Positions 1 to 64,000 of a stretch of DNA of 64,000 nt are shown piece by piece (positions within the stretch are counted from its first letter, which is position 1; each line of letters starts with the position of its first letter). The stretch comes from Sandaracinus amylolyticus (GTDB lineage Bacteria; Myxococcota_A; Polyangia; Polyangiales; Sandaracinaceae). The stretch covers positions 9,858,001-9,922,000 of the forward strand of contig NZ_CP011125.1 of assembly GCF_000737325.1 (NCBI RefSeq), given 5' to 3'. The position numbers were made by a program, and so were the translations under genes. Below the pieces are notes generated by a model. It had not been told where the DNA came from. It ran no database searches and worked only from the letters and a program-made list of their open reading frames with translations.

Positions 1-78
1 GGGACGTGTAGCAGCCCGCGAGCACGAGCAACGCGGTGACGGAAGCGCTGGACGCAGCACGCGAGCCGGTGTGAGTCG

Positions 79-94
79 GCCCCCGCGCGGGGGC
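79..94. terminator. GC-rich palindrome after the first leftward gene
   Basis: A perfect 16-base palindrome (GCCCCCGCGCGGGGGC) sits about 10 bases beyond the stop of the leftward gene ending at 104. It could act as a transcription stop for that gene, but no T-run follows on either strand, so it is only terminator-like. I see no supportable gene in bases 1-103. Confidence 0.3.
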
Positions 95-103
95 AAATCG
101 CGG

Positions 104-1225
104 TCAGCCCTCGGGGAAGTGCTCGTAGAACACGCAGCGCGCGCCGCTCGGCGCGCCGGCGAGAGCGCCGGTCGCGAGCTCGATGCCCAGCGGTGAGCGC
201 GCGACGTCCCAGAAGTCCACGCGCCACACGCCGGGCGGTGCGCCCGCGGGCAGGCACACGCTCGCGGCGTCGCCGGTGACGACCCGCGCCCAGCGCAGCG
301 CGCCGTCGGGACGTAGCGCGATCACGACGGTGTCGTCGCCGTCGTGCAGATCGGTGATCGCGACCGGGACGAGCCCGGGCTCGCTCGCGCGCGGCGCCGC
401 GCCAAGCACGGCGCGCCCTCGACGGCGAGACAGCACGATCAGCAGCGTCTCCGCGTCACCCGCGCAGCGCACGATGTCCCACGCGCCGCGCGGCACGACG
501 GTGCGCGGCTCGCCGCCGGGCGCGCGGCGACGGATCGCGCCATCTCGCGCGATCCACACGACGTCGTGATCGGTGCGGCACCACGCGCGCGCGTCGATCG
601 GCTCGCGGCGCGTCCCGCTCACGCGATCGAGCAGGTCGTTGCCGATCTGGATCTCGGTCGCGCCGAACGCGCCGAGCTCGTTGCCGTGGGGATCGTCGTA
701 CGACGCGTAGTGCACGTCGGGGTGGGTCCAGCGCGTCGCGCCGGTGGTGCGGTCGAGCGCGCGGATCGCGGTGCTGAACGACGACTCGTCGCGCTCGGTG
801 AGCAGCACGAGATCGCCGAGATCGCGCGCCCGCACCAGCGATCCGCGCGATGGCGTGTCGAAGAGACGCAGCCCGTTGTCGACCATGAGCACCACGAGCG
901 AGTCGTCGCCGTCGGGCACCACGATGATCTCGCCGTCGCGCGCGAAGAGCCCGATCTCGTGGTGCGACGAGTGGACGGTGATGCTCCACAAGCTCGCGCC
1001 GCGCGGGTCGCGCACCTCGAGCTCGGCCGAGGGCTCCCACCACAGCCAGCCGGTGCGCAGCCGATGCGCGACCAGCACGTGCGCCTCGTCGAGCGCGTAC
1101 GTGCCGTAGGTGCCGACGACGCGGTCGATCTGGTAGAGCCACACGTACGCGCAGATCCCCGCCGTCAGCGCGACGACGATCGCGCCGAGCACGATCCCGC
1201 ACCCTCGCCTCGCCCCGCCCATCAC
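104..1225 (-). CDS. membrane-anchored beta-propeller-like protein of unknown function
   Basis: This 373-aa protein begins with a short basic stretch (MMGGARRGCG) and one hydrophobic segment at about residues 10-30, so it is probably anchored in the inner membrane with its body in the periplasm. The rest contains repeated blade-like beta strands of the type seen in PQQ/WD-like propellers, for example IRALDRTTGATRWTHP near residues 155-170 and VVWIARDGAIRR near 222-233. No enzyme motif is visible. The next gene upstream, in the same direction, is a small lipoprotein 18 bp away. The fold is inferred from strand pattern, not from a recognised family. Two adjacent ATG codons could start it. Confidence 0.7.
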   Translation of the reverse strand: MMGGARRGCGIVLGAIVVALTAGICAYVWLYQIDRVVGTYGTYALDEAHVLVAHRLRTGWLWWEPSAELEVRDPRGASLWSITVHSSHHEIGLFARDGEIIVVPDGDDSLVVLMVDNGLRLFDTPSRGSLVRARDLGDLVLLTERDESSFSTAIRALDRTTGATRWTHPDVHYASYDDPHGNELGAFGATEIQIGNDLLDRVSGTRREPIDARAWCRTDHDVVWIARDGAIRRRAPGGEPRTVVPRGAWDIVRCAGDAETLLIVLSRRRGRAVLGAAPRASEPGLVPVAITDLHDGDDTVVIALRPDGALRWARVVTGDAASVCLPAGAPPGVWRVDFWDVARSPLGIELATGALAGAPSGARCVFYEHFPEG

Positions 1226-1243
1226 GCGAGGATGCGCGGCGTC

Positions 1244-1477
1244 TCAGGGCGCGTCGACGCCGTAGCTCGCGGAGTCGCGCATCCGGCACGCGCGCTCCTG
1301 ACACGACCACTCGCTGCGGAAGCCGCAGCCGGTCGCGGTCCACTGGCCCTCGACGTCGCTCTCGCGCACCTGGACCCAGCGCTCCTGGCACCCGAACTCC
1401 TGGGCGTGCTGGACGCGGATGCGGCTCGCGTACGGCGAGGTGCACATCCCCGCGAAGGCGAACGCGAGCAGAACCAT
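1244..1477 (-). CDS. small Cys-containing lipoprotein
   Basis: A 77-aa reading starting at ATG 1477 gives a short signal sequence, MVLLAFAFAGMC, in which AGMC resembles a lipobox. The mature part is polar with five further Cys (FGCQERW, TGCGF, WSCQERACRM), suggesting disulfides in the periplasm. The frame stays open further upstream, but that would overlap the end of the transglycosylase gene. The chosen ATG lies 9 bp after that gene's stop at 1486, which fits a two-gene unit. I do not recognise the family. Moderate confidence that it is real, because it has both a signal peptide and operon-like spacing. Confidence 0.55.
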   Translation of the reverse strand: MVLLAFAFAGMCTSPYASRIRVQHAQEFGCQERWVQVRESDVEGQWTATGCGFRSEWSCQERACRMRDSASYGVDAP

Positions 1478-1485
1478 GCGAGACG

Positions 1486-2136
1486 TCACCGGGCTGCGCT
1501 CTCCGCCTGCAGGTACTGCCAGTACCACCCGAGCACGCGCTGCACGTAGCGCTGGGTCTCGTCGTAGGGCGGCACGCCGCGGTAGCGCTGCACCGCGCCC
1601 GGGCCCGCGTTGTACGCGGCGATGGTGAGGATGAGATCGCCCGAGAAGTCGTTGGCGAGGATGCGCAGGTAGCGCGCGCCGCCGAGGATGTTCTGGCGGG
1701 GGTCGAACGCGTCGCGCACGCCCATGCCGGCGGCGGTGCCGGGCATGAGCTGCATGAGCCCCTGCGCGCCCACGCGCGAGACGACGCCCACGTTGTAGTC
1801 GCTCTCGACGCGGATGACCGCGCGGATAAACGCCTCGGGCAGGCGATAGAGCGCGGCGGCCTCGCGGATGAACGCGTCGTAGCGGTGGTAGCGCTCGGGG
1901 GACGTGTCGCGCGGGCCGATCGACGCGCGCGGCGCATCGTCGGGGCGCGGCTCGCGCGCGCGGATCGCGACGCGCACGCCGCGCCGACGTCGCGGCGGCG
2001 TGTTCGTGAAGTGGATGACCCCGTTCTCGTCGGTGTACGTGTAGATGTCGGCGCGCGCGGGCGACGGCGCGGCGACGGGCACGACGGTGATCGCGAGGAT
2101 CAGCGCGACGGCAGCGAGGATCGAGCGGCGGATCAT
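1486..2136 (-). CDS. SLT-type lytic transglycosylase with N-terminal DUF4124-like segment
   Basis: The product (216 aa) should cleave peptidoglycan glycan strands in the periplasm with formation of 1,6-anhydro-muropeptides. An N-terminal signal peptide (residues 1-29, ending near ARA) is followed by a short DUF4124-like strand pair (IYTYTDENGVIHFTNTPP). The C-terminal SLT domain (about 85-210) has the catalytic Glu in IRVESDYN and the conserved QGLMQLMPGTA and AAYNAGPGAV motifs. The length is normal for the small Slt/MltC-like class. It is followed closely by the small lipoprotein gene on the same strand. The pairing of DUF4124 with SLT is common in Proteobacteria and Myxococcota. Confidence 0.92.
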   Translation of the reverse strand: MIRRSILAAVALILAITVVPVAAPSPARADIYTYTDENGVIHFTNTPPRRRRGVRVAIRAREPRPDDAPRASIGPRDTSPERYHRYDAFIREAAALYRLPEAFIRAVIRVESDYNVGVVSRVGAQGLMQLMPGTAAGMGVRDAFDPRQNILGGARYLRILANDFSGDLILTIAAYNAGPGAVQRYRGVPPYDETQRYVQRVLGWYWQYLQAESAAR

Positions 2137-2221
2137 CGTGAGCGACTGGATCGAGCGTATCCGGCGACGCGCGACCAGGCCAGAGAACGGCGCGCGTGAC
2201 GAAAGCTATTCCTGGGCCCGC

Positions 2222-2659
2222 TCAGTCGAACGAATACCCGAGGAACAGAACCTTCGCTGGACGTTCCCCCTCGAAGGCGATCACGTAGAGCGCCATCCCT
2301 CGCACCACCGGCTCCAGGAGTCGGCTGATCGAGGCCACTACCTGCTCCGCGGTCGGTCGCGTGGTCCCTAGGATGCTGCGGAGCTCTTCGAGATCGAACG
2401 GAGCGGCCTCGCAGAAGTCGGGCTCGTCGGAGATCCGCACGATGTCGAGGATCGAGCGTGTGCCGTCCGCGTCCGACGCCTTCAACGCGGCCTTGATCGA
2501 GTCGTGCTTCTTCCCGGGTGTCGCATTCCGATCCTCCATCGGGAACGGCATCACGGGGTTGTAGCGACCGGCTTCGAACTCGCGCTCACGAAGCTTGTCG
2601 AGCGCCGACTGTAGCGGCTCCTCGTAGTCAACGACGTACCAGTACGGATTTCCGCCCAT
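2222..2659 (-). CDS. conserved-looking cytosolic protein of unknown function
   Basis: Starting at ATG 2659 this gives a 145-aa acidic soluble protein beginning MGGNPYWYVVDYEEPLQSAL. It has no signal peptide or membrane segment. The sequence is well-formed (aromatic-rich N terminus, LREREFEAGRYNPV near residue 25, a C-terminal helical half) and looks like a genuine small globular protein, but I cannot assign a family with certainty. Upstream codons in the same frame have shadow-like composition and would run into nadB on the other strand, so I reject the longer start. It is divergent from nadB with a 100-bp shared intergenic region. Confidence 0.75.
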   Translation of the reverse strand: MGGNPYWYVVDYEEPLQSALDKLREREFEAGRYNPVMPFPMEDRNATPGKKHDSIKAALKASDADGTRSILDIVRISDEPDFCEAAPFDLEELRSILGTTRPTAEQVVASISRLLEPVVRGMALYVIAFEGERPAKVLFLGYSFD

Positions 2660-2722
2660 CGGCGCGACGGTGCGCCGAGCGGACCCGCAGCGCAACGGCA
2701 GCGGGCGAAGTTGCACGCGACC

Positions 2723-2750
2723 TTGGCGGGCCTCGGCCCTAGGGTAGGCT
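2723..2750 (+). promoter_or_regulatory. candidate nadB promoter
   Basis: TTGGCG at 2723-2728 and TAGGCT at 2745-2750 are 16 bp apart. TAGGCT ends 9 bases before the nadB ATG, so the transcript would carry almost no leader. The same hexamer at nearly the same distance precedes hslO. Sequence inspection only. Confidence 0.4.
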
Positions 2751-2759
2751 GCAACCCCC

Positions 2760-4391
2760 ATGCGAATCTCGTGTGACTTCCTCGTGCTCGGCAGCGGTGT
2801 CGCCGGGCTCACGTTCGCGCTCGAGGCGGCCAAGCACGGCCAGGTGATCGTCGTCACGAAACGCTCGCTCTCCGACTCGAACACGAACTGGGCGCAGGGC
2901 GGCATCGCCGCGGTGATGGACCCCGCGCACGACAGCTTCGAGGCGCACGCGGGCGACACGCTCCGGGTGGGCTACGGGCTCAGCAAGCCCGAGGTCGTCG
3001 AGATGGTCGTGCGCGACGGGCCGGCGCGCATCCGCGAGCTCATCGCGCTCGGCGCGCAGTTCGACGCGGCGGTGGGCTACTCGGGCTCGGTCGACGAAAC
3101 CGGCGCGATGCCGCTCGATCTCACGCGCGAGGGCGGGCACACCGCGCGCCGCGTGGTGCACGCGGGCGACGTGACCGGGCGCGAGGTGCAGCGCGCGCTC
3201 GTCGAAGCGGTGCGCGCCAACCCGAGCATCCGCGTGCTCGAGAGCCACATGGCGATCGACCTGATCGATCTCTCGAAGCACGGCGGGCCGCACCTCGTCG
3301 CGGGCGCGTACGTGCTCGATCACGTCGCGGGCGCGGTGCACACGATCGCGGCGCGCGCGACCGTGCTCGCGACCGGCGGCGCGGGGAAGGTCTACCTCTA
3401 CACGTCGAACCCCGACGTCGCGACCGGCGACGGGGTCGCGATGGCGTATCGCGCGGGCGCGCTGGTCTCGAACATGGAGTTCTTCCAGTTCCACCCGACC
3501 TGCCTGTTCCACCCCGCGGCGAAGTCGTTCCTCATCAGCGAGGCGCTGCGCGGCGAGGGCGGCATCCTTCGTCTCGCCAACGGCGACGCGTTCATGGCGC
3601 GTCACCACGACATGAAGGACCTCGCGCCACGCGACGTGGTCGCGCGCGCGATCGACTTCGAGATGAAGCGCACCGGCGCCGAGCACGTGATGCTCGACAT
3701 GACGCACAAGAACGCGTCGTACCTGCGCGAGCGCTTCCCGAACATCTACGAGGAGTGCCTCAAGTTCGGCATCGACATGGCGGTGCAGCCGATCCCGGTG
3801 GTGCCCGCGGCCCACTACATGTGCGGCGGCGTCGTGGTCGATCTCGAGGGACGCTCGACCGTGCCCGGGCTCTGGGCGATCGGCGAGGTCACGTGCTCGG
3901 GGCTCCACGGCGCGAACCGGCTCGCGTCGAACTCGCTGCTCGAAGGGCTCGTGTACGGGCATCGCGCGGCGCGCGCGCTCGCGGGGGCGCGCAGCGAGAC
4001 GCGGTTCCCCGACGTGCCCGAGTGGGACGTGGGCGAAGCCGCGCCGAGCGACGAAGCGGTCGTGGTCACGCAGAACTGGGACGAGCTGCGGCGCTTCATG
4101 TGGAACTACGTCGGGATCGTGCGCAGCGATCGCCGGCTGCGACGCGCCGCGCGGCGCATCGCGCTCCTGAAGGACGAGATCCGCGAGTACTACTGGGAGC
4201 ACCTCGTCACGCTCGATCTGCTCGAGCTGCGGAACATCGCGGACGTCGCGGAGATGATCGTGTCGTGCGCGAGCGTGCGCCGCGAGAGCCGCGGGCTGCA
4301 CTTCAACATCGATCACCCGCAGACCGATCCGGCGCAGGCGCACGACACGCGCATCGTGAAGGGCGAGCCCGGGCACCTCGCGGCGCGCTGA
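2760..4391 (+). CDS. nadB: L-aspartate oxidase
   Basis: NadB oxidises L-aspartate to iminoaspartate with FAD, the first step of de novo NAD synthesis. The 543-aa protein opens with an FAD dinucleotide-binding fold (LVLGSGVAGLTFALEAAKHG, residues 8-27). NTNWAQGGIAAV, GREVQRALVEAV, FFQFHPT, and GLHGANRLASNSLLEGLV near 383-400 are typical of the succinate dehydrogenase/fumarate reductase flavoprotein family as found in NadB. The C-terminal helical domain (LRRFMWNYVGIVR) is present. Length matches the family. No nadA or nadC is adjacent, so it appears to be monocistronic, followed by a pair of palindromic repeats. The ATG is preceded by a promoter-like hexamer instead of a clear ribosome site. 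Confidence 0.96.
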   Translation: MRISCDFLVLGSGVAGLTFALEAAKHGQVIVVTKRSLSDSNTNWAQGGIAAVMDPAHDSFEAHAGDTLRVGYGLSKPEVVEMVVRDGPARIRELIALGAQFDAAVGYSGSVDETGAMPLDLTREGGHTARRVVHAGDVTGREVQRALVEAVRANPSIRVLESHMAIDLIDLSKHGGPHLVAGAYVLDHVAGAVHTIAARATVLATGGAGKVYLYTSNPDVATGDGVAMAYRAGALVSNMEFFQFHPTCLFHPAAKSFLISEALRGEGGILRLANGDAFMARHHDMKDLAPRDVVARAIDFEMKRTGAEHVMLDMTHKNASYLRERFPNIYEECLKFGIDMAVQPIPVVPAAHYMCGGVVVDLEGRSTVPGLWAIGEVTCSGLHGANRLASNSLLEGLVYGHRAARALAGARSETRFPDVPEWDVGEAAPSDEAVVVTQNWDELRRFMWNYVGIVRSDRRLRRAARRIALLKDEIREYYWEHLVTLDLLELRNIADVAEMIVSCASVRRESRGLHFNIDHPQTDPAQAHDTRIVKGEPGHLAAR

Positions 4392-4427
4392 AGCTCCACC
4401 GGTGGAACTCGGAAGCTCCACCGGTGG
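4391..4427. repeat. two direct copies of a palindrome-containing 15-mer after nadB
   Basis: AAGCTCCACCGGTGG occurs at 4391-4405 and again at 4413-4427, a 22-bp period. Each copy contains the palindrome CCACCGGTGG; the second extends to a nearly perfect AGCTCCACC/GGTGGGGCT hairpin. It starts on the last base of the nadB stop and precedes the stop of the leftward gene ending at 4439, so it could end transcription from both sides. Confidence 0.45.
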
Positions 4428-4438
4428 GGCTCGGACGC

Positions 4439-4690
4439 TCAGCGCTCGCGGCGCGGGTCGTTGCCGTGCGAGCTCGCGTCGATCTCGGTGACGCCGCCGC
4501 GGGCGCGGCGGGGGCGCATGCCGCTCTTGGTCGCGGGGCGCGCCGGGCGCGCCGGCGGCGCGTCGGGCACGGTGTCCCGCACGCGGCCGTGGGTCGTGGT
4601 GCCGCCCTCGACGGGGCGGATCGGCGTGCGGTGATGCGGGTCGCGATCGCGCGAGGGATCTCGCGTCGGCGTACGTCGCGGCTGGGGCAT
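4439..4690 (-). CDS. small basic, Pro/Arg-rich protein
   Basis: An 83-aa hydrophilic protein rich in Arg, Pro and Asp, with no membrane segment. It starts 9 bp after the stop of the gene ending at 4700 and a GAGGAAGG purine stretch lies inside the end of that gene, consistent with coupled translation. It contains KSGMRPRRARGG, closely matching ESGMRRARRKRD in the upstream neighbour, so the two may be diverged copies of one small protein. Composition alone can arise by chance in GC-rich DNA, so I give only moderate confidence. Function unknown. Confidence 0.45.
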   Translation of the reverse strand: MPQPRRTPTRDPSRDRDPHHRTPIRPVEGGTTTHGRVRDTVPDAPPARPARPATKSGMRPRRARGGVTEIDASSHGNDPRRER

Positions 4691-4699
4691 CGGGGGCGC

Positions 4700-4900
4700 T
4701 CAACCTTCCTCGCGTCGCGGATCGCGGCGCGCGCTTGTCTCGACGAGCTCTTCGGCGACCGGGTCCCGCTTGCGACGCGCGCGACGCATGCCGCTCTCTC
4801 GCTTGCGCTCGGCGGGCGCCGGAGCGCTGCCCTGCGCGGGGATCTCGGGCTCGGTCGTGCGCTCCTGCCGCTTCTTCCTGCGATCGCTCGGGCCCGACAT
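4700..4900 (-). CDS. small highly charged protein
   Basis: A 66-aa protein starting MSGPSDRRKKRQERTTEPE. It is strongly charged throughout and predicted unstructured except for a possible C-terminal helix (PVAEELVETSARRDPRREEG). It is first of two short leftward genes and shares the SGMR-RRAR element with the second. It is divergent from the GAF-kinase gene at 5039. I do not recognise a family; a nucleic-acid-associated role is possible from charge but not shown. Confidence 0.45.
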   Translation of the reverse strand: MSGPSDRRKKRQERTTEPEIPAQGSAPAPAERKRESGMRRARRKRDPVAEELVETSARRDPRREEG

Positions 4901-5038
4901 GACGCGCTTTCCGGGTCGTCAGGATCCACGAGGGGGCGCGCAGGGTCCGTCGGGATCATCCCCGACAGGGCTGCGCTGCGCCTCGGCCCTGGACGTCGCG
5001 CGGTCTACGCTGGGGTTGTCGTCGTGTTCCTCGGTCCC

Positions 5039-6556
5039 ATGAGACGAGCGCCCGTGAACGAGATCGTCGGAGCCCCGCAGGACGAGCGCGAGCGCCTCGC
5101 AGCGCTGATCGCGCTCGATGTGCTCGACACGCCGCCCGAGCCGACGTTCGACGACCTCGCGCGCCTCGCGGCGCAGCTGTGTGGAACGCCGATGGCGCTG
5201 GTCACCCTGGTCGACGCGCGGCGACAGTGGTTCAAGGCGCGTGTCGGGGTGACGCTGAGAGAGACGCCGCGCGAGATCGCGTTCTGTGCGCACGCCGTCG
5301 CGGCGGACTCGGCGATGCTCGTGGTGCGCGACGCGACGTGCGACGAGCGCTTCTGTGACAACCCGCTCGTCCGCGGCGAGCCCTTCATCCGCTTCTACGC
5401 GGGCGTTCCGCTCGAGCTCGCGAGCGGAGCGCGCGTCGGGACGCTCTGCGTGCTCGATCGCGTGCCGCGCGAGCTCGGCGCGTCGCAGCTCGATGCGCTC
5501 TCGATCCTCGCGCGGCGCGCGGCGTCGGAGCTCGAGCTGCGCAAGGCGCTCGGCGCGCGCGAGCACGCGGAGTCGGGCGAGCAGGAGCTCGCGGGACAGC
5601 GGCTCGGCGGGCGATATCGCATCGACGAGGTGCTCGGCCAGGGCGCGATGGGCATCGTCGTCGCGGCCCACGATCTCGAAGCGCGCGAGGACGTCGCGAT
5701 CAAGTTCCTGATGCCGACGCTCGGCGCCGATCGCGAGGCGCGCGATCGCTTCGTGGGCGAGGCGCGCGCGCTGATGCGCATCGAGAGCGAGCACGTGTCG
5801 AAGGTGCGCGACGTCGGCAACCTGGCGAGCGGCGCGCCGTACATCGTGATGGAGCGGCTGATCGGGCGGGACGTCGCGACACTCCTACGCGAGTCGAGAG
5901 AGCCCTTGGGCGTGCGCCAGGCGGCGAGCATCGTGCTGCAGGCGTGCGAGGGGATCGACGCCGCGCACGCGCTCGGCATCCTCCATCGCGACATCAAGCC
6001 CGCGAACTTGTTCTGCGCGGAGCAGCCCGACGGATCGTCGCACGTGAAGGTGCTCGACTTCGGGATCGCGCGCGTGGAGCGCGCGGCGAGCGCCACCGCG
6101 GCGACGACGACCGGCGCGCTCGTCGGCACGCCGAGCTACATGGCGCCCGAGCAGCTCGAGGACGCGTCGCGCGTGGACGCGCGTAGCGAGGTGTGGTCGC
6201 TCGGGGTCGTGCTCTACGAGCTGCTCACCGGCGCGAAGCCGTACGGCGGGCGCACGGCGACCCAGGTCTACGCGGCGATCCTGGTGGGCTCGCTGAAGCC
6301 GCCACGGGCGCGACGCCCCGAGATCCCCGACGCGCTCGAGCGCGTGATCCTGCGCGCTCTCGAGAAGAGCCCGGACGCGCGCTTTTCGTCGGTGCGAGAG
6401 CTCGCGCGCGAGCTGGCGACGTTCGCCGAGGACGCACCGCCCGCCAAGACGACGCAGTCGCTGCCGGTGATGCGCGATCGACGCGCGCAGTGGATCACGA
6501 TCGCGGTGCTGATCGCGATCGTGGTGCTCGCGGCGATCGTCGCGCTGCGCGGATGA
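5039..6556 (+). CDS. GAF domain-Ser/Thr protein kinase fusion with C-terminal membrane anchor
   Basis: The 505-aa product joins an N-terminal GAF sensor domain (about residues 10-175; LDTPPEPTFDDLARLAAQLC, REIAFCAHAV, FYAGVPLELASGARVGTLCVLD) to a Hanks-type kinase (about 190-455). The kinase has a glycine loop LGQGAMGIV, ATP lysine in VAIKFLM, catalytic HRDIKPANLF near 316 and DFGIARVE, so it looks active. It ends with a single membrane segment (WITIAVLIAIVVLAAIVALRG), so the enzymatic part faces the cytosol. The GAF part resembles those that read small ligands or redox/light via bound cofactors; no cofactor Cys is obvious. ATG 5039 is the first start that keeps the complete GAF domain. Confidence 0.9.
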   Translation: MRRAPVNEIVGAPQDERERLAALIALDVLDTPPEPTFDDLARLAAQLCGTPMALVTLVDARRQWFKARVGVTLRETPREIAFCAHAVAADSAMLVVRDATCDERFCDNPLVRGEPFIRFYAGVPLELASGARVGTLCVLDRVPRELGASQLDALSILARRAASELELRKALGAREHAESGEQELAGQRLGGRYRIDEVLGQGAMGIVVAAHDLEAREDVAIKFLMPTLGADREARDRFVGEARALMRIESEHVSKVRDVGNLASGAPYIVMERLIGRDVATLLRESREPLGVRQAASIVLQACEGIDAAHALGILHRDIKPANLFCAEQPDGSSHVKVLDFGIARVERAASATAATTTGALVGTPSYMAPEQLEDASRVDARSEVWSLGVVLYELLTGAKPYGGRTATQVYAAILVGSLKPPRARRPEIPDALERVILRALEKSPDARFSSVRELARELATFAEDAPPAKTTQSLPVMRDRRAQWITIAVLIAIVVLAAIVALRG

Positions 6557-6564
6557 AGGAGGCG

Positions 6565-6909
6565 TCAGCCCGCGCGCACGAGCTCGATCGCGCGCTCCGG
6601 GCACGCGACGACGCAGAGGCCGCACGCGCGGCAGCGATCCGCGCCCGGCGTGTACGCGGTCTGGCGCCCGTGCGCGACGCTCTTGATCTTCGCGAGCAGA
6701 CCGAGCGCGGCGAAGTCCGCGTCGTCGATGCGCCGCACCTCGAACACGTCGTAGGGGCACACCTCTTCGCAGTCGCCCTTCCCTTCGCACCGCGAGCGGC
6801 TCACGCGCGGGACGAACGCGCCGGGATCGGCTTCGCACTTCTCGCCGGGGCGCTTCGGGTGCGCGGCGGCGCGCTTGGTCTTCTCGGGGTTGCGGGCGCG
6901 GCGAGGCAT
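6565..6909 (-). CDS. ferredoxin with two iron-sulfur motifs
   Basis: From ATG 6909 the product is 114 aa. It has one Cys set CEGKGDCEEVCP (C-x5-C-x3-CP, like the first cluster of 7Fe ferredoxins) and a complete CRACGLCVVACP set near the C terminus that ligates a 4Fe-4S cluster. A GTG at 6915 would add two residues, but TACCGT lies 7 bases before the ATG, which fits the short-leader pattern seen elsewhere in the window. It lies downstream of the P450 gene (64 bp gap, same strand), so a role in electron supply is possible, although CYP152 enzymes use hydrogen peroxide. It could equally serve other oxidoreductases. Confidence 0.85.
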   Translation of the reverse strand: MPRRARNPEKTKRAAAHPKRPGEKCEADPGAFVPRVSRSRCEGKGDCEEVCPYDVFEVRRIDDADFAALGLLAKIKSVAHGRQTAYTPGADRCRACGLCVVACPERAIELVRAG

Positions 6910-6973
6910 GGGCACGACGGTACCCGAGCGCGCGTGAACGTCGTGCGCTCGGGCGCGTGAAGAATCGTTGCGC

Positions 6974-8293
6974 TCAGATGCGCGCGGCGGCTCCGTCGGG
7001 GCGCGTCACCGGCGGGCGCGGCGCGTCGCTCGCGACGGCGCGCACGTCGGTCAGGATCATCCCGCTCCGCGGGAGCGTCGGGATGCGCGAGAGGTCGATG
7101 TGCGCGTCCTGCGGCGCGAACCGGAGCTCGACCGCGCGCGTGAGGAACGTGAGCGCGACCTTCATCGCCTCGATGGTCAGCCACTCGCCGGCGCAGCGAT
7201 GGCCGCCCTCGTAGCGACCGCCGCCCTGCGGGATGAAGTCGTAGGGCCCCCCCGCCCATCCGAGGAAACGATCGGGTCGGAACGCGTCGGGATCGTCGAA
7301 GAGCCGGCGATCGTGATCGGTGCCGAACACGTCGAGCAGCACCCGGCGGCCCTTCGGAAACAGATAGCCGCGCCACTCGAAGCTCTCGCGGACGCGCGCC
7401 CCGAGGAACGGCGTGAACGGATAGAACCGGCGCACCTCCTGGACGAACGCCTCGACGCGCTCGGCGCGCGTGGTCTCGTCGACCGGCGCGCGCAGCATCG
7501 CGCGATGATCGGGGTGCGCGTGCAGCGCGTGGCCGATGAACGCGACGTAGGTGCCGATCGCGACGATCGGACGCAGGACGTTCATCAGCTCGACCGAGGC
7601 CTCGTGCTCGTCGAGCGGTCGATCGTTCGCGTCGACGTGCGACGCGACGACGTACGAGGCCTGGGTCGGCGACGGGCGCAGCTCGCCGCGGCGGATGCGC
7701 TGGATCACGCCGCCCATCCAGCGCTCGGTGCGCGCGCGCGCGATGCGGCCCGCGAAGTGGCGCGGCCCGATCGTCGCGAACGAGTGCACCATCGCGCCGA
7801 AGTCCTCGGCACGCAGGCGCACCTCGCGCTCCTCGAGCGGCACCCCCGCCCACGCGCACGCGGCGCGGCACATCACGTCCTGCGCTTCCTCGAGCAGCAC
7901 GATCTCCTCGCGCTGCTGCCAGCGATCGAGCGCGGCGTACCACTGCTTCCACATCTCGCCCATGAGCGCGTCGATGCGCTCGCGCGACATGAGCGACATG
8001 AACATCTTCTTCCGCTTCGCGTGCATGTCGCCGTCGAGCGTCTGCACGCCGCGCTCGCCGAGGAGCGTGCGCTGGACCGCCATCGGCACCGCGCCGCGCC
8101 GCACGAAGCGCGTCGGATCGTAGAAGAGCGCGGCCGCGTCGCGCCCACGCAGCGCGATGAAGCGCAGGCCCATGAGGCGCAGCTCGAGCACGTCGGTGTC
8201 GAGACGCTCGAAGCGACGCGGCAGGAAGAGATAGCCCTCGCGGAGGAGCGCGAGGGAGCCGTCGATCGCGGGATCGCGCGGAATGGAGCCCAT
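6974..8293 (-). CDS. CYP152-type cytochrome P450 (fatty-acid peroxygenase family)
   Basis: The 439-aa protein has the layout of fatty-acid hydroxylating or decarboxylating P450 peroxygenases (CYP152; BS-beta, SP-alpha, OleT), which use H2O2 on long-chain fatty acids. Matching features are VQTLDGDMHAKRKKMFMSLM near residue 83, QEVRRFYPFTPFLGARV near 285 containing the Arg that holds the substrate carboxylate, LLDVFGTDHD, and the heme loop IPQGGGRYEGGHRCAGE with Cys near 366. Residue 84 is Gln at the place where, as I recall, hydroxylases have Gln and OleT has His, so I expect hydroxylation over decarboxylation. GAGGAG lies 8 to 9 bases before ATG 8293. It is followed by the ferredoxin gene. 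Confidence 0.9.
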   Translation of the reverse strand: MGSIPRDPAIDGSLALLREGYLFLPRRFERLDTDVLELRLMGLRFIALRGRDAAALFYDPTRFVRRGAVPMAVQRTLLGERGVQTLDGDMHAKRKKMFMSLMSRERIDALMGEMWKQWYAALDRWQQREEIVLLEEAQDVMCRAACAWAGVPLEEREVRLRAEDFGAMVHSFATIGPRHFAGRIARARTERWMGGVIQRIRRGELRPSPTQASYVVASHVDANDRPLDEHEASVELMNVLRPIVAIGTYVAFIGHALHAHPDHRAMLRAPVDETTRAERVEAFVQEVRRFYPFTPFLGARVRESFEWRGYLFPKGRRVLLDVFGTDHDRRLFDDPDAFRPDRFLGWAGGPYDFIPQGGGRYEGGHRCAGEWLTIEAMKVALTFLTRAVELRFAPQDAHIDLSRIPTLPRSGMILTDVRAVASDAPRPPVTRPDGAAARI

Positions 8294-8416
8294 CTCTGCA
8301 TCTCCTCGGCGCGGGTCGCTCCGCGCTCCGTCGTACACGGACCGACGCGCAGATAGGCACCTTCCGAGGTGATCAAGTCGGGGCCCACACCTTGAGCGCG
8401 GGCGTCGCGCGACGAG

Positions 8417-9748
8417 ATGAAGCGCGTGCGAAAGCTTCGTGGGTACGCGTGGTTCGGTGCGATCGCAGGGTTCGCGTGCGGCTGTGTCCCAGCGCCCGAG
8501 GGAGCGCCGGAGATGGACGCGACGGCATGGGATGGCGGCGGCGCGGACGCGGCGGTCGTCGTCGAGATGGACGCGACGGTCGCGATCGACGCGTCGCCGA
8601 TCGATGCCGGCGCGCGCGAGGACGCTCGCGACGCGGGACACGACGCGTGGACGGACCCCTGCGAGGACGTGGTGTGCCCCGGGGACGCGTGCCGCGAAGG
8701 GCGATGCGACCCGCGGAGCGGCGAGTGCGTGCTCGGCGCGCCGCGCGCCGACGGCACGTCGTGCGACGACGGAGATCTCTGCACGCGCGCCGATGCATGC
8801 GAGCGCGGCGCGTGCGTGGGCGGCGACGCGATCACGTGCCCGCCGATCGACGCGTGCCACAGCGCAGGCACGTGCGAGCCGGCGACGGGCGAGTGCTCGA
8901 CGGTGCCCGCGCCGTGCACGATCGACGTGGTCGTCCGCGTGCTCGACGCGCGCGGCGTGCCGCTCACGACGGCGGTGCCGGTGCGCGCGTTCCAGGGCGA
9001 GCGTGCGACGCCGGTCGCGGGCAAGACGGACGCGGCGGGCGAGGTGCACCTGCAGCTCACGAACGGCGCGTACCGCTTCCGCGTGCTGCGCGACGGCGTG
9101 CCGTTCTGGAGCGGCGCGGGCGATCACTGCGCGATGCCGAGCTGCACGCGCGTCGAGATGCGCCTGCCCGACACGAGCGATCTGCGCGTCGTGACGTGGG
9201 ATCCGCGGATGGACGGCGCGTACGACGGAGGTGGCGAGGTGCGTCCGCCGAACCCGCACATCGAGCGCGGCGGGACGTGGCTCGAGAACTGGGCGATCGA
9301 GCGCTACGGCGCGCCCGACGCGTTCATCTCCGCGGGGCACACGCACTTGTACCCGCAGGACTGGGATCCCCCCGACGCGTGGGGGAACACGACGACCTAC
9401 GAGAACCAGCACGCGTTCGGCGCGATCCTGCAGGGCGTGTACGTGCGGCTGAGCGATCGGCGCGCGTTCGATCTGGTCTCAATCGACTATCGCGTGCGCC
9501 ACGACACCGACCCCGAGCACGTGAGCGCGATCCCTGGCGCCGATCCGACGAACGTGGAGATCTGGGTGTCGAGCTCGCTGACGGTGCCGACGACCGCGTG
9601 GACGCGCTACCCGACGGGCGTGCCGATCGCGGGCGAGATGACGTACTGGGGGACCGTGTTCCCGCACGAGATGACGAACGTGAGCGCGGTGTTCATCACG
9701 ACCACCGGCAACGTGTCGCTCGACAACGTCGTGCTCCGGCCGCGCTAA
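8417..9748 (+). CDS. Cys-rich lipoprotein with carboxypeptidase-regulatory-like domain
   Basis: This 443-aa secreted protein starts with a signal peptide ending in a lipobox-like FACGC (residues 19-23). An Asp/Ala-rich spacer follows, then a Cys-rich region (about 75-165) with repeated CxxGxC motifs typical of myxobacterial surface lipoproteins. Next is a beta-sandwich segment (VVRVLDARGVPL..., about 170-260) like a carboxypeptidase-regulatory/Cna-B domain, and a C-terminal globular domain of unknown type (GGTWLENWAIERYG to the end). It is probably anchored to the outer membrane. The GST gene begins 10 bp after its stop, but the functions are unlikely to be linked. Confidence 0.82.
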   Translation: MKRVRKLRGYAWFGAIAGFACGCVPAPEGAPEMDATAWDGGGADAAVVVEMDATVAIDASPIDAGAREDARDAGHDAWTDPCEDVVCPGDACREGRCDPRSGECVLGAPRADGTSCDDGDLCTRADACERGACVGGDAITCPPIDACHSAGTCEPATGECSTVPAPCTIDVVVRVLDARGVPLTTAVPVRAFQGERATPVAGKTDAAGEVHLQLTNGAYRFRVLRDGVPFWSGAGDHCAMPSCTRVEMRLPDTSDLRVVTWDPRMDGAYDGGGEVRPPNPHIERGGTWLENWAIERYGAPDAFISAGHTHLYPQDWDPPDAWGNTTTYENQHAFGAILQGVYVRLSDRRAFDLVSIDYRVRHDTDPEHVSAIPGADPTNVEIWVSSSLTVPTTAWTRYPTGVPIAGEMTYWGTVFPHEMTNVSAVFITTTGNVSLDNVVLRPR

Positions 9749-9757
9749 GGTGCGCGC

Positions 9758-10423
9758 GTGATCACCGTTCATCATCTCGACGACTCGCGATCGCAGCGCG
9801 TGCTCTGGATGCTCGAGGAGCTCGGCGTGCCCTACGAGATCCAGCGCCACCAGCGGGACCCGAAGACGATGCTCGCGCCGGCCGAGCTGCGGCGGGTGCA
9901 CCCACTCGGAAAGGCGCCGGTGATCACCGACGAGGGCGTGACGATCGCGGAGAGCGGCGCGATCCTCGAGTACCTCGTCGATCGCTACGGCGAGGGCCGG
10001 CTGCGCCCCGCGCGCGGCACGCCGGACGCGATGCGCTTCACGTACTGGATGCACTTCGCCGAGGGCTCGGCGATGCCGCCGCTGCTCGTGAAGCTGATCC
10101 TCGATCGCATCCGCGAGGCGCCGATGCCGTTCCTCGCGAAGCCGATCGCGCGGCGGATCGCGGATCAGGTCGAGCAGGCGTACGTCGAGCCGAACGTGCG
10201 GCGGATGCTCGACTTCATGGAGAGCGAGCTCGCGCTGCGCACCTGGTTCGCGGGTGACGAGATGAGCGCGGCGGACGTGCAGATGAGCTTCCCGGTCGAG
10301 GCCGCGGCGCAGCGGTTCTCGCTCGAGCGGCACCCGAAGCTGCGCGCCTTCCTCGACCGCATCCACACCCGGCCCGCGTACCGGCGCGCGATCGAGCGCG
10401 GCGGGCCCTATCGCTACGCCTGA
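9758..10423 (+). CDS. glutathione S-transferase family protein
   Basis: The 221-aa protein has an N-terminal thioredoxin-like domain (ITVHHLDDSRSQRVLWMLEE, then LGKAPVITDEGVTIAESGAI with the cis-Pro and ES glutathione-contact motif). The helical C-terminal domain contains TWFAGDEMSAADVQMSF, the usual N-capping box region. Such enzymes conjugate glutathione to electrophiles or reduce them in the cytosol. The catalytic residue is probably Ser10 or nearby (DSRSQR). The start is GTG 9758. It converges with the DUF1360 gene, with 10 bp of overlap at the 3' ends. Confidence 0.92.
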   Translation: MITVHHLDDSRSQRVLWMLEELGVPYEIQRHQRDPKTMLAPAELRRVHPLGKAPVITDEGVTIAESGAILEYLVDRYGEGRLRPARGTPDAMRFTYWMHFAEGSAMPPLLVKLILDRIREAPMPFLAKPIARRIADQVEQAYVEPNVRRMLDFMESELALRTWFAGDEMSAADVQMSFPVEAAAQRFSLERHPKLRAFLDRIHTRPAYRRAIERGGPYRYA

Positions 10424-10926
10424 TGCGCGCGGGCCTGCGCGAAGCGCAGGTTGACGTAGTCGTTGACCAGCGCCGCCGTGAGCAGGCCCGCCGCGAAGCG
10501 CGTGGGCCCGGGCGCGAAGACGTAGGCGATCGACAGCGCGGCGCTCGACCACATGCCGAAGCAGCGCGGGCACGTGAGCAGCTCGCCGAGCGCGCGGATC
10601 GCGCCGTCGCCGCGCGGGCGCTCCTTCACCTCGTCGGGGCTCGCGCCCTCCTCGACCTCGGTGAACGGCGCGCGCACGACGCGCATCACCTTCTCGCGCG
10701 TGAAGAGGCGCGTGAGGCGGGTGGTCGCGAGGCCGAGCAGGAGCGCGTCGCGCAGCGGGAGCTCGCGCGGGAGCGCGTCGCGGCGCAGCGCCGAGACGAC
10801 GGCGGTGGACGTGACCGTCAGGAACGTCGTCGCGAGCACGGCATAGTCGACGAGCGGCTCGTGATCGTGGCCGCGCCCGATGACGTGGTGGCGCCGCAGG
10901 TCGCGGCAGATGGTCTCGTTGTCCAT
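10414..10926 (-). CDS. DUF1360 family membrane protein
   Basis: A 170-aa protein with hydrophobic segments at about residues 27-47, 55-70, 118-136 and 142-158. The motif LLTCPRCFGMWSSAAL near residue 115 is characteristic of DUF1360 proteins. The family is small, membrane-bound and of unknown function, known partly from spore-associated proteins in Bacillus. It is divergent from the large kinase gene and overlaps the end of the GST gene on the opposite strand. Start at ATG 10926. Confidence 0.85.
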   Translation of the reverse strand: MDNETICRDLRRHHVIGRGHDHEPLVDYAVLATTFLTVTSTAVVSALRRDALPRELPLRDALLLGLATTRLTRLFTREKVMRVVRAPFTEVEEGASPDEVKERPRGDGAIRALGELLTCPRCFGMWSSAALSIAYVFAPGPTRFAAGLLTAALVNDYVNLRFAQARAHQA

Positions 10927-11058
10927 CGTGCGCGACGTGGGGTCGCAAGAACGGCGCCGCGCCGCGGCGCGTGATCGAGCCCGCGAGCTGCGGCGATTGG
11001 CACCACCCGTGCTCTGGGCGCTCGCCGCGGCGCGGCGGACCGCTCAAGATTCGCTCGC

Positions 11059-14000
11059 GTGACTGCGCCGGCGTTCGCGATCGGTCCGTTCGCATTGCAC
11101 GAGGTGCTCGGGCGCGGCGGCATGGGCGAGGTGTGGAGGGCCGTCCACGTCGCGCAGGGCGTGCCCGTCGCGGTGAAGGTGCTGCGCGGCGCGCGCTCGA
11201 TCGCGCCCCGCTACGTCGCCGCGTTCCGGCGCGAGGCCGAGCGGCTCGCGGCGCTCGATCATCCGGCGATCGTCACGGTGCTCGACTTCGGCACGCTCTC
11301 GGCGGACGAGGCGCGCGCGAGCGACGGGCGCTACGTCGCGGGCAGCCCGTGGATCGCGATGGAGCTCGCGGAGGGCGCCTCGCTCGCGGCACTCGCGCCG
11401 ATGCCGTGGAGCGACGTCGTGCACGTCGCGCGCGTGCTGCTCGACGCGCTCGCGCATGCGCACGCGCGGGGCGTCGTGCACCGCGATCTGAAGCCGGCGA
11501 ACGTACTGGTCTCGGGCTGCGAGGACGGCACGCGCGCCGACGTGCTGCTGACCGACTTCGGGATCGCGCACGCGCTCGACGGCGGGGAGATCGACGACGC
11601 GGAGATCGACTCCGACGGCATGGTCATGCTCGCGGGAACGCCGGGGTTCATGGCGCCCGAGCAGGTGCGCGGAGAGTGGCGCGACTTCGGGCCGTGGACG
11701 GATCTGTACTCGCTCGGGTGCACGATCTGGACGCTGCTCGCGGGCATCGAGCCGTTCGCGGGCGCGGCCCATCGCGTGATGCTCGCGCACATGACGGAGG
11801 AGCTGCCGCCGCTCCCCGCGACGCTCGAGGTGCCCGACGATGTGCGCGCGTGGATCGCACGGCTCGCGCGCTCCGACCTGCACCTGCGGTTTCGTCGCGC
11901 CGCGGACGCGGCGGCGGCGCTCGAGCGGGTCGCAGGCCCGCGGAGCGGCCGCGGGCGGGCCTGGGCGCGCCGGGCGAGCCCGAGCGTCGCGCGCACGCTC
12001 GAGGTCGTGCGGACGCGGGCGGCCTCGTCGGCGAGCACGCCGCGCGCGGCGTCGACGGTGCTCGACGCGCCGCTCACGCCGTCGCCGGTGCGGCAGACGC
12101 CGCCCACGGCGCGCACGACGCAGCGTCCGCGATCCGCCCCGCCGCCCCCCAAGCCGGCCTTCCCCGCGAGCTGGCGCGCCGAGCGGGCGCCGCTCTCGCG
12201 CATGCAGCTCGTCGGCGCGGGGCTCTCGCTGTACGGCGCGAGAGAGATCCCGATCGTCGATCGCGACGTCGCGCGCGACGCGCTGTGGGAGGCGCTCGGC
12301 GACGTGCACGAGCGACGTGCGCTGCGCGTCGTGTTGCTGCGCGGCGCGAGCGGCGTGGGCAAGAGTCGGCTCTTGCGCTGGACGCTGCATCGCGCGCACG
12401 AGCTCGGCGTCGCGAGCACGCTCCTGGCGACGCACGGGCCGGAGCGCGGTGTGCTCGACGGGCTCGCGCCCGCGCTCGCGCGTCATCTCGGGTGCCTGCG
12501 CCTCACGCCCGACGCGCTGCGGGCGCGCATCGACGCGCTGCTCGCGATCCGCGGCGAGGGCGACGCGCTCGAGCGCGAGGCGCTCTTCGCGCTGCTCGCG
12601 AAGGTCGCGTGCGAGCCGGGCGCAGCGCCGCCGGGTGAGCGCGAGGCGACCGCGTACGCGCTCACGCGCGCGCTGGGACGCGAAGCGCGTGAGCGCACGC
12701 TGGTGCTCGGCCTCGACGATCTGCAGTGGGGCGACGAGACGACGCGCCTCTTGACGAACCTGCTGCGCGATCCCGACGCGCCGCCGATGCTCGTGGTCGC
12801 GACGGTGCAGGAGGAGGCGCTGCACGTCGCGCCCGAGACCGCGGCGGCGATCACCGCGCTCGAGCAGGACGCGCACGCGCGCGCGCTCGCGATCGGCCCG
12901 CTCGGCGAGGAGGACCAGCTCAGCCTCGTGCAGGATCTGCTGCGCCTCGAGCCCGGGCTCGCGCGCGAGCTGGTGCAGCGCACCGCGGGCAATCCGCTCT
13001 TCGCGGAGCAGCTCGTCGGGGACTGGGTGCGCCGCGAGATCCTCGAGGTGCGCGCCGATGGGTTCGCGCTGCGCGCGGGCGCGCGCGTGGACCTGCCCGA
13101 CGATCTGCACGCGGTGTGGATCGCGCGCGTCGAGCGTTTGCTCGCGAGCCGACCCGCGGTGGAGCGCGAGGCGCTCGAGATCGCGGCGCTGCTCGGGCAC
13201 CACGTCGACGAGGCGGAGTGGACGCGCGCGTGCGAGCTCGCGTCGCTGCCCTCGCCGCGCGAGCTCGCGACCGCGCTGGCGCGCGCGCGGCTGGTCGATC
13301 TCGGTCGTGACGGCAGCGGGATCGCGTTCGTGCACGGGATGCTGCGCGAGAGCGTGCTGCGCGCGGCCGTCGAGGCCGGGCGGCGCGACGCGCAGGTGCT
13401 CGTGATCGAGCGGCTGCTGCGCGAGCGGGTGCAGGCCGGGGCGTCGGACGCACGGGAGCGGCTCGGTCGATTGCTCGCGGACACCGGCCGCGACCTCGAG
13501 GCGGTGCCGCTCTTGATCGACAGCGCGCACGACCGGCGCGTGCAGTCCGAGGCGGCGACCTCGCTCGCGCTCCTCGATCTCGCGGATGGATGCGCCGATC
13601 GCGCGGGGATCGCCGACGACGATCCGGTGCGCGGGCGCGCGTGGCTCACGCGCTCGGCGACGCTGCGGAGCATCGGCGACTACCCCGCAGCGCTCGCCCT
13701 CGCGGACCGCACCGCGGCGCGACGCGGAGTGCCGGGATGGGACGCGCTCGCGCCGCTCGCGCTCCTGCGACGCGCCGAGGTCGAGAGCCGCATCGGGCAG
13801 ATCGAGCCGGCGCGCAGAGCGCTCACCGAGGCCCACGACGCGCTGCTCGCGCAGGGCGATCTGATCAACGCCGGCCAGGCGGTGTGGCTGCTCGGGTGGC
13901 TCGACGCGTTCACCGGGCGGCTCGAGGACGCGCTCGGTCGGTTCCGCCTGATCGAGGTCTTCGCGACGCGTCAGAACGAGCCGCGGCTCTCGCTGCATCT

Positions 14001-14616
14001 CTACTGGGCGATGGGCTTCGCGCACCTCGCGCGCGAGGACGTCGTGGAGGCGGCGCGCGTGTACGCGCGCGCGAAGGAGATCGCGGTCGCGCAGGGGAGC
14101 CGTCTCGCGCTCGCCCACGTGCGCTTCGGCGACGCGGCGCTCGCGCTCGCGCGCGGCGCGATCGACGACGCGATCGCGACCGCGGAGGAGTCGATCGCGC
14201 TCTACCGATCGGTGCGCTCGACCGAGCAGCACTTCGCCGAGGTCGTCCTCGGGATGGCGTGGGCGCGCGGCGGGCGGCTCGATCTCGCGGACGAAGTGCT
14301 CACGCGCGCCGAGGAGTCGCTGGAGCGGCACGGACGCCACGCGTTCGCGGTGCGGGTCGGCGTGGTGCACGCCGCGGTGGACGCGGCGCTCGGCCGGTGG
14401 GAGTCGGCGCGCGCGCACCTGCTCGAGGGGCTCGAGAGCGCGAGCCGAGACGGCTACCGCGAGACGCTCCTCGCGCGCGAGGTGATCCCGGTGATCGAGC
14501 TGGCGCGCGCGGCGGGACGCGAGGAGGAAGCCCGCCTCGCGCGCGAGCTCGCGCTGCACCACCTCGACCTCCCGCACACCCGCGACGAGCGCGACGCGCT
14601 CGCCGCGAGCGCGTGA
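11059..14616 (+). CDS. giant Ser/Thr kinase-AAA/STAND ATPase-TPR protein
   Basis: This 1185-aa cytosolic protein combines a Hanks-type kinase (about residues 8-285), a basic Pro/Ala linker, a P-loop ATPase of the AAA_16/STAND type and a long helical TPR-like tail. Kinase motifs are LGRGGMGEVW, VAVKVL, HRDLKPANVLV near 143 and DFGIAHAL. The ATPase shows GASGVGKSRLL near 430 and LVLGLDDLQWGDE for Walker B. The tail runs from about 800 to 1170. This architecture is typical of myxobacterial kinase-regulators, where the tail senses a partner and the ATPase gates the kinase. The start is GTG 11059 with CAAGAT ending 8 bases upstream. It converges with the SNF2 gene; the two stop codons are adjacent. 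Confidence 0.93.
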   Translation: MTAPAFAIGPFALHEVLGRGGMGEVWRAVHVAQGVPVAVKVLRGARSIAPRYVAAFRREAERLAALDHPAIVTVLDFGTLSADEARASDGRYVAGSPWIAMELAEGASLAALAPMPWSDVVHVARVLLDALAHAHARGVVHRDLKPANVLVSGCEDGTRADVLLTDFGIAHALDGGEIDDAEIDSDGMVMLAGTPGFMAPEQVRGEWRDFGPWTDLYSLGCTIWTLLAGIEPFAGAAHRVMLAHMTEELPPLPATLEVPDDVRAWIARLARSDLHLRFRRAADAAAALERVAGPRSGRGRAWARRASPSVARTLEVVRTRAASSASTPRAASTVLDAPLTPSPVRQTPPTARTTQRPRSAPPPPKPAFPASWRAERAPLSRMQLVGAGLSLYGAREIPIVDRDVARDALWEALGDVHERRALRVVLLRGASGVGKSRLLRWTLHRAHELGVASTLLATHGPERGVLDGLAPALARHLGCLRLTPDALRARIDALLAIRGEGDALEREALFALLAKVACEPGAAPPGEREATAYALTRALGREARERTLVLGLDDLQWGDETTRLLTNLLRDPDAPPMLVVATVQEEALHVAPETAAAITALEQDAHARALAIGPLGEEDQLSLVQDLLRLEPGLARELVQRTAGNPLFAEQLVGDWVRREILEVRADGFALRAGARVDLPDDLHAVWIARVERLLASRPAVEREALEIAALLGHHVDEAEWTRACELASLPSPRELATALARARLVDLGRDGSGIAFVHGMLRESVLRAAVEAGRRDAQVLVIERLLRERVQAGASDARERLGRLLADTGRDLEAVPLLIDSAHDRRVQSEAATSLALLDLADGCADRAGIADDDPVRGRAWLTRSATLRSIGDYPAALALADRTAARRGVPGWDALAPLALLRRAEVESRIGQIEPARRALTEAHDALLAQGDLINAGQAVWLLGWLDAFTGRLEDALGRFRLIEVFATRQNEPRLSLHLYWAMGFAHLAREDVVEAARVYARAKEIAVAQGSRLALAHVRFGDAALALARGAIDDAIATAEESIALYRSVRSTEQHFAEVVLGMAWARGGRLDLADEVLTRAEESLERHGRHAFAVRVGVVHAAVDAALGRWESARAHLLEGLESASRDGYRETLLAREVIPVIELARAAGREEEARLARELALHHLDLPHTRDERDALAASA

Positions 14617-17600
14617 TCACGGCGTGGTCTTGGCGCGCCGCGCGTCGCGCTCGACGCCGCCGCGGATCAGATCGACGAGCTCGACCGCGCTGAGCGCGCC
14701 CGCGGCGTCGGCGCCCTCGAGCACGCCGCGCGTGAGCTCGCGCTTCGCGGCGTGCAGCGCGAGCACCGACTCCTCGATCGTGTCCTTCGCGACGAGCCGC
14801 ACGATCGTGACCGGCTTGTCCTGTCCGATGCGGTGCGCGCGATCGCTCGCCTGATCTTCGACCGCGGGGTTCCACCACGGATCGAGGTGCACGACCGTGT
14901 CGGCCGCGGTCAGGTTGAGCCCGGTGCCGCCCGCCTTCAGCGAGAGCAGGAACACCGTCGCCTCGCCGCGCTGGAACGCCTCGACGCGCCGCGCGCGCTC
15001 GGGCGCCGGCGTGGAGCCGTCGAGCTGCAGGTAGCTCGTCTTGCGCGCGCGCAGCAGCGACGCCGCGTTCTCGAGCAACCGCACGAACTGCGAGAACACG
15101 AGCACCTTGCGGCCCGCGCCCTCGAGCTCGTCGATCAGCTCCATCAGCGACGCGAGCTTCGAGGACGCGACGCCCGCGTCGGGCACGACCAGCGACGCGT
15201 CGCACGCGAGCTCGCGCAGCCGCGTGATCGACGCGAGCACGCGGAACCGCTGCGACTCGTCGGCGCCGGCGAGCGCGGTGATCGCGCGGGTGCGCTCCGC
15301 GTCGTACAGGCGCCGCTCGGGATCGGAGAGCTCGACGTCGCGCAGCAGCTCGATGCGCGGCGGCAGCTCGGGCGTGACGACCTCCTTCGTGCGGCGCAGC
15401 AGGTACGGCCGCACCAGCTCGGAGAGCGCGGCGAGCCGCGCCTTCTCGCCGTCCTTCTCGATCGGCTGCGCGAAGCGCGCGCGGAAGTGCTCCCAGGGAC
15501 CGAGCAATCCGGGATGCACCACCGACACGATGCTCCACAGCTCGGAGAGCCGGTTCTCGAGCGGCGTGCCCGTGAGCGCGACGCGCACCCTCGCCCGCAG
15601 CGCGCGCGCGGCCTTCGTGCGCTGGGCCTCGGGGTTCTTGATCGCCTGCGCCTCGTCGAGCACCAGCGTCGCGAACTCGAGCGCGCCGAGCGTCTCTTCG
15701 TCGAGCGCGACGACGTCGTAGCTCGCGATCAGCACGTCGCCCGCGCGCGGCGGCTCGCTCTCGAGCGCGGCGTGGCGCGCGGGACCGCGATGCAGGCGCA
15801 CCCGCAGCGAGGGCGCGAAGCGCTCGGCCTCGCGCAGCCAGTTGTCGCCGAGCGAGGTCGGCGCCACGACCAGCGCGGGCCCTTCGCTCGCGCGGTGCGC
15901 GAGCAGCGCGAGCGCCTGCACCGTCTTGCCGAGGCCCATGTCGTCGGCGAGCACCGCGCCCGCCTCGACCGACGCGAGCCGCGCCAGCCACTCGAAGCCC
16001 GCGCGCTGGTAGTCGCGCAGCGTCGCGTGGAGCGTCTCGGGCACCGCGATCTCACCGAGCGCGCCGGTGCGCAGCTTGGCGCGGATGCGCGTCCACGCCT
16101 CGTCGGAGCGCAGCGCACCATCGTCCGCGAGCGACTCGAGCGCGTCGCCCGCGGCGGGCACCACCGCGAGCTGGCCGCGCTGGGTCTCGAACACCACGTC
16201 GGCCGCGCGCTCGAGGCGCGCCCGCAGATCGGCCTCGATGAGCGCGAACCGTCCGCGCGACAAGCGGATGAACTTCCGCCCCGCGCGCACCTGCGCGAGG
16301 AGCTCGGCGAGCTTCACCATCTCGCCGTCGATCTCGACCTCGCCGTCGACGCCGAACCACTCGGCCGCGCTCTTCACGGTCACGCGCAGCCCGCCGCGCC
16401 CGATCGCGCCGACGTAGCGCGCGCGCGACGCCGCGTCCTCGGGCCACTCGACGTCGACGCCGGGATGCGCGTTCAGCGCCGCGATCAGCGAGAGCAGCTC
16501 GTCCTCGGTCGCGAGGTGCGCGTGCGTCTGCTCCTCGGGCAGCCCGATCGCGCGCGCGAGCTCGTGCGCCTCGTGGAGCTCGCGCCCGAGGTCGCGTCGG
16601 CGCAGCACCGGCTCCGCGGTGCCGTCCCCGAGCACCGAGACCAGCGTCGCGCCCACGCCCGCGCTCGCGCTGGTCGAGGGCGAGAGGCGGGTGCGGATCT
16701 CCACGCTCGCGCCCGCCTCGTCGGGCACGATCCGCACGAAGAGCACCGGCGCCAGCGGCGCGACCTCGCGCTCGAGCGCCGCGGAGAGCGTCACCGGCAC
16801 GCGCGCCGCGACGCGCTCGACGAGCGGCAGGATCGCCGCGCGCTCGGCGTCGGGCACGACCGCGGAGTGGCGCGACGCCGCGAGCACGAGCCGCGAGAGA
16901 TCCCGATCGATCGCGGCGACCAGCACCAGCCCGCGCTCGAGCACGACGTGCGCGACGCAGCTCGCGTCGCGCACCCGCGGGGCAGCGACCTCGACCGGGA
17001 TGCGCGCCTCGCCGAGCGCGAGCGCGGGCCGCACGCCGCCCACCTCGTCGGCGAGCGCGAAGCGCGCCTCGACGCGTCGCACCTCGAGGGGCGCGCCACG
17101 CTCCGAGACCACGTCGGGGCGACCGACGAGCGCGAAGAGCGCCTCCGCCGACGCGCTGGGTCGGTACAGATCGCCGAGCGCGCGCAGCGCCAGCGCCTCC
17201 GCGGGGCCGATCGGGTGCTTGCTCGCGAGCGCCGCGCCCGGCGTGATGCGCGAGCCCTTGGTCCACCGACCGCGCGCGCCGCGCCGCTGCTCCGCGACGT
17301 CGACCACCGGCGCGCCGCTCTCGCTGAGCGCGACGCGGAAGACGACGCGCGTCTCGACCTCGCGCTCGTCGGCCGCGATCAGCTCCTCCTCGATGCTCTC
17401 GACCAGCCGCTTCCACGTCGGCATCGCGAGCGCCTCGGTGAGCGCGCCGTGCAGCGCGTTCGAGGGATCGTGCACCGCGTCGAGCGCGGCCCGCACCAGC
17501 GCGAGCGCGCGGCGCGGCGGAGGATGCGGAGGCTCGAACGCGAGCTCGCCCTGCTCGTGCCCCGCGAGCACCAGCTTCAGCTCGCGCCCGTCCCACGTCT

Positions 17601-18339
17601 CGTCGGTGCGACCGAGCGCGAGACACGGCACCGAGGCGTCGAGCGTCACCGCGTCACGACCGACGCGCGCGGCGATCCCGCCGCTCTGGTCGCGCAGCGA
17701 CAGCTCCATCGTGCGCAGCGACTCCGCGAGCCGCGCCAGCGCGGGGAGCGCCGGTGTCTGCCGCCACAACATCTCGCGACGCGCGTGCTGCGCCGCGTCG
17801 GCCGCGCACGCCTCGAGGTACTTGCGCGCCGCCGCCGCGAGCTCGTGGGGAGGAATTCCCCGCGCGCTGGTGCGCCCGAGCGCCGCGCGCCGCACGTCGC
17901 CCGCGATCCCGTATCGCAGCGCGTCGGCGACCCACGTCCCTCCCTCGGCGAAGCGCGCGATCTGCGCGACCGGATCGTCGAGCCGCTCTTCCACGCCGAG
18001 CCGGCGCGCCCAGCTGACGAGCTCGTGCTCCGCGACGTCGCTGATGCGCCCTTCGCTCGCCCGCGCTTTCTTCAGGCGATCGCGCGACCACGCGCCGAAC
18101 GACGCGTGCAGCGCGCTGCGCGCCGCGGGGCCGATCTCGTCGAAGCGCTCGTGGACCGCCGTGCTCTCGAGCAGCGGACCGAGCAGGCTGTCGCTGGTCG
18201 CCGCCGCGAGGCTGCGCAGCGCGCTCGCGCCCGGGCCTTCGCCCATCTGCTCGGCCACCCGATCGACGGGCTCGCGCAGGACGCCCTTTCCGTGCCGCCG
18301 GACGAGATCGGAGCGGAGCCGATCGAGGAAGTGCTCCAT
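14617..18339 (-). CDS. SNF2-family DEAD/H helicase-like ATPase
   Basis: The 1240-aa protein has an N-terminal 750-residue region of unknown type and a C-terminal SNF2 two-lobe motor. Motor motifs are the P-loop LADDMGLGKTVQAL near 800, DEAQ box LVLDEAQAIKNP, and helicase C motifs VFSQFVRLLENA, KAGGTGLNLTAADTVVHLD and QASDRAHRIGQ. Bacterial relatives (RapA/HepA-like and larger) move along double-stranded DNA and displace bound proteins or RNA polymerase. No nuclease, methylase or other defence-type partner is next to it, so a housekeeping role is more likely than a restriction role. Start is ATG 18339. Confidence 0.93.
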   Translation of the reverse strand: MEHFLDRLRSDLVRRHGKGVLREPVDRVAEQMGEGPGASALRSLAAATSDSLLGPLLESTAVHERFDEIGPAARSALHASFGAWSRDRLKKARASEGRISDVAEHELVSWARRLGVEERLDDPVAQIARFAEGGTWVADALRYGIAGDVRRAALGRTSARGIPPHELAAAARKYLEACAADAAQHARREMLWRQTPALPALARLAESLRTMELSLRDQSGGIAARVGRDAVTLDASVPCLALGRTDETWDGRELKLVLAGHEQGELAFEPPHPPPRRALALVRAALDAVHDPSNALHGALTEALAMPTWKRLVESIEEELIAADEREVETRVVFRVALSESGAPVVDVAEQRRGARGRWTKGSRITPGAALASKHPIGPAEALALRALGDLYRPSASAEALFALVGRPDVVSERGAPLEVRRVEARFALADEVGGVRPALALGEARIPVEVAAPRVRDASCVAHVVLERGLVLVAAIDRDLSRLVLAASRHSAVVPDAERAAILPLVERVAARVPVTLSAALEREVAPLAPVLFVRIVPDEAGASVEIRTRLSPSTSASAGVGATLVSVLGDGTAEPVLRRRDLGRELHEAHELARAIGLPEEQTHAHLATEDELLSLIAALNAHPGVDVEWPEDAASRARYVGAIGRGGLRVTVKSAAEWFGVDGEVEIDGEMVKLAELLAQVRAGRKFIRLSRGRFALIEADLRARLERAADVVFETQRGQLAVVPAAGDALESLADDGALRSDEAWTRIRAKLRTGALGEIAVPETLHATLRDYQRAGFEWLARLASVEAGAVLADDMGLGKTVQALALLAHRASEGPALVVAPTSLGDNWLREAERFAPSLRVRLHRGPARHAALESEPPRAGDVLIASYDVVALDEETLGALEFATLVLDEAQAIKNPEAQRTKAARALRARVRVALTGTPLENRLSELWSIVSVVHPGLLGPWEHFRARFAQPIEKDGEKARLAALSELVRPYLLRRTKEVVTPELPPRIELLRDVELSDPERRLYDAERTRAITALAGADESQRFRVLASITRLRELACDASLVVPDAGVASSKLASLMELIDELEGAGRKVLVFSQFVRLLENAASLLRARKTSYLQLDGSTPAPERARRVEAFQRGEATVFLLSLKAGGTGLNLTAADTVVHLDPWWNPAVEDQASDRAHRIGQDKPVTIVRLVAKDTIEESVLALHAAKRELTRGVLEGADAAGALSAVELVDLIRGGVERDARRAKTTP

Positions 18340-18460
18340 CTAGCGGCGCGGAGCGTGGGGTTCGCGCGCGAGGGACGCAACCTCGAACCTCGGAGCAATC
18401 TCCGCGGCTTGCGTGTACCCTCCACGAACGTCACACAACGCGCTCGACGACGAGAGCGGG

Positions 18461-19711
18461 ATGTCCGATCCCTACCTGCTTCTGACGTTCATTCCGCTCT
18501 ATCGCGATGCCGCGGGCCGCCTCTACACGGACCGCCTCTGGCAGCGCGATCTGGTCCGCCACTTCGACTACATCCCGCACGTCCGCCTCGCGTGCCCGGT
18601 GCGGCGCATCGAGGACGCGGTCGGCGTCGATCTCGCGCACGTCGAGGTGCCCGAGGGCACGCGCTTCGAGATCGTCGAGCTGCCGTGGACGCCCTCGGTG
18701 CGCTCCGCGTTGATGGCGTTGCCTCACACCATGCGCGTGCTGCACCGCGGCATCCGCGACGCGGGCCTGGTGCACTCGGGCATCGTGGGCTGGCCGTATC
18801 CGCTCGGCTGGATCGCGAACGCGATGGCGATGGCGCAGCAGAAGCCGCTGGTGCTCGTCGTCGAGAGCACGCCGTGGCGCATCGCGGGCACCGGCGCCGA
18901 GCGGCCCGTGCACGTGCTGCGCGCGCTCACGACCGAGGCGCTCGGGCGCTTCTTCGTCAACCGCGCGGACCTCACGTTCTTCACGCACGAGGGCTACCGG
19001 CGCGAGCTCTCGACGAACCCGCGCGGGCGCGCGTTCATCACGCCCGCGGCGTGGATCGACGAGAAGGACGTGCTCACGCGCGACGAGGCGACGCGCGTCT
19101 GGCAGGCCAAGCGCGAGCGGACGCCGCGCTTCGTGTACCCGTCGCGGCTGCTGCGCGAGAAGGGCACCGACGTGCTGCTCGACGCGCTGCGCACGCTCGA
19201 GGCGCAGGGCACGTCGGTGCAGGTCGACGTGATCGGCGTCGGCGATCGACGCAGCGCGTTCGAGGAAGCGGCGCAGCGGCTGCGCGTGGTGAAGCTGCGC
19301 TTCCTCGAGCCGGTCTCGTACGGCGAGCCGTTCTTCCGCTTCCTCGACGGCTATCACGCGGTGTTGGTGCCGCAGCTCGGCGACGAGCAGCCGCGCATCC
19401 TCTTCGACGCGTACGCGCGCGCGCTGCCGGTGCTCGCGTCGGACACGCCGGGCGTGTCGGCGTTCGTCGAGGATCGTGTGACCGGGCGCCTGCACGCACG
19501 GGGCGACGCGACGGATCTCGCAGCGCTGCTCGAGTGGGCGCACGGCCACGGCGGCGAGCTCGAGCGCATGGGCATCGTCGCGCGCGAGCGCGCGCTGACG
19601 TTCACCCACCGCGCGATGCACGAAGCGCGAGCGCGCGTCCTGCGCGAGCACTACGCGACCACGGTGACCCCGGTGGAGACGCGAAAGCCCGAGGTCGCCG
19701 AGGTCGCGTGA
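18461..19711 (+). CDS. GT4-like glycosyltransferase
   Basis: From ATG 18461 (MSDPYLLLTFIPLYRD) the product is 416 aa with a GT-B fold: an N-terminal acceptor half and a C-terminal Rossmann half (FVYPSRLLREKGTDVLLDAL, VDVIGVGDRR, and ILFDAYARALPVLASDTPGV holding the nucleotide-sugar Glu/Asp region). It should transfer a sugar from an NDP-sugar to an envelope glycan or lipid; the substrates cannot be read from sequence. Its stop overlaps the GTG start of the AroE-like gene by four bases (GTGA), so the two are co-translated. An in-frame ATG at 18413 is upstream of the natural N terminus. Confidence 0.88.
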   Translation: MSDPYLLLTFIPLYRDAAGRLYTDRLWQRDLVRHFDYIPHVRLACPVRRIEDAVGVDLAHVEVPEGTRFEIVELPWTPSVRSALMALPHTMRVLHRGIRDAGLVHSGIVGWPYPLGWIANAMAMAQQKPLVLVVESTPWRIAGTGAERPVHVLRALTTEALGRFFVNRADLTFFTHEGYRRELSTNPRGRAFITPAAWIDEKDVLTRDEATRVWQAKRERTPRFVYPSRLLREKGTDVLLDALRTLEAQGTSVQVDVIGVGDRRSAFEEAAQRLRVVKLRFLEPVSYGEPFFRFLDGYHAVLVPQLGDEQPRILFDAYARALPVLASDTPGVSAFVEDRVTGRLHARGDATDLAALLEWAHGHGGELERMGIVARERALTFTHRAMHEARARVLREHYATTVTPVETRKPEVAEVA

Positions 19712-20529
19712 CGACCCGGCTCACGATCGGTCGCGACACGACGCTCTGCATGTCGCTCTCGGGGCGGCCCGGATCGTTCGGCTCGCGCTTCCACAACCAT
19801 CTGTACGCGGCGCTCGGGCTCGACTGGATCTACAAGGCGTTCTCCACGAGCGATCTGCCCGCGGCGATCGGCGGCGTGCGCGCGCTCGGGATCCGTGGCT
19901 GCGCGATCTCGATGCCGTTCAAGGAGGCGGTGATCCCGCTGCTCGACGCGCTCGCGCCCTCGGCGCGCGCCATCGAGTCGGTGAACACCATCGTGAACGA
20001 CGACGGCCGGCTGACCGGGCACAACACCGACTACGCGGCGGTCCGCACGCTGCTCGAGCGGCACGCGATCGCGCCGAGCACCCGGTTCGTGCTTCGCGGC
20101 AGCGGCGGCATGGCGAAGGCGGTCGCGACCGCGCTGCGCGACGCGGGCTTCCGCGACGGAGTCATCGTCGCGCGCAACGAGACCAGCGGCCCGGCGCTCG
20201 CGAAGGCGCTCGGCTTCGCGTGGCAGCGCGACGTGGCAGGCGTGCGCGCGCCGATGCTGGTCAACGTCACCCCGCTCGGCATGACCGGCCCCGACGCCCA
20301 GGCGCTCGCGTTCGACGACGAGACGATCGCCGCAGCCGAGATCGCGTTCGACGTCGTCGCGATGCCGCCCGAGACGCCCTTCGTCGCGCGCGCCCGTGCG
20401 CTCGGCAAGAAGGTGATCACCGGCGACGAGGTGATCGTGCTGCAAGCCGTCGATCAGTTCGTGCTCTACACCGGCATCACGCCGAGCCCGGAGCAGATCG
20501 CAGCCGCCGCCCGCCACGCGCTCACGTGA
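19708..20529 (+). CDS. shikimate 5-dehydrogenase-like protein (AroE family)
   Basis: A 273-aa protein starting at GTG 19708, coupled to the preceding glycosyltransferase by a four-base overlap. The AroE fold is clear: ISMPFKEAVIPLLDAL with the catalytic Lys, SVNTIVN, GHNTDYAAVRTLL with the catalytic Asp, and the NADP site LRGSGGMAKAVATALRDAG. It should reduce 3-dehydroshikimate or a related hydroxy-acid with NADPH. The N terminus (CMSLSGRPGSFGSRFHNHLY) and MPFKE instead of the usual NVTxPxK point to an AroE-like paralogue, so it may not be the housekeeping enzyme. The 3' end overlaps the convergent DUF429 gene by 8 bp. Confidence 0.88.
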   Translation: MTTRLTIGRDTTLCMSLSGRPGSFGSRFHNHLYAALGLDWIYKAFSTSDLPAAIGGVRALGIRGCAISMPFKEAVIPLLDALAPSARAIESVNTIVNDDGRLTGHNTDYAAVRTLLERHAIAPSTRFVLRGSGGMAKAVATALRDAGFRDGVIVARNETSGPALAKALGFAWQRDVAGVRAPMLVNVTPLGMTGPDAQALAFDDETIAAAEIAFDVVAMPPETPFVARARALGKKVITGDEVIVLQAVDQFVLYTGITPSPEQIAAAARHALT

Positions 20530-21436
20530 GCCGCACCGACGGGAGCCCGAGGATCCCTCCCTCCACGGGATCTCGCCCGGACTCCAGCGCGCGTCCCTCG
20601 AGCACGCAGCGCAGCAATCCCGCCGCGGACATCAGCGCGTCGAAGTCGTCCTCGCTCTCCCGCGCGAGCGCGAGCTCGAGCTCGCGCAGCGAGACGTCGT
20701 GATCGCGCACCCACGCCGCGCTCGTCAGCGTCGTGATCGCCTGCTCGCGCACCTCGCGCGACGTCTTCGCGAGCCGCGAGATCGGCGCCGGCAGCTCGGG
20801 CGCGAGCGCGAGCGCGTAGCACACGCGCGGATAGATCTCGGCGATCGCGATCTTCCGCGCGATCGCGTCGAGCGCGCCGTCGAACGGCGTCACCGCGAAG
20901 TCGCACGTGCCGCTCAGCATCCGCGCGAGCTCCGCCCACAGCACGCGCGTGCCCGAGCCCACCGTCCCCGGCACGCCCGACACGACGAACGGCGACTTCG
21001 CGTCCGTCGCGACGTCGATGTCGCGCAGCAGTCGCCCTCCGGCGCGCGCCCAGAACGCGTCGAGCGAGCCCTTCCCGGCCGGCACCGCGATGAACGGTCG
21101 ATCGTGTCGCCACGCCGCGGCCGAGCTCGCCTCGCGCGCGAACGACGGCGCCTCGCACGCGAGCACGAGCCAGGTGAGGAAGTCGTTCGCCTCGCGCCAC
21201 GCCGGCACCGCAGCGCGCGCCCCTTCGAGATACCCGCGCGGCACGCCGAGCGCCGCGTCGATCCCGATCACGGTGCGCCCCGGCAGCGCGCGCGCGAACC
21301 CGAGCAGCCCGTCGAGCGTCGGCGTCACGTCGTCGAGCGGCGCGATGCGCCGCATCCCGACCTCCGCGACCCACGCCCGTCGACCTGCGAGCTCCTTGCT
21401 CCAGTCGACGCAGACGAACCGATCCCAGCGCGCCAT
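20522..21436 (-). CDS. DUF429-like protein
   Basis: A 304-aa cytosolic protein beginning RFVCVDWSKELAGRRAWVAEV, with IGIDAALGVPRGYLE near 78 and a central GSGTRVLWAELARML. The two Asp-containing strands are arranged as in RNase-H-like DUF429 proteins, a family predicted to be nucleases or nucleotide-binding proteins but without established function. No membrane segments. It is the first gene of a leftward run and aguB starts about 900 bp further along, only 10 bp after this gene's start on the complementary side. Family assignment is from motif pattern and is moderately sure. Confidence 0.65.
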   Translation of the reverse strand: MARWDRFVCVDWSKELAGRRAWVAEVGMRRIAPLDDVTPTLDGLLGFARALPGRTVIGIDAALGVPRGYLEGARAAVPAWREANDFLTWLVLACEAPSFAREASSAAAWRHDRPFIAVPAGKGSLDAFWARAGGRLLRDIDVATDAKSPFVVSGVPGTVGSGTRVLWAELARMLSGTCDFAVTPFDGALDAIARKIAIAEIYPRVCYALALAPELPAPISRLAKTSREVREQAITTLTSAAWVRDHDVSLRELELALARESEDDFDALMSAAGLLRCVLEGRALESGRDPVEGGILGLPSVRLT

Positions 21437-21446
21437 CGCGCCGCGA

Positions 21447-22349
21447 TCACACCTTGCCGGCCGCGCGCACCACGTGCTGTCCGTCGGCGGTCATCAGCAC
21501 GCCGTAGAGCTCGGGGCGGCGATCACGGAAGAAGCCCCAGCTCGCGCGGTAGCTCGCGATCTTCTGGCGATCGAACGTCGCCATCACGAGCCCCTCGGTC
21601 GTGCGGTCGAGCTCGCTCACCTTGTCGCCGCGCATGTCGGCGACGAACGACGAGCCGTAGAACGTCTGCGTCAGCTCGTGGCCGATGCGGTTCGCCGCGA
21701 TCACCGGCGTCGCGTTCGCGACCGCGTGGCCGATCATCACGCGCTGCCACGGGTCGCGCGTGTCGAGCTCGGGCGCGTGCGGCTCGCTGCCGATCGCCGT
21801 CGGATAGAAGAGCAGCTCCGCGCCGAGCAGCGTCATCGCGCGCGCGCACTCCGGGTACCACTGGTCCCAGCAGATGCCGACGCCGAGCGTGCCGAAGCGC
21901 GTCTTCCACGCCTTGAACCCGGTGTCGCCGGGCCGGAAGTAGAACTTCTCCTCGTAGCCCGGCCCGTCGGGGATGTGGCTCTTGCGGTAGCAGCCGAGCA
22001 CGTTCCCGCCGTCGTCGACCATCGCGACGGTGTTGTAGTAAGCGCCCGGGCCCGCCTTCTCGAAGAACGAGATCGGGATGACGATGCCGAGCTCCTTCGC
22101 GAGCTTCGCGAAGAGCGCGACCGTCTCGTTGTCCTCGAAGGCACGCGCCTCCTCGAACCAGCGCTCCTTCTCCTCGCAGCAGAAGTAGGGCCCCTCGAAG
22201 AGCTCGCTCGGGAGCACCACGTTCGCGCCGCGCTTGGCCGCCTCGCGCACCCAGCCGATCACGCGCTCCACGTTCTGCGCGCGCGAGCCGCCGAGCGGAC
22301 ACTGGATCGCCGCGACGGTGACCTCGTTCGCCTGCTGCTCGATGCTCAT
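21447..22349 (-). CDS. aguB: N-carbamoylputrescine amidase
   Basis: The 300-aa protein is a nitrilase-superfamily amidohydrolase converting N-carbamoylputrescine to putrescine, CO2 and ammonia. The triad is visible as Glu in LPSELFEG (near 49), Lys in CYRKSHIPDG (near 120) and Cys in GVGICWDQWYPE (near 155). The CN-hydrolase signature VAAIQCPLGG starts the domain. Length is standard. ATG 22349 overlaps the aguA stop by four bases (ATGA), so the two enzymes of agmatine degradation are co-translated, with AguA acting first. The neighbourhood makes this assignment stronger than for a lone nitrilase. Confidence 0.95.
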   Translation of the reverse strand: MSIEQQANEVTVAAIQCPLGGSRAQNVERVIGWVREAAKRGANVVLPSELFEGPYFCCEEKERWFEEARAFEDNETVALFAKLAKELGIVIPISFFEKAGPGAYYNTVAMVDDGGNVLGCYRKSHIPDGPGYEEKFYFRPGDTGFKAWKTRFGTLGVGICWDQWYPECARAMTLLGAELLFYPTAIGSEPHAPELDTRDPWQRVMIGHAVANATPVIAANRIGHELTQTFYGSSFVADMRGDKVSELDRTTEGLVMATFDRQKIASYRASWGFFRDRRPELYGVLMTADGQHVVRAAGKV

Positions 22350-23404
22350 CGGGATCGCTCCGGCTGCTGCTGGGTGATGCAGTGGAAGGCGCCGCCGCCT
22401 TCGAGGATCGTCTTGCTCATCCGCCCGACCACGCGGTGCTCGGGGAAGAGGGGCTCGAGCGCGCGCACCGCGGCCTCGTCCCAAGGCGTGCCGTAGGTGG
22501 GCACCACGACGCTCGTGTTGCCCACGTAGAAGTTCGCGTAGCTCGCCGGCATGATCTCGCCGTCGTCGTCGACGACCCGCCCCGGCGAGGGCATCCGTAC
22601 CACCTGGAGCTTCCGACCCTTCGCGTCCACCATCGACGCGAGGTCGCGCGCGATCTCCTCGAGCACCGCCGCGTTCGGGTCGTCGTCGCCGCTCGGCGCC
22701 ATGCACACCACGACGCCCGGCGCGACGAAGCGCGCGAGCGTGTCGACGTGCCCGTCGGTGTGATCGTTCAGCAGGCCGTTCTTCAGCCAGAGCACGCGCC
22801 GCACCCCGAGCGCGCCCTCGAGCACGCGCTCGATCGCCGCACGATCGAGCTTCGGGTTGCGGTTGCGGTTGAGCATGCACTGCTCGGTCGTGAGCACCGT
22901 GCCCTCGCCGTCGACCTCGATCGCGCCGCCCTCGCACACGAAGTCGAGCGCGAACGGGTGCACCTCGTCGCCGACGATCGCCTGCACGCGCTGCGCGAGG
23001 TCGGGGTCGCCCTCGAGCTCGTACTTGCCGCCCCAGCCGTTGAACACGAAGCGCACCGAGCCGAGGCGCAGCGAGCGATCGAGCAAGAACACCGGCGCGG
23101 TGTCGCGCAGCCAGATGTCGCCGTACGCCTGGCGGTGGAAGCGCGCGCCGAGGTGCCCGAGCGCCGCGCGCGCGTCGCGCTCGTCCTTCTCGGTGCGCAC
23201 CAGGATCTCGAGGCGCTCGCCGCGCGGCGAGCCGGTCTGGGGATCGGGATCGGCGATGCCGTCGCAGAGCCCGACGAATTCGCGCTGCGCGGCGCCGAGC
23301 GACTCCTCCCAGAGCGTCTCGTCGCTCGGCCACGCGAGCCAGACGGCTTCGTGCCGCGCCCACTCGGCGGGCTGCTGGAATCCGGCTTCGTGGGGCGTCT
23401 TCAT
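22346..23404 (-). CDS. aguA: agmatine deiminase
   Basis: The 352-aa enzyme hydrolyses agmatine to N-carbamoylputrescine and ammonia. It has the peptidyl-arginine-deiminase-like fold with RHEAVWLAWPSDETLWEES near the N terminus, GDIWLRDTAPVF (metal-free substrate Asp), VCEGGAIEVDGEGT, NDHTDGHVDTLARF (catalytic His/Asp) and the catalytic Cys in EGGGAFHCITQQQP close to the C terminus. All expected catalytic residues are present. It is coupled to aguB, giving an arginine/agmatine-to-putrescine route. The start ATG 23404 lies 35 bp after the stop of the next upstream gene, so the unit may be longer. Confidence 0.96.
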   Translation of the reverse strand: MKTPHEAGFQQPAEWARHEAVWLAWPSDETLWEESLGAAQREFVGLCDGIADPDPQTGSPRGERLEILVRTEKDERDARAALGHLGARFHRQAYGDIWLRDTAPVFLLDRSLRLGSVRFVFNGWGGKYELEGDPDLAQRVQAIVGDEVHPFALDFVCEGGAIEVDGEGTVLTTEQCMLNRNRNPKLDRAAIERVLEGALGVRRVLWLKNGLLNDHTDGHVDTLARFVAPGVVVCMAPSGDDDPNAAVLEEIARDLASMVDAKGRKLQVVRMPSPGRVVDDDGEIMPASYANFYVGNTSVVVPTYGTPWDEAAVRALEPLFPEHRVVGRMSKTILEGGGAFHCITQQQPERSR

Positions 23405-23439
23405 GGGCGCGAGGTGTAGCAGGATCGCGAGAAGCGCGA

Positions 23440-24819
23440 TCAGTCGAGCCAGCCCTCGAGCCAGCGCTCCGCCTCGCGCTCGTCGATGGGCGCGCCGAGC
23501 GCGGCGACGAGCGCGAAGTATGCCTCCGCGACCTCCTCGCGATCCGCGGTGTCGAGCTCCATCCGCGCGAGCGACGTGACGAACGTCTCGAGCACGCGCC
23601 TCGCGGCGTCGAGCGAGGTCGCCTTCGGCGCCGCACCGCGCGCCTTCGTCCACGCCGCGCACGCGCGCTCGCCGCGCCGGCGGTCGTGATCGACCCAGTC
23701 GCGGAACGGATTCTCGAGGTTCGCGGCGATCCACGCGTCGTCCTTCGCGCCGCGGATCTCGACGTGCGCCACCGCGCGCAGCGCCGCGCGCAGCGCGGGC
23801 ACCGCCGAGCGACGCACGCCGTCGATCTCGACGCGCGCGAGCGCGGGCCACGAGGACGGAACGCGCGACGGATCGATCCCGTACGCGTCGCGCAGCTGCA
23901 GCGTGTGGAGGCGCGGCAGCTCCGCGAGACGCTCGACGTGCTCGACGCTGCCTCGGAGCGAGAGCGCCTCCAGCGCGACGTAGCGGGTCAGGATCGACGC
24001 GTCGGTCCCGCCGTGGATCGACAGCCGCCGCACCGCGACGAGCCCGGGCACGAACGCGCCGGGCCCGCTCGTGTGCACGTCGAGCTCGGCGTCGGGCGCG
24101 ACGACGTCGAGCTCGCGCAGATCGTCGACCCGCAGCGTCTCGAGCTCCGGGCCCACCGCCAGCGTCATGCCGCGCGTCCCGTCGAGCGAGAGCTCGAGCA
24201 GCCGGGTGCCCGAGACGTCGATCGTGCGCTCCCCGTGCCCGCTCCAGCGCAGGGTGTCGATGCGCGGCTGGGTCGCGATCCAGTCGAGCACACGCGCGTC
24301 GGGGCCGCGGTAGTCGATCTCGGTGAGCGCCGTGAGCGCGTCGAGCGCGCTCCAGTCGGGCGGCGGCTGCGGCAGACCCGGCACCGACGGCGGGAGCCCG
24401 ATCGCGAGACGCCACGTGCCCGGCGCGAGCTCGTGCGTCGTGCCCGCGATCGTGATGCGCACCGGACCGGGCGCGTCGGCGCGCGGCGGGCGAGGACGAC
24501 GACCGAGCCGCGCCCACGCCAGGTGACGCGCGAGGCCCCAGCCCGACATCCCGCCCGGGCGCGCATCGCGCGGCTCGAGCACCCCGAGCGGCAGGTAGTC
24601 GGGCGGCGGCGGGCCGTCGAGCATCGCAGGCGCGCTCGTGTCGAGCGCGGTGCAAGCGCGCAGCGCGTCGAGCGCGGGCGCGCCATCCCCGATCCAGTCG
24701 AGCGCGGCGACGCACGGCCGCTGCATGTCGAGCGCGACGATCTGACAGGCGCCCCACCGCCCGTTCCTCAACGGGACGGCGTACACGGTGCCGACCTCGG
24801 GCGGCTTCCTGCGCGTCAT
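23440..24819 (-). CDS. leucine-rich-repeat-like protein with N-terminal Imm26-like segment
   Basis: A 459-aa soluble protein. The first 50 residues (GTVYAVPLRNGRWGACQIV) resemble the start of Imm26-type domains found in toxin-immunity proteins and their housekeeping relatives. Residues 150-370 carry irregular leucine-rich repeats of the form LETLRVDDLRELDV and LEALSLRGSVEHVERL. The C-terminal 90 residues are helical and acidic. There is no signal peptide and no obvious toxin gene next to it, so an immunity role is only a suggestion. ATG 24819 is chosen because upstream codons lie in Arg-rich repeat DNA. That upstream repeat frame ends at 24816, overlapping this start as ATGA. Confidence 0.72.
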   Translation of the reverse strand: MTRRKPPEVGTVYAVPLRNGRWGACQIVALDMQRPCVAALDWIGDGAPALDALRACTALDTSAPAMLDGPPPPDYLPLGVLEPRDARPGGMSGWGLARHLAWARLGRRPRPPRADAPGPVRITIAGTTHELAPGTWRLAIGLPPSVPGLPQPPPDWSALDALTALTEIDYRGPDARVLDWIATQPRIDTLRWSGHGERTIDVSGTRLLELSLDGTRGMTLAVGPELETLRVDDLRELDVVAPDAELDVHTSGPGAFVPGLVAVRRLSIHGGTDASILTRYVALEALSLRGSVEHVERLAELPRLHTLQLRDAYGIDPSRVPSSWPALARVEIDGVRRSAVPALRAALRAVAHVEIRGAKDDAWIAANLENPFRDWVDHDRRRGERACAAWTKARGAAPKATSLDAARRVLETFVTSLARMELDTADREEVAEAYFALVAALGAPIDEREAERWLEGWLD

Positions 24820-24853
24820 CCCGCCGAGGATGCCCGCGAACGGCCGACCTCGC

Positions 24854-25147
24854 AGGGCTGCATCGCGCGTCGCGACGGCGCGACGGCCGCTGCGAGCCTT
24901 CGCAGCGCGCCTCGAGCGCGCGTGACGCGCGCTGCGGGCCTCCCCAGCGCGCATCGCGACGGCGTCACGGGCGCTGCGAGCCTTCCCGGCGCGCGGTGAG
25001 ACGGCGTCACCCGCGCTGCGCGCCTCCCCAGCGCGCGATCCGCCGGCGAGCGCACCGCTGCGAAGCTTCGTACCGCGTGATCCGCCGGCGAACGCACCCC
25101 TGCGAAGCGTCGCAGCGGCCGATCCGCCGGCGCACAGGCCGCTACGG
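24854..25147. repeat. seven-copy degenerate 42-bp tandem repeat
   Basis: Seven units of exactly 42 bp run from 24854 to 25147, with boundaries at 24896, 24938, 24980, 25022, 25064 and 25106. Each unit ends in a form of CGCTGCGA. Units 3-4 share CTCCCCAGCGCGC-type starts and the last three share GATCCGCCGGCG. Divergence between copies is substantial. Because 42 is a multiple of three, both strands stay open as 14-residue repeats (for example a 93-codon leftward frame 25097-24816). The array fills most of the 387-bp space between the leucine-rich-repeat gene and the FAM20-like gene; I see no other feature there. Composition argues against a real protein. Confidence 0.85.
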
Positions 25148-25206
25148 CGTCTTCGGGCGGCGGGTACCCCGGCGAGCGAGCGTCTTTGATACCTCGCGGC
25201 GGGCGA

Positions 25207-26313
25207 TCACCGCTCGAGCCACACCGCGTCGCCGCGCGCGGCGAGCGTCGCGTCGACGTGCTCGAGGAGCACGCGGCGTCGCTCCTCGAGGTGCTCGAGC
25301 TGGGTCTCGTCGAGCGCCGCGCCGAGCGGGTCGCCCATCAGGCGCGCGCGCAGATCGTCCATCGTGAGCGCACGGATCGTGTCGATCGTCGAGCGGCGGA
25401 AGCGCTGCAGCGCGCGCAGTCGGGCGTCCATGTACCCGAAGCGCGCGCGGTGGCGCAGGAAGCACGCGCCGTGATCGAGGAACACCAGCGGCCCACCGGG
25501 CTCGCGGGTGCGGAGGTTCGTGAAGTCGCCGCCCCAGCGATCGGTGTTGTGCGCGAGGTAGTCGAACAGCACGAGGTCGGAGAGCTCGGCCGCGCGATCG
25601 CCGCGATCGGGATCGCCCGCCGAGGGCCCTTCGCCGCGGGTCGGGATCGGCACCGTCCCCGAGGCGAGCGCCGCGTACTCGCGCGGGCGCTGGAACGGGG
25701 TGATCGCGAGCGCGCCGTCGAGCCGGATCCAGCGCTCCCAGCCGCGCCCGAGGTCGAGCGAAGGGAGCGCCTCGGGGATCCACCACACGAGCGCGCCGCG
25801 CACCGTTCCGTCGGGCTGGACCACGACCTCGCGGAGGCGCTCGGGCGCGTGCTCGCTCAGCACCGGCTCGAGCCGCGACCACGGCACGCGGCGACCGACG
25901 ACCGGCGCGACCCGTCCGAGCCCGAGCGCGCGATCGAGGTGGTACGCGGCGATCTCGGCGGCGTAGGAGCCGCTCGAGAACGTCTGCTCGGGCTTGAAGT
26001 ACCCACGCGTTCCGTCGCGCAGCGTGACGACGAACGCGACGCTGCGTCCGCCGCGCCCCCGCCCCACGCCCTCGAGCGCGGCCTCGGAGAGCGAGGTGAT
26101 GCGCGGGGCGTCGGGCTCGCCGAGGAACGCGTCGATCCGCGTGATCGCGGTCGCGGGCTCGGCGGGCGGGAGCTCGATCGTGAAGGAGGGCGCGAGCGCG
26201 AGGGGCTCGAGCGCGGCGTCGGGTCGCTCTTCGGGCGTGCCGCACGAGGCAGCGATCAGCGCGACCACACCGCAGGCCGACGCGGCCGAACGCGCGCGTG
26301 TGCGGGGGCCCAT
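25207..26313 (-). CDS. secreted FAM20/four-jointed-like kinase-fold lipoprotein
   Basis: The 368-aa protein has a signal peptide with lipobox-like IAASC (residues 20-24), so it is probably anchored outside the cytosol. The body resembles FAM20/four-jointed secretory-pathway kinases: GYFKP with the ATP Lys near 107, AAEIAAYHLDRALGLGRVAP with Glu 120, PVVGRRV, then FDYLAHNTDRWGGDF with catalytic-loop Asp 258, and GPLVFLDHGACF with a metal-binding Asp 280 in place of the DFG Asp. These correspond in order to the HNMDRH and LDNGRGF segments of FAM20 proteins as I recall them. Bacterial relatives are little studied. It could be an active extracytoplasmic kinase; all the key residues are present. 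Start ATG 26313. Confidence 0.72.
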   Translation of the reverse strand: MGPRTRARSAASACGVVALIAASCGTPEERPDAALEPLALAPSFTIELPPAEPATAITRIDAFLGEPDAPRITSLSEAALEGVGRGRGGRSVAFVVTLRDGTRGYFKPEQTFSSGSYAAEIAAYHLDRALGLGRVAPVVGRRVPWSRLEPVLSEHAPERLREVVVQPDGTVRGALVWWIPEALPSLDLGRGWERWIRLDGALAITPFQRPREYAALASGTVPIPTRGEGPSAGDPDRGDRAAELSDLVLFDYLAHNTDRWGGDFTNLRTREPGGPLVFLDHGACFLRHRARFGYMDARLRALQRFRRSTIDTIRALTMDDLRARLMGDPLGAALDETQLEHLEERRRVLLEHVDATLAARGDAVWLER

Positions 26314-26478
26314 CGCGCGGATCGTCGTGCGCGCTGGAGTCGATTGTCCACAAAGCGGCGGAGCGCGCGCGGAGCGCTCCGCGTGCCGCGGGTGCGTCGG
26401 GATCGTCGCGGAATTCGCGAGGCACTCTTCTTGAAGAACGCGCTCGCGATGACCTCCCGCCGCGCGAAGGATTCCACC

Positions 26479-27174
26479 ATGCCGTTCGTCGTGGAGCGCC
26501 CGAGCACGGGCCCCCACGCACCCCCGGTCCTCTGCGAGCTGCGCACCGTGGTGCGGCTCGTCGACGGAGACCGCGCACCGATGCCCGCGTCGCGCACCGT
26601 CGCGCGCGCGAGCGTGATCCCGCCGAGCACGATCAAGTCGCGCGAGCCGACGGCGCGCTTCTCGTCGGCGCCGCCGTCGATCGCGCCGCCGAGCACGTCG
26701 CGTCCGGCGATGCCCGCGATCCCGCCGAGCCCGGCGCTGCCGCGCGTCGAGCCGTTCGGGATCGACCGACGTCCTTCGTCGGCGCCGCCCGCGGCGACGA
26801 AGCCCGCGTCGGTCAGCGAGAGCGGCATCGTCGCCAAGCCCGCGACGGCGAGCTCGAGCGGCATCGTGGCCAAGCCCGCCGCGCCGGTCGCGAAGTCGGC
26901 GGCGGCGAAGCCGGTGCCGAGCGCGACGAAGCCCGGGGCGTCGAGCACGCGTCCGCCCGCGCCGCCCACGGTGCGTCCGCCCGCGCCGCCGGGGTCGCGA
27001 CCGTCGATGGCGCCGCCGGGCACGAAGCTCCCGGCGCCGAGCGCGAAGCTCCCGCCCGCGCCGCCGCTGCCGGGACAGCGCCTGTCGATCCCGCCGCCGC
27101 CGCCGGGCTACGTGCCCCGCGCGAGCGTGCCGTCACCGGCCGCGGTGAACGCGGCGGCGCGCAAGAAGGCGTGA
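26479..27174 (+). CDS. Pro/Ala/Ser-rich low-complexity protein
   Basis: A 231-aa protein with a 45-residue structured-looking start (MPFVVERPSTGPHAPPVLCE) and a long disordered tail of Pro, Ala, Ser and Lys, including two SGIVAKPA copies and a PPPPPG stretch near the C terminus. No signal peptide. AAGGA lies 7 bases before ATG 26479; a further in-frame ATG at 26449 is possible. The sequence avoids stops in several frames here, so low complexity makes the call less certain. It is divergent from the FAM20-like gene, with TTCTTGAAGAA (26428-26438), a short dyad, between them. Function unknown. Confidence 0.55.
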   Translation: MPFVVERPSTGPHAPPVLCELRTVVRLVDGDRAPMPASRTVARASVIPPSTIKSREPTARFSSAPPSIAPPSTSRPAMPAIPPSPALPRVEPFGIDRRPSSAPPAATKPASVSESGIVAKPATASSSGIVAKPAAPVAKSAAAKPVPSATKPGASSTRPPAPPTVRPPAPPGSRPSMAPPGTKLPAPSAKLPPAPPLPGQRLSIPPPPPGYVPRASVPSPAAVNAAARKKA

Positions 27175-27193
27175 TCGGCCGTTGGCCCGATCA
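27172..27193. terminator. hairpin between convergent genes
   Basis: TGATCGGCC (27172-27180) can pair with GGCCCGATCA (27184-27193) with one bulged base and a three-base loop. The arms include the stop codons of both convergent genes. No T-run, so a terminator role is likely but unproven. Confidence 0.4.
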
Positions 27194-28066
27194 GCTCGCC
27201 TCGAGCAACCCACGCAGCGTCTCGGGGTGCACTTCGTACGGGCGATTGCAGTAGTCGCAGCTCACGTGGAGCGTCTCGCCCTTGCGCAGGATGTCCTCGA
27301 GATCCGCGCGGCCCAGCGTCGCCATGCTCGCGAAGACGCGCTCGGGGCTGCAGTAGCAGCGGTGCTCGATCAGCGCGCCGCCGGTCTGCTGGTACGGCAT
27401 GCCGTAGAGGATCTCCGACTGCAGCGTCTCGGGGTCGCCGCCGAGCGAGCGCAGCACGCTCTTCGGGTCCGCGAAGTCGAGGCGCATGCGCTGGTACATC
27501 AGCTCGAGCGGCGGCTCCTTGCACTCCGGGAGCAGCTGCACGATCCATCCGCCCGCGACCGAGACCTTGTCGTCCTCGCTCATCACGCAGCCGACGCCGA
27601 TCACGCTCGTCACCTGCTCGCTCTCGAGCATGTAGACCATGAACGCGCCGCTGATCCCGTAGTCCGCGGGGATCTCGACCACGCCCTGGTGGCTCGTGCC
27701 GTTGGGCAGCGAGCGCATCACCTGCACCAGCGAGCCGGGGCCGATCTCGATCGGGCCCGCGGTCTCGCGCACCAGCGCGCGACAGCCGCCGTCGGGATGG
27801 CAGTCGGCGACGAGCGTGCCCTTGCCGGTCTTGCCGCGCACCACGCCCTGCACGCGCAGGTCGGGCGCCATCGTGAGGCGCACGAGCACGGAGCCGGTGA
27901 TCAGATCCGCGAGGTGCTCCGCGGTCGTGCCGGTGGCGTTCTGCGCAGCGATCGCGGCAGTCACGGTCTGGGTCGACCGCAGGGTCACGACGCGGAACGA
28001 GCCGTCCTCGGTGATCGTGGTGACCGCGCGATCCCCGCCCGAAAGATGAGCGTCGGTCTCGAGCAT
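27191..28066 (-). CDS. hslO: redox-regulated chaperone Hsp33
   Basis: The 291-aa protein is the heat-shock chaperone that holds unfolding proteins when oxidised. The N-terminal substrate domain (AHLADLITGSVLVRLTMAPD, VRGKTGKGTLVADCHPDGG) and the C-terminal redox switch are present; the latter has CYCSPERV and CDYCNRPYE, the CxC and CxxC pairs that bind zinc and form disulfides. Length is normal. Choosing ATG 28066 places TAGGCT (minus strand, 28075-28080) exactly 8 bases upstream, the arrangement seen at several other genes here. It is divergent from the MshEN-domain operon. Confidence 0.94.
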   Translation of the reverse strand: MLETDAHLSGGDRAVTTITEDGSFRVVTLRSTQTVTAAIAAQNATGTTAEHLADLITGSVLVRLTMAPDLRVQGVVRGKTGKGTLVADCHPDGGCRALVRETAGPIEIGPGSLVQVMRSLPNGTSHQGVVEIPADYGISGAFMVYMLESEQVTSVIGVGCVMSEDDKVSVAGGWIVQLLPECKEPPLELMYQRMRLDFADPKSVLRSLGGDPETLQSEILYGMPYQQTGGALIEHRCYCSPERVFASMATLGRADLEDILRKGETLHVSCDYCNRPYEVHPETLRGLLEAS

Positions 28067-28074
28067 CGGATACG

Positions 28075-28080
28075 AGCCTA
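28075..28080 (-). promoter_or_regulatory. hslO -10-like hexamer, leaderless arrangement
   Basis: On the minus strand TAGGCT ends 8 bases before the hslO ATG. Transcription starting about 7 bases after the hexamer would give an mRNA beginning at or next to the start codon. TTGCGG lies 19 bases further upstream as a weak -35. Confidence 0.4.
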
Positions 28081-28163
28081 TGACGCTCGGCCCCCGGCAC
28101 CGCAAGGGTGGGGGTTGCCGCTTATTTCGTGCGTGTGCTCGCGATCCGCGAGAATTCGAGTCG

Positions 28164-29129
28164 ATGAGCCGCATCCGACTCGGGGACATGCTGGTCCAGG
28201 CGCAGATGGTCACGGCCGAGCACGTCGACGAGGCGCTCGCGCTGCAGAAGACGCGCGGCGGGCGGCTCGGCGAGCTGCTGGTGGAGCTCGGCTACGTGAG
28301 CGAGGTGCAGCTCGCGCAGGTGCTCTCGAACCAGCTGAGCATCCCGTGGGTGAACCTCTATCACGTCGACTTCTCGCGCGAGCTCCTGAACCTCATCCCC
28401 GCCGAGCTCGCCGAGAAGTACGGCTGCGTGCCGGTCTACGTGCGCAAGATCCGCAAGCAGGGCGACACGCTCTTCGTCGCGACCGACGATCCGACGAACG
28501 AGACCGCGCTCATCGCGATCGCGCAGCAGGCCGGGATGCCGGTGAAGCCGATGGTCGCGTCGAGCAGCGACGTGCGGAACGCGATCCGCGTCTACTACTT
28601 CGGCGGGCGCGAGACCGCGGCGACCGCGCCGATCGTGAAGCGGAAGGCGCCGTCGATCGCGGCGCCGCCGCCGGTCGTCACGCGCTCGTCGATCGCGCCC
28701 GTCGAGCTCGACGAGGCGGAGCTCGAGCCGTCGATCCCCAAGGCGCCCGCGGTGCCCACCGAGGTCGCGGCCCCCGAGCCCGCGCCGCCCGCTGCGCCCT
28801 CCCCCGAGCCCGCGGTGCCCGCCGCGCCCGCACGCCCCGCGCCCGCGAAGAAGCCGCGCACGATCACGCTCACGCTGCTCGACGGCACGACGGTGAAGCT
28901 GCCCGCGTCGGGGAAGAAGAAGCCCGAGGAGCAAGCGCCGCAGGAGTCGCTCACGACGCGCGATCTGATCGCGGCGCTGCAGGCGCGCGCGGAGGGCAAG
29001 GACGTGAGCGCGGTGCTCCCCGACGCGCGCTGGGAGCCGCTCTTCGCGGCGCTGCTCTCGCTGCTGCTGCGCAAGGGGCTCATCGCGGACTGGGAGTTCG
29101 TCGAGGAGTGGAGCAAGCATCGTCGATGA
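28164..29129 (+). CDS. MshEN (GspE N-terminal) domain protein
   Basis: From ATG 28164 the product is 321 aa. Residues 1-155 form the type II secretion/pilus ATPase N-terminal domain (MSRIRLGDMLVQAQMVTAEHVDEAL, GGRLGELLVELGYVSEVQLAQVL, IPWVNLY), which in MshE binds cyclic di-GMP. A Pro/Ala-rich linker (about 180-235) and a C-terminal helical domain (TTRDLIAALQAR to the end) follow. No ATPase part is fused, so this is a free-standing sensor or adaptor. It is the first gene of a coupled operon; its stop overlaps the next ATG by four bases. GAGAAT ends 8 bases before the start. Confidence 0.85.
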   Translation: MSRIRLGDMLVQAQMVTAEHVDEALALQKTRGGRLGELLVELGYVSEVQLAQVLSNQLSIPWVNLYHVDFSRELLNLIPAELAEKYGCVPVYVRKIRKQGDTLFVATDDPTNETALIAIAQQAGMPVKPMVASSSDVRNAIRVYYFGGRETAATAPIVKRKAPSIAAPPPVVTRSSIAPVELDEAELEPSIPKAPAVPTEVAAPEPAPPAAPSPEPAVPAAPARPAPAKKPRTITLTLLDGTTVKLPASGKKKPEEQAPQESLTTRDLIAALQARAEGKDVSAVLPDARWEPLFAALLSLLLRKGLIADWEFVEEWSKHRR

Positions 29130-30106
29130 GCTTTCCGCGAGTGTTCGTGACGCGTCGATGGCCGGTGGACGCGGCCGACGTGGTGGGCCCCGGCGTGATG
29201 ATCGACGTGTTCGCGCACGAGCGCGGGCCGACGCGCGAGGAGCTGATCGATCGCGGCCGCGCGTGCGGCGCGATCGTGACGTCGGTCGCGGATCGCATCG
29301 ATCGCGAGCTGCTCGAGCAGCTGCCTTCGTTGCGGGTGATCGCGCAGGCCGCGGTGGGCTACGACAACGTCGACGTGTACGCGTGCCGCGCGCGCGGCGT
29401 GATCGTCACCCACACCCCCGGCGTGCTCACGGAGTCGACCGCGGATCTCGCGCTGGCGCTGCTGCTCGCGTGCGCGCGCCGGGTGCGCGAGGGCGAGGCG
29501 ATGGTGCGTGAAGGGCGCTTCGGCGGCTGGTCGCCGACGATGCTCCTCGGGCACGAGCTCGACGGAAAGACGCTCGGCCTGATCGGCTACGGGCGCATCG
29601 CGCGCGCGGTCGCGCGGCGCGCCGACGCGTTCGGCATGCGCGTGATCGCGAGCACGCGCGGCGACGTGCCGTTCGAGAACGAGCCGTACGCGGTGCACGT
29701 CACGCTGCGCGAGCTGCTCGCGGAGAGCGACGTGATCAGCCTGCACGTGCCGGGCTCGCGCGCGACGCGCCACCTGATCGGCGAGCCGGAATTCGCGCGC
29801 ATGAAGCGCGGCGTCGTCCTGATCAACACCGCGCGCGGCACGGTCGTCGACGAGGCCGCGATGGTGCGCGCGCTCGAGCGCGGACAGCTCGGCGGCGCGG
29901 GGCTCGACGTGTACGAGGAGGAGCCGCGGGTGCATCCGGGGCTCGTCGCGCGGGACGACGTGGTGCTCCTGCCGCACCTCGGGAGCGCGACGCGCGAGGC
30001 GCGCGCCCGGATGGCGTCGAGCGCGCTGCGCGACGCGATGCGGGTGCTGCGCGGCGACGAGCCCGTGCACCTCGTCCCCGAGCTGCGGGTCCCGGAGCTG
30101 CGATGA
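29126..30106 (+). CDS. D-2-hydroxyacid dehydrogenase
   Basis: A 326-aa NAD(P)-dependent dehydrogenase that interconverts 2-keto and D-2-hydroxy acids; glyoxylate/hydroxypyruvate reductase-like. The nucleotide site LGLIGYGRIARAVARRADAF lies near 155-175, catalytic Arg in INTARGTVVDE, Glu in DVYEEEP and His in LLPHLGSAT. Length and order match the family. Both ends overlap neighbouring genes by four bases (ATGA), so it is co-translated with the MshEN-domain protein and the PLD-like protein. The mixture suggests operon economy rather than a single pathway. Confidence 0.92.
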   Translation: MSFPRVFVTRRWPVDAADVVGPGVMIDVFAHERGPTREELIDRGRACGAIVTSVADRIDRELLEQLPSLRVIAQAAVGYDNVDVYACRARGVIVTHTPGVLTESTADLALALLLACARRVREGEAMVREGRFGGWSPTMLLGHELDGKTLGLIGYGRIARAVARRADAFGMRVIASTRGDVPFENEPYAVHVTLRELLAESDVISLHVPGSRATRHLIGEPEFARMKRGVVLINTARGTVVDEAAMVRALERGQLGGAGLDVYEEEPRVHPGLVARDDVVLLPHLGSATREARARMASSALRDAMRVLRGDEPVHLVPELRVPELR

Positions 30107-30690
30107 GCGTGGAGCTCGACTTCGTCAGCGCCTCGCGGCTCGTGCGCACGAAGATCGTCGCGGGTCGCGGGCACTACGAGAGCGTGGTGCGCGCGGTGAT
30201 CGACGCGAAGGTGAGCGTGTGGATCGCCACCGCGAACCTCAAGGAGCTGATGGTCGAGGACACGCGCGCGAAGATGCCGGGACGGCGCGCGAGCTATCGC
30301 TCGATGCTCGAGGTGTTCGACGATCTCGCGCAGAAGCACGTCGATCTGCGCATCCTCCACGCGGGCTTTCCTTCGCAGGCGTTCCGCGACGCGTTCGACG
30401 CGCACCCGCGGCTCGTGAAGGGCGGGCTCGCGCTGCGTCAGTGCGCGCGGCTGCACCTCAAGGCGGTGATCGTCGACGGCGCGCTCTTGTACCTGGGGAG
30501 CGCGAATTGGACGGGCGCGGGGCTCGGCGCGAAGGGCGATCGCAACCGCAACTTCGAGCTCGGGTTCGTGACCGAGGACGAGGCGCTGCTCGATCAGGTG
30601 CAGGGCATCTTCGATCACCTGTGGAACGGCGGTGAGTGCGCGCGGTGTGGTCGTCGCGACGTGTGCGACGCGCCGCTCGACGAGACGTGA
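30103..30690 (+). CDS. single-HKD phospholipase D-like protein with Cys-rich tail
   Basis: A 195-aa protein with one HxK motif, LHLKAVIVDGALLYLGSANW (H and K about six residues before Asp) near residues 118-138, and SANWTGAG. It thus resembles the half-size Nuc/PLD family, in which two subunits pair to form one active site, often acting as nucleases or phosphodiesterases. The N-terminal half carries the other family strands (VWIATANLKEL). The C terminus ends in ECARCGRRDVC, a small Cys cluster that may bind zinc. ATG 30103 overlaps the previous stop by four bases. No signal peptide, so it is cytosolic. Confidence 0.82.
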   Translation: MSVELDFVSASRLVRTKIVAGRGHYESVVRAVIDAKVSVWIATANLKELMVEDTRAKMPGRRASYRSMLEVFDDLAQKHVDLRILHAGFPSQAFRDAFDAHPRLVKGGLALRQCARLHLKAVIVDGALLYLGSANWTGAGLGAKGDRNRNFELGFVTEDEALLDQVQGIFDHLWNGGECARCGRRDVCDAPLDET

Positions 30691-30712
30691 GCCGTGCGAT
30701 GATGCGTGGGCC

Positions 30713-31114
30713 GTGGCTCTCGTCCGCCGACACGCGAGCGACTGGTTCGAGGTCGACATCGATCGCGACGCGCGTCGCGTGATCGTGCGTCGCCTGCCCC
30801 CGCTCTTCCGCTCGCAGGCCGACGCCGAGCTCGCGTGCACGCCGGTGCTCGACGTGCTCGACGCGATCGATCGCGCGACCCACACGCTGATGATGGACGT
30901 GCGCCTCGCGCGCGGCGTGAACGATCCCGAGTACGAGGCGTGGTACGCGCCGCTGCGTCGCGAGATCGTGCGCGACTTCCGGCGCGTCGCGATCGTCGTG
31001 CGCAGCGCGTCCGGGTGGCTCCAGGCGCAGCGCCTCGCGAGCGTGGATCGCGACGAGGGCTTCCGCGTGTTCGACGACCTCGCGCGCGCCGAGCGTTACC
31101 TCGACGGACGCTGA
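30713..31114 (+). CDS. small protein, SpoIIAA/STAS-like by strand-helix pattern
   Basis: A 133-aa protein from GTG 30713 (VALVRRHASDWFEVDIDRDA), 22 bp after the PLD-like gene, so probably the last gene of that operon. It shows alternating beta strands and helices (RVIVRRLPP, THTLMMDVRLARGVN, RRVAIVVRSASGWLQ) and ends AERYLDGR, as in SpoIIAA-like/STAS-fold proteins. No phosphorylatable Ser motif is certain. No signal peptide. Family assignment is tentative; the gene itself is well supported by spacing and composition. It converges with the aldehyde dehydrogenase gene. Confidence 0.65.
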   Translation: MALVRRHASDWFEVDIDRDARRVIVRRLPPLFRSQADAELACTPVLDVLDAIDRATHTLMMDVRLARGVNDPEYEAWYAPLRREIVRDFRRVAIVVRSASGWLQAQRLASVDRDEGFRVFDDLARAERYLDGR

Positions 31115-31118
31115 CCCG

Positions 31119-32867
31119 TCACCCCGAGAGCGCCGCCGCGAAGATCGCGGGCAGCTTGCGCCACGAAGGCGCGGCCTCGAACTGCGTGAGCAGCGCTCCG
31201 ACACGATCCGAGCGGCGATGGGTCACGAACCACGGCGGCTTCGGCGACGTGTGGCGCTCTCCGAGCAGGAGCGATCGCGGGAACGGCGCGAAGGGCCCGC
31301 GCACCACCGTCTTCTCCGTGCGCTCGAGGAGCATCGCGTTGTGCACCACGCCGCGCCCGCTCTGGATGTCCTCGAGCGTGTGCCCCGGGAACGCGCCCCA
31401 GCTCGCGTTCGCGAGCAGGAACCCGACGCCGCTCCACGCGTTCACCGCGATCGTGCCGTAGCGCAGGTCCGTGATCGCGCGCTCGATCGCCGCGCGATGG
31501 GCGCGCTGCGTCGCGGGGTGCACGAGGATCTGCGCGCCGAGCGTGCCCATGAGCCGCTCGTTCGCGAACGTGACGGCGCGCGCGAGGAACGACTGCACGT
31601 CGGGCGCGGAGATCGACGTCTCGGCCCACGTCGCGCCGAAGAACTCGCTGCGGTACGCGGGCGCGCTGCGATCGTCGGGATCGAGATCGACGATCCGCGT
31701 GTACGGCACGTCCTGGCCGCCAAGCAGCTCGGACCGCGCGTGCTTCTCGACGGCATCGCGCTGACGCGCGTCGGCGCCCGGGTAGTACGCGGCGCGCTTC
31801 GGGAGCTGCGCGATCGTGTCGCGCAGGATCGCGAGGAAGCGCTCGCGCAGCGGCCACTCGCGGTGGAGCACCAGCACCTGCGCGGCAACGCAATTGAAGC
31901 CTGCGTTGTGCAGCTTCTGGGTCGCGACGTGCTCGGCCTGGAAGCGCATGTCCGCCTCGCTCCACACGCCGGGCACGACGATCACCGGGCCCACGCCGCC
32001 GAGCTCGCTCGTCACCGGGATCTGCGTGAGCGGCTCGCGGCGCTGCTTGCGCGCACGGCCTTCGTCGCCGGTGCCGAACACGATCGCGTCGTGCGTCGCG
32101 GCCGAGCCGGTGACGTGGATCTTCTCGACGAGGCGATGCCGCGTGAGCATCTCGCCGACGTCCGCGCCGCCGTACACGAAGCGCAGGAACCCGCGCTCGA
32201 CGAGCGGCGCCATGACGCGCTCGAGCACCGGCCCGAGCGCCTCGTTCACCGGGCTCATCTTGAGCACGACGACGCGCCCCTCGGCGATCATCTCGTAGAG
32301 CACGTCGAGCGGTGCGATCGACGTGATGTTCCCCGCGCCGAGCACGAGCGCGAGCGAGCCGATCGGATCGCGCACGTGGCGATGGAACGAGCCCGCGCTG
32401 CGCCGCACCTCGCGCTCGTCGACGCCGGGCTGCATCCACACCGACGCCGAGTAGCCCGACAGCAAGACCTGCTCGAACGGGCTCGACGGGAACACGTCGA
32501 CGATCACCCGTCCGTCGGCCGCGCGATGCAGACGCGCGCCCTCGAGCGGATCACGTCCTCGCGCGATGCGCTCGAGCGTGCGCGAGAGCCCGACGATGCC
32601 CGCGATCAGCGCCCACGGCCCGCTCATCCACTCCTCGCCGGCGATCGGCGATCCCGTGGGCAAGCGCTTGATGCGCGTCGCGACCTCGACCCACTCGGGC
32701 GCGAGGCGCGCCGCGCGATCCTTGATCTGCTCGAGCAGCGCGCGCTTCTCGAGCACCGGCAGCCGCGCCCACTCGGTGCGGTGCGCGTGCAGCTCGGTGA
32801 GCGCGCGATCGACGACGTCGCGCGACGAGCGCGCGGGCGAAGTGGGCACGGTTTGATCGAGGGCCAT
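31119..32867 (-). CDS. aldehyde dehydrogenase superfamily protein
   Basis: A 582-aa protein (ATG 32867; 18 bases upstream lies another in-frame ATG) with the ALDH catalytic fold. The NAD half has LALVLGAGNITSIAPLDVLYEMIAEGRVVVLKMSP and FVYGGADVGEMLTRH. The general base is in ELGGVGPVIVVPG and the nucleophile in AGFNCVAAQVLV near 330. It is about 100 residues longer than classic enzymes and its motifs are divergent, so substrate cannot be given. It lies 52 bp downstream of the glutaryl-CoA dehydrogenase gene on the same strand, consistent with a catabolic pair. TCGAAT ends 8 bases before the chosen ATG. Confidence 0.85.
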   Translation of the reverse strand: MALDQTVPTSPARSSRDVVDRALTELHAHRTEWARLPVLEKRALLEQIKDRAARLAPEWVEVATRIKRLPTGSPIAGEEWMSGPWALIAGIVGLSRTLERIARGRDPLEGARLHRAADGRVIVDVFPSSPFEQVLLSGYSASVWMQPGVDEREVRRSAGSFHRHVRDPIGSLALVLGAGNITSIAPLDVLYEMIAEGRVVVLKMSPVNEALGPVLERVMAPLVERGFLRFVYGGADVGEMLTRHRLVEKIHVTGSAATHDAIVFGTGDEGRARKQRREPLTQIPVTSELGGVGPVIVVPGVWSEADMRFQAEHVATQKLHNAGFNCVAAQVLVLHREWPLRERFLAILRDTIAQLPKRAAYYPGADARQRDAVEKHARSELLGGQDVPYTRIVDLDPDDRSAPAYRSEFFGATWAETSISAPDVQSFLARAVTFANERLMGTLGAQILVHPATQRAHRAAIERAITDLRYGTIAVNAWSGVGFLLANASWGAFPGHTLEDIQSGRGVVHNAMLLERTEKTVVRGPFAPFPRSLLLGERHTSPKPPWFVTHRRSDRVGALLTQFEAAPSWRKLPAIFAAALSG

Positions 32868-32919
32868 CGCGCGACATTCGAGCACCCCGAGGCGCTCGCC
32901 GACGACCCTCGGACGGTGA

Positions 32920-34116
32920 TCACTCGAACGCGGCGAGCCCCGTGACGTCCTGACCGACGATCAGCGTGTGGATGTCGTGGGTGCCCTCGTACGTGTAGAC
33001 GGTCTCGAGGTTCATCATGTGACGGCCCGGCGAGTACGCGTACGTGATGCCGTTGCCGCCCAGGATGTCGCGCGCGACGCGCGCGATGTTGAGCGCCATC
33101 GACACGTTGTTGCGCTTCGCGAGCGAGATCTGCGGAGGGCGCACCTTCTTCGCCTCCTTGAGCCGGCCGAGGCGCAGCGTGAGGCACTGCGCCTTCGTGA
33201 TCTCGCTGACCATCTCCGTCAGCTTGTGCTGCACGAGCTGATAGCCCGCGATGGGACGCGAGAACTGCTTGCGATCCTTCGCGTACGAGAGCGCGGTGTC
33301 GTAGCAGCTCATCGCCGCGCCGATCGCGCCCCAGCAGATCCCGAAGCGCGCCTGCGAGAGGCACGAGAGCGGACCGCGCATCCCGCGCACGCCGGGCAGG
33401 ATCGCGTCCTCGTCGACCACGCAGTCCTCGAAGAACAGCTCGCTCGTCACGCTCGCGCGCAGCGACCACTTGTCGTCGATCTTGCGCGTCGAGAAGCCCT
33501 TGGTGCCGCGCGGCACGATGAAGCCGCGCACGTTTCCGTCGAGCTTCGCCCACACCACCGCGAGGTGGCAGAGATCACCGTTCGTGATCCAGCGCTTCAC
33601 GCCGTTGATGCGATAGCCGCCGGCGACCTTCTCGGCCTTCGTGATCATGCCCGTCGGGTTCGATCCGAAGTCGGGCTCGGTTAGGCCGAAGCAGCCGATG
33701 AGCTCGCCCTTCGCCATCCCGGGCAGGTACTTCTGCTTCTGCTCCTCGCTGCCGTACGCGTGGATCGGGAACATCGCGAGCGAGCCCTGCACGCTGCAGA
33801 ACGAGCGGATGCCCGAGTCGCCGCGCTCGAGCTCCTGCATCGCGAGGCCGTACGCGACGTCGCCCATGCCCGCGCAGCCGTAGCCCTCGAGGTTCGCGCC
33901 GAGCAGACCGAGCTTCGCGAACTCGGGGACGAGCTCCATCGGGAACGTGCCGTCCTCGAAGTGCTTCGCGATGATGGGCTCGATGCGCTCGTCGACGAAG
34001 CGACGAACGTTGTCGCGAACCATCCGCTCTTCGTCGCTCAGCTCGTCGTCGATGCCGTAGTAGTCGAGCCCCGAGAATCCCATCGCGTCCGCCTCGTGGA
34101 GTGAGACGAAGGACAT
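32920..34116 (-). CDS. gcdH: glutaryl-CoA dehydrogenase-like acyl-CoA dehydrogenase
   Basis: A 398-aa FAD enzyme that oxidises and decarboxylates glutaryl-CoA to crotonyl-CoA in lysine/tryptophan breakdown. Motifs are CFGLTEPDFGSNPTGM, RWITNGDLCHLAVVWAKLDG, DRKQFSRPIAGYQLVQHKLTEM, RDILGGNGITY and, decisive for this subgroup, YEGTHDIHTLIVGQDVTG with the catalytic Glu near 375. Length fits. ATG 34116 is chosen; ATG 34083 (MGFSGLDYYGID) would also keep every domain. The aldehyde dehydrogenase follows at 52 bp. Close relatives of this family include isobutyryl/other acyl-CoA dehydrogenases, so substrate is inferred. Confidence 0.9.
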   Translation of the reverse strand: MSFVSLHEADAMGFSGLDYYGIDDELSDEERMVRDNVRRFVDERIEPIIAKHFEDGTFPMELVPEFAKLGLLGANLEGYGCAGMGDVAYGLAMQELERGDSGIRSFCSVQGSLAMFPIHAYGSEEQKQKYLPGMAKGELIGCFGLTEPDFGSNPTGMITKAEKVAGGYRINGVKRWITNGDLCHLAVVWAKLDGNVRGFIVPRGTKGFSTRKIDDKWSLRASVTSELFFEDCVVDEDAILPGVRGMRGPLSCLSQARFGICWGAIGAAMSCYDTALSYAKDRKQFSRPIAGYQLVQHKLTEMVSEITKAQCLTLRLGRLKEAKKVRPPQISLAKRNNVSMALNIARVARDILGGNGITYAYSPGRHMMNLETVYTYEGTHDIHTLIVGQDVTGLAAFE

Positions 34117-34192
34117 ACCCCGCACGCGAAGAGCCCGTAAAGCTGCGGCGCGGCGCTTGCTCACGCGGTGTGCTCTCGCGGCGCTCGGGTCG

Positions 34193-34570
34193 TCACGGGT
34201 CGACGACGAAGCGCACGGTGCCGTAGCGGAAACCACCCGCCGCGGGGTCGCCCGACCCGCACGCGACGCGTGCGACAGTGTCGGAGAACGCGACCTCCGA
34301 CGTGATCGCGCACGGGAGGCCCCCGCTGCGCTCGGGCGCGGTGCCCTCGAGATCACAGAGCACCGCGCGCAGGCCGCGCACCGTCGCGACGTTCAGCGGC
34401 AGCTCGGCCTCGGCGTACCAGCCATCGGCTTCGGGCTCGCACGACACGAACGAGCTCGTGGAGATGCCCGGCCCGGGGAGGCCGGCGTCGCGGTCGCTCA
34501 GCAACGGGGCGCTGCCGGTGCAGCCGATGGAGCACAACGCCCAGAGCACGAGTGGGAGGGTCGGTCGCAT
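34193..34570 (-). CDS. small lipoprotein
   Basis: A 125-aa secreted protein: signal peptide MRPTLPLVLWALCSIGCTGS with lipobox SIGC (Cys 17). The mature chain has four further Cys and a beta-rich segment (LPLNVATVRGLRAVLCDLEG, FRYGTVRFVVDP). It is probably anchored to the outer membrane. I do not recognise the family. GACACT ends 8 bases before ATG 34570. The gene is divergent from the Cys-rich lipoprotein at 34708. Confidence 0.75.
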   Translation of the reverse strand: MRPTLPLVLWALCSIGCTGSAPLLSDRDAGLPGPGISTSSFVSCEPEADGWYAEAELPLNVATVRGLRAVLCDLEGTAPERSGGLPCAITSEVAFSDTVARVACGSGDPAAGGFRYGTVRFVVDP

Positions 34571-34707
34571 CGACCTGCAGTGTCGCGACGAGCGAGGATC
34601 GGCTCACTCGATCACGAGCGCCCGCGCAGGACGCGCAGGAGCTCGGCGCAGCGCTTGCTCGCTCGTGTGCGCTCGTAGGGCTGGCACTGCGTGGCACGGG
34701 GGGACGG

Positions 34708-35418
34708 ATGAAGATCGAACGAGGACTGCCGCTCCTGCTCACGCTCGCGCTGCTCGGGTGCGCCGAGCCCGTCGACTCGTGCTCCGAAGCGTCCAGCGCG
34801 AGCGAGGGCGCGCGCTGCGACTTCGACGAGTCCTGCCGCGAGTTCCGCGATGGCCCGACGAACTGCGGCTACGTCGACCGGACGTGCGTGGACGGACGGC
34901 TGCGCGTGTCGGTCATTCCGTTCGGGTGCCCCACGTTGCCCGACGCGGGTAGCGGATGCGGCGCGTACGAGCCTCCTCCCGCGATGACGTCGACCGAGTG
35001 CCGCAGCGACGCCGACTGCGGCGGCAGCGGCTCGTGCTGGGCGCCCGGCGACACGAGCGCGTTCTACGTGGCCGGGTTCTGCCCGATGGAGTGCGCGAAC
35101 GACGGCGACTGCGCCGCCTCGCAGGTGTGCGTCGAGCTGAACCAGGGCTCGTGCAGCCAGTGCCGCGAGCGCTGCACCGCGACGTCGTGCTCGCGCTGGG
35201 AGACGTGCGGCGACGACGGGCGCTGCCGCCCGCAGCGCTGCGACGAAGGATACGCGTGCCCGATCGGATCGACGTGCGTGCCCGGCGGCGTCGACGACGT
35301 CGACGCGCACGGATGCACGACGGTGCCCTGCGACGACGACGACGACTGCGGGTGCGGCGCGTGCGTCTTCGGATCGTGCGCGCTCGGCCCCGGACGGTGC
35401 GAGCCGCCGCGCCCCTAA
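34708..35418 (+). CDS. Cys-rich lipoprotein with EGF/keratin-like repeats
   Basis: A 236-aa secreted protein starting at ATG 34708 with signal peptide MKIERGLPLLLTLALLGCAE (lipobox LLGC, Cys 18). About one residue in eight is Cys, in repeats of form CRSDADCGGSGSCWA and CANDGDCAASQVCVE, as in surface lipoproteins of Polyangiales that are thought to be disulfide-stapled in the periplasm or on the cell surface. No enzyme motif. It ends in a convergent 4-bp overlap with the small secreted protein gene. Confidence 0.82.
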   Translation: MKIERGLPLLLTLALLGCAEPVDSCSEASSASEGARCDFDESCREFRDGPTNCGYVDRTCVDGRLRVSVIPFGCPTLPDAGSGCGAYEPPPAMTSTECRSDADCGGSGSCWAPGDTSAFYVAGFCPMECANDGDCAASQVCVELNQGSCSQCRERCTATSCSRWETCGDDGRCRPQRCDEGYACPIGSTCVPGGVDDVDAHGCTTVPCDDDDDCGCGACVFGSCALGPGRCEPPRP

Positions 35419-35822
35419 CGTCGCCGCACGTTCGCGACGCCGACCTCGCCCGTCGCGAGCACCTCGTCGCGGAAGCGGACCTCGATGCGGTGGATCCCGG
35501 GCGGCACGACGCGCAGGCGGAGCCGCACGTCGTGCGCGCAGGTGCAGCGCGCGACCGGTGCCTCGGGCTCGCGCGCGACGAGCACGATCGTTCCGTCGTC
35601 GCGCACGCTCGCGTCGAAGCGCGGCGCCGGAGCGCAGTAGAAGCGCATCGAGGTGATCGCGATCGTCACCTCGCCGCGCATGTTCGCGCTCGCGCGGAGC
35701 GACGCCGCGGGCACGTCGCGCGTCGTTTCGCCACACGACCCGCCGAGCGAGCGCACCTCGAGCGCACGTGGCTGCGCCATCGCGATCGAGGGCACGAGCA
35801 GCACGAGGAGCGCGAGCCTCAT
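35415..35822 (-). CDS. small secreted protein of unknown function
   Basis: A 135-aa protein with signal peptide MRLALLVLLVPSIAMAQP. The mature part is beta-rich with four to five Cys (GGSCGETTRDV, MRFYCAPAP, ARCTCAHDVRLRL). It starts at ATG 35822, overlapping the upstream esterase stop by four bases (ATGA), so it is co-translated with that lipoprotein esterase and may work with it in the periplasm. The family is not recognised. Confidence 0.75.
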   Translation of the reverse strand: MRLALLVLLVPSIAMAQPRALEVRSLGGSCGETTRDVPAASLRASANMRGEVTIAITSMRFYCAPAPRFDASVRDDGTIVLVAREPEAPVARCTCAHDVRLRLRVVPPGIHRIEVRFRDEVLATGEVGVANVRRR

Positions 35823-36547
35823 CGCGCCACCACCTCGCGCAGGAATCGCGTCACCTCGCGTCGTACGACCGGCGGGATCGAGTGTCCCCCGTCGAACGGC
35901 ACGAACGTCACGCGCGCGCCCGCGGCCTCGGCGCGCTGCACCATCGTCTCCGCGCCGGAGAACGGCAGGATCGGATCCTGTCGTCCGTGCGAGACGAACA
36001 CCGGCAGGTTCGCGAGGCGCGACCAGTCGAGCTCGCCGTCGTCGACACCGCGGATCGCGCCGCCCGAGAGGAGCACGATCGCGCGCGGCGTCGCGGGGCC
36101 ACGCAGCGATCGCTCGAGCGCCATCATCGCGCCCTGGGAGAACCCGGCGAGGACGAGCCGCGACGCGGGCACACCTTCGTCGACCAGCGTCGCGATCACT
36201 CCGTCGACCGCGCGCGACGCCGCGGGGAGCTGAGCGCGAGCGAGCGAAGGCTCGCGCTCGAACCACGCGCGACCGGGAGGACCGCCCTGCCAGATGCGCG
36301 GCGCAGCCGGCATCACGAAGCGCGCCGGTACCTCGGCGGAGAGCTCCTCACCGAGCGCGACGAGGTCGTCCCCGGGCGCGCCGTAGCCGTGCATGAGCAC
36401 CACCGTGACGTTCCCGCGGCCTCGCTCGACGACGTCGAGACCGCCCCAGCGAGGCGCGTCATCATGCGAAATCCGCGGTGATTCCGCTCGGTTGGGAGCA
36501 CACGCGACGAGAACCACGAACAGTGCTTGCGCGGCGAATCGGCCCAT
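35819..36547 (-). CDS. lipoprotein serine esterase (carboxylesterase/YpfH-like alpha/beta hydrolase)
   Basis: A 242-aa alpha/beta hydrolase. The signal sequence MGRFAAQALFVVLVACAP has a lipobox VVLVAC (Cys 16), so the enzyme is outside the cytosol. Motifs are VLMHGYGAPGDDLV (oxyanion strand), LAGFSQGAMMALE with nucleophile Ser near 146, SHGRQDPILPFSGAE with the acid residue, and GGHSIPP with the catalytic His. It should cleave ester bonds of lipids or other small esters. GGAGG precedes ATG 36547. The tRNA-Ala gene is divergent and begins only 21 bp away. It is translationally coupled to the small secreted protein. Confidence 0.88.
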   Translation of the reverse strand: MGRFAAQALFVVLVACAPNRAESPRISHDDAPRWGGLDVVERGRGNVTVVLMHGYGAPGDDLVALGEELSAEVPARFVMPAAPRIWQGGPPGRAWFEREPSLARAQLPAASRAVDGVIATLVDEGVPASRLVLAGFSQGAMMALERSLRGPATPRAIVLLSGGAIRGVDDGELDWSRLANLPVFVSHGRQDPILPFSGAETMVQRAEAAGARVTFVPFDGGHSIPPVVRREVTRFLREVVAR

Positions 36548-36554
36548 GTATATT
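36527..36554 (+). promoter_or_regulatory. candidate tRNA-Ala promoter inside the divergent esterase start
   Basis: TTGCGC (36527-36532) and TATATT (36549-36554) are 16 bp apart and point to a start near 36561, seven bases before tRNA position 1. The -35 hexamer lies in the divergent esterase's signal peptide codons. Confidence 0.5.
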
Positions 36555-36567
36555 CCGCCTCCCTCAC

Positions 36568-36640
36568 GGGCGTGTAGCTCAGCTGGGAGAGCGCTAGAAT
36601 CGCACTCTAGAGGTCCCCGGTTCGATCCCGGGCACGTCCA
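36568..36640 (+). tRNA. tRNA-Ala (anticodon CGC)
   Basis: A 73-base cloverleaf: acceptor stem GGGCGTG/CACGTCC, D stem GCTC/GAGC, anticodon stem CTAGA/TCTAG with loop ATCGCAC, variable AGGTC, T stem CCCGG/CCGGG with TTCGATC, discriminator A. The anticodon is CGC at 36601-36603, reading GCG. The G3:U70 wobble pair, the main alanine identity element, is present. CCA is not encoded. A strong hairpin terminator follows. Confidence 0.95.
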
Positions 36641-36669
36641 TACAACAGGGAGCCCGAGCAAGACGGGCT

Positions 36670-36713
36670 GAACGAAGGGCCGGCGGCGAGAGCTTCCGGC
36701 CCTTCGGTCGTTC
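36670..36713 (+). terminator. hairpin terminator after tRNA-Ala
   Basis: CGAAGGGCCGG (36673-36683) pairs perfectly with CCGGCCCTTCG (36696-36706) around a 12-base loop, with outer GAACGA/TCGTTC extending the stem. TTCTT follows. It should end the tRNA transcript and separate it from the flavin monooxygenase gene. Confidence 0.75.
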
Positions 36714-36800
36714 TTGGGGCACGACGCACTCCCGGGCCCGTCGCGGCCGGCCCGGTGCGCGGCCGGGCCTGCGACCGGAACCTGCCAGTCCAGCTCACGA

Positions 36801-36850
36801 GAACTTGCGAGCGGCGTCGCGAAAACTCGCGAGCGCAGATTCTCGCGAGC
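36801..36850. promoter_or_regulatory. three CTCGCGAG-type sites before the flavin monooxygenase
   Basis: The self-complementary octamer CTCGCGAG occurs at 36826-36833 and 36842-36849, and a near copy CTTGCGAG at 36804-36811. Short A/T-richer stretches lie between them (GAAAACT, CAGATT). They sit 90-130 bases upstream of the GTG at 36938 and look like an operator for a dimeric regulator; no regulator gene is adjacent. The remainder of 36714-36937 shows nothing else. Confidence 0.4.
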
Positions 36851-36937
36851 TTCGTGCGCCCAGAATTCCGCGCCGATCCGCGCTTCGCGCGCTGGGCACA
36901 CGCGCTGCACTGCGCCGTCGACACAGCGGAGGCAGTC

Positions 36938-38479
36938 GTGATCAAGACAGTCGCGATCATCGGAGCGGGGTTCGCGGGGCTCAGCACCGCGAAGGTGCTG
37001 AAGACCTTCGGGTACGAGGTGACGGTCTTCGAGAAGGCCGCGGACGTGGGCGGCGTGTGGTCGGCGTCGCGCCGATACCCAGGGCTCACCACGCAGAATC
37101 CGCGCACGACCTACGCGCTCTCGGATTTTCCGATGCCCGCGAGCTATCCCGAGTGGCCCTCCGGCGCGCAGGTGCAGGCCTACCTCGCGGCGTACGCCGA
37201 GCACTTCGGCATCGCCGAGCACGTGCTGCTCGAGACCGAGGTGCAGCGCGCGAGCTACGACGAGCGGAGCGCGACGTGGACGGTGCGCGCGCGGCGTCGC
37301 CGAGAGGCGCTCTCGCTCGCATTCGACTTCCTGGTCGTCTGCAACGGGATCTTCTCGGCGCCCTTCGTGCCGTCGTACGCGGGGCGCGACGAGTTCGTCG
37401 CGAACGGCGGACGCATCTGCCACACGTGCGAGCTCCACGACCCCGAGGACGCGCGCGGCAAGCACGTGCTCGTCGTCGGCTACGGCAAGTCGTCGTGCGA
37501 CGTCGCGAGCGCGGTCGCGAGCACCAGCGCGAGCACGACCGTCGTCGCGCGCGAGCTGATCTGGAAGGTGCCGAAGCTCCTCGGCAAGCTGCTGAACTTC
37601 AAGTTCCTCCTCCTGACGCGCATGGGCGAGGCGCTCTTCGAGTACATCGAGCTCGCCGGGCTCGAGCGCTTCCTCCACGGCGCGGGGCGCGGCATCCGCG
37701 ACGCGATGCTCGGCAGCGTCGAGGCCGTGATCACGCGGCAGCTCCGGCTGCGCGAGCTCGGCCTGCACCCGGGCAAGCCGCTCGAGACGATCGCGCGCAG
37801 CACCGTGAGCCTCGCGAGCGACGGGTTCTTCGAGCAGGTCGCGTCGGGCGCGCTGACCGTCGAGAGGAACGTCGAGATCGTGCGGCTGAGCGCGGGCTAC
37901 GCGCACCTCTCCGACGGCCGCGAGGTGCGCGCCGATCTCGTCGTGTGCGGCACCGGGTTCCAGCAGCGCGTGCCCTTCCTCGACGACGACGTGGTGCGCC
38001 GCGTCACCGACGCGCAGGGCAACTTCCAGCTGCATCGCTCGGTGCTCCCGGTCGGCGTGCCGCGCCTCGCGTTCAACGGATACAACTCGTCGTTCTTCAG
38101 CCAGCTCAACTGCGAGATGTCCGCGCTCTGGCTGGTGCAGCACCTCCGAGGCGACATCGCGCTGCCGAGCGAAGCGGCGCAGCGCGAGCACATCGCGCGG
38201 AGGCTGGCGTGGATGGAGGCGCGCACGGCGGGCAAGCACGCGAAGGGGACGAACATCATCCCGTTCTCGCTGCACCACATCGACGAGCTCCTCGCGGACA
38301 TGAAGATGACGCTCTCGCCGGCGAAGCGGGTCGCGCAGTGGCTCCTGCCGGTCGATCCGAGCGACTACGCGTACGTGGAGCGCGCGCTGCGCGCGCGTTA
38401 CGGCGCGGAGAGCGCGCGCGACGCGGCGGCATCGCACGAGCGCGCGACGCGCGAGGAGCACGCCGAAGCTGCCGAGTGA
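36938..38479 (+). CDS. flavin-containing monooxygenase-like protein
   Basis: A 513-aa FAD/NADPH oxidoreductase of the class B monooxygenase type, acting on small nucleophiles or ketones. The FAD site is IIGAGFAGLSTAKVLKTFG at the N terminus; FPMPASYPEWPSGAQVQAYL resembles the FMO/BVMO linker. The NADPH site is VLVVGYGKSSCDVASAVAST near 170, and CGTGFQQRVPFLDDD is a late family motif. The start is GTG 36938 with GGAGG five bases upstream. It is preceded by three palindromic octamers and followed by a strong terminator, so it is a single-gene unit. Substrate unknown. Confidence 0.88.
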   Translation: MIKTVAIIGAGFAGLSTAKVLKTFGYEVTVFEKAADVGGVWSASRRYPGLTTQNPRTTYALSDFPMPASYPEWPSGAQVQAYLAAYAEHFGIAEHVLLETEVQRASYDERSATWTVRARRRREALSLAFDFLVVCNGIFSAPFVPSYAGRDEFVANGGRICHTCELHDPEDARGKHVLVVGYGKSSCDVASAVASTSASTTVVARELIWKVPKLLGKLLNFKFLLLTRMGEALFEYIELAGLERFLHGAGRGIRDAMLGSVEAVITRQLRLRELGLHPGKPLETIARSTVSLASDGFFEQVASGALTVERNVEIVRLSAGYAHLSDGREVRADLVVCGTGFQQRVPFLDDDVVRRVTDAQGNFQLHRSVLPVGVPRLAFNGYNSSFFSQLNCEMSALWLVQHLRGDIALPSEAAQREHIARRLAWMEARTAGKHAKGTNIIPFSLHHIDELLADMKMTLSPAKRVAQWLLPVDPSDYAYVERALRARYGAESARDAAASHERATREEHAEAAE

Positions 38480-38487
38480 CGATCAGA

Positions 38488-38515
38488 AAGGCCCGCAGCA
38501 GTTGCTGCGGGCCTT
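38488..38515 (+). terminator. strong hairpin terminator
   Basis: AAGGCCCGCAGC (38488-38499) and GCTGCGGGCCTT (38504-38515) form a perfect 12-bp stem with an AGTT loop, 8 bases after the monooxygenase stop. It ends in TT followed by CTGG; A-rich bases precede it. Confidence 0.8.
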
Positions 38516-38617
38516 CTGGGCTCTCGGTCGCGACGCCAGGCGCGCGGTGCGCCCCGCAGATCGATCTGCGCCGGGCAGCGCTTGTGGCGCGATCGCCGCT
38601 CGGAGTATGTCCTTTGT

Positions 38618-39565
38618 GTGGGTGCCACCTACGGAGGTGTCTCGATCCGCGTCGAGGAGACGCGCCCGCCGACGCAGGCCGCTGGGGCGATGCCAGGACG
38701 CGCGACGGCGTTCCTTGACGCCGCGGGCCATCGCTTCCTGCTGCGCGAGAACCTCGAGTTCGGAGCGCAGTCCGACTACACGGGCGGGACGCAGTATCGA
38801 TTCATCGTGGAGCTGCACGTCGTCGCCAGCGAGACGCTGGCGCGAGTGCGACAGATCGCGGCCATCGACTACGGCCCGACCACCGAGCGCTCGACGACGT
38901 TCGCCGCGATGGGCCTCTTCGCGCTCGCGATCGCCGACGACGATCCCCGCGTCCATCAGCTCGGCGATCACACGCGCGTGGCGTCGGTGGAGTGGCCGGC
39001 GGAGCGGCCGTACTCGGGCCCGAGCGCCTACCAAAGCATGCCCATCGCGCCTGCGCGGCCCGCGCCTGCGGCGCCGCCTCGGCCAGCGCCGCTGCCGGCG
39101 AGCCCCGGCGCCACGGCGCCCGCACCGCTGCTCGATGCCGCGGGGCTGAAGCTCGTCTGGCGCAGCTTCGCGCTGGGCGCGTTCGCGGCGCTCGGCGGGT
39201 GCGCCGCGATCCTGCACGCGATCGCGATCGCGATGCCGAACGATCGTCCGCTCGGAGTGCTCGCGGCGCTCGCGCTCTTCGGGCTCGCGGGGCTCGTGTG
39301 GATGGTCGCGCTCTGGCGCGCCCGCGCGGCGACGCGTCTCCTGCACGAGGGCGCGATCCATCGAGGTCAGGTGACGTCGATCGTGGAGGTGCGCCGCAGG
39401 AATGGCGTGCACTGGAACGTGCTCGTCCGGCTCGAGCAGGGCAGCGAGGCGACGTTCCGGTTCGTCGATCGCAACCCCGCGGGCCAGCCCGTGACGGTGC
39501 GCGTCCTCGGCCGGCGCGCCGCGCTGATGCTCCCCGGCGCGCAGTTCCTCGGTGCGCTGCGCTGA
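38618..39565 (+). CDS. two-segment membrane protein with N-terminal and C-terminal soluble domains
   Basis: A 315-aa protein from GTG 38618 (GGAG 12 bases upstream). Residues 1-115 form a soluble beta-rich domain (GHRFLLRENLEFGAQSDY). A Pro/Ala-rich linker follows, then two hydrophobic segments near 165-187 and 200-220. The C-terminal OB-like stretch (GAIHRGQVTSIVEVRRRN, WNVLVRLEQG, VTVRVLGRRAALML) resembles the extracytosolic domain of DUF3592-type proteins. I do not recognise a function. The exact start is uncertain: TTG 38582 would add 12 residues. Confidence 0.65.
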   Translation: MGATYGGVSIRVEETRPPTQAAGAMPGRATAFLDAAGHRFLLRENLEFGAQSDYTGGTQYRFIVELHVVASETLARVRQIAAIDYGPTTERSTTFAAMGLFALAIADDDPRVHQLGDHTRVASVEWPAERPYSGPSAYQSMPIAPARPAPAAPPRPAPLPASPGATAPAPLLDAAGLKLVWRSFALGAFAALGGCAAILHAIAIAMPNDRPLGVLAALALFGLAGLVWMVALWRARAATRLLHEGAIHRGQVTSIVEVRRRNGVHWNVLVRLEQGSEATFRFVDRNPAGQPVTVRVLGRRAALMLPGAQFLGALR

Positions 39566-39633
39566 TCGGCCGCCGGCGTTCCGAAGCCCGCGCTCGACGA
39601 TCGCTCGCTAAGCTCCGCGCGGAGGTCGCGTCG

Positions 39634-41301
39634 ATGCGGGGAGCGTGGAAGATCGCCTTGGGGTGCGGATCGCTGTTCGCGATCGGCGCGTGTGCCCTGT
39701 GCCTCACCGGCGTGTGGGCGGTGAACATGCCCTTCGCGGAACAGCGCGCGCGCCACGTCAACCACTTCCCGCTGCCGAATTTCGCCGGTCCGCCTCCCGA
39801 GGAGCCACCCGAGGGCACCTACGCGCTCGTGCGCTACGCGGCGCCGCTCGGGGCGAATTGGGCGTACGTCTCCGAGCCGCGCGAGGGCCCGCGCCGTCCC
39901 GCCGTCGTGTACGTGCACGGCGGCTTCGACTGGAGCATCGGCGCGCTCGCGTGGTCGCGCACGTGGCGCGGCGACGATCAGAGCGGCATGGCGTTCGCGC
40001 AGGACGGGCTCGTCGTGATGTTCCCGAGCTTTCGCGGCAACCACGACAACCCGGGCTCCGCCGAGTGCTTCTTCGGCGAGATCGACGACCTCGTCGCTGC
40101 CGCAGACTTCCTCGCCGCACGCCCGGACGTGGACCCCGAGCGCATCTACCTCGTCGGGCACAGCACCGGCGCGACGCTCGCGCTGCTGACCGCGGCCGCG
40201 AGCGATCGCTACCGCGCGGTGTTCGCGATCGGACCGACGGCGGCGGTCACGGACTACGGCGACGGCGGTTGCCTGCCGCCGCACGTCTCGTTCTCCGAGC
40301 GTTGGCTGCGCGACGCGAGCCACTTCGTCGACGAGATCCGCACGCCGACGTTCCTCGTCGAAGGCGCCGAGCAGCCGTCGAACGGCGACCTCCTGCCGTG
40401 GCTCGACGCGATGGCCGGCACCGCGCCGGTCGAGGCCGTCGTCGTTCCGGGCCTCGATCACTTCAGCGTGATCGCGCCCGCGACGGAGGTGATCGCGCGC
40501 GCGATCCTGGACGGCGGAGGACCGGCCGGCGCGCCGAGGATCTCCGCCGACGCGATCGTCGACGCATCGCGCGAGCGCTGCGCGACGAGCGTGGTCGAGG
40601 GCTCGGCCGCGTCGCAGGCCGAGCCGTGGGCGAGCACGCCGCACGACGAGTGGCCGCAGCTCGTGCTCACGAACGAGATGTCGTTCTCGGGTCGCCCGCC
40701 TTCGGGCGGCGCGAGCGCATTCCTGATCGACGCCGGCGGTCGCGCTCACGTCGCGACGGCCGCGCATCTCACGGCCGAGCCCGGCGGCATCGAGCCCGCG
40801 GTCGATGGGCTCGCGATGCGCGATCCGACGCGCTTCGACGCGCTGCTCGAGGAGTGGACGATCTACCCGCGCACCCAGCCCGAGCGCGAGATCCGCGCGA
40901 CCGGCCTCACCGAGCCCGCCGTGTTCGACGACTGGCTCCTGCTCCGAACGGACGCCGACCCGGACACGCTCCCGTCCACACCGCTGCGCATCGCGGCGCG
41001 CCCCGCGGACGTGGGCGACGCCGTGTTCCTCGTCGGCTGCCCGTACTCCGAGGAGACCTGCGTGCAGAACGTCTACCGCGGTCGCGTCACGGCGGGCGCC
41101 GAGGGCCGCTTCGTCTACGACCTCGATCCGCCGGTCGACGTGCGCGGGTTCAGCGGCGCGCCCGTCCTCGATGTCCACGGCCACGTCGTCGGCGTCTTCA
41201 GCGTGAGCGGTGAGCTCGAGCTGAACGACGACGGCCTGATGATCGAGGGAGAAGCCGACTCTCGGCTCGTCGAGCACGTCGCCCACTGCGCGGCGCGCTG
41301 A
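39634..41301 (+). CDS. fusion of alpha/beta hydrolase and trypsin-like domain, membrane-anchored
   Basis: A 555-aa protein with an N-terminal signal/anchor (residues 5-30). Residues about 60-305 form an S9-like alpha/beta hydrolase: VVYVHGGFDWSIG, IYLVGHSTGATLALL with the nucleophile Ser near 176, and a C-terminal GLDHFSVI His. Residues about 330-555 look like a chymotrypsin-fold protease: HVATAAHLTAEP, VFDDWLLLRTD and GFSGAPVLDVHG give a plausible His-Asp-Ser triad. Two hydrolase centres in one periplasmic protein is uncommon. GGAGG lies 8 bases before ATG 39634. It converges with the small Cys-rich gene. Confidence 0.82.
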   Translation: MRGAWKIALGCGSLFAIGACALCLTGVWAVNMPFAEQRARHVNHFPLPNFAGPPPEEPPEGTYALVRYAAPLGANWAYVSEPREGPRRPAVVYVHGGFDWSIGALAWSRTWRGDDQSGMAFAQDGLVVMFPSFRGNHDNPGSAECFFGEIDDLVAAADFLAARPDVDPERIYLVGHSTGATLALLTAAASDRYRAVFAIGPTAAVTDYGDGGCLPPHVSFSERWLRDASHFVDEIRTPTFLVEGAEQPSNGDLLPWLDAMAGTAPVEAVVVPGLDHFSVIAPATEVIARAILDGGGPAGAPRISADAIVDASRERCATSVVEGSAASQAEPWASTPHDEWPQLVLTNEMSFSGRPPSGGASAFLIDAGGRAHVATAAHLTAEPGGIEPAVDGLAMRDPTRFDALLEEWTIYPRTQPEREIRATGLTEPAVFDDWLLLRTDADPDTLPSTPLRIAARPADVGDAVFLVGCPYSEETCVQNVYRGRVTAGAEGRFVYDLDPPVDVRGFSGAPVLDVHGHVVGVFSVSGELELNDDGLMIEGEADSRLVEHVAHCAAR

Positions 41302-41307
41302 CTCCGC

Positions 41308-41508
41308 TCATCGGGGGCACGTCCAGCGCACGCCGCAGCTGCACTGGTAGAAGAGCGTCGTCTCGCTCGCGCAGCGCGGATGAGCATCGTCGGGCCCGCC
41401 ACTGCACTTCGGACAGAACGAAGGACGCAGCGCGCGACGCTCGGCCTCGGAGAGATCGTGCGCGCCCTCGTGCCTGGCGCGACCGCAGCGCGGACAGAGG
41501 TCGTTCAT
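41308..41508 (-). CDS. small Cys-rich zinc-ribbon-like protein
   Basis: From ATG 41508 the product is 66 aa (MNDLCPRCGRARHEGAHDLS). It has paired Cys motifs CPRC, CPKC and CSCGVRWTCPR, so it probably binds one or two zinc ions. Cytosolic, no signal peptide. Its start codon lies seven bases from an 11-bp-period repeat carrying a 26-bp palindrome, which probably controls it and the divergent VOC gene. Function unknown; a small transcription-linked zinc ribbon is possible. Confidence 0.65.
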   Translation of the reverse strand: MNDLCPRCGRARHEGAHDLSEAERRALRPSFCPKCSGGPDDAHPRCASETTLFYQCSCGVRWTCPR

Positions 41509-41514
41509 GCGCGT

Positions 41515-41551
41515 GTACATCCATCGTACATCGGATGTACATCCGATGTAC
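41515..41551. promoter_or_regulatory. 11-bp-period repeat with 26-bp perfect palindrome (operator)
   Basis: Three 11-bp units begin GTACATC (41515, 41526, 41537) and a fourth GTAC starts at 41548. Units two and three plus GTAC form an exact 26-bp palindrome, 41526-41551 (left arm GTACATCGGATGT, centred on GT/AC). An 11-bp period puts all sites on one face of the helix. It lies between divergent starts at 41508 and 41612, where an operator would be expected. ATGT/ACAT half-sites recall PadR-type operators, but no regulator gene is adjacent. Confidence 0.8.
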
Positions 41552-41611
41552 TCGCGCCGGCCGTCGATTTTCTCCAATCGCGCGCTCGCTCGAGGCGCCA
41601 CGCTCGCGCTC

Positions 41612-41995
41612 ATGGCCAAGCGACCGAACAGCTATCCGCGCGTCTCCGCGTATCTCATCTGCCCCGGCGCGCCGCGCGTCATCGAGTTCGCGAAGAACGT
41701 CCTCGATGCCCAGGTGGAGCGTCGCTACGACGCGCCCGACGGGTCCGTCATGCACGCCGAGCTGCGCATCGACGACAGCATCGTGATGATCGGCGACTCG
41801 GGCGAGCAGTGGCCTGCGGTGCCGACGCACCTGCACGTCTACGTCGACGACGTCGACGCGACGTACCAGCGCGCGCTCGCCGCGGGCGCGACGTCGGTGC
41901 GCGCGCCCGAGCAGCGCGAGGGCGACCCCGATCGTCGCGGCGGTGTGCTCGACGTGGCGGGCAACACCTGGTGGTTCGCGACCCAGCTCGAGTGA
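41612..41995 (+). CDS. VOC (glyoxalase/PhnB-like) family protein
   Basis: A 127-aa single-domain VOC protein from ATG 41612: SAYLICPGAPRVIEFAKNVL, HAELRIDDSIVMIGDSGE and HLHVYVDDVDATYQRALAAGAT, ending DVAGNTWWFATQ. Metal-ligand His/Glu pairs are partly present (HAEL, HLHV), so it could be a glyoxalase-like lyase or a binding protein such as those giving antibiotic resistance. It ends 3 bp before the GNAT gene start, so the two are one operon downstream of the palindromic operator. Confidence 0.85.
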   Translation: MAKRPNSYPRVSAYLICPGAPRVIEFAKNVLDAQVERRYDAPDGSVMHAELRIDDSIVMIGDSGEQWPAVPTHLHVYVDDVDATYQRALAAGATSVRAPEQREGDPDRRGGVLDVAGNTWWFATQLE

Positions 41996-41998
41996 GAG

Positions 41999-42499
41999 AT
42001 GACGATCCGACTCGCCCGCGTCGACGACGCCGATGCGCTCGCGCGCGTGCACGTCGAGGGATGGCGCTGGGGTTATCGCGGTCTGCTGCCCGACGCGTTC
42101 CTCGACGGGCTCTCGGTGCCCGATCGCGCCGCGCGCTGGCGCGACATCCTCGCGCGCGACGCGCCACGCGAGCGCACCTGGGTCGCGCTCGACGATCACG
42201 ACGCGCAGGGCTTCGTCTCGATCGGCCCCGGCCGCGGTGTGCCCGACGACGTCGCGGAGCTCTACGCGATGTACGTGACGTCGCGCGCAGCGGGCACCGG
42301 CGTCGCGCGCGTGCTGATGGAGCACGCGATCGACGCGCTGCGCGCGGATTCACGTCGCGCGATCCTCTGGGTGCTCGAGCACAACGCGCGCGCCCGTCGC
42401 TTCTACGAGCGCGAAGGATGGCGCGCCGACGGCGAGACGAAGCGCGACACGATCGGAGGGCGCGAGGTGCTCGAGCTCCGCTACGCGATCGTCTTCTGA
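41999..42499 (+). CDS. GNAT-family N-acetyltransferase
   Basis: A 166-aa acetyl-CoA-dependent acetyltransferase. GNAT features are VDDADALARVHVEGWRWGYR at the start, the central ELYAMYVTSRAAGTGVARVLME (acetyl-CoA pyrophosphate loop V-x-AAGTGVA, near 94-105), and ILWVLEHNARARRFYEREGW. The W-G-Y-R motif is typical of RimI/YncA-like proteins. The substrate is unknown. It is the second gene of the VOC-GNAT operon and is followed by a bidirectional hairpin terminator. Confidence 0.9.
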   Translation: MTIRLARVDDADALARVHVEGWRWGYRGLLPDAFLDGLSVPDRAARWRDILARDAPRERTWVALDDHDAQGFVSIGPGRGVPDDVAELYAMYVTSRAAGTGVARVLMEHAIDALRADSRRAILWVLEHNARARRFYEREGWRADGETKRDTIGGREVLELRYAIVF

Positions 42500-42505
42500 G
42501 CGCGC

Positions 42506-42545
42506 CGAGGCCGCGCGGCTCCTCGTCGGGAGCGGCGCGGCCTCG
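42506..42545. terminator. bidirectional hairpin terminator
   Basis: CGAGGCCGCGC (42506-42516) pairs with GCGCGGCCTCG (42535-42545), with an inner GCTCC/GGGAGC stem. It lies between the convergent GNAT and His-rich genes. GTGTCTCTCTCGTT follows on the plus strand. Confidence 0.75.
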
Positions 42546-42563
42546 TGTCTCTCTCGTTCGCGA

Positions 42564-42914
42564 TCAGGCGGCGCGGAGCGGCCCGTGATCGTCGCAGTGC
42601 GTGCCGTGCGGATGGTGCAGGTGACCGTCGACGAGATAGTCGGTGTGGTCGCCGTGCGGCACCGCTTCGTGACCGCACCCGGGCCCGTGGGCGTGGCCCT
42701 TCGCGTGGCCCGCGCACGCGTGGCCGGGCGTGCAGTCCGCGGGGTTCGTGCCGCCGATCGCGAGCTCGTGCTCCTCGACGCCGCCGTGCGCGCACTTGTG
42801 GTGCAGGTGACCGTCGTGGAGGTAGTCGGTGTGGCCCTCGTGCTGCACCGCGGTGTGACCGCAGCCGGCGCCGTGCTCGTGGCCTTCGTGATCGTCGTGG
42901 TGCTTGTGGGTCAT
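42564..42914 (-). CDS. His-rich metal-binding protein with internal duplication
   Basis: A 116-aa cytosolic protein with about one His in four residues. Two copies of one block are visible: GCGHTAVQHEGHTDYLHDGH (about residues 17-36) and GCGHEAVPHGDHTDYLVDGH (about 76-95), each followed by further His. It should bind several Zn, Ni or Cu ions as a buffer or chaperone. ATG 42914 overlaps the stop of the ArsR-type regulator by four bases, so it is co-translated with it. Confidence 0.82.
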   Translation of the reverse strand: MTHKHHDDHEGHEHGAGCGHTAVQHEGHTDYLHDGHLHHKCAHGGVEEHELAIGGTNPADCTPGHACAGHAKGHAHGPGCGHEAVPHGDHTDYLVDGHLHHPHGTHCDDHGPLRAA

Positions 42915-43366
42915 TCGTCCTCTTCTCCGGTGTGCGCGTGGGAGCGCGGCTCGAGCGCGTGCTCCAGCGCGCTCTGGATGAGATCGGCGACGTGCTGATC
43001 GGACAGCGCGTAGTAGATGTGCTTGCCCTCGCGACGACGGCTGACGAGCCCCTCGGTGCGCAAGAGACGCAGCCGCTGCGAGACCGTCGAGAGCCCCTCG
43101 CCCGACTCCGCCGCGAGCTCCGAGACGCAGAACTCGCCCTGCGAGAGACGCTCGAGCAGGCGGAGCCGCTCGGGGTCTCCGCACGCGCGGAAGAGCGCGG
43201 CCGCGCGCGCCAGCGCGAGCGTCCCGACGCTGCCGCGACGCGCAGGCGCGTCGTCGTGGCGGCACGTGGGCTTCTCGCCGGTGGGCGCGGCCTTCGTAGC
43301 CTTCGTGGTGGTGCGAGGAGCAGCAGTGCCCTTGCGGGCGGTCGCGACGCTCGATGACTTCACCAT
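42911..43366 (-). CDS. ArsR/SmtB-family metal-responsive repressor
   Basis: A 151-aa winged-helix regulator. After a 45-residue basic tail, the DNA-binding part shows RACGDPERLRLLERLSQGEF CVSEL and GEGLSTVSQRLRLLRTEGLV with recognition helix near 95-110, then RREGKHIYYALSDQHVADLI, typical of SmtB/ZiaR/CadC. C-terminal HAHTGEEDE and CRHDD near 37 could bind metal. It should repress its own operon and the divergent His-protein/permease genes and release them on metal binding. TACAAC lies 10 bases before ATG 43366, as a possible -10. Confidence 0.9.
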   Translation of the reverse strand: MVKSSSVATARKGTAAPRTTTKATKAAPTGEKPTCRHDDAPARRGSVGTLALARAAALFRACGDPERLRLLERLSQGEFCVSELAAESGEGLSTVSQRLRLLRTEGLVSRRREGKHIYYALSDQHVADLIQSALEHALEPRSHAHTGEEDE

Positions 43367-43457
43367 TCGTTGAAGTGTTGTACCGGCGTCCTACGCGGGC
43401 CGCAAGCAGCGGCTTCCTTGACCGTCGTCGCGGGCGCCGCCCATAACGACCCGGCCG

Positions 43458-43832
43458 ATGCCGCGTCCCTGGTTCCGCCTGGTGGCCAGCGCGCTGCTCG
43501 CGGTGTGCGCCACCGCGCAGCTCGGCGCGCTCGCGCACCTCGCGCTGGTGCGGCACGTCCACTGCGCGGAGCATGCGCGCGTCGAGCACGCGGACGATGC
43601 GCACGCAGCGCACGCGCACGTCGATCACGACGCGCTCTCGAGCCGCGACGATCACGCGCACGACGGCTGCGCGCTGGACGCGCTGCGCACCGTCGCGGCG
43701 ATCACGATCCACGAGGCGCCGTCACGCGTCGTCGCGTTCGACGTCTCGTCGCTCCACACCGCACCGCACGACACGCCGCGTCTCGCCGCGCGCGTCCTCG
43801 ATCACGCACCGAAGACCTCGCCGCCCGCCTGA
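43458..43832 (+). CDS. His-rich periplasmic protein
   Basis: A 124-aa protein with an N-terminal membrane segment or signal (FRLVASALLAVCATAQLGALAH) and a His/Asp-rich body (HVHCAEHARVEHADDAHAAH, HVDHDALSSRDDHAHDGC). It resembles DUF2946-like proteins found beside metal permeases. It probably captures metal in the periplasm. Divergent from the ArsR gene with a 91-bp intergenic region and followed 111 bp later by the permease. TAACGA ends 8 bases before ATG 43458. Confidence 0.75.
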   Translation: MPRPWFRLVASALLAVCATAQLGALAHLALVRHVHCAEHARVEHADDAHAAHAHVDHDALSSRDDHAHDGCALDALRTVAAITIHEAPSRVVAFDVSSLHTAPHDTPRLAARVLDHAPKTSPPA

Positions 43833-43943
43833 GCGCACGCGCGGAGGATCACGCGTCACGTCGCGAAGACGTGCGCATGCGGGCTCTCCTCCGTCCGTCG
43901 CGTGCACCTGCCCGCGTGCATCTCGCTCGGGAGAGGTCTCGTC

Positions 43944-45752
43944 ATGTCGCTCGTCGTCTTCGTCTCGATCGTCTCGTGCGCGATCGGCGCGCTGATCGCG
44001 TCGCTCGCTCGACACCGCCCGGCGCTCGACGCGCCGGTGCGAACGTTCGCGATCGGCGCGGGCCTGGCGCTCGTGGGCACGCACCTCGTGCCCGAGTCGG
44101 CGCGCGGGATCGGCGCGTGGTCGCTGCTGCTGATGGGCGCGTCGCTCGCGGTGCCGTGGCTGGTGCGCGAGCGACGCAGCGCGGTGCTCGCGACCGAGCT
44201 CACCTACGCGGGCCTGCTCGGCTACCACGTGTTCGAGGCGGCGCGCATGGCGATCGCGGCGCGCAGCGCACCGGAGAGCGAGCTCGCGCTCGCGCTGATC
44301 GCGCACGCGATGCCGACCGCCGCGTTGCTCTTGGTGTCGACGTCGGACGCGATCGGACTGCGTGCCGCGGGGCTCGCGATCGCGTCGGTGCTCGGGGTGT
44401 CCTTCGCGCGCTTCGGCGGCGAGCAGGTCGCGTCGCTCACGCCGGCGTTCGATGCGATCGCGTCGGGGCTCCTGCTGTTCGTGATCGCGCGCGCGCTCGC
44501 GCCGGTGCACGCGCGCACGTCGGGGCGGCGGGTGAGCGAGCTGATCGCGCTCGCGGTCGGCGTGATCGTCACGCTGCTCGGCACCCGCGCACACTGGGAG
44601 CTCGCGCCCGACGCGACGCGCGCGCTCGAGCTGCGGCTCGTCGATGCGCTCGTCGACACGACGCTCGAGGCCGCGCCGATGCTGCTGCTCGGTCTCGCGC
44701 TCGGTGCGCTGGTGCAGGCGATCGGCGGGCGCTTCCCCGATCGCTGGATGCGCGAGACGAGCCCGCTGCGCGACGCGATGCGCGGCGCGGTCTACGGCGC
44801 GCCGCTTCCGGTGTGCGCGTGCGGGATCCTCCCCGTCGCGGAAGGGCTCGCGATGCGGCGCGCGAGCGCCGCGCTCGTGGTCGCGTTCCTGCTCGCGACG
44901 CCACAGGCCGGCGTCGAGGTGTTCGCGGTCATGGCGCGCTTCCTCGGCGTGCCGTTCGCGACCGCGCACCTCGTCGTCTCGCTCGCGACCAGCATCGTCG
45001 CCGCGATCGTGATCGCGCGCGTCGCGCGAAGGCCCGCGGCGATCACGATCCGCGGGCGCTCGTTCGAGCTCGTCGCGACGAGCTCGTGCTCGCACGACGA
45101 CTGCTGCGATCACGATCACGATCACGCGCCACAGGAGGGAACGCTGCTGACGCGATGGCGCGCCGCGTTCGACGAGCTCGCGCTGCACAACGCGCCGTGG
45201 GCGCTGGTCGGCATCGTGCTCGCCGCGCTCGTCGCGGAGCTCGTGCCCGCCGAGTCGGTCGCGGGGTTCGCGGCGATCGGCGCCGACATCCCGCTCATGG
45301 CCGTGCTCGCGATCCCCGCGTACGTGTGTCCCGCCTCGGCCGCGCCGCTCGGCGCGGTGTTGATCGCGAAGGGGCTCTCGCCCGGCGCGGTGCTCGTCGC
45401 GGTCACGCTCGGGCCCGCGACCAACGTCGCGACGCTCGCGTTCCTCCGTCGCCGCTACGGCACGCGCGCGGCGGTGCACGGCGTCGTCGCGCTGGTCGCA
45501 ACGGCATGGGCGGGGGCGCTCCTGGTGAACGCGCTCGTGCCGGTGGCGCTCCCGCCGCTCGCGACCGGAGAGGCCCACGAGCACGGGTGGTTGGCCTCGG
45601 CGTCGGGGCTCGCGCTGGCGCTCGTCGTGGTGCGCGCCTTGTGGATCGCCGGGCCCGCGGCGGTGCTTCCCGGGCTCGCGCCGGCGAGCAGGCCGTTCGG
45701 CCAGGATCGTCGAGATCCGCGAAACTTGCCGGAGACCCGCCGCGCTCGGTAG
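43944..45752 (+). CDS. metal permease: ZIP-like N-terminal part fused to SO_0444-type permease
   Basis: A 602-aa membrane protein from ATG 43944 (GGAGAGG about 8 bases upstream). The first 190 residues have five to six helices with THLVPESARG near 47, GYHVFEAA near 95 and AHAMPTA near 121, placed like metal-site helices of ZIP transporters. Residues 225-600 match the SO_0444/DUF318-type permease: GAPLPVCACGILPVAEGL near 285, a ATPQAGVEVFAVM helix, and a second half IPAYVCPASAAPLGAVLIAKG with ATNVATLAFL. A cytosolic or periplasmic loop, HDDCCDHDHDHAP near 384, is a metal sponge. Such proteins export Zn, Cu or similar ions. Confidence 0.85.
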   Translation: MSLVVFVSIVSCAIGALIASLARHRPALDAPVRTFAIGAGLALVGTHLVPESARGIGAWSLLLMGASLAVPWLVRERRSAVLATELTYAGLLGYHVFEAARMAIAARSAPESELALALIAHAMPTAALLLVSTSDAIGLRAAGLAIASVLGVSFARFGGEQVASLTPAFDAIASGLLLFVIARALAPVHARTSGRRVSELIALAVGVIVTLLGTRAHWELAPDATRALELRLVDALVDTTLEAAPMLLLGLALGALVQAIGGRFPDRWMRETSPLRDAMRGAVYGAPLPVCACGILPVAEGLAMRRASAALVVAFLLATPQAGVEVFAVMARFLGVPFATAHLVVSLATSIVAAIVIARVARRPAAITIRGRSFELVATSSCSHDDCCDHDHDHAPQEGTLLTRWRAAFDELALHNAPWALVGIVLAALVAELVPAESVAGFAAIGADIPLMAVLAIPAYVCPASAAPLGAVLIAKGLSPGAVLVAVTLGPATNVATLAFLRRRYGTRAAVHGVVALVATAWAGALLVNALVPVALPPLATGEAHEHGWLASASGLALALVVVRALWIAGPAAVLPGLAPASRPFGQDRRDPRNLPETRRAR

Positions 45753-45864
45753 AGTCACGACACCTGTGGGTTCGTGTGCTCGGAACCCGTGGAAGGACCT
45801 GTGGATAGATCGTGGATGGGTTTCGTCCCCGATCTCTCCACGCTCCGTGCACGGGGACCGAGGA

Positions 45865-45886
45865 CCGGGATCAGCAATGATCCCGG
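45865..45886. repeat. perfect 9-bp inverted repeat with GCAA loop
   Basis: CCGGGATCA (45865-45873) and TGATCCCGG (45878-45886) flank GCAA, giving a stable hairpin with a GNRA-type loop. No T-run follows. It lies within the candidate oriC region, 113 bp after the permease stop, so it may be either a terminator-like element or an origin structure. Confidence 0.6.
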
Positions 45887-45925
45887 CAGGATGCGGACCT
45901 CATCCCACAATCCACAGGACTGATT

Positions 45926-45942
45926 AAGGAGATGATCTCCTT
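45926..45942. repeat. 8-bp inverted repeat with one central base in the AT-rich stretch
   Basis: AAGGAGAT (45926-45933), G, ATCTCCTT (45935-45942). This dyad lies within the AT-rich part of the candidate origin, about 90 bp before dnaN. Confidence 0.55.
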
Positions 45943-46032
45943 TTAAGTAATTACTCTCCCGATCCTTCTGATCGCTTCTCCCCAGCCCGAGTCGGGAGCG
46001 CGTTCCGGAAGGCAGGAGCCGAGGGCGCGCGC

Positions 46033-47178
46033 ATGGAGCTGACGATCAGCAAGAGGAACTTCCTCCGAGGCCTCGCGCGGACGCACGGTGTCGCGGATCG
46101 GAAGAGCTCGATGCCGATCCTGTCGAACATCCTCCTCACGACGGAGGACACTGGCACGCTGCGCTTCGCTGCGACGGATCTCTATCTCGGTGTCGCGGCC
46201 ACCGCGCCCGCCGAGATCAAGAAGGGCGGCTCGATCGCGGTCGCAGCGCGGACGCTGTTCGACATCGTGAAGAACCTGCCCGACGGCGACGTGCAGTGGA
46301 CGGTCGGTCCCAACCACGCCGCCGAGATCCGCAGCGGCAAAGTGCGCTTCCGCATCCCGGGCATGCCGGGCGACGACTTCCCGCCGCTGCCCGCGCCGCG
46401 CGAGGTGGAGTTCTCGTCGATCGACGTCGACGTGCTCGCCGACCTGATCACGAAGACCTCGTACTCGATGTCGACCGACGATACGCGACCGCACCTCGCG
46501 GGCGCGCTCTTCGAGGGCGAGGGACGCGTGGTCCGCATGGTCACGACCGACGGCCACCGCCTCAGCAAGTGCGAGCACAAGCTGCGTGAAGGCGCCTCGA
46601 TGGTGAACTTCACGATGCTCGTGCCGAACAAGGGCATCGCGGAGCTCAAGCGCCTGCTCGAGGACGCGAAGGCGGACAAGCCCGCGAAGGGCGAAGAGGC
46701 GCAGCCGGTCACGGTCGGCGTCGCGACGCAGGGCGGCAACGCGTTCTTCCGGCGCGAGGGCATCCAGCTGTCCGTGAAGCTCGCGGACGAGCAGTTCCCG
46801 CCGTACGCGAAGGTCATCCCGCAGAACCAGGACAAGCGCGTGGTGTGCCCGCGCGCGTCGCTGGTCGAGTCGCTGCGCCGCATCTCGCTCGTCTCGAGCG
46901 ACAAGAGCGGCGGCGTGCGGCTGATGCTGCAGGAGGGCTCGCTGCGCGTGGTCAGCGAGAACCCCGACGTCGGCGAGGGCAGCGAGGAGCTCGACGTGGA
47001 CTACGCGGGTGACCCGCTGACCATCGGGTTCAACGCGAAGTACATCCAGGACGTGCTCGCGTCGCTGAGCGACGACGAGGTCGCGCTCGAGCTCTCGGGC
47101 GAGCTCGACCCGGGCGTGATCAAGCCGGCGAACGACGCGACGCTGTTCGTCGGCGTCGTGATGCCGATGCGCATCTGA
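46033..47178 (+). CDS. dnaN: DNA polymerase III beta sliding clamp
   Basis: The 381-aa clamp loads as a dimer round DNA and tethers polymerase III. It begins MELTISKRNFLRGLARTHGV with SMPILSNILLTT, the usual N-terminal domain. The domain boundaries (VRMVTTDGHRLSKCEHKL in domain two; YIQDVLASLSDDEVALELSG near the C terminus and the ending VVMPMRI) are all typical. Length is normal. Its stop codon overlaps the ATG of the CbrC-family gene by one base, so the two are coupled. The 280-bp upstream region may contain the replication origin; dnaA is not next to it. Confidence 0.97.
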   Translation: MELTISKRNFLRGLARTHGVADRKSSMPILSNILLTTEDTGTLRFAATDLYLGVAATAPAEIKKGGSIAVAARTLFDIVKNLPDGDVQWTVGPNHAAEIRSGKVRFRIPGMPGDDFPPLPAPREVEFSSIDVDVLADLITKTSYSMSTDDTRPHLAGALFEGEGRVVRMVTTDGHRLSKCEHKLREGASMVNFTMLVPNKGIAELKRLLEDAKADKPAKGEEAQPVTVGVATQGGNAFFRREGIQLSVKLADEQFPPYAKVIPQNQDKRVVCPRASLVESLRRISLVSSDKSGGVRLMLQEGSLRVVSENPDVGEGSEELDVDYAGDPLTIGFNAKYIQDVLASLSDDEVALELSGELDPGVIKPANDATLFVGVVMPMRI

Positions 47179-47927
47179 TGGCGACCTTCGCGGAGCTCGG
47201 GATCTCGTTCCCGCTCTACGAAGGTCCGCTCTCGACGTGCACCGGTCATCGAGGCCGCGGCACGTGCGCGCTGTGCGCGCAGCCAGGTGAGCTCTTCGGG
47301 TTCGGCATCGGCGGGTACGTCGAGCTGACGTGCGCGGGGTGCGGCGCGCGGACCGACTGGCACGTCGCGGAGCGTGTGCCTTCGTGCGCGTGCGGCGCGG
47401 CACTGGTCGCGCCGGTGACGGTGGAGCGCGAGGTGCGTGCCTGTCACGCGTGCTTCCGCGCGGGACGGGCGAAGAGCACGCAGGACACCGAGCTCGGCAT
47501 GGTCACGCCCGAGCTCGCGCGCCAGGGCGTCACCCACGGGCTGCCGAGTGATCTGATCTCCGAGCTCTACGACACCTCGCCGAGCCCGGACGATCCGAGC
47601 TGGAGCCGCGTGCACGTCGCGTCCGAGCTTCTCGAGGAGCTGCTCCGCACGCCGACGTTCTCGACGTGGCAGGGCGCGATCTGGCTCTTCCACTGCGATG
47701 CTCCGATGGTGTTCGTCGGTGAGTGGAAGCGTGAAGAGCTCCTCGCACGGGCCGGCGACGACGCGGGCGCGCGACGGCTCGTGACCGAGCTGCTCGGCGC
47801 GGACGACGAGCGCTGCGATCCGCAGCGGTGGGATGCGTTCGTGCGCGGAGAGGCGGAGCTCGGTGGGCTCTACACGTTCCGCTGTGGGCGATGCGGGAAG
47901 CACCGCGCCGGCTGGGACATGGACTAG
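47178..47927 (+). CDS. CbrC family protein
   Basis: A 249-aa cytosolic protein with many Cys pairs (CALCAQPG, CAGCGART, CACGAALV, CHACF). It has a C-terminal RCGRCGKHRAGWDMD, which is the ending I associate with CbrC/UPF0167 proteins (CbrC of E. coli is linked to colicin E2 tolerance). The Cys pairs suggest zinc binding. It overlaps dnaN by one base and precedes recF by 38 bp, so it is transcribed with replication genes; a link to replication is not established. Confidence 0.75.
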   Translation: MATFAELGISFPLYEGPLSTCTGHRGRGTCALCAQPGELFGFGIGGYVELTCAGCGARTDWHVAERVPSCACGAALVAPVTVEREVRACHACFRAGRAKSTQDTELGMVTPELARQGVTHGLPSDLISELYDTSPSPDDPSWSRVHVASELLEELLRTPTFSTWQGAIWLFHCDAPMVFVGEWKREELLARAGDDAGARRLVTELLGADDERCDPQRWDAFVRGEAELGGLYTFRCGRCGKHRAGWDMD

Positions 47928-47965
47928 CTCGCTTCGCGTCGCGCGCCCGGACATGATGCGGCGCG

Positions 47966-49060
47966 ATGGAGGCGCTGCGGTTCGAGCAGCTCTTTGCGCG
48001 GCAGTGGCGCAACCTCGCGCCGCTCGATCTCGCGCCGGGCGCGCGCTTCAACGTCATCTCGGGCGACAACGGGCAGGGCAAGAGCAACTTGCTCGAGGCG
48101 CTCTGCTACCTCGGGTCGCTCCAGAGCTTTCGGGGCGCGCCCGCCGAGGAGCTCGTCTCGCGCGACGCGGACAGCGCGGTGATCGCCGCGAAGGTGAGCG
48201 GGCCGCCCGCGCCCCACACGCTCAAGGTGCGCGTGCATCGCGGGGGCAAGGCGCGCGAGCTCGCGCTCGACGACAAGCGGCCGCGCTCGGTCGCGACGTG
48301 GCTCGGCGTGTGTCCGGTGGTGCTCTTCCATCCGGGCGACCTCGAGCTCGCGCAGGGCGGGCCCGACGCGCGGCGCGCGCTGCTCGACGCGATCCTGAGC
48401 GAGATGGATCCGAGCTACGCCGCGACGCTCGCGACCTACGGCAAGGCGCTGCGCTCGCGCAATCGCCTCTTGCGCGAAGAGATGCCGGACCGGCGTGCGA
48501 TCACGTCGTTCGATCCGATCGTCGCGAGCGCGGGCGCGGTGCTCGGTCGAGCGCGCGAGGAGCTGGTGCGCGAGATCGCGCCGGTCACGGTGCGCGTCGC
48601 GGGTGAGATCCTCGGCGGCGAGATCCCGCTCGAGGTGCGCTACGTGCCGCGGGTTCCGCCGAGCGAAGAGGCGATCCTCGAAGCGCTGGTGCGCTCGCTC
48701 GACAAGGATCTCGCGCGAGGGTTCACCGCCGAAGGGCCGCACGCGGACGAGCTCGCGCTCGAGGTGCACGCGCGCGGCGCGAAGCACCACGCGTCGCAGG
48801 GACAGCAGCGCACGCTCGTGCTCGCGCTGAAGGTCGCGGAGCTCGAGGTGCTCGCGAAGCGCATCGGTCGGGTGCCTCCGCTGCTCCTCGACGACGTGTC
48901 GAGCGAGCTCGACCGCACGCGCAACGAGCGTTTCTTCGCGCTGCTCGCGGAGATGGGTGGTCAAGTGTTCTTGACCACCACGCACCCCGAGCTGATCCGC
49001 CTCGCGGAGGGCAGGGTGGACTGGCACGTCGAAGCGGGTCGCGTGACGCGCGCAGTGTGA
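47966..49060 (+). CDS. recF: DNA replication and repair protein RecF
   Basis: A 364-aa SMC-like ATPase that loads RecA at gaps with RecO and RecR. Features in order: LFARQWRNLAPLDL, the Walker A FNVISGDNGQGKSNLLEAL near 30-48, ABC signature SQGQQRTLVLALKVAELEVL near 275, and Walker B PPLLLDDVSSELDRTRN near 305, then VFLTTTHPELI. Length and order match RecF. CATGAT ends 8 bases before ATG 47966. It is third in the dnaN-cbrC-recF run. Confidence 0.95.
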   Translation: MEALRFEQLFARQWRNLAPLDLAPGARFNVISGDNGQGKSNLLEALCYLGSLQSFRGAPAEELVSRDADSAVIAAKVSGPPAPHTLKVRVHRGGKARELALDDKRPRSVATWLGVCPVVLFHPGDLELAQGGPDARRALLDAILSEMDPSYAATLATYGKALRSRNRLLREEMPDRRAITSFDPIVASAGAVLGRAREELVREIAPVTVRVAGEILGGEIPLEVRYVPRVPPSEEAILEALVRSLDKDLARGFTAEGPHADELALEVHARGAKHHASQGQQRTLVLALKVAELEVLAKRIGRVPPLLLDDVSSELDRTRNERFFALLAEMGGQVFLTTTHPELIRLAEGRVDWHVEAGRVTRAV

Positions 49061-49083
49061 GGAGCGCGTTACCATCACCGCGG

Positions 49084-49902
49084 ATGCGCGTGGTGATCGC
49101 GATATCGCTCGTGCTCGGCGCGTGTGCGTCGGCTCCGGTCGAGACGCGGCGGAGCGCGACGGTCGTCGAGCCCGACCTCACCTGTTCGGCGGTCGGCGAG
49201 CCGCTCGATGTCGAGGCCATCACCGAACCGTCGTTCGAGGGGACGACGCTCTCGGTGGCGTATCGCGTGGTCGCCGCGGACGCGGCGCACCTCGAGCGCG
49301 CGCGGGTGCGAGTGCACGTGAGCGACGACGAGCGCGAGTCGATCGTGCTCGGTCCCGCGCGCGAGACGCGGCGTCGCCTCGGCGCCGTCGAGTCGTGGTG
49401 GATCGAGGACGTCGAGCTCGCGACGCTGCGGCCGGTGCTCGACGTGCGGGCGGACGTCGAGTGCGGTGACGCGCGTGCGACCTCCGGGGTGTCGCGCATC
49501 GAGGGGCCGGACGCGCGTGGCGCGTGGTGCGGGTACGCCGGGAACGGCCGGGCGCCGGTGGTCTCGTTCGACGTCGTCGCGCCGGGCGAGGACGTCGTGG
49601 TGCTCGAGGCGCGGTGCGGCGTGATGTTGAGGCTCTCGCGCGGCGCGCTGATCGATGCGTGCGACGGGGAGACGTTGCTCCGCCTCGACGGTCTCCCGCT
49701 GGCGGACGTGCGCGCGCCCGAGGACCTCATGCGCCTCACTACGGGTGAGCTCGCGTCGCTCGCCGCTCGCCAGGGCTGCGAGGGCGCGCGGGCGCAGCTG
49801 CGCTTCTCGTACGAGCGCGCAGAGGTCGGCGTGTCCGAGCTCGCGGCGCGGGTCGGTGCCGCGGATTGGATCGCCGGCATCGGTCACCGGCGCTCGCGAT
49901 GA
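49084..49902 (+). CDS. lipoprotein of unknown function
   Basis: A 272-aa secreted protein from ATG 49084. Signal peptide MRVVIAISLVLGACAS has lipobox LGAC (Cys 14). The mature part is beta-rich in its first half (TLSVAYRVVAADAAHLERAR) and helical at the end. Six further Cys are present. An earlier in-frame start at 49057 would destroy the signal peptide. TACCAT ends 8 bases before the ATG, the same hexamer and spacing as the kinase gene at 61343. Family unknown. Confidence 0.78.
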   Translation: MRVVIAISLVLGACASAPVETRRSATVVEPDLTCSAVGEPLDVEAITEPSFEGTTLSVAYRVVAADAAHLERARVRVHVSDDERESIVLGPARETRRRLGAVESWWIEDVELATLRPVLDVRADVECGDARATSGVSRIEGPDARGAWCGYAGNGRAPVVSFDVVAPGEDVVVLEARCGVMLRLSRGALIDACDGETLLRLDGLPLADVRAPEDLMRLTTGELASLAARQGCEGARAQLRFSYERAEVGVSELAARVGAADWIAGIGHRRSR

Positions 49903-49953
49903 CGCGCGTGCGCTTGGCGGGCTGGGTGGGTGCCTCTACGCTTCGCGCCGCTC

Positions 49954-51558
49954 ATGCCGCCCGACACGAACCTCGGCTCGTTCCTCAAGAAGCTGCGCAC
50001 CCCCGAGACGCGCCTGAACACGCGGCGCGCGCCGGTGTCGCCTTCACCACGAGCACCGCACGCCGTCGTGATCGGCGCGGGGTTCGGCGGGCTCGCTGCG
50101 GCGATTCGGCTCCTGGTGCGCGGCTATCGCGTGACCGTGATCGATCGGCTCGATCAAGCCGGTGGTCGCGCGCGCGTGTTCCGCCAGGACGGGTTCGTGT
50201 TCGACGCCGGGCCCACGCTCATCACCGCGCCGTTCCTCTTCGAAGAGCTCTGGACGCTCGCGGGGCGTCGCATGGCCGACGACGTCACGTTCGTGCCGAT
50301 CGATCCGTTCTATCGGATCCGGTTCCACGACGGATCGCAGTTCGACTACACCGGCGATCGTGCGCGCATGAGGAGCGAGATCGCGCGCTTCTCGCCGCGC
50401 GACGTCGAGGGCTGGGAGAAGTTCCTCGAGCACAGCGAGCGCATCTATCGCGTCGGCTTCGAGGAGCTCGCGCACGCGCCGTTCTCGAGCCCGCTCGACA
50501 TGGCGCGCGTCGTCCCCGACATGGTGCGGCTCGAGAACTGGCGCACCGTGATCGGCCTCGTGAGCAAGTACATCGAGGACGAGAAGATGCGGCAGGTCTT
50601 CTCGTTCCATCCGCTGCTCGTCGGCGGCAATCCGTACTCGACGTCGTCCATCTACACGCTCATCGCGTTCCTCGAGCGCGAGTTCGGCGTGTGGTTCGCG
50701 ATGGGCGGCACCGGCGAGGTCGTGCGCGGGATGGTGTCGCTGATCACCGAGCTCGGCGGCACCGTGCGGCTCGGCGCGCAGGTCGACGAGATCCTCGTCG
50801 ACGACGGTCGCGCGCGCGGCGTGCGCCTCCGTGACGGCGAGGTGGTGCGCGCCGACGTCGTGGTGTCGAACGCCGACTCCGCGTGGACCTATCGCCACCT
50901 CGTGCGCCCCGAGCATCGACGCACGTGGAGCGACTTCCGTCTCGACAAGCTCACGCGCTACTCGATGAGCCTCTTCGTCTGGTACTTCGGGACGAACAAG
51001 AAGTACGACGACGTCGCGCACCACACGATCGTGCTCGGGCCGCGTTATCGCGAGCTGCTCGAGGACATCTTCGACAAGAAGGTGCTCGCCGACGACTTCT
51101 CGCTCTACCTGCACCGACCGACGTGCACCGATGCGTCGATGGCGCCCGAGGGGCACGACTGCTTCTACGTGCTCTCGCCGGTGCCGCACCTCGAGAGCGG
51201 CATCGAGTGGACCCCTCGGAAGGTCGAGCAATACCGGCGCGCGATCGCGCAGTCGCTCGGCGAGTCGATCCTGCCGGGCCTCGAGGAGCACGTCGTGAGC
51301 TCGCGCGTGCTCACGCCGCAGGGCTTCCTCGACGACTATCTGTCGGTGCACGGCGCGGCGTTCGGCATCGAGCCGGTGCTGCACCAGAGCGCCTACTTCC
51401 GCCCGCACAACGAGAGCGAGGACATCAGGGGGCTCTACCTCGTCGGCGCGGGCACACACCCTGGTGCGGGCATGCCCGGTGTGCTCTCGAGCGCGCGTGT
51501 GCTCGACACCGTCGTGCCGGATCCCGAGCGGCTCGACGCGTCCGTGAAGCGCGCCTGA
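49954..51558 (+). CDS. crtI: phytoene desaturase
   Basis: A 534-aa FAD-dependent carotenoid desaturase. FAD site HAVVIGAGFGGLAAAIRLLV near 37-56, VTVIDRLDQAGGRARVFRQD and FVFDAGPTLITAP are as in CrtI; the C-terminal GLYLVGAGTHPGAGMPGVLS is the diagnostic CrtI ending. It introduces double bonds into phytoene to give neurosporene or lycopene. ATG 49954 is chosen because an upstream GTG 49930 would be read through TACGCT (49937-49942), which looks like its -10. It is separated from crtB-crtT-crtU by a sugar ABC transporter on the other strand. Confidence 0.93.
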   Translation: MPPDTNLGSFLKKLRTPETRLNTRRAPVSPSPRAPHAVVIGAGFGGLAAAIRLLVRGYRVTVIDRLDQAGGRARVFRQDGFVFDAGPTLITAPFLFEELWTLAGRRMADDVTFVPIDPFYRIRFHDGSQFDYTGDRARMRSEIARFSPRDVEGWEKFLEHSERIYRVGFEELAHAPFSSPLDMARVVPDMVRLENWRTVIGLVSKYIEDEKMRQVFSFHPLLVGGNPYSTSSIYTLIAFLEREFGVWFAMGGTGEVVRGMVSLITELGGTVRLGAQVDEILVDDGRARGVRLRDGEVVRADVVVSNADSAWTYRHLVRPEHRRTWSDFRLDKLTRYSMSLFVWYFGTNKKYDDVAHHTIVLGPRYRELLEDIFDKKVLADDFSLYLHRPTCTDASMAPEGHDCFYVLSPVPHLESGIEWTPRKVEQYRRAIAQSLGESILPGLEEHVVSSRVLTPQGFLDDYLSVHGAAFGIEPVLHQSAYFRPHNESEDIRGLYLVGAGTHPGAGMPGVLSSARVLDTVVPDPERLDASVKRA

Positions 51559-51686
51559 TCGCGGCGCACGGCTCCGGCGAGCGCTTCGATGCGCCCGACG
51601 GGTACTGCGAGCCGCGTGACGGTGGTGCTCCGCCTCCGCCGCAGGGCCAGGGCGACGCGGGCGACCTGATCTGAAATGAGCAGCCG

Positions 51687-52727
51687 CTAGACGCGACGGC
51701 CCGTGGCAGCATCGAACAGGTGGATGCGGTCGCGCCGCAGCCGCACGCCGACGCGATCACCGGGCGCGAGGCGCGGCTCGATCGGCGCGATCGCGACGAG
51801 CGCGGTGTCGGCCGCGAGGTGCACGATCGCTTCGTCCCCGAGCGGCTCGACGACGTCGATCGGCAGCATCACGTCGCCCTCGCCCCCGAGCACGACGTCG
51901 CGCGGACGCACGCCGACGAGCACGCGCGTGCCGGACGCGAGCGGTGCGTCGATCGCGCCGAGCGCGGTGCGCGCACGTCCTTCGTGCACCTCGCCTTCGA
52001 TCACGTTCATCGAGGGAGATCCGAGGAAGCGCGCGACGAACACCGTCGCGGGGCGTCGATGCAGCTCCATCGGCTCGCCGATCTGCTCGAGCTCTCCGTC
52101 GCGCAGCACCGCGACGCGCGATCCGAGCGTCATCGCTTCTTCTTGATCGTGCGTGACGTAGAGCATCGTCGCGCCGAGCCTCCGGTGCAGGCGATGGAGC
52201 TCGGCCCGCATGCGCACGCGCAGCGACGCGTCGAGGTTCGAGAGCGGCTCGTCGAGCAGGAACACGTCGGGCGCGCGCACCATCGCGCGGCCGAGCGCGA
52301 CGCGCTGGCGCTGTCCGCCCGAGAGCTGCGCGGGCTTGCGCTCGAGCAGCGGCTCGAGGTCGAGGATCGACGCCACCTCGCGCACGCGTCGATCGACGTC
52401 GTCGCGCGGGACGCGGCGCGTCTCGAGCGGGAACGCGAGGTTCGCGCGCACGGTCTTGTGCGGATAGAGCGCGTAGCTCTGGAAGACCATCGCGACGTTG
52501 CGATCCTGCGGCGGCAGCGCGGTCACGTCGCGCTTGCCGATGCGCACGCGCCCGCTGCTCACGTCCTCGAGCCCCGCGACGATCCGCAGCGCGGTGCTCT
52601 TGCCGCACCCCGAGGGCCCGACCAGCACGAGGAGCTCGCCGTCGCGCACCGCGAGATCGAGGCGACGGATGCCGGGCGTGCCGCCCGGATAGATCTTGCT
52701 CACCGCGTCGAGCTCGAGCGACGCCAT
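51687..52727 (-). CDS. ABC transporter ATPase of the MalK/UgpC type
   Basis: A 346-aa ATPase. Walker A VGPSGCGKSTALRIVAG near 37-53, Q-loop FQSYALYPHKTVRANL, signature LSGGQRQRVALGRAM, Walker B VFLLDEPLSNLDA and the H-loop VTHDQEEAM are followed by a C-terminal TOBE/regulatory region (LGGEGDVMLPIDVVEPLGDE). This combination drives sugar or glycerol-3-phosphate uptake with MalF/MalG-type permeases. Its start overlaps the stop of the MalG-like gene by one base. The N-terminal ATG 52727 is clear. It is last in the three-gene transporter operon. Confidence 0.93.
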   Translation of the reverse strand: MASLELDAVSKIYPGGTPGIRRLDLAVRDGELLVLVGPSGCGKSTALRIVAGLEDVSSGRVRIGKRDVTALPPQDRNVAMVFQSYALYPHKTVRANLAFPLETRRVPRDDVDRRVREVASILDLEPLLERKPAQLSGGQRQRVALGRAMVRAPDVFLLDEPLSNLDASLRVRMRAELHRLHRRLGATMLYVTHDQEEAMTLGSRVAVLRDGELEQIGEPMELHRRPATVFVARFLGSPSMNVIEGEVHEGRARTALGAIDAPLASGTRVLVGVRPRDVVLGGEGDVMLPIDVVEPLGDEAIVHLAADTALVAIAPIEPRLAPGDRVGVRLRRDRIHLFDAATGRRV

Positions 52728-53524
52728 CAGCCCTTCACTCCGCCGCCGGTCAGCCCGCTCACGACGCGCCGCGACACCGCGAGCACGAGCAGCACGACCG
52801 GGAGGCTCGCGACGATCGCGCCCGCGAGGATCTCGCCCCACGGCACCTGGTACTGGCCGCGGAAGAGCGCGATCGCGACCGGCACGGTGCGGTGATCGTC
52901 TCCGACCGTGAACGCGAGCGCGAACAGCAGCTCGTTCCAGCAGTAGACGAACGTGAGGATCGCGGTGGTGACGATGCCGGGCAGGGCGGGCGGCGCGACG
53001 ATCTCGACGAGCGTGCGGAGGCGGCTCGCGCCGTCGACGAACGCGGCTTCCTCGAGCTCGCGCGGCAATGCGCGGAGGTGGCCGACGAGGAGCCACACCG
53101 CGAGCGGCATCGCGAACGTGAGGTACGGCAGCACGAGCCCGGGGTAGGTGTCGACGAGCCCGACCGCGCGCAGCAGCAGATAGAGCGGCGACACGATCGA
53201 GACCTGGGGGAACATCGTCACCGCGAGGACGAGTGCGAGCACCGCGCCGCGACCGCGGAACGGCATGCGCGCGAGCGCGTACGCACACGCGGTGGCGAGC
53301 GGCACCGCGAGCGCCGTCGTGCACGCCGCGACGAAGAGCGAGTTGAGGATCGGACGCACGAAGTGGTGCTCGGTGAAGAGCGCTCGGTAGTGCTCGAGCG
53401 TGAGCGTGATCGCGGTGGACGCGCCTTGGAGCTCGGACTCCGGTCGCAGCGACGCGACGAGCGCGAGGGCGAGCGGCGCCGCCATCGCGAGGAGCAGGAG
53501 CACGCCGCAGCCGCGCGCCTTCAT
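52727..53524 (-). CDS. MalG-type ABC sugar transporter permease
   Basis: A 265-aa inner-membrane permease with six predicted helices. The cytosolic coupling loop EEAAFVDGASRLRTLVEIVAPPALPG near 175-200 is the EAA motif that contacts the ATPase. ATG 53524 overlaps the stop of the binding-protein/permease fusion by four bases (ATGA). It pairs with the fused MalF-like part to form the channel. Length and topology are normal for MalG. Confidence 0.92.
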   Translation of the reverse strand: MKARGCGVLLLLAMAAPLALALVASLRPESELQGASTAITLTLEHYRALFTEHHFVRPILNSLFVAACTTALAVPLATACAYALARMPFRGRGAVLALVLAVTMFPQVSIVSPLYLLLRAVGLVDTYPGLVLPYLTFAMPLAVWLLVGHLRALPRELEEAAFVDGASRLRTLVEIVAPPALPGIVTTAILTFVYCWNELLFALAFTVGDDHRTVPVAIALFRGQYQVPWGEILAGAIVASLPVVLLVLAVSRRVVSGLTGGGVKG

Positions 53525-55737
53525 CGCCGCGTCTCCTCGGCGCCGAGCACGCGCACGCAGACGAGCGCGAAGATCGCGGTGCACGCGAAGATCACGATCG
53601 AGATCGCCGAGCCGTAGCCGAAGCGCAGGTCGGAGAAGAGCGTCTGGAAGTCGTAGAGCGCGAGCGGCTCGGTCGCGGTGCCGGGCCCACCGCCCGTGAG
53701 CACGTACGCGAGGTCGAACACGCGGAAGGCATCGAGCGCGCGGAAGAGCAACGCGACGACGAGCGCCGGTCGCAGCAGCGGCAGCGTGATGTGGACGAAG
53801 CGCCGCACCGGGCCGGCACCGTCGACGCGCGCCGCTTCGTGCAGCGCGGGATCGATCGACGTGAGCCCGGCGAGCAGCAGCAGCGCGACGAACGGCGTGG
53901 TCTTCCACACGTCGGCCGCGATCAGCGGGATCCACGCTGCGCTCGGATGCGAGAGGAATGCGAAGGGCTCGTCGCGCAGGCCGAGCGCGACCAGCGCGTC
54001 GCTCGCGAACGAACGATCTCCCTCGAAGAGGAAGCGCCACACCAGCGCGGCGACGACGGTCGGCAGCGCCCACGGGAGCAGCGCCATCGCGCGGGTGATG
54101 CCGCGCCATCGGCGCGTAGCGTCGAGGACGAGCGCGAGCGCGAGACCGAGCAGCACCTCGAGCACGACGCAGCACGTCGTGAAGAGCACGGTGTGCGCGA
54201 GCGCTTCCCAGAAGCGCGGCGTGGACGCGAGCTCGCCGTAGTTCGCGAGCCCGACGAGCGGTCGACCTCGCCACGGCGCGCGCAGGTCGTGGTCGTGCAG
54301 CGACTCCGCGAACGTGAGGGTGAGCGGGACGATCGCGAAGAGCGCGATGACGAGCAGCGCGGGCAGCACGAGCCCCCACGCGACGCGCTCCTCGCGCGTC
54401 AGCGCGCGAGCGCGCCACGCCAGCCACCCCACCGCGACGATCGCGGCGACCAGCGCGAGCCATCCCAGCCACGTCGCGGACGACGCCGCGCTCGGAGGGC
54501 GCGACGCGTGCGCCAGTCGAGCCCGCATCTCGTCCGCCGCGGCGGAGAGCGCAGCGCGCGGCGACTCCTGGTTCGTGAGCGCGCGATGCAGGTGGATCTG
54601 CAGCGCGCGCGAGATCTCGCCGTACACCGGTGTCGACGGACGCAGCGCGGCGCGCAGGATCACCTCGCGCGCCTCGTGCGCCGGGATCGGCGAGGCTTCG
54701 GCGAAGCGCGGATCGTCGTAGAGCGAGGGGCGCGGCGGGAGCTGCCCCGCGATCGCGAGCCGCTCGAGCATCTGCTCGGGCCTCGAGAGGAACTCGATCA
54801 GCGCGAACGCCTCGTCGGGATGCTCGGAGCGCGCGTTGATCGCGAGCAGCTGCCCGCCGAGCGCCGCGGTCGGCGCGCCGTCCGGTGTGCCGGGCATCGG
54901 CGCGACCGCGAAGCGACCCGCGATGGGCGAGGCCTGCATCAGCCGGTACGCGTACGGCCAGTTGCGCATGAAGAGCGCGCGCCCGTTCTGGAACGCGAAG
55001 CGCGCCTGCTCCTCGCGGAACGAGAGCGCCTCCTCGGGGATCACACGATCGACGTGGATCGCGTCGCGCATCCACTCGAGCGCGCGCACCGCCGCGTCGG
55101 AGTCGACGACGACCTCGCCGCGCGCGTCGACGATCTCGCCGCCGTACGCGCCGAGCATCTCGACGAACACCGTGACGAGCCCTTCGCCGCGCGCCGCCGA
55201 GAGCACGAGCCCGTGATCGACGCGCGCATCGCGCGCCCTCGCCGTGAGCTCGTCGAGCGACGCCGGCGCGTGATCGACGAGGTCGGTGCGCCAGTAGAGC
55301 ATCCCGACGTCGACGAACCACGGCATCGCGAAGAGCCGACCGTCGTGACGACCGGCCTCGAGCACGCGCGGGAACGTGTCGCGCACGTCGGGCGCGAAGC
55401 GATCGAGCGGAAGGATCCATCCCGCCGACGCGAGCTCCGCCGTCCAGATGACGTCGATCTGGAGGAGGTCGGGCTCGCTCACGCCCGCGTTCAGCCACTG
55501 CACGTAGAGCTGGTGCCGCGGGTCGGGATCGTCGGGCATCTCGATCGTCGCGACGCGCACGCCGGGGTGCTCGTCCTCGAACCGGCGCAGCTGTCGCGCG
55601 AGGATCGAGCGCTCCTCGCCGACCGCGCTGACCGGGAACGTGAGCACGACCGCGTCGTCACGCTCGCGCGGCGCGCACGAGATCACGGCGAGCAGCGCGA
55701 GGCAGACGGTGAAGCGCACCGGCTCTCGCGACTCCAT
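53521..55737 (-). CDS. fused extracellular sugar-binding protein and MalF-type permease
   Basis: A 738-aa polypeptide joining two normally separate parts. From ATG 55737 it has a signal sequence with lipobox-like AVISC (Cys 21), then a family-1 sugar-binding protein (about 25-400; LDRFAPDVRDTFPRVLEAGR, MPWFVDVGMLYWRTDLVDH, LSRPEQMLERLA). A linker leads to a helix near 422-442 and a MalF-like permease with the EAA motif EAARVDGAGPVRRFVHITLP near 634-653. Binding protein is thus tethered to its own channel. An in-frame ATG at 55758 gives a less convincing signal peptide. Coupled to malG- and ATPase-like genes. Confidence 0.88.
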   Translation of the reverse strand: MESREPVRFTVCLALLAVISCAPRERDDAVVLTFPVSAVGEERSILARQLRRFEDEHPGVRVATIEMPDDPDPRHQLYVQWLNAGVSEPDLLQIDVIWTAELASAGWILPLDRFAPDVRDTFPRVLEAGRHDGRLFAMPWFVDVGMLYWRTDLVDHAPASLDELTARARDARVDHGLVLSAARGEGLVTVFVEMLGAYGGEIVDARGEVVVDSDAAVRALEWMRDAIHVDRVIPEEALSFREEQARFAFQNGRALFMRNWPYAYRLMQASPIAGRFAVAPMPGTPDGAPTAALGGQLLAINARSEHPDEAFALIEFLSRPEQMLERLAIAGQLPPRPSLYDDPRFAEASPIPAHEAREVILRAALRPSTPVYGEISRALQIHLHRALTNQESPRAALSAAADEMRARLAHASRPPSAASSATWLGWLALVAAIVAVGWLAWRARALTREERVAWGLVLPALLVIALFAIVPLTLTFAESLHDHDLRAPWRGRPLVGLANYGELASTPRFWEALAHTVLFTTCCVVLEVLLGLALALVLDATRRWRGITRAMALLPWALPTVVAALVWRFLFEGDRSFASDALVALGLRDEPFAFLSHPSAAWIPLIAADVWKTTPFVALLLLAGLTSIDPALHEAARVDGAGPVRRFVHITLPLLRPALVVALLFRALDAFRVFDLAYVLTGGGPGTATEPLALYDFQTLFSDLRFGYGSAISIVIFACTAIFALVCVRVLGAEETRR

Positions 55738-55795
55738 GCGCGCCGTTCTCGCGATCACCAGTCCTGTGACGCGGTCGTGGGATCGCCCAGCCTGC

Positions 55796-55801
55796 TACAG
55801 T
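55796..55801 (+). promoter_or_regulatory. crtB -10-like hexamer
   Basis: TACAGT ends 8 bases before the crtB GTG, so transcription would start next to the start codon. It lies in the 72-bp divergent space between crtB and the transporter operon; no clear -35. Confidence 0.4.
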
Positions 55802-55809
55802 GCCCGCCC

Positions 55810-56721
55810 GTGAGCGCCGCGATCGAACGGGACCTCGAGGCGTGTCGTGCGCTGCTCGCGCGGGGATCGAAGTCCTTCGCGTTCGCCTCGCGCGCGCTGC
55901 CCTATCGGCTGCGCGATCCGGTGGCGGCGTTCTACGCGTTCTGTCGCGTGTCCGACGACGCGGTCGACGAGAGCGACGACCCGCGCGCTGCGCTGGCCAC
56001 GCTGCACGCGCGCCTCGACGCGGCGTACGCGGGCACGCCCCACGACGACCCGGTCGACCGCGCGCTCGCGTGGCTCGCCCACACCCACGGCCTTCCGCGC
56101 GGCCCGCTCGAGGCGCTGCTCGAGGGCTACCTGTGGGACGTCGAGCGCCGCACCTACGAGGACCTCGCGGGCACCATCGCGTACTCGGCGCGCGTCGCGT
56201 CGAGCGTCGGGGTCGCGATGACCGCGCTCATGGGCCGGCGTGCGCCGCGCACCCTCGCGCGCGCCGCGGACCTCGGCGTCGCGATGCAGCTCACGAACAT
56301 CGCGCGCGACGTCGGCGAGGACGCGCGCAACGGTCGCCTGTACCTCCCGCGCGCGTGGATGCGCGAGGAGGGTGTCGACCCGGATCGATTCGCTTCCGCT
56401 CCAACGTTCTCACCGGCGCTCGGACGCGTCGTGCGTCGCGTGCTGGACGAGGCCGACGTGCTCTACGCGCGCGCCGAGGTCGGCATCGCCGATCTCCCGG
56501 CGGACTGTCGCCTCGCGATCCGCGCGGCCTCGCGCATCTACCGCGACATCGGGCGGGTGATCCGGTCGCGCGGATGCGATAGCGTCAGCGCGCGGGCTCA
56601 CACCACCGGGGCACGCAAGGCCCTGCTGCTCGCGCGTGCCACCGTGGTCGCGGGCGGAAGCGCGTCCGACGACGCGCCGCTCGCGGAGACGCGCTTCTTG
56701 GTCGACGCCGCCGCTGCCTGA
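55810..56721 (+). CDS. crtB: phytoene synthase
   Basis: A 303-aa prenyl synthase that joins two geranylgeranyl-PP to phytoene. Key features are RGSKSFAFASRALP near 18-31, the first Asp-rich motif DDAVDESDD near 53, YLWDVERRTYEDL near 107, and the second motif in QLTNIARDVGEDARNGRLYLP near 160-178. Length is normal. The start is GTG 55810 (VSAAIERDLEACRAL). It heads a rightward crtB-crtT-crtU run and is divergent from the sugar transporter operon. Confidence 0.95.
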   Translation: MSAAIERDLEACRALLARGSKSFAFASRALPYRLRDPVAAFYAFCRVSDDAVDESDDPRAALATLHARLDAAYAGTPHDDPVDRALAWLAHTHGLPRGPLEALLEGYLWDVERRTYEDLAGTIAYSARVASSVGVAMTALMGRRAPRTLARAADLGVAMQLTNIARDVGEDARNGRLYLPRAWMREEGVDPDRFASAPTFSPALGRVVRRVLDEADVLYARAEVGIADLPADCRLAIRAASRIYRDIGRVIRSRGCDSVSARAHTTGARKALLLARATVVAGGSASDDAPLAETRFLVDAAAA

Positions 56722-56732
56722 ACCCGTCTGCT

Positions 56733-57539
56733 GTGTCGCGGACCGATCGCCGCCTTCTCACGGAGCCCTCGTTGCCGAACGCCTCCTCGCCCGAAGCCAT
56801 CGTCCCCGAGGCCGACTCTCTCGAAGCTCAGCGCAAGCGCGAGGTCCCGCGCGACTTCGACGACGTCGCGGACACCTACGACTTCCTCACCGGGCTGAAC
56901 CCCGGCTACCACCGCCACCTGCGGCTCAGCGCCGAGCGCCTCGTGCTCCCGCGCGGCGCACGCGTGCTCGACCTGTGCTGCGGCACCGGCCTGTCGACCG
57001 AGGCGCTGCGCGTCACGTACCCCGACGCCGACATCGTCGGGCTCGATGCGTCGGAGGGCATGCTCGCGGTCGCGCGCCGCAAGGAGGTGCTCGCGGGCAT
57101 CGACTTCGTGCACGGCGACGCGACCGATCCTCGCGCGGCGGGCGTCGAGGGCCCGTTCGACGGGATCCTGATGGCGTACGGGATCCGCAACATCGCCGAC
57201 CCCGATCGCTGCCTGCGCAACCTGCGCGCGCTGCTCGCGCCGGGCGGGCGCATCGTGTTCCACGAGTACTCGGTCGCCGAGTCGCTGACCGCGCGCGCGG
57301 TGTGGGACGCGGTCTGCTACGGGATCATCATCCCCGGCGGGCTCGTCACCGCGGGCGACGCGCGCATCTATCGCTACCTTCGCCAGAGCGTCGTGTCGTT
57401 CGACGGAGTGCGCGCCTTCGAGGCGCGCCTCGCGCGCGCCGGCTTCGAGCGGGTGCGCACCGAGCCGATGGACGGCTGGCAGCGCAACGTGCTGCACAGC
57501 TTCGTCGCGCACGCGCCGTCGCAGGTGGAGCGAGAGTGA
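56733..57539 (+). CDS. crtT: CrtT-like/UbiE-type methyltransferase
   Basis: A 268-aa SAM methyltransferase. Motif I VLDLCCGTGLSTEAL near 85-99, an acidic strand IVGLDASEGM and a post-motif DGILMAYGIRNIADPDRCL are as in UbiE/MenG. The N-terminal ADTYDFLTGLNPGYHRHL is what I associate with CrtT from actinobacterial aromatic carotenoid clusters. Between crtB and crtU, that role is favoured over quinone methylation, but both are possible. GTG 56733 is the start; the stop overlaps the crtU GTG (GTGA). Confidence 0.82.
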   Translation: MSRTDRRLLTEPSLPNASSPEAIVPEADSLEAQRKREVPRDFDDVADTYDFLTGLNPGYHRHLRLSAERLVLPRGARVLDLCCGTGLSTEALRVTYPDADIVGLDASEGMLAVARRKEVLAGIDFVHGDATDPRAAGVEGPFDGILMAYGIRNIADPDRCLRNLRALLAPGGRIVFHEYSVAESLTARAVWDAVCYGIIIPGGLVTAGDARIYRYLRQSVVSFDGVRAFEARLARAGFERVRTEPMDGWQRNVLHSFVAHAPSQVERE

Positions 57540-59113
57540 CCGGGGATCGCCTCGCGCTCGCGCCGCGCCCGTCGCTCGCCGAGCGGCTCGGGCTCGGTCG
57601 CCGCGAGGTGCGCGGTGCGTTCCGCGGCACGCGCGAGCGCGCGGAGCCGGGCACGCGCGTCGCGGTGATCGGCGGCGGCATCGCGGGCACGAGCGCGGCG
57701 TGTGTGCTCGCCGAGCGCGGCGTCGAGGTGGTGCTCGTCGAGAAGGAGCCGTTCCTCGGAGGGCGCCTCGCCGCGTGGAGCGAGCGCCTGCCCGACGGGC
57801 AGCACTTCATGATGGAGCGCGCGTTCCCCGCGTTCCATCGCCACTACTACAACCTCCGCGCGATCCTGCGGCGCATCGATCCCGAGCTCGCGTCCCTCGA
57901 GGCGCTGCCCGACTATCCGATCCTCGGGCCCGACGGAACGACCGACTCGTTCGCGGGTCTGCCCACGACCGCGCCGCTCAACCTGATCTCGCTCTTCCGC
58001 CGCACGCCGTGGCTCACGCTGAACGACCTGCGCAAGATCGACGGCGAGTCGTTCCGCGCGATGCTGACGTTCGATCCGATCCGCAGCTACGGCGAGCTCG
58101 ACGATCGCAGCGCGCGCGACTGGCTCGATCGGCTCGCGCTGCCGCCGCGCGCGAGGGAGATGCTCTTCCGCGTCTTCTCGCGCTCGGTGTTCAACCGCGA
58201 AGAAGCGATCAGCGCGGCCGAGATGATTTCGCGCCTGCACTTCTACTTCCTCGGCAACCCCGAGGGCCTGCGCTTCGACGTGCTCGAGGAGCCGACCAGC
58301 GACGTCCTGTGGAAGCCGATGGAGCGCTACCTCGCGCGCCACGGCGTCGAGCTGCGCATGGGCGTGAGCGCGACGAAGATCGAGCGCGACAAGATCGGCG
58401 CGACGCGGGTGCACCTCGAGGACGGCTCGATCATCGCGTGCGACGGAGCGGTGCTCGCGACGTGCGTGCCCGCGCTGCGCGAGCTCGTGGCGCGCTCGCC
58501 CGATCTGCACGAGAGCGCGGAGTTCGCGCGCTCGATCGACTCGCTCACGACGAGCGCGCCGTTCGCGGTGCTGCGGCTCTTCCTCGATCGCCCGGCGAGC
58601 CCCGATCGTCTGCCGCACGTGAACGTCGCGGGGCTCGGCGCGCTCGACCAGATCACGATCTTCGATCGCTTCGAGGGCGAGAGCCGCCGCTGGGCGCGAC
58701 GCCACGGCGGCACCGTGATCCAGCTGCAGGCGGTCGCGCTCGCGGAGGGACGCGAGGAGCGCGCAGTGCGCAACGAGATGGTCTCGACGCTGCGCGCGGT
58801 CTACGCGGAGCTCTCGGACGCGAACGTGCTGCACGAAGTCATGATGGTGCGGCAGGACCAGCCGGGCTTCGCGCCGGGCAGCCACGCGACGCGCCCGCGC
58901 GTCGTCACGCCGTACGGCAACCTCGTGCTCGCGGGCGACTACGTGAAGCTGCCGTTCCCGACCGCGCTGATGGAGCGCGCAGCGGCGAGCGGCCTGCTCG
59001 CGGCGAACCAGCTGCTGGACCGCTGGGACGTGCGCGGCGAGCCGGTGTGGTCGATCCCGCCGCGCGGCTTCATCGCGTCGATGCGCTTCGCGGGGTCGCC
59101 CGGCGCCACCTGA
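57536..59113 (+). CDS. crtU: CrtU-type carotene desaturase/methyltransferase (aromatic end-group synthase)
   Basis: A 525-aa FAD protein from GTG 57536. After a 40-residue extension come VAVIGGGIAGTSAACVLAER, VVLVEKEPFLGGRLAAW and HFMMERAFPAFHRHYYNL. The run RSVFNREEAISAAEMISRLH and YFLGNPEGLRFDV is as in CrtU isorenieratene/chlorobactene synthases, which turn a beta-ring into an aromatic ring with methyl migration. The C-terminal GNLVLAGDYVKLPFP is present. It needs a cyclised substrate, and no lycopene cyclase is visible here. Overlap with crtT shows co-translation. Confidence 0.88.
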   Translation: MTGDRLALAPRPSLAERLGLGRREVRGAFRGTRERAEPGTRVAVIGGGIAGTSAACVLAERGVEVVLVEKEPFLGGRLAAWSERLPDGQHFMMERAFPAFHRHYYNLRAILRRIDPELASLEALPDYPILGPDGTTDSFAGLPTTAPLNLISLFRRTPWLTLNDLRKIDGESFRAMLTFDPIRSYGELDDRSARDWLDRLALPPRAREMLFRVFSRSVFNREEAISAAEMISRLHFYFLGNPEGLRFDVLEEPTSDVLWKPMERYLARHGVELRMGVSATKIERDKIGATRVHLEDGSIIACDGAVLATCVPALRELVARSPDLHESAEFARSIDSLTTSAPFAVLRLFLDRPASPDRLPHVNVAGLGALDQITIFDRFEGESRRWARRHGGTVIQLQAVALAEGREERAVRNEMVSTLRAVYAELSDANVLHEVMMVRQDQPGFAPGSHATRPRVVTPYGNLVLAGDYVKLPFPTALMERAAASGLLAANQLLDRWDVRGEPVWSIPPRGFIASMRFAGSPGAT

Positions 59114-59188
59114 GCGCTCTTTAGCCGCGTTCGTAGACTCGTCGGGTCGTGTGCGCCGCCGATAGGCTCGCGGCGTGGAGGTGCCACG

Positions 59189-59860
59189 ATGCGGATGCTC
59201 GGCTCCAGCTCTTCGCTCGCGACGTTCCGATACGACCTCGTGTTCCTGCACGCGAGCTTGCTCGCCGATGATCGCCCAGCGGTGAACGCGCTCGCGCCGC
59301 GCGTCGCCGCGAAGCTCGCGGAGCTCCGCGCCGAGCGCGACGCGTTCGAGCTCGCCGAGGACGCGGCGGTGGTGTTGCGCGCCCGCAAGGCTCGTCGAGA
59401 CGCGGTGCTCGACAAGCAGGTCATCGGATTCGGCGGGCACGTGCGAGCGATCGATCCGACGCTCTACGCGGTGTTCTTCAAGTCGCTGAGCCCGTCGCGC
59501 GTCGCGAAGCTCGGGCTCGACGACGAGCTCGAGCAGGTGCGGCGCATCGTCGGCGAGCTGGCGCGGCTGCCCGCCGATCACGCGGAGCGCGCGGCCTACG
59601 AGACCTCGCTCCGCGGCGCGCTCGACGCGCTGGTCACCGCGAAGGCGGCGAGCAACGAGGCCGACACCGCGCTGGCGCTCGCACGCTCGCGCGTCGAGCA
59701 GTTCAAGCTCGAGCTCGACCGCACCCGGGTGGAGCTCCACGGCCAGCTGGTGACGCTCAGCCGCAGCAAGGGCGAGGCGGACGACTTCTTCCGTCCCACC
59801 GCGACCGCGCCCGCGAACGACGACAACGAGGGCGATCCCGTCACGCCCCCCGCGAGCTGA
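59189..59860 (+). CDS. helical/coiled-coil protein of unknown function
   Basis: A 223-aa protein, mostly helix: long charged heptad-like stretches at about 30-75 and 140-195 (LAELRAERDAFELAEDAAVV, ARSRVEQFKLELDRTRVELH) with a short non-helical centre (VIGFGGHVRAIDPTLYAVFF). No signal peptide or membrane segment. GGAGGTG lies about 8 bases before ATG 59189. It follows the carotenoid genes in the same direction but its role is unknown. A hairpin follows. Confidence 0.72.
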   Translation: MRMLGSSSSLATFRYDLVFLHASLLADDRPAVNALAPRVAAKLAELRAERDAFELAEDAAVVLRARKARRDAVLDKQVIGFGGHVRAIDPTLYAVFFKSLSPSRVAKLGLDDELEQVRRIVGELARLPADHAERAAYETSLRGALDALVTAKAASNEADTALALARSRVEQFKLELDRTRVELHGQLVTLSRSKGEADDFFRPTATAPANDDNEGDPVTPPAS

Positions 59861-59867
59861 CGCCGTC

Positions 59868-59899
59868 GGGCCCTCCGCGTACGCCGCGCCGGGGGGCCC
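59868..59899 (+). terminator. GC-rich hairpin after the coiled-coil gene
   Basis: GGGCCCTCCG (59868-59877) can pair with CGGGGGGCCC (59890-59899) through a 12-base loop, with one G-T pair. It lies 8 bases after the stop; no T-run. Confidence 0.45.
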
Positions 59900-59971
59900 T
59901 CGATGCGTCGCGTCGCCGTCGTCGCGCCGGGAGAGACGCTGGCGACGCGCGCGGCGACCGTGGTCGCGGCT

Positions 59972-60236
59972 GGAGAACGCCTCTCGAGGATCTCGGGAGG
60001 CGTTTTCTCGTCTCGAGAAGGGCTCTCGAGGATCTCGGGAGGCGCTTTCTCGTCTGGAGAAGGGCTCTCGAGGATCTCGGGAGGCGTTCTCTCGCCTGGA
60101 GCAAGGCTCTCGAGGATCTCGAGAGGCGTTCTCTCGCCTGGAGAAGGCTCCTCGAGGATCTCGAGAGGCGTTCTCTCGCCTGGAGAACGTCCGGGGAAGC
60201 GCTCGAGGACGGCTCTCTCGCCTGGAGAACGGTCGC
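59972..60236. repeat. six-copy 42-bp tandem repeat rich in CTCGAG and hairpins
   Basis: Six full 42-bp units begin at 59972, 60014, 60056, 60098, 60140 and 60182, with 13 bases of a seventh to 60236. Most units contain GGAGAA, CTCTCGAGGATCTCG and GGCGTTCTCTCGCCT. In units four and five CTCTCGAG and CTCGAGAG form an 8-bp perfect stem around GAT. The last unit is diverged. The array fills the space between the convergent coiled-coil and Rieske genes and ends on the Rieske stop. Both strands stay open as 14-residue repeats, but I see no sign of a real protein. Nothing else is seen in 59861-60235 besides the hairpin at 59868. Confidence 0.9.
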
Positions 60237-61273
60237 TACTCCGCTTCGGCCGGTGCCGGGATCTCCGCGTCGTCGACGACGGTCAGCGGCTTCTTCTTCG
60301 TGCGCAGCTCGTACGTGCGCTCGCAATACTGCGCGTCGTCGTCCCAGAGGCGCGCCGAGCGCGCCTGCACCAGCTTGCGCATCAGCGCGCCCGCGCGCGG
60401 CAGCCACGCCATCCGTGGGCGCTCCGAGTACGCCAGCGTCGCTTCGACGATCGCGGTGCGCCCCGTCTCGATCGGCGTCGCGTGGGTCTCGACCAGCGAG
60501 CCCACGCCTTCGCCCGCGACGATCGTCATCACGATGCTGCGCGGATCCGGGCAGTGGAACCGCGCGTCGACCTCCATGCCGACCCGCCCCGCGATGCGAT
60601 AGACGACGCGCACCGTGATCGACTCCGCGTCCTCGCCGATCACCCGCAGGCGCGCGAACGAGTGCGGATGGAAGTGCGCGCCGTGCCAGGGATCGAGCCG
60701 GTTCGCGATCACGTCTTGCGTCGCGCAGCGCGCCTCGGTGCGCACCACCGCGTCGAGGAAGCGCGGCGGGCGCACCGGGAGGATCGGCGCGTCGGTCGGC
60801 GCCTCGCCCGGCGCGAGCAGCGCCGTGGCACGGACCCACGTCAACACTCCGTCGTCGTGCGTGCGTAGCGGGGCCCACCCTCCGTGCGCCGTCTTCCCGA
60901 GCGCGAGCCCGTGCCACGGGCACACCACCTCGCCGCTCGCGCTCACGTGCCCGCACGAGAGCGACGCGCCCATGTGCGGGCACGCGTCCGGCGCGACCTT
61001 CACGCGCTCGCCGTCCCACCACGCGACGAGCTCGCGGCCTGCCACCACGTAGTGGCGCGGTCCCTTCGCCTCGCGCACCGCTCGCGTCGCGTCGAGGACC
61101 GCCCAGCCGCCGCTCGGCTTCGCGCTCGCGCGCGCGAGCGCGGTCCGGATGCGCCGGGGGTCGGCTTGGATCCAGTCGGGCTCGGGGGGCGACATCGGGC
61201 GCCCGGCGACCTCCGCGGGGTCGCGTCCGAGCAGCACGAGGGACCCATCGACGCGGACCGGAAATGTAGGCAT
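60236..61273 (-). CDS. Rieske 2Fe-2S protein of the DUF5914 type
   Basis: A 345-aa oxygenase-like protein. The Rieske cluster is at about residues 88-120: CPHMGASLSCG and VVCPWHGLALG, giving two Cys and two His ligands. The downstream domain (LDPWHGAHFHPHSFARLRV, YRIAGRVGMEVDARFHC) has two His and an Asp as possible non-heme iron ligands and matches the DUF5914 pattern that I recall beside actinobacterial carotenoid genes. It may oxidise the aromatic end group. Leftward start ATG 61273; the 42-bp array starts where it stops. Confidence 0.82.
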   Translation of the reverse strand: MPTFPVRVDGSLVLLGRDPAEVAGRPMSPPEPDWIQADPRRIRTALARASAKPSGGWAVLDATRAVREAKGPRHYVVAGRELVAWWDGERVKVAPDACPHMGASLSCGHVSASGEVVCPWHGLALGKTAHGGWAPLRTHDDGVLTWVRATALLAPGEAPTDAPILPVRPPRFLDAVVRTEARCATQDVIANRLDPWHGAHFHPHSFARLRVIGEDAESITVRVVYRIAGRVGMEVDARFHCPDPRSIVMTIVAGEGVGSLVETHATPIETGRTAIVEATLAYSERPRMAWLPRAGALMRKLVQARSARLWDDDAQYCERTYELRTKKKPLTVVDDAEIPAPAEAE

Positions 61274-61342
61274 CAGGCCCCAAGAGTAGGGTCGACCTGT
61301 CTCCTGGTCACGGCCCCAGGGCCGAAGCTACCATTGCGACCC

Positions 61343-63133
61343 GTGAGCAGCTCGCCCGCCGCCTCGGATCCGCGCTCGCGGATCCCCACGCCCGTCGACG
61401 ACATGGGCGCGACGGACGCGTCCACGGAAGAGCGCACGTCGGAGACGCGGCGGAAGGCGGCGAACGGCGAGCCCGAGCTCGGCATGGTCGCGGGGCGCTA
61501 CAAGCTGCTCTCGCGCATCGCCGAGGGCGGCATGGGCGTGGTCTACAAGGCCGAGCACGTCCTCTCGCGCAAGAAGCTCGCGATCAAGATCCTGCACCCG
61601 CACCTGTGCCACGGGCGCCAGGCGGTGGAGCGCTTCCGCCGCGAGGTGAGCGCGGCGGCGGAGATCGATCATCCGGGCATCGTCCAGGTGTTCGACGCGG
61701 GCGTCGACAACGACGGCTCGTTCTACATGGCGATGGAGCTGCTCGACGGCGAGAGCCTCGGGGCGCGCACCCGTCGCGAGTGGCCGGGCACGCGCACCGC
61801 GGTCGAGCTGATCATCGGGATGTGCGCGCCGCTCGCGCGCGCTCACGAGAAGGGCTTCGTCCATCGCGACCTGAAGCCCGACAACGTGTTCATCGCGCGC
61901 GATCACACGGGCGTGGAGACGGTGAAGCTGCTCGACTTCGGGCTCGTCCGCGAGGTCACGCGGCGCGGCCCGACGCAGAGCGGGATCACGTTCGGGACGC
62001 CCGAGTACATGGCGCCCGAGCAGGCGATGAGCGCGAAGAAGGCGGACGTCGGCGCCGACGTGTGGTCGGTCGGCGTGATGCTCTACGAGCTGCTCGCAGG
62101 ACGTCATCCGTTCACCGGCGAGACCGCGAACGCGGTGATGGCGAACGCGATCAAGGAGCCGCACCCGCGCCTCGCCGAGGTCGCGCCGCACGTGCCCGAG
62201 GAGCTCGCGAGGATCGTCGAGAAGTGCCTCGAGAAGGACCCGGCGCGGCGGCCGCGCCACGCGGGCGAGCTCGGCGCGGCGCTGCGCACGCTGACGACGC
62301 GCACGACGCTCGACGATCAGCGGCCGCAGAACCCGGTGCTGCGCTCGCACATCGAGTCCGACGAGGACGACGTCGAGGAAGGCCAGGCGAGCGACGGGCT
62401 CGACCTCGACGAGCACGCGCTGCTGTCGTCGCCGTCGCCCCAGGCAGGAGCGCTCGATGCGCTCGCGGCGCGCGCCGGGCTCGACCCGACCGATCCCGGG
62501 GGACGCCCCACGAAGCCGAACAAGACGCTCGCCCGGTACGGTGCGTGGGTCGCGGTGGGCGCGGGTGCGCTCGGGCTGGTCGGCGTCATCGGGTGGGCGC
62601 TCTCGCAGCGCGACGGAGCGGCGATCGTGGCGACGCAGCTGCCGGAGGCGCCGTCGGCGGTCGCGCCGGTGGTCGTCGGCGAGGCTACCGTGGCCGTCCC
62701 GGCCGCCGAGGAGCCCGCGGCGCCGGTGGTGATCGCGCCCGAGACGGGCGGCCTCCAGCGGGGCGCCCAGGGGCCGGTGGAGGGCACCGCGGAGGCGGTG
62801 GCGCCGCTGGTCGAGCCGGCGGCCGAGGAGGCGGCGCCCGAGGCGGTGCGCAGCAGCACGCGCCCGCGACGGGCGGCGAGCGGCTCGAGCGAGGGGAGCG
62901 AGAGCGCGCTCGCGGAGGCGCAGGCGTGCCTCCAGCGCGGCGACACCCGGTGCGCGGTCCAGCTGCTCCAGGGCGGCCAGAGCGCCGCGGAGATGTCGCT
63001 GCTCGTCGACGTGTACCGGATGCAGGGCCGCACCGGCGAGGCGCGCTCGGTGATGCAGCGCTACCTGCGGCGGTTCTCGCGCGGCGCGAACGCCGAGGCG
63101 TACCGTCGCGAGCTCGCGCTCGGCGGCGAGTGA
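61343..63133 (+). CDS. membrane-spanning Ser/Thr protein kinase
   Basis: A 596-aa kinase. From GTG 61343 there is a 40-residue disordered start, a Hanks-type kinase (about 52-320) with IAEGGMGVVYKAEHV, LAIKILHPH, HRDLKPDNVFIAR near 173 and DFGLVREV, then an acidic linker. A single membrane helix lies near 398-421 (VAVGAGALGLVGVIGWALSQ). The outside part is an Ala/Pro/Glu-rich spacer and a short TPR-like end (LAEAQACLQRGDTRCAVQLL). TACCAT ends 8 bases before the GTG. It probably transmits an envelope signal; no partner is evident. Confidence 0.92.
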   Translation: MSSSPAASDPRSRIPTPVDDMGATDASTEERTSETRRKAANGEPELGMVAGRYKLLSRIAEGGMGVVYKAEHVLSRKKLAIKILHPHLCHGRQAVERFRREVSAAAEIDHPGIVQVFDAGVDNDGSFYMAMELLDGESLGARTRREWPGTRTAVELIIGMCAPLARAHEKGFVHRDLKPDNVFIARDHTGVETVKLLDFGLVREVTRRGPTQSGITFGTPEYMAPEQAMSAKKADVGADVWSVGVMLYELLAGRHPFTGETANAVMANAIKEPHPRLAEVAPHVPEELARIVEKCLEKDPARRPRHAGELGAALRTLTTRTTLDDQRPQNPVLRSHIESDEDDVEEGQASDGLDLDEHALLSSPSPQAGALDALAARAGLDPTDPGGRPTKPNKTLARYGAWVAVGAGALGLVGVIGWALSQRDGAAIVATQLPEAPSAVAPVVVGEATVAVPAAEEPAAPVVIAPETGGLQRGAQGPVEGTAEAVAPLVEPAAEEAAPEAVRSSTRPRRAASGSSEGSESALAEAQACLQRGDTRCAVQLLQGGQSAAEMSLLVDVYRMQGRTGEARSVMQRYLRRFSRGANAEAYRRELALGGE

Positions 63134-63137
63134 CGGG

Positions 63138-63485
63138 TCAGGCGTAGCCGAGCCGGCCCGGCGTCACGAACGTCGCGATCTCGCCGGGGATCGGATCGCG
63201 CCCGAGGTCGGACCACTCCTTGTCGATGCGCTTCACCGCGTCGTCGGGCGACACGTGCCACGCGTCGAACCCGTCGTCGTGCGAGCCCACGACGAGCACG
63301 CGCTGACGCAGCGCCTCGCGGATGAGCGAGAGCACCGCCTCGCGCGCTTGGTCCTCGGCGCCCTCGGCGATCTGCGCGCGCACGTTCTTCACCACGGCGA
63401 CGATCAGCCAGAGCCCGATCGCGCCGTCCTCGGCGCTCGCGACGAGGCTCGCGAGGAGGGGATCGCCTTCCGCTTCCTCAGCCAT
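63138..63485 (-). CDS. small protein of unknown function
   Basis: A 115-aa acidic protein (MAEEAEGDPLLASLVASAED) with helices in the first half and a globular second half (VLVVGSHDDGFDAWHVSPDD). A hydrophobic stretch GLWLIVAVVKNV near 25 is too short for a sure membrane helix. Start ATG 63485 lies 8 bp after the stop of the acyl-CoA synthetase gene, so the two may be co-transcribed. Family not recognised. Confidence 0.62.
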   Translation of the reverse strand: MAEEAEGDPLLASLVASAEDGAIGLWLIVAVVKNVRAQIAEGAEDQAREAVLSLIREALRQRVLVVGSHDDGFDAWHVSPDDAVKRIDKEWSDLGRDPIPGEIATFVTPGRLGYA

Positions 63486-63493
63486 GCGCTTCC

Positions 63494-64000
63494 TCAGCCA
63501 TCGTGTACCTCGAGCGCGCGCAGCAGCGGCGTCGCCGCGTCGGCGGTGGCGCGGCGATCGAGCTTGCCGCTCCCCGCGACGACGAGCGAGGGAAGTCGCG
63601 CGATGCGGCGCGGTCGCTTGAAGCGCGCGAGCACGCGCGAGAGCGCGCGCGCGATCGTCGCGTCGTCGGGCGCCCGCTCGTCGACGACGATCGCGGCGGC
63701 GACGATCTGTCCCCAGCGATCGTCGGGCACGCCGAACACGCACGCCGCGCGCACGCCGTCGATGCGCTCGAGCGCGGCCTCGACCTCGGCGGGATAGACG
63801 TTCTCGCCGCCGCTCACGATCAGATCGGTGCGGCGCGCGAGCACGTGCAGGCGACCGCGCGCGTCGAGCTCGCCGAGATCGCCGGTGTCGTACCAGCCGT
63901 CGTGATCGAACGGCGAGACGACCTGGCCGAGCCAGCCGTCGAACATCGTCGGGCCGCGCACCTCGATCGTGCCGCGCGCGCCGATGCGCACCCCGGTGCC
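63494..64000 (-). CDS. acyl-CoA synthetase/AMP-binding protein, C-terminal part (gene continues beyond window)
   Basis: The frame is open to the window edge, so only the last 168 residues are visible. They include IEVRGPTMFDGWLG, the conserved GWYDTGDLGELDARGRLHV, RRTDLIVSGGENVYPAEVEA and LARFKRPRRIARLPSL, the A8-A10 motifs of adenylating enzymes, with the catalytic Lys in GSGKLDRR. This matches MenE/long-chain acyl-CoA ligase C-terminal regions; the specificity cannot be read without the N-terminal part. Confidence 0.85.
   Translation of the reverse strand, partial: GTGVRIGARGTIEVRGPTMFDGWLGQVVSPFDHDGWYDTGDLGELDARGRLHVLARRTDLIVSGGENVYPAEVEAALERIDGVRAACVFGVPDDRWGQIVAAAIVVDERAPDDATIARALSRVLARFKRPRRIARLPSLVVAGSGKLDRRATADAATPLLRALEVHDG

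Follow-up and report, generated by a model that had tools for sequence, protein, structure and literature searches.

A predicted lipoprotein of Sandaracinus amylolyticus belongs to a bacterial branch of the Fam20 kinase family

Does a gene of Sandaracinus amylolyticus encode an exported kinase of the Fam20 family, whose members phosphorylate secreted proteins and the sugars of proteoglycans and which has been described as an animal family appearing with sponges (PMC5865150, PMC7948968) or as specific to eukaryotes or to Metazoa (PMC9758233)? The gene lies in a 64,000-nucleotide stretch of the chromosome (contig NZ_CP011125.1, positions 9,858,001 to 9,922,000), here called the window, and we refer to its product as the window kinase. 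The original prediction recognized in it a bacterial lipoprotein in which the segments KP, AEIAAYHLDR, PVVGR, HNTDR, and LDHG are ordered as in the secretory-pathway kinases of animals. The text of PMC5865150 nowhere mentions bacteria, and among open-licence papers we found none that joins Fam20 with myxobacteria; CotH is an already known bacterial Fam20C-like kinase (PMC12189002). Profile searches, structure comparison, and residue alignment all led to the Fam20 family, so the proposed kinship to the animal enzymes held; kinase activity itself is a prediction.

The open reading frame starts with ATG and encodes 368 amino acids. Because the GC content is very high, many mechanical ORFs overlap this stretch; a GC3 of ∼0.89 and conservation across species pick out the kinase frame among them. 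All five segments were found in the predicted order (KP at residues 107–108, AEIAAYHLDR at 119–128, HNTDR at 255–259, and LDHG at 279–282), and the numbering Lys107, Glu120, Asp258, and Asp280 proved correct on the translation. The gene and its export signal are located as follows.

25207..26313, minus strand: Fam20-type kinase gene (ORF translation, Pfam Fam20C over cut-off, AlphaFold model, and Foldseek and VIA top matches to Fam20 only)
26242..26313, minus strand: predicted signal peptide with lipobox, residues 1–24, lipid-accepting Cys24 (pattern match at residues 14–24)

The segment CGVVALIAAS-C (residues 14–24) conforms to the standard prokaryotic lipoprotein pattern and ends at Cys24, and the lipobox also occurs in an orthologue (L007) that is 92% identical to the window kinase. 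When a single strict rule was applied to Fam20-type kinases, 50 of 86 carried a signal-peptide pattern and 32 of 86 a lipobox; the same rule detected a signal-peptide pattern in 3 of 65 cytosolic neighbour enzymes, used as the control, and a lipobox in 0 of 65. N-terminal export signals are thus the rule across the bacterial Fam20-type family. Judged by its lipobox pattern and by these family-wide signals relative to the controls, the window kinase is predicted to enter the secretory pathway.

The Pfam model PF06702 (Fam20C) matched the window kinase at E = 1.9e-6 (28.2 bits, curated cut-off 26.8), and some relatives scored far higher, up to 67.9 bits. With phmmer, the single window sequence found hydra Fam20 (6.5e-9) and Fam20C (9.4e-8) in the PDB set; two relatives used in the same way matched human Fam20C at 4.4e-19 and, in the second case, gave 3.9e-16. 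We then ran a profile built from the alignment of 36 bacterial relatives (A1), of which 33 match PF06702 at E ≤ 0.01, against the PDB sequences. It retrieved Fam20C (4.6e-39), Fam20A (9e-32), Fam20B (4.9e-30), and also C. elegans Fam20, and nothing outside Fam20 fell below E 0.19. The resemblance of motifs is not a matter of chance, because the Pfam cut-off is passed, phmmer gives a match, and residues are unvarying across bacteria and animals (see below). The Pfam FAM198 model, which we take to represent the GASK1 proteins often grouped with Four-jointed, gave a weak 19.7 bits and did not reach its cut-off of 25. HipA-like clans had also been named as candidates for a profile search. HipA_2 (PF20613) and TIGR03843 (the SCO1664 family), both bacterial and kinase-like, matched the C-lobe of some members weakly; for the window kinase both remained below their curated cut-offs, and membership in either was rejected. 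CotH has no row in the Pfam results of the window kinase and is not among the profile and fold matches listed, which proves nothing.

The AlphaFold model of the window kinase (pLDDT 92.9, pTM 0.91) agreed with this assignment. Foldseek ranked Fam20 structures at positions 1 to 28 (E 1e-15), followed by PI4KII at 1e-4, and VIA-align superimposed the model on Fam20A, Fam20B, and Fam20C with Z of 24.3–25.4 (2.8–3.4 Å over 272–281 residues), the next folds being PI4KII (Z 16) and Helicobacter pylori CtkA (Z 15). The model of a second, distant bacterial clade (pLDDT 91.2) gave Fam20 Z values of 27–28 versus 16 for the next fold. From the gap to the next folds in both Z and Foldseek, the predicted fold is therefore Fam20-type and not merely kinase-like, which answers the call for a structural comparison with FAM20C. 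On the whole-fold superposition, Lys107, Glu120, Asp258, and Asp280 would be expected to cluster in space.

We aligned 74 bacterial and 4 animal Fam20 domains to assess the residues that a kinase would need. The relevant features of the window gene are these.

26047..26055, minus strand: glycine-rich loop, residues 87–89, with Gly88 invariant (alignment A1 and wider set)
25990..25995, minus strand: Lys107-Pro108, counterpart of hydra Fam20 Lys133, the ATP phosphate-binding Lys (alignments; roles from PMC5865150)
25954..25956, minus strand: Glu120, alpha-C Glu, counterpart of ceFam20 Glu218 (invariant in all sequences)
25537..25548, minus strand: catalytic loop Asn256-Thr-Asp258-Arg259 (N, D, and R invariant in bacteria and animals)
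25516..25518, minus strand: Asn266 in the catalytic loop, a putative metal ligand (invariant in bacterial groups, absent in animals)
25474..25476, minus strand: Asp280, DFG-type metal-binding Asp (invariant; role of Fam20C Asp478, PMC5413348)

Glu120, Asp251, Asn256, Asp258, Arg259, and Asp280 did not vary in any of the 78 domains, and Lys107 was replaced (by Arg) in only 3 of the 74 bacterial sequences, all from one paralogue group. Lys107, Glu120, and Asp258 align with hydra Lys133, ceGlu218, and the catalytic base Asp299, whose roles are described in PMC5865150, and Asp280 is the counterpart of the metal-binding Asp478 of Fam20C (PMC5413348). The four proposed catalytic residues thus correspond to catalytic residues of the animal enzymes. 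Glu120 qualifies as the canonical alpha-C Glu and not as the acidic residue that forms an ion pair with the Lys, for which Fam20B and Fam20C use ceGlu213/hmAsp152 in the loop preceding helix alpha-3 (PMC5865150). The ceGlu213 position is Gly115 in the window kinase and non-acidic in most relatives, mostly Ala, Thr, or Ser. Asn266 is present throughout the bacterial sequences, although two columns later in group G, where the animal proteins have Thr, Met, or Tyr; bacterial Fam20 proteins may use it as a metal ligand, as canonical kinases do. Each animal Fam20 has 8 cysteines in the aligned domain, forming four conserved disulfides, whereas the bacterial domains have a median of 1 and do not keep these disulfides.

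Fam20B and hydra Fam20 (PDB 5xom/5xoo) resemble the window kinase in fold (Z 25), extracytosolic location (predicted here), the Lys/Glu/Asp/Asp set, a long AEIAAxHLDR...PVVGR motif, and a GAL..W.PE motif, with ∼27% identity over the aligned core. Fam20B, a xylosylkinase, is a Golgi protein, however, whereas the window kinase is a predicted lipoprotein. Absent from the window kinase are the cysteines that form the disulfides, the acidic partner of the ion pair, and the sugar-pocket residues His301 and Lys321 of Fam20B, which are replaced by Trp260 and Ala283. Fam20C, a Golgi casein kinase and the best profile match, and the pseudokinase Fam20A share the fold; the window kinase lacks the FYF loop, the Cys-rich loop (CxYYC), and the Arg390-type LDN-loop Arg of Fam20C (Ala283 occupies the Arg position) and has the additional catalytic-loop Asn266. 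Because the Fam20B pocket residues are replaced and the Fam20C loops are absent, the window kinase cannot be put in either of the substrate classes known from animals. We place it in a branch of the Fam20 family that is bacterial and separate from the Fam20A, Fam20B, and Fam20C subfamilies.

The genes surrounding the bacterial kinases fall into two recurrent arrangements. The first, found in ∼25 genomes of families f1, f3, f4, and f7, consists of the kinase, an aguA-type agmatine deiminase, and aguB, frequently separated by no more than about 10 bases, and includes the window copy.

22346..23476, minus strand: aguA-type agmatine deiminase (PAD_porph), downstream of the kinase (Pfam/NCBIfam, linkage in ∼25 genomes)
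21450..22358, minus strand: aguB, N-carbamoylputrescine amidase, next in the cluster (TIGR03381 above cut-off, linkage)

The window aguA is the sole PAD_porph gene in the Sandaracinus genome; one ORF and a repeat array separate it from the kinase. The ORF (23440–24822, 460 aa) has no Pfam match. The array (24864–25136) lies between the kinase gene and the gene that follows on the minus strand, and it has a 42-base unit in some four to six tandem copies. Elsewhere, in a single family, a gene for ornithine cyclodeaminase/mu-crystallin lies upstream of the kinase-aguA-aguB cluster (L045, L046, L048–L050, and L057), and at L054 a 620-aa, exported-looking IgGFc_binding protein (3462–5324) is encoded between kinase and aguA. 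In the second arrangement, a divergent gene for a NAGPA phosphodiester glycosidase lies beside the kinase in 12 genomes (11 from families f1, f3, f5, f8, and f63, and one unplaced MAG). The 52% paralogue of the window gene (L097, 4611–6978) is paired in this manner, in a genome with only 3 NAGPA genes in all, and one genome (L054) has both arrangements. The NAGPA proteins that we inspected by eye start with signal sequences. The pairing of a secreted phosphodiester glycosidase with a secreted kinase of the Fam20 type suggests that surface glycans are phosphorylated.

Combining the homology, predicted fold, conserved residues, export signals, and neighbours, we infer the activity, compartment, acceptor, and phosphate donor as follows. 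The window kinase is probably an active, lipid-anchored Fam20 kinase that works outside the cytosol. It would be exported by Sec and then lipidated at Cys24, which would leave its compact kinase domain of the Fam20 type at a membrane surface, either the periplasmic or the outer one. There, the ATP phosphates would be held by Lys107 together with Glu120 and divalent metals by Asp280 and, probably, Asn266, while Asp258 would serve as the base that activates the acceptor hydroxyl. The acceptor would most likely be a sugar in a glycan that is secreted or part of the envelope and less likely a Ser or Thr of a secreted protein. A glycan is hinted at because NAGPA adjoins the kinase in 12 genomes and because the Fam20 of hydra and sponge is a glycan kinase (PMC5865150); as the main acceptor we give it somewhat less than an even chance. 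Counting against an active glycan kinase are the Gly at the acidic position and the Trp and Ala at the sugar-pocket positions, and the window copy itself adjoins aguA and aguB, which encode cytosolic enzymes, and not NAGPA. An extracytosolic kinase of any specificity meets two main objections: the acidic loop residue is missing, and, to our knowledge, no ATP pool has been established outside the bacterial cytosol.

The same exported fold could instead phosphorylate Ser/Thr of secreted or outer-membrane proteins, in the manner of Fam20C and CotH. Animal Fam20C is a protein kinase, and CotH, described as a Fam20C-similar atypical bacterial kinase, phosphorylates coat proteins (PMC7821199, PMC12189002); the loss of the two sugar-pocket residues would also fit such an enzyme. 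The loops and the LDN-loop Arg of Fam20C are equally missing, however, and the conserved neighbour NAGPA is a glycan enzyme, so we consider a protein kinase rather unlikely. CotH phosphorylates spore-coat proteins in Bacillus (PMC7821199), and the passages considered here mention no export signal for it.

A second alternative, which we judge unlikely, is a pseudokinase or non-kinase that binds nucleotide, regulates a paralogue in the way that Fam20C is activated by Fam20A, or transfers AMP or glutamate. The ceGlu213-type acidic residue, lacking at position 115, is required for Fam20C activity and absent in Fam20A, where its loss partly explains the pseudokinase state (PMC5865150); moreover, many genomes encode two or more paralogues, one of those in Sandaracinus having Arg in place of Lys107. 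Against this stand the invariance of Glu120, Asp258, and Asp280, the near invariance of Lys107, and the retention of all canonical residues in the window copy, while the missing metal ligand could be supplied by Asn266. Improbable, in our estimate, is a lipid or small-molecule kinase with a function closer to PI4KII, HipA, or CtkA: PI4KII and CtkA are the nearest structural neighbours after Fam20 and HipA_2 and TIGR03843 give weak matches, but all score far below Fam20 in sequence and structure (by profile, PI4KII at E ∼0.6 and CtkA not among the matches listed). Recent acquisition from an animal, or contamination with animal DNA, has a negligible chance and was ruled out despite the high motif identity around AEIAAYHLDR...PVVGR, given a gene in a closed chromosome of 10,327,335 bases and bacterial homologues that are deeply diverged, found in conserved operons, and devoid of the conserved disulfide cysteines.

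The preferred reading, an exported bacterial Fam20 kinase, extends well beyond this genome. A sample of 377 genomes from the Sandaracinus phylum contained relatives at E ≤ 1e-5 in 100, about a quarter, and a profile search of near relatives detected the family in 111 of 144 genomes, many with two or more paralogues. A contig scan limited to one phylum yielded two loci; a Sandaracinaceae MAG carries a 41% relative. The plasmid collection held no match for the window kinase or a closer Fam20 relative. Sandaracinus itself has three family members: beside the window gene and the 52% paralogue there is a third that is more distant. The window kinase, on which the original prediction had focused, is accordingly not an isolated case, being one among several paralogues of a family widespread in the phylum. 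The third paralogue (L003, 1060–1881; G000:C1:7995347-7996168), with Arg replacing Lys107, is a candidate pseudokinase. In other classes (L118, L120–L122, and L126–L130), the Fam20-like domain often occurs in open frames of ∼590–1260 aa and is possibly fused.

When 78 sequences were placed in an unrooted tree, animal Fam20 formed a long branch beside a bacterial clade (L036–L040), a split with SH-aLRT/bootstrap values of 93/99, but the tree comprises one bacterial phylum and animals without an outgroup, for which the next families looked too divergent to be aligned safely; it gives no direction and is open to long-branch effects. A smaller set analysed under LG+C20 placed the animals identically (placement only, without support values). 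An old transfer between animals and bacteria, in either direction, may have taken place. As a tentative proposal, which we hold with more doubt than confidence, Fam20 could be a bacterial invention, an old family of exported kinases of this phylum, from which animals acquired their extracellular kinases by gene transfer near the animal origin. In this proposal the bacterial kinases would modify glycans of the envelope or matrix jointly with a phosphodiester glycosidase, and their metal site would differ in using Asn266 where animals have the acidic residue of the loop.

Since the Pfam Fam20C model matches them, some bacterial members may already be so labelled by automatic annotation. The bacterial proteins raise the question of how a phosphate donor is supplied outside the cytosol, and, having no conserved disulfides, they offer a simpler model enzyme for a disease-linked family (Raine syndrome). 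With its numerous members, its conserved residues, and its two recurrent gene neighbourhoods, the family lets such points, and the one that follows, be tested directly. Extracellular phosphorylation of the Fam20 type may not be confined to animals but occur in bacteria too, and a broad bacterial Fam20 branch would change the supposed origin of extracellular phosphorylation.

Follow-up and report, generated by a model that had tools for sequence, protein, structure and literature searches.

A ZIP-homologous domain in front of an SO_0444-type metal permease in Sandaracinus amylolyticus and other Myxococcota

ZIP proteins are treated as metal importers and SO_0444-type permeases as exporters. In BbZIP, the eight-helix ZIP of Bordetella bronchiseptica (PDB 5tsa and others), the transport site is M1 and not M2, and loss of M2 lowers transport only modestly, as given in the accessible text of PMC11549095. 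The accessible parts of two further papers describe ZIPs without M2 and a gating residue, BbZIP Ser106, whose counterpart in nearly all human ZIPs is His (PMC9530640), and place the contacts of the BbZIP dimer on TM3, TM7 and TM8 (PMC10256678). Shewanella is reported to require SO_0444 for growth when stressed by Zn or Cu, efflux being deduced from mutant fitness and complementation (accessible text of PMC3219624), and a family member in Nitratiruptor is reported to be induced by Cd and Cu (accessible text of PMC10092412). We analysed a window of 64,000 nucleotides from the chromosome of Sandaracinus amylolyticus, in which a domain of each kind lies in a single polypeptide. Our literature searches, whose scope did not extend to subscription papers, returned no description of this fusion among the matches listed.

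The fusion gene (43,944–45,752, + strand) encodes 602 amino acids from an ATG start. The initial annotation had read the frame, the motifs HLVPE (residues 47–51), HVFE (95–98), AHAMP (120–124) and CAC, and their coordinates as we find them in sequence and translation. It had also assigned the C-terminal half to the SO_0444-type permeases, and this assignment holds: PF03773 (ArsP_1) covers residues 237–529 (44,652–45,530) with 98.2 bits, above the cut-off of 32.3, and the CAC motif (Cys291 and Cys293, residues 291–293; 44,814–44,822) and a PAYVC motif (residues 458–462; 45,315–45,329), both read from the sequence, are the CAC and PxYVC motifs of the described SO_0444 family of Cu/Zn efflux transporters. 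Unlike that family, the window protein carries an N-terminal ZIP-like domain, has no HMA/CopZ-like stretch at its C terminus and scores 181.2 bits with the NCBIfam SO_0444 Cu/Zn efflux equivalog (NF033936), below the cut-off of 300; other fused members scanned against this model score 183–203 bits. The His/Cys-rich loop noted earlier between the permease halves is present at about residues 380–396 (45,081–45,131) and, among the permeases examined, occurs only in the window protein and in that of the sister species. A profile search found one such permease in the whole genome, and a Pfam scan found a single ordinary ZIP that exceeds the cut-off. In plasmid records, there was one partial match to the permease and none to the ZIP-like domain.

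The N-terminal half, residues 1–217 (43,944–44,594), had been described as ZIP-like, and a profile comparison with ZIPs had been named as what would decide the matter. The outcome depends on the level of comparison: alone, the window half matches no Pfam or NCBIfam model and reaches 1.7% in hhalign against a ZIP profile, whereas the family to which it belongs does match ZIPs. The link between the two was made by a plain single-sequence search and not by a profile containing the window half; this search gave matches in 16 of 56 related genomes, its own included, and those outside the sister species show 27–35% identity. When the window and sister genes are compared, the N half has a dN/dS of 0.237 over 229 codons and the C half one of 0.193 over 335 codons. 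Because the N half is found in these 16 genomes and has a dN/dS close to that of the permease (0.24 and 0.19), it is more than a chance sequence. Decay of the ZIP half in the window genus was also considered and was rejected on this dN/dS of 0.24 and on a branch ratio that is not extreme: on the window lineage, the ratio of the ZIP-half rate to the permease-half rate is 0.98 (rank 5 of 40, range 0.74–1.15), so that the ZIP half is not clearly the faster.

Homology was assessed on 93 aligned domains, the window domain first, collected from the plain search and from a broader profile search, which gave matches in 123 of 377 phylum genomes. Firstly, Pfam Zip is matched by 61 of the 93 domains at E≤0.01, against one of 93 for each of the next four families. 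Secondly, the 93-domain profile, run against the PDB with E values up to 10, returned five sequences, all of them BbZIP (best E 1.2e-7), and the alignment spans profile positions 6–224 of 225. Thirdly, hhalign gave 98.1% over 221 columns between this family and six ZIPs, E. coli ZupT included, against 3.2% in a control comparison of the family with the permease half. Single proteins can pass as well. A fused relative (L131) exceeds both the Zip cut-off (37.4 bits; cut-off 35.1) and that of ArsP_1, and an unfused one (L130) reaches 42.7 bits with Zip against the same cut-off of 35.1; among nine fused proteins scanned whole, L131 lies over the Zip cut-off, five lie below it, and L141, L144 and the window protein have no match, the scores of some members differing slightly between our two scans. 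Positive charge alternates along the chain, with a mean of 1.9–2.7 Lys/Arg in loops 1–2, 3–4, 5–6 and 7–8 of the 93 domains and 0.2–0.3 in the other loops, a ZIP-like pattern that fits BbZIP.

Predicted structures point the same way. A model of the N-terminal domain of one relative (L051), built from a six-row alignment, has eight helices and a pLDDT of 82.7. Its seven best Foldseek matches are all BbZIP (best E 6.3e-4, TM 0.44–0.51), followed by Nramp at E 0.18; VIA gave Z of 10.0–11.7 for BbZIP and 8.2 for Nramp, values to be read against the Z of about 13 that helical models can reach without kinship. The full-length model of the window protein (pLDDT 54.8) also shows eight helices in its N half, at low confidence since pLDDT is mostly below 50 there, and a fold search of the PDB with this low-confidence model gave no match. 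As judged from these family-level comparisons (Pfam, PDB profile search, hhalign and the predicted fold of a relative), the ZIP reading of the N half is correct as a statement of homology.

We tallied site residues over 119 domains, the 93 and 26 found later, with BbZIP columns read from the profile–PDB alignment and residues named after the accessible text of PMC11549095. The family shares with BbZIP the eight-helix core, the TM4 His and acid columns and a TM7 His column; it differs in its fused permease, in an extra TM7 His, in the absence of M2 ligands and, mostly, of Glu211. The TM4 His is kept in 118 of 119 domains, the TM4 Asp/Glu and the TM5 His in all 119, and the two TM7 positions hold His in 111 and 110 domains; the M2 ligands Asn178, Asp208 and Glu240 are found in 1, 1 and 0 domains and the Glu211 column holds Glu in 19. 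Fused members that keep this Glu (L141, L144 and most of L172–L191) are nearer to ordinary ZIPs. All five residues of the tally (the TM4 pair, the TM5 His and the two TM7 His) are present in 104 domains, four in 13, three in the sister protein and two in the window protein; as the profiles used to collect the set came from members having the residues, losses may be under-sampled in these counts.

The initial annotation had placed the metal residues of the window protein as in ZIP sites, and this placement is not supported. On TM4 (44,223–44,237), where the family reads His-x-x-x-Asp/Glu and BbZIP has His177 and Glu181, the window protein reads Tyr94-His95-x-x-Glu98. HVFE therefore supplies the acidic residue in its proper place, but its His lies one column beyond the canonical position, which is occupied by a Tyr found in no other of the 119 domains; BbZIP itself retains this His. 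The His of AHAMP, His121 on TM5 (44,304–44,306), does fall on a ZIP site column, BbZIP position 207, but Thr125 stands downstream in the Glu211 column. His47 of HLVPE aligns, in our reading of the alignment (in which the conserved Pro is shifted by one position), with Ser106 of BbZIP and is neither an M1 nor an M2 ligand. Lastly, TM7 carries Phe179 and Arg183 (44,478–44,492) at the two columns of the family His. The M1 columns (His177, Glu181, 207 and Glu211 in BbZIP) thus hold Tyr94, Glu98, His121 and Thr125, and the M2 columns (Asn178, Asp208 and Glu240) hold His95, Ala122 and Ser148; neither set is complete. Since Tyr94 replaces the TM4 His and both TM7 His are lost, an active importer half is doubtful in this protein.

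Joining an importer-like to an exporter-like fold had been considered unusual, whereas the architecture recurs across the sampled Myxococcota. With E at most 1e-4, the 93-row profile has matches in 223 of the 377 phylum genomes; as ordinary ZIPs may be among the weak matches, this figure is an upper estimate of how widespread the family is. Matches to the permease profile occur in 188 of the 377. In hand-picked permeases, the ZIP-like domain stands in front of 20 of 20 long and 0 of 20 short proteins, and 6 of 6 further ones have it. Two narrow sequence patterns found five loci, all from Myxococcota by title. Classed by context, 43 of the 93 domains are joined to a permease that has one or more Cys motifs and 16 to a partner lacking the Cys motifs, while 29 are standalone and 5 are cut by contig ends. 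Every classed domain except those of the window and sister species keeps at least four of the five site residues, and this includes the standalone domains and those with Cys-motif-less partners. By hhalign, 9 of the 16 Cys-motif-less partners are recovered as permease remnants at 85% or more and 7 score low (0.3 to 60%); such partners occur at L053, L055, L058, L062, L072 and other loci, some being shortened remnants that keep the last part of the permease. Standalone ZIP-like proteins of about 220–340 amino acids with a full site are found at L003–L005, L007, L009, L013, L016 and L067–L076, where the available flanks contain no permease gene; at three further standalone loci (L112, L113 and L118), the neighbours examined or scanned include no metal genes.

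We built a permease tree by a quick method. Its 66 fused proteins are 40 members of the first set that carry both Cys motifs, among them the window protein, and 26 others; 20 unfused proteins complete it. A single branch with an SH-aLRT of 100 parts the fused from the unfused proteins, and from these sequences the fusion looks like one old event in the sampled Myxococcota; the tree is unrooted and leaves the order of the two forms unpolarised. The unfused Myxococcota permeases (for example L161) share a homologous core with the fused ones, but are only about 380–450 amino acids long, lack the ZIP-like domain (20 of 20) and a His-rich tail, and end in an HMA/CopZ-like stretch in 18 of 20 cases, as against 0 of 66 fused proteins. 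This stretch was named from L161 alone, below the NCBIfam cut-offs, and the model used for counting derives from the tail of L161, itself one of the proteins counted; the stretch is seen at L161 (959–2,206) and in 17 other unfused permeases. The last 70 residues contain eight or more His in 50 of the 66 fused proteins and in none of the 20 unfused ones; the window protein has no His tail. A loop with at least six His plus Cys between the permease motifs is found in 2 of 65 fused proteins, those of the window and sister species, and in 0 of 20 unfused ones.

The neighbouring genes suggest which metal is concerned. Divergent from the fusion gene lies a gene for an ArsR/SmtB metalloregulator (42,911–43,366, − strand; NF033788, 86.8 bits, cut-off 55) with the alpha-5 motif DxHx10HxxE, which is the alpha-5 zinc motif of SmtB, CzrA and NmtR according to the accessible text of PMC8960804. 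All five complete ArsR relatives that adjoin fusions, window and sister included, have the motif, against a background of 16 occurrences in 1,027,331 amino acids of open reading frames; relatives by L002, L052, L056 and L139 carry it, that at L139 with His at its end, and the copy at L042 is incomplete, being cut off. Because this divergent regulator bears the SmtB/CzrA zinc motif, zinc is most likely the substrate, a sequence-based assignment. The end of the ArsR gene is overlapped by a gene for a small His-rich protein (42,564–42,914, − strand; no Pfam or NCBIfam match over 42,576–42,914), and just 5' of the fusion gene lies one for another His-rich protein (43,458–43,832, + strand), with a hydrophobic N terminus that by eye may be a signal peptide, only sub-threshold family matches and, among the loci compared, relatives in the sister species only. 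His-rich proteins resembling those of the window adjoin L044, L085, L088 and L139; CDF and Fur genes also adjoin L044, and MerC adjoins L088. These neighbour counts are lower bounds, the flanks being short, and most loci are without such neighbours. An operator search found no inverted repeat of at least 8 in 43,340–43,480. Upstream of the ArsR gene, positions 43,346–43,395 form a well conserved block shared with the sister species, in which ACTTCA-N8-TGAAGT, seen by eye, spans the start codon and is a possible operator.

Taking together the computed domains and homologies, the recurrence of the architecture and the loss of most site residues in the window and sister proteins, we consider that the gene probably encodes a zinc-responsive exporter of the ArsP_1/SO_0444 type with an N-terminal, ZIP-descended eight-helix accessory module. 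The permease half would pump metal out. The ZIP-like half of most relatives has the His/Asp/His site and two TM7 His and, together with the His-rich tail, may capture or gate metal for the permease; in the unfused proteins, this task would fall to the HMA/CopZ-like stretch. The window protein would be weakened in this respect, and its new His/Cys loop, which lies within the permease, may now serve instead. A fuller history can be offered tentatively: the importer fold may have been recruited once, early in the sampled Myxococcota, as a loading or gating module for the exporter, serving where the HMA/CopZ-like module sits in unfused proteins, with a change of chemistry from Cys to His (zinc), before most of the site was lost in the window genus and the new loop took over. 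A recurrent fusion of apparently single origin would show an importer fold working inside an export protein, and it opens to concrete testing the question of whether ZIP folds can receive or gate metal. The complementary pattern, an HMA-like end in unfused proteins and a ZIP-like front with a His tail in fused ones, makes metal loading testable in a poorly studied family of exporters, and the window protein, its ZIP-like site mostly lost, amounts to a natural mutant.

Among other explanations, the ZIP-like half may now serve in the window species only as a membrane scaffold or dimerisation part that binds no metal. The tally agrees with this, two of five site residues being left in the window protein and three in the sister protein against at least four in the other 117 domains, and so does the dimerisation of BbZIP through TM3, TM7 and TM8 (accessible text of PMC10256678). 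However, a shifted site could be made up of His47, Glu51, His95, Glu98 and His121, which are still present, and the N half evolves at a dN/dS of 0.24; we regard this explanation as rather doubtful. A two-way metal valve, in which the ZIP-like half of the family imports and the permease half exports, the two being joined for homeostasis, seems to us unlikely. It would account for the His, Asp/Glu and His kept in the M1 columns of 118, 119 and 119 of 119 domains, and BbZIP, in which M1 transports and M2 loss has only a modest effect (accessible text of PMC11549095), speaks for it. The standalone copies also retain the site. As they and the relatives with Cys-motif-less partners keep it, a role purely as a permease helper does not explain them; the ZIP-like domain would have work of its own there, which keeps the valve in play. 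Against it stand the Glu211 column, with Glu in only 19 of 119 domains, the near-total absence of Asn178, Asp208 and Glu240 (1, 1 and 0 of 119), the Tyr that replaces the TM4 His in the window protein, and the futility of co-induced import and export in a single chain. That the N half is merely an SO_0444 extension confined to one lineage, its ZIP-like motifs being due to chance, as the missing ZIP match of the window sequence alone might suggest, is very improbable, being contradicted by near-full-length matches at family level in Pfam (61 of 93 domains against one of 93 for each next family), in the PDB (BbZIP only), in hhalign (98.1% against 3.2% for the control) and in Foldseek (best seven all BbZIP).

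Directly 3' of the fusion gene lie dnaN (46,033–47,178, + strand) and recF (47,966–49,060, + strand). A chromosome origin beside the fusion gene was considered and rejected: the window contains two near-matches to the DnaA box, a number reached by 15 of 100 shuffles. Further downstream, 49,930–51,558 (+ strand) encodes a phytoene desaturase family protein (TIGR02734, 609.9 bits).

What the first reader, a model, noticed from the sequence alone, without database searches (positions are those of the whole stretch)
59972..60236. Six-copy 42-bp array with nested hairpins between convergent genes
The unit carries CTCTCGAG-GAT-CTCGAGAG stems and repeated GGCGTTCTC/GAGAACGCC complementary segments, so RNA from either strand would fold into a row of hairpins. 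It begins exactly at the Rieske stop. A bidirectional terminator-like or RNA-stabilising role, or a binding array, are all possible.
Basis: partly seen in the sequence, partly recalled or inferred. Interest (0 to 1): 0.6.

Follow-up and report, generated by a model that had tools for sequence, protein, structure and literature searches.

The report
Intergenic hairpin repeats of fixed length
A short repeat array between two genes of a soil myxobacterium turns out to be one of many intergenic arrays in that genome whose sequences differ but whose repeat unit is almost always about 42 letters long, which hints at an unexplained length rule.

Summary
The array is real: 6.2 copies of a 42-bp unit at 59970-60231, between convergent genes, its right edge at the Rieske stop. 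Both strands fold better than a null that keeps the periodicity (z -4.5 and -3.3). The strongest piece is unit 1 (59970-60013): a 17-bp uninterrupted stem, -28.2 kcal/mol, identical over 44 bp in a congener. Four other units folded singly do little better than shuffles.

The array is not unique. In a 1.64-Mb sample of this genome, 14 of 34 intergenic regions with tandem repeats have a period of 41-43 bp (binomial P about 1e-12). Their unit sequences are mostly unrelated. The congener has such arrays too; a 0.37-Mb sample of another genus of the family shows none. Within two families 42 of 45 unit spacings are exactly 42 bp although variable parts differ by up to 70%. The class is not confined to convergent gaps.

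Best reading: fast-evolving non-coding satellites with a held unit length; here unit 1 probably works as a bidirectional transcript-end hairpin. What holds the length is unknown.

The parts
59970..60231 (.). 42-bp tandem array, 6.2 copies, near-palindromic units (family A)
   Evidence: TRF; sequence
59970..60013 (.). Unit 1: 17-bp stem with 3-nt loop; probable bidirectional transcript-end hairpin
   Evidence: Fold -28.2 kcal/mol on +, -21.2 on -; longest identical run with G002, 44 bp
60014..60231 (.). Diverging tandem copies of the unit, weaker hairpins
59189..59860 (+). Left gene, 223 aa, no Pfam match
60236..61273 (-). Right gene, Rieske (PF00355) and DUF5914 (PF19299)
24864..25136 (.). Second 42-bp array in the window, unrelated unit, between two - strand genes: another member of the class

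Best explanation
The array is a short non-coding satellite of a Sandaracinus class: intergenic arrays whose unit sequences change quickly and together within a locus, while the unit length stays at 42 bp, give or take one. At this locus unit 1 most likely acts as a stem-loop that ends or protects transcripts arriving from the left gene and, being nearly palindromic, also those from the right. The later units are diverging tandem copies. Shown: the array, the class, the shared period, the conservation of unit 1, joint change of units in orthologous arrays. Inferred: termination or stabilisation by unit 1, and a constraint (not mere inheritance) that holds the length.
For: Period peak: 14 of 34 array-bearing gaps at lag 41-43 and 5 at 83-85, 0 arrays in shuffles, P 6.5e-13. 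Same class in G002 and orthologous arrays in place. Exact spacing in 42 of 45 units of families A and B despite large sequence change. Substitutions to short indels 234:6 in arrays, 29:4 in flanks, p 0.022. Units rewritten together in the L115 array against G002. Gain or loss of a whole array at L102. Unit 1: strongest stem and 44 identical bp; chance of no difference in 44 bp is 0.0009 at the array's own rate, 0.026 at the pooled flank rate. Class nearer to 3' than 5' gene ends, medians 89 and 197 bp, p 0.024. Dyad axis kept across family A.
Against: No transcription data. No canonical terminator by consensus scan. The family-A array L062 folds no better than its null (z -0.4 and -1.3) and only 7 of 22 class members do at p<0.05 by consensus unit. 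Three arrays lie in divergent gaps. Arrays change about three times faster than their flanks, which speaks against a sequence-specific role. The indel test rests on 4 and 6 events.
Confidence: 0.45

Rival explanations
1. Neutral satellites of common descent. One old 42-bp array seeded copies around the genome; sequences have saturated and the length has simply been inherited. Hairpins come from palindrome-correcting template switches and do nothing.
For: Families occur at several loci; weak likeness between some families, e.g. L102 and L109, L100 and L101; arrays change faster than flanks; a whole array is present or absent between species; hairpin excess is not universal.
Against: About a dozen units show no more likeness than chance (10 of 136 pairs at p<0.05, 6.8 expected), yet lengths agree within one base. 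Fewer indels per substitution than flanks. Unit 1 here is unusually conserved.
Confidence: 0.3
2. Spacing-dependent DNA scaffold. A nucleoid or segregation protein binds every four helical turns with little regard to sequence, and selection keeps the spacing.
For: Period close to 4 x 10.5 bp; a small group of arrays with 20-22 bp and none near 31 or 52; slight internal likeness at lags 20-22; low indel rate.
Against: No protein identified. Periods of 41 and 43 drift out of phase over an array. The helical hints were found and judged on the same arrays.
Confidence: 0.15
3. Sequence-specific operator or centromere-like array for one DNA-binding protein.
For: Family A and B each keep a constant segment at fixed spacing. 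The F-plasmid centromere sopC has 43-bp tandem units with an inverted repeat (recalled; papers seen only as a search listing).
Against: Units are mostly unrelated across the class and even orthologous arrays rewrite their units.
Confidence: 0.06
4. REP/BIME element moved by a REP-associated transposase.
For: Short intergenic palindromes in arrays, several loci per family.
Against: No Y1_Tnp (PF01797) in 3 of 3 genus genomes, while 5 of 14 control genomes ring. No constant GTAG or CGTC tag in family-A units. Few loci per family.
Confidence: 0.04

Closest known systems
Non-coding prokaryotic satellites, e.g. Leptospira interrogans 46-bp families (Subirana and Messeguer 2019, PMC6749651; outline, passages and sections 10 and 11 seen)
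   Same: Intergenic tandem arrays of tens of bp, at several loci, more than one family with the same unit length in one species (three 46-bp families in its table 2)
   Different: The paper sees families as transposed copies and, in what I saw, draws no rule from unit length; here about a dozen unrelated families share 41-43 bp, often with hairpins. The term search found no myxobacterium in its text.
Borg tandem repeats (PMC9879509; passages seen)
   Same: Many independently arisen, fast-evolving arrays in one genome, half of them intergenic
   Different: Borg units are perfect copies, A-rich and, in the passages seen, of varied length (18, 20, 21 nt named)
REP/BIME elements (PMC3733652; passages seen)
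   Same: Short palindromes in gaps, sometimes in arrays
   Different: No tag, no RAYT gene, unrelated sequences
Bidirectional intrinsic terminators
   Same: Unit 1: long G+C stem in a gene-end gap with U-rich 3' side
   Different: No U-tract beyond the stem by the consensus scan; many tandem copies
sopC centromere of plasmid F (recalled; papers only as search listing)
   Same: 43-bp tandem units with an inverted repeat
   Different: One sequence, one binding protein, one site; here many sequences at many sites

Membership tests
Non-coding prokaryotic satellite | At least four tandem copies outside coding sequence | tested here: met
   6.2 copies, gap 59861-60235
Non-coding prokaryotic satellite | Related arrays at other loci of the genome | tested here: met
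   Two further family-A arrays
REP/BIME | RAYT (Y1 transposase) gene in the genome | tested here: not met
   PF01797 absent from 3 of 3 genus genomes
REP/BIME | Constant GTAG or CGTC tag at one end of the palindrome | tested here: not met
   Unit listing: no GTAG; CGTC only in the L062 and L069 units, CGCC in most window and L061 units
Intrinsic terminator | G+C-rich stem followed by a T run | tested here: inconclusive
   17-bp stem in unit 1; scan finds no stem followed by at least 5 T in 8; the T-rich stretch is paired in the lower stem
Intrinsic terminator | RNA 3' ends at the hairpin | not testable with these tools
   No RNA data
Known RNA family (Rfam 15) | Match over the gathering score | tested here: not met
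   19 sub-threshold rows, none over its gathering score
sopC-like centromere | One repeat sequence bound by a ParB encoded beside it | not tested
   No search for parAB genes was made

The most novel reading that the evidence does not exclude
Sandaracinus carries a genus-level system of period-locked arrays: perhaps a hundred or more intergenic loci (extrapolated from a 16% sample) whose DNA is free in sequence but held at four helical turns per unit, because a structural protein or an amplification machine measures length. The array found here is one member, with its unit 1 co-opted as a transcript-end hairpin.
Probability: 0.15. Interest if true: 0.85.

Novelty: new variant of a known kind. 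Interest (0 to 1): 0.55.

Why it matters
Tandem repeats in bacterial gaps are usually taken as accidents of single sequences. A genome in which unrelated arrays share one unit length asks what measures that length: a protein, the replication machinery, or common descent. Two sequenced species with orthologous, lost or gained, and rewritten arrays make the question testable with existing genomes and one RNA-seq or footprinting experiment.

Tried and rejected
Convergent-gap terminator as the rule for the class: rejected. By my gene calls, arrays of 40-43 bp lie in 11 co-directional, 5 convergent and 3 divergent gaps, plus 2 that overlap a called gene. Two arrays without a gene table (L061, L062) were left out of that count; by ORFs they are convergent.

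Whole-unit palindrome as a defining trait: not met by all (8 of 24 at p<0.05, coding controls 0 of 17). Best-hairpin and MFE tests gave 5 and 7 of 22, coding controls 0 and 1 of 17.

REP/BIME with RAYT: no Y1_Tnp. Known RNA family: none. The 80 loci as a period control: no clear 41-43 peak, but the distant ones hold low-complexity stretches that match at nearly every lag, so they are a poor control. The 18-bp array of G044 with a similar motif was not pursued.

Rows dropped before counts: L147 (overlaps the window); 198 of 606 gaps shorter than 104 bp; spacings over 48 bp, where a motif was missed; 43-bp units and the 41-bp unit; TRF rows under 2.8 copies; two coding 42-bp arrays of L092, counted and moved to the controls. 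G002 and G007 genes were called with the codon model of G000.

Full report
What is there. The window lies in a 10,327,335-bp single-contig genome. Size, single contig and 72% G+C fit Sandaracinus amylolyticus DSM 53668 (PMC5010890; abstract start in a search listing, and passages); the assignment is my inference. TRF finds 6.2 copies of a 42-bp unit at 59970-60231. The gap is bounded by a 223-aa + strand ORF without Pfam match, ending at 59860, and a - strand Rieske/DUF5914 gene ending at 60236. A second, unrelated 42-bp array lies in the same window at 24864-25136.

Folding. The array folds better than dinucleotide shuffles on both strands (z -5.1 and -3.4). Those shuffles destroy the periodicity, so I permuted unit columns instead, which keeps period and copy divergence: z -4.5 and -3.3, 0 of 150 nulls each. 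Single units tell more. Unit 1 makes a 17-bp uninterrupted stem of -28.2 kcal/mol on + and a hairpin of -21.2 on -, while four other units folded on + have z -1.65 to +0.55. Unit 1 is also the longest stretch identical to the congener G002, 44 bp at 59970-60013, although the array as a whole differs at 35 of 238 aligned sites. The consensus scan sees no canonical terminator; the U-rich stretch is paired in the lower stem.

Relatives of the array. The same kind of unit occurs in two more arrays of this genome, near 2.93 and 9.39 Mb, both between convergent ORFs. Of 56 genomes searched, three have a match: this one, G002 of the same genus, and G044 with a short 18-bp array. In G002 the arrays of the window and of 2.93 Mb sit at the orthologous places, flanking DNA 87-95% identical. 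There about 580 bp with a + strand ORF lie between the array and the Rieske ortholog, so neither the contact with the Rieske stop nor the convergent setting is conserved.

The class. I sampled 80 evenly spaced 20-kb stretches plus the window, dropped one overlapping stretch (1.644 Mb, 16% of the genome), and called genes with a codon model trained on the sample (1375 genes, 90% coding). Of 606 gaps of 60 bp or more, 408 were long enough to test. 34 hold a tandem repeat; the fundamental lag is 41-43 bp in 14 and 83-85 in 5, against no array in one dinucleotide shuffle of each gap. A uniform spread over the 96 lags tested would put about one in 41-43 (P 6.5e-13; 1.5e-8 for 10 of 30, a rough count of independent groups set by hand). 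The lag profile of the whole sample shows the same spike, with nothing at 37-39 or 44. Unit sequences are mostly unrelated: 10 of 136 pairs of units at p<0.05, 6.8 expected. In 0.40 Mb of G002 TRF finds three arrays of about 42 bp, two of which my gene calls place partly inside called genes. 0.37 Mb of G007 (same family, draft assembly) shows none in gaps. At the density of this genome about four would be expected there, so the absence is suggestive only.

Length and sequence. In families A and B, measured between constant motifs, 42 of 45 spacings are 42 bp, two are 43 and one is 41. The variable 27-nt part of B differs between distinct units by 43% on average and up to 70%, against 19% in the constant 15 nt, and tends to keep a stem (mean score 5.9 against 3.5 in shuffles). 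Family A keeps one dyad axis with 70.5% Watson-Crick cells, next best axis 49%, and three pairs with a double change. Between G000 and G002, four orthologous arrays show 234 substitutions and 6 short indels, four flank stretches 29 and 4 (Fisher p 0.022). Arrays differ at 22% of sites, flanks at 8%. Within a genome the units change together: the L115 array and its G002 counterpart carry different but internally uniform units. The L102 array is missing at the orthologous site of G002. These are marks of satellites under concerted evolution.

What holds the length is open. Common descent with saturated sequence is the plain answer, and families at several loci support dispersal. The low indel rate and the number of unrelated families speak for something more. 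42 bp is four helical turns; a few arrays have 20-22 bp (two turns), none near 31 or 52; self-identity inside the arrays is slightly raised at lags 20-22. These hints were found and judged on the same arrays and prove nothing.

Function here. I take unit 1 as a bidirectional stem-loop that ends or protects transcripts: strongest stem, full conservation, near-palindrome, 109 bp past the left gene's stop. The class lies nearer to 3' ends than to 5' ends of genes (medians 89 and 197 bp, p 0.024), which fits but may only mean that promoters are avoided. Against a general terminator role: most arrays lie in co-directional gaps, three in divergent ones, and L062, of the same family, shows no folding excess. 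All three family-A arrays of this genome are in convergent gaps, which make up 49 of 606 gaps and 12% of gap bases, but the G002 ortholog of this one is not.

Literature. Eight searches listed no paper whose title or abstract start reports a shared unit length among unrelated intergenic arrays, or tandem repeats in Sandaracinus gaps. In the genome paper the term search found 'repeat' only in connection with CRISPR. The library lacks most subscription journals. The nearest precedent I saw is Leptospira interrogans with three 46-bp families in one table (PMC6749651).

Noticed in passing
Sample loci L097 16983-17543, L131 13984-14453, L142 16850-17255, L128 3876-4204 and more than a dozen further gaps: A dispersed palindromic element of about 85-95 bp, mostly single, in some gaps in tandem with units of 84-100 bp: a second repeat family of this genome, MITE- or REP-like.
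   Followed up: no
L117 4443-4940, L131 17863-18078, L107 13705-13923, L101 14768-14907, L097 12474-12993, L120 9632-9753: A conserved stretch of about 100 bp shared at 92-94% by several gaps, not a tandem repeat.
   Followed up: no
L121 11194-11487, L174, L176; G002 loci L172, L175, L177, L181: Family B: AT-rich for this genome (48% G+C), constant GAGTCAGAATT segment alternating with a variable hairpin, at several loci in both species.
   Followed up: partly
L070 about 2890-3030 (G044, another family of the order): 18-bp array TTCTCGCCTCGAGAGGGC that resembles half of the window unit.
   Followed up: no
G002 locus L068, reverse-complement 3241-3822: About 580 bp with an ORF for a small membrane-like protein inserted exactly between array and Rieske ortholog.
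   Followed up: partly
window 56733-61273: Neighbouring genes look like a pigment or isoprenoid group: a UbiE-like methyltransferase ORF (by eye), an amine-oxidase-fold FAD protein (PF01593) and the Rieske/DUF5914 protein.
   Followed up: no
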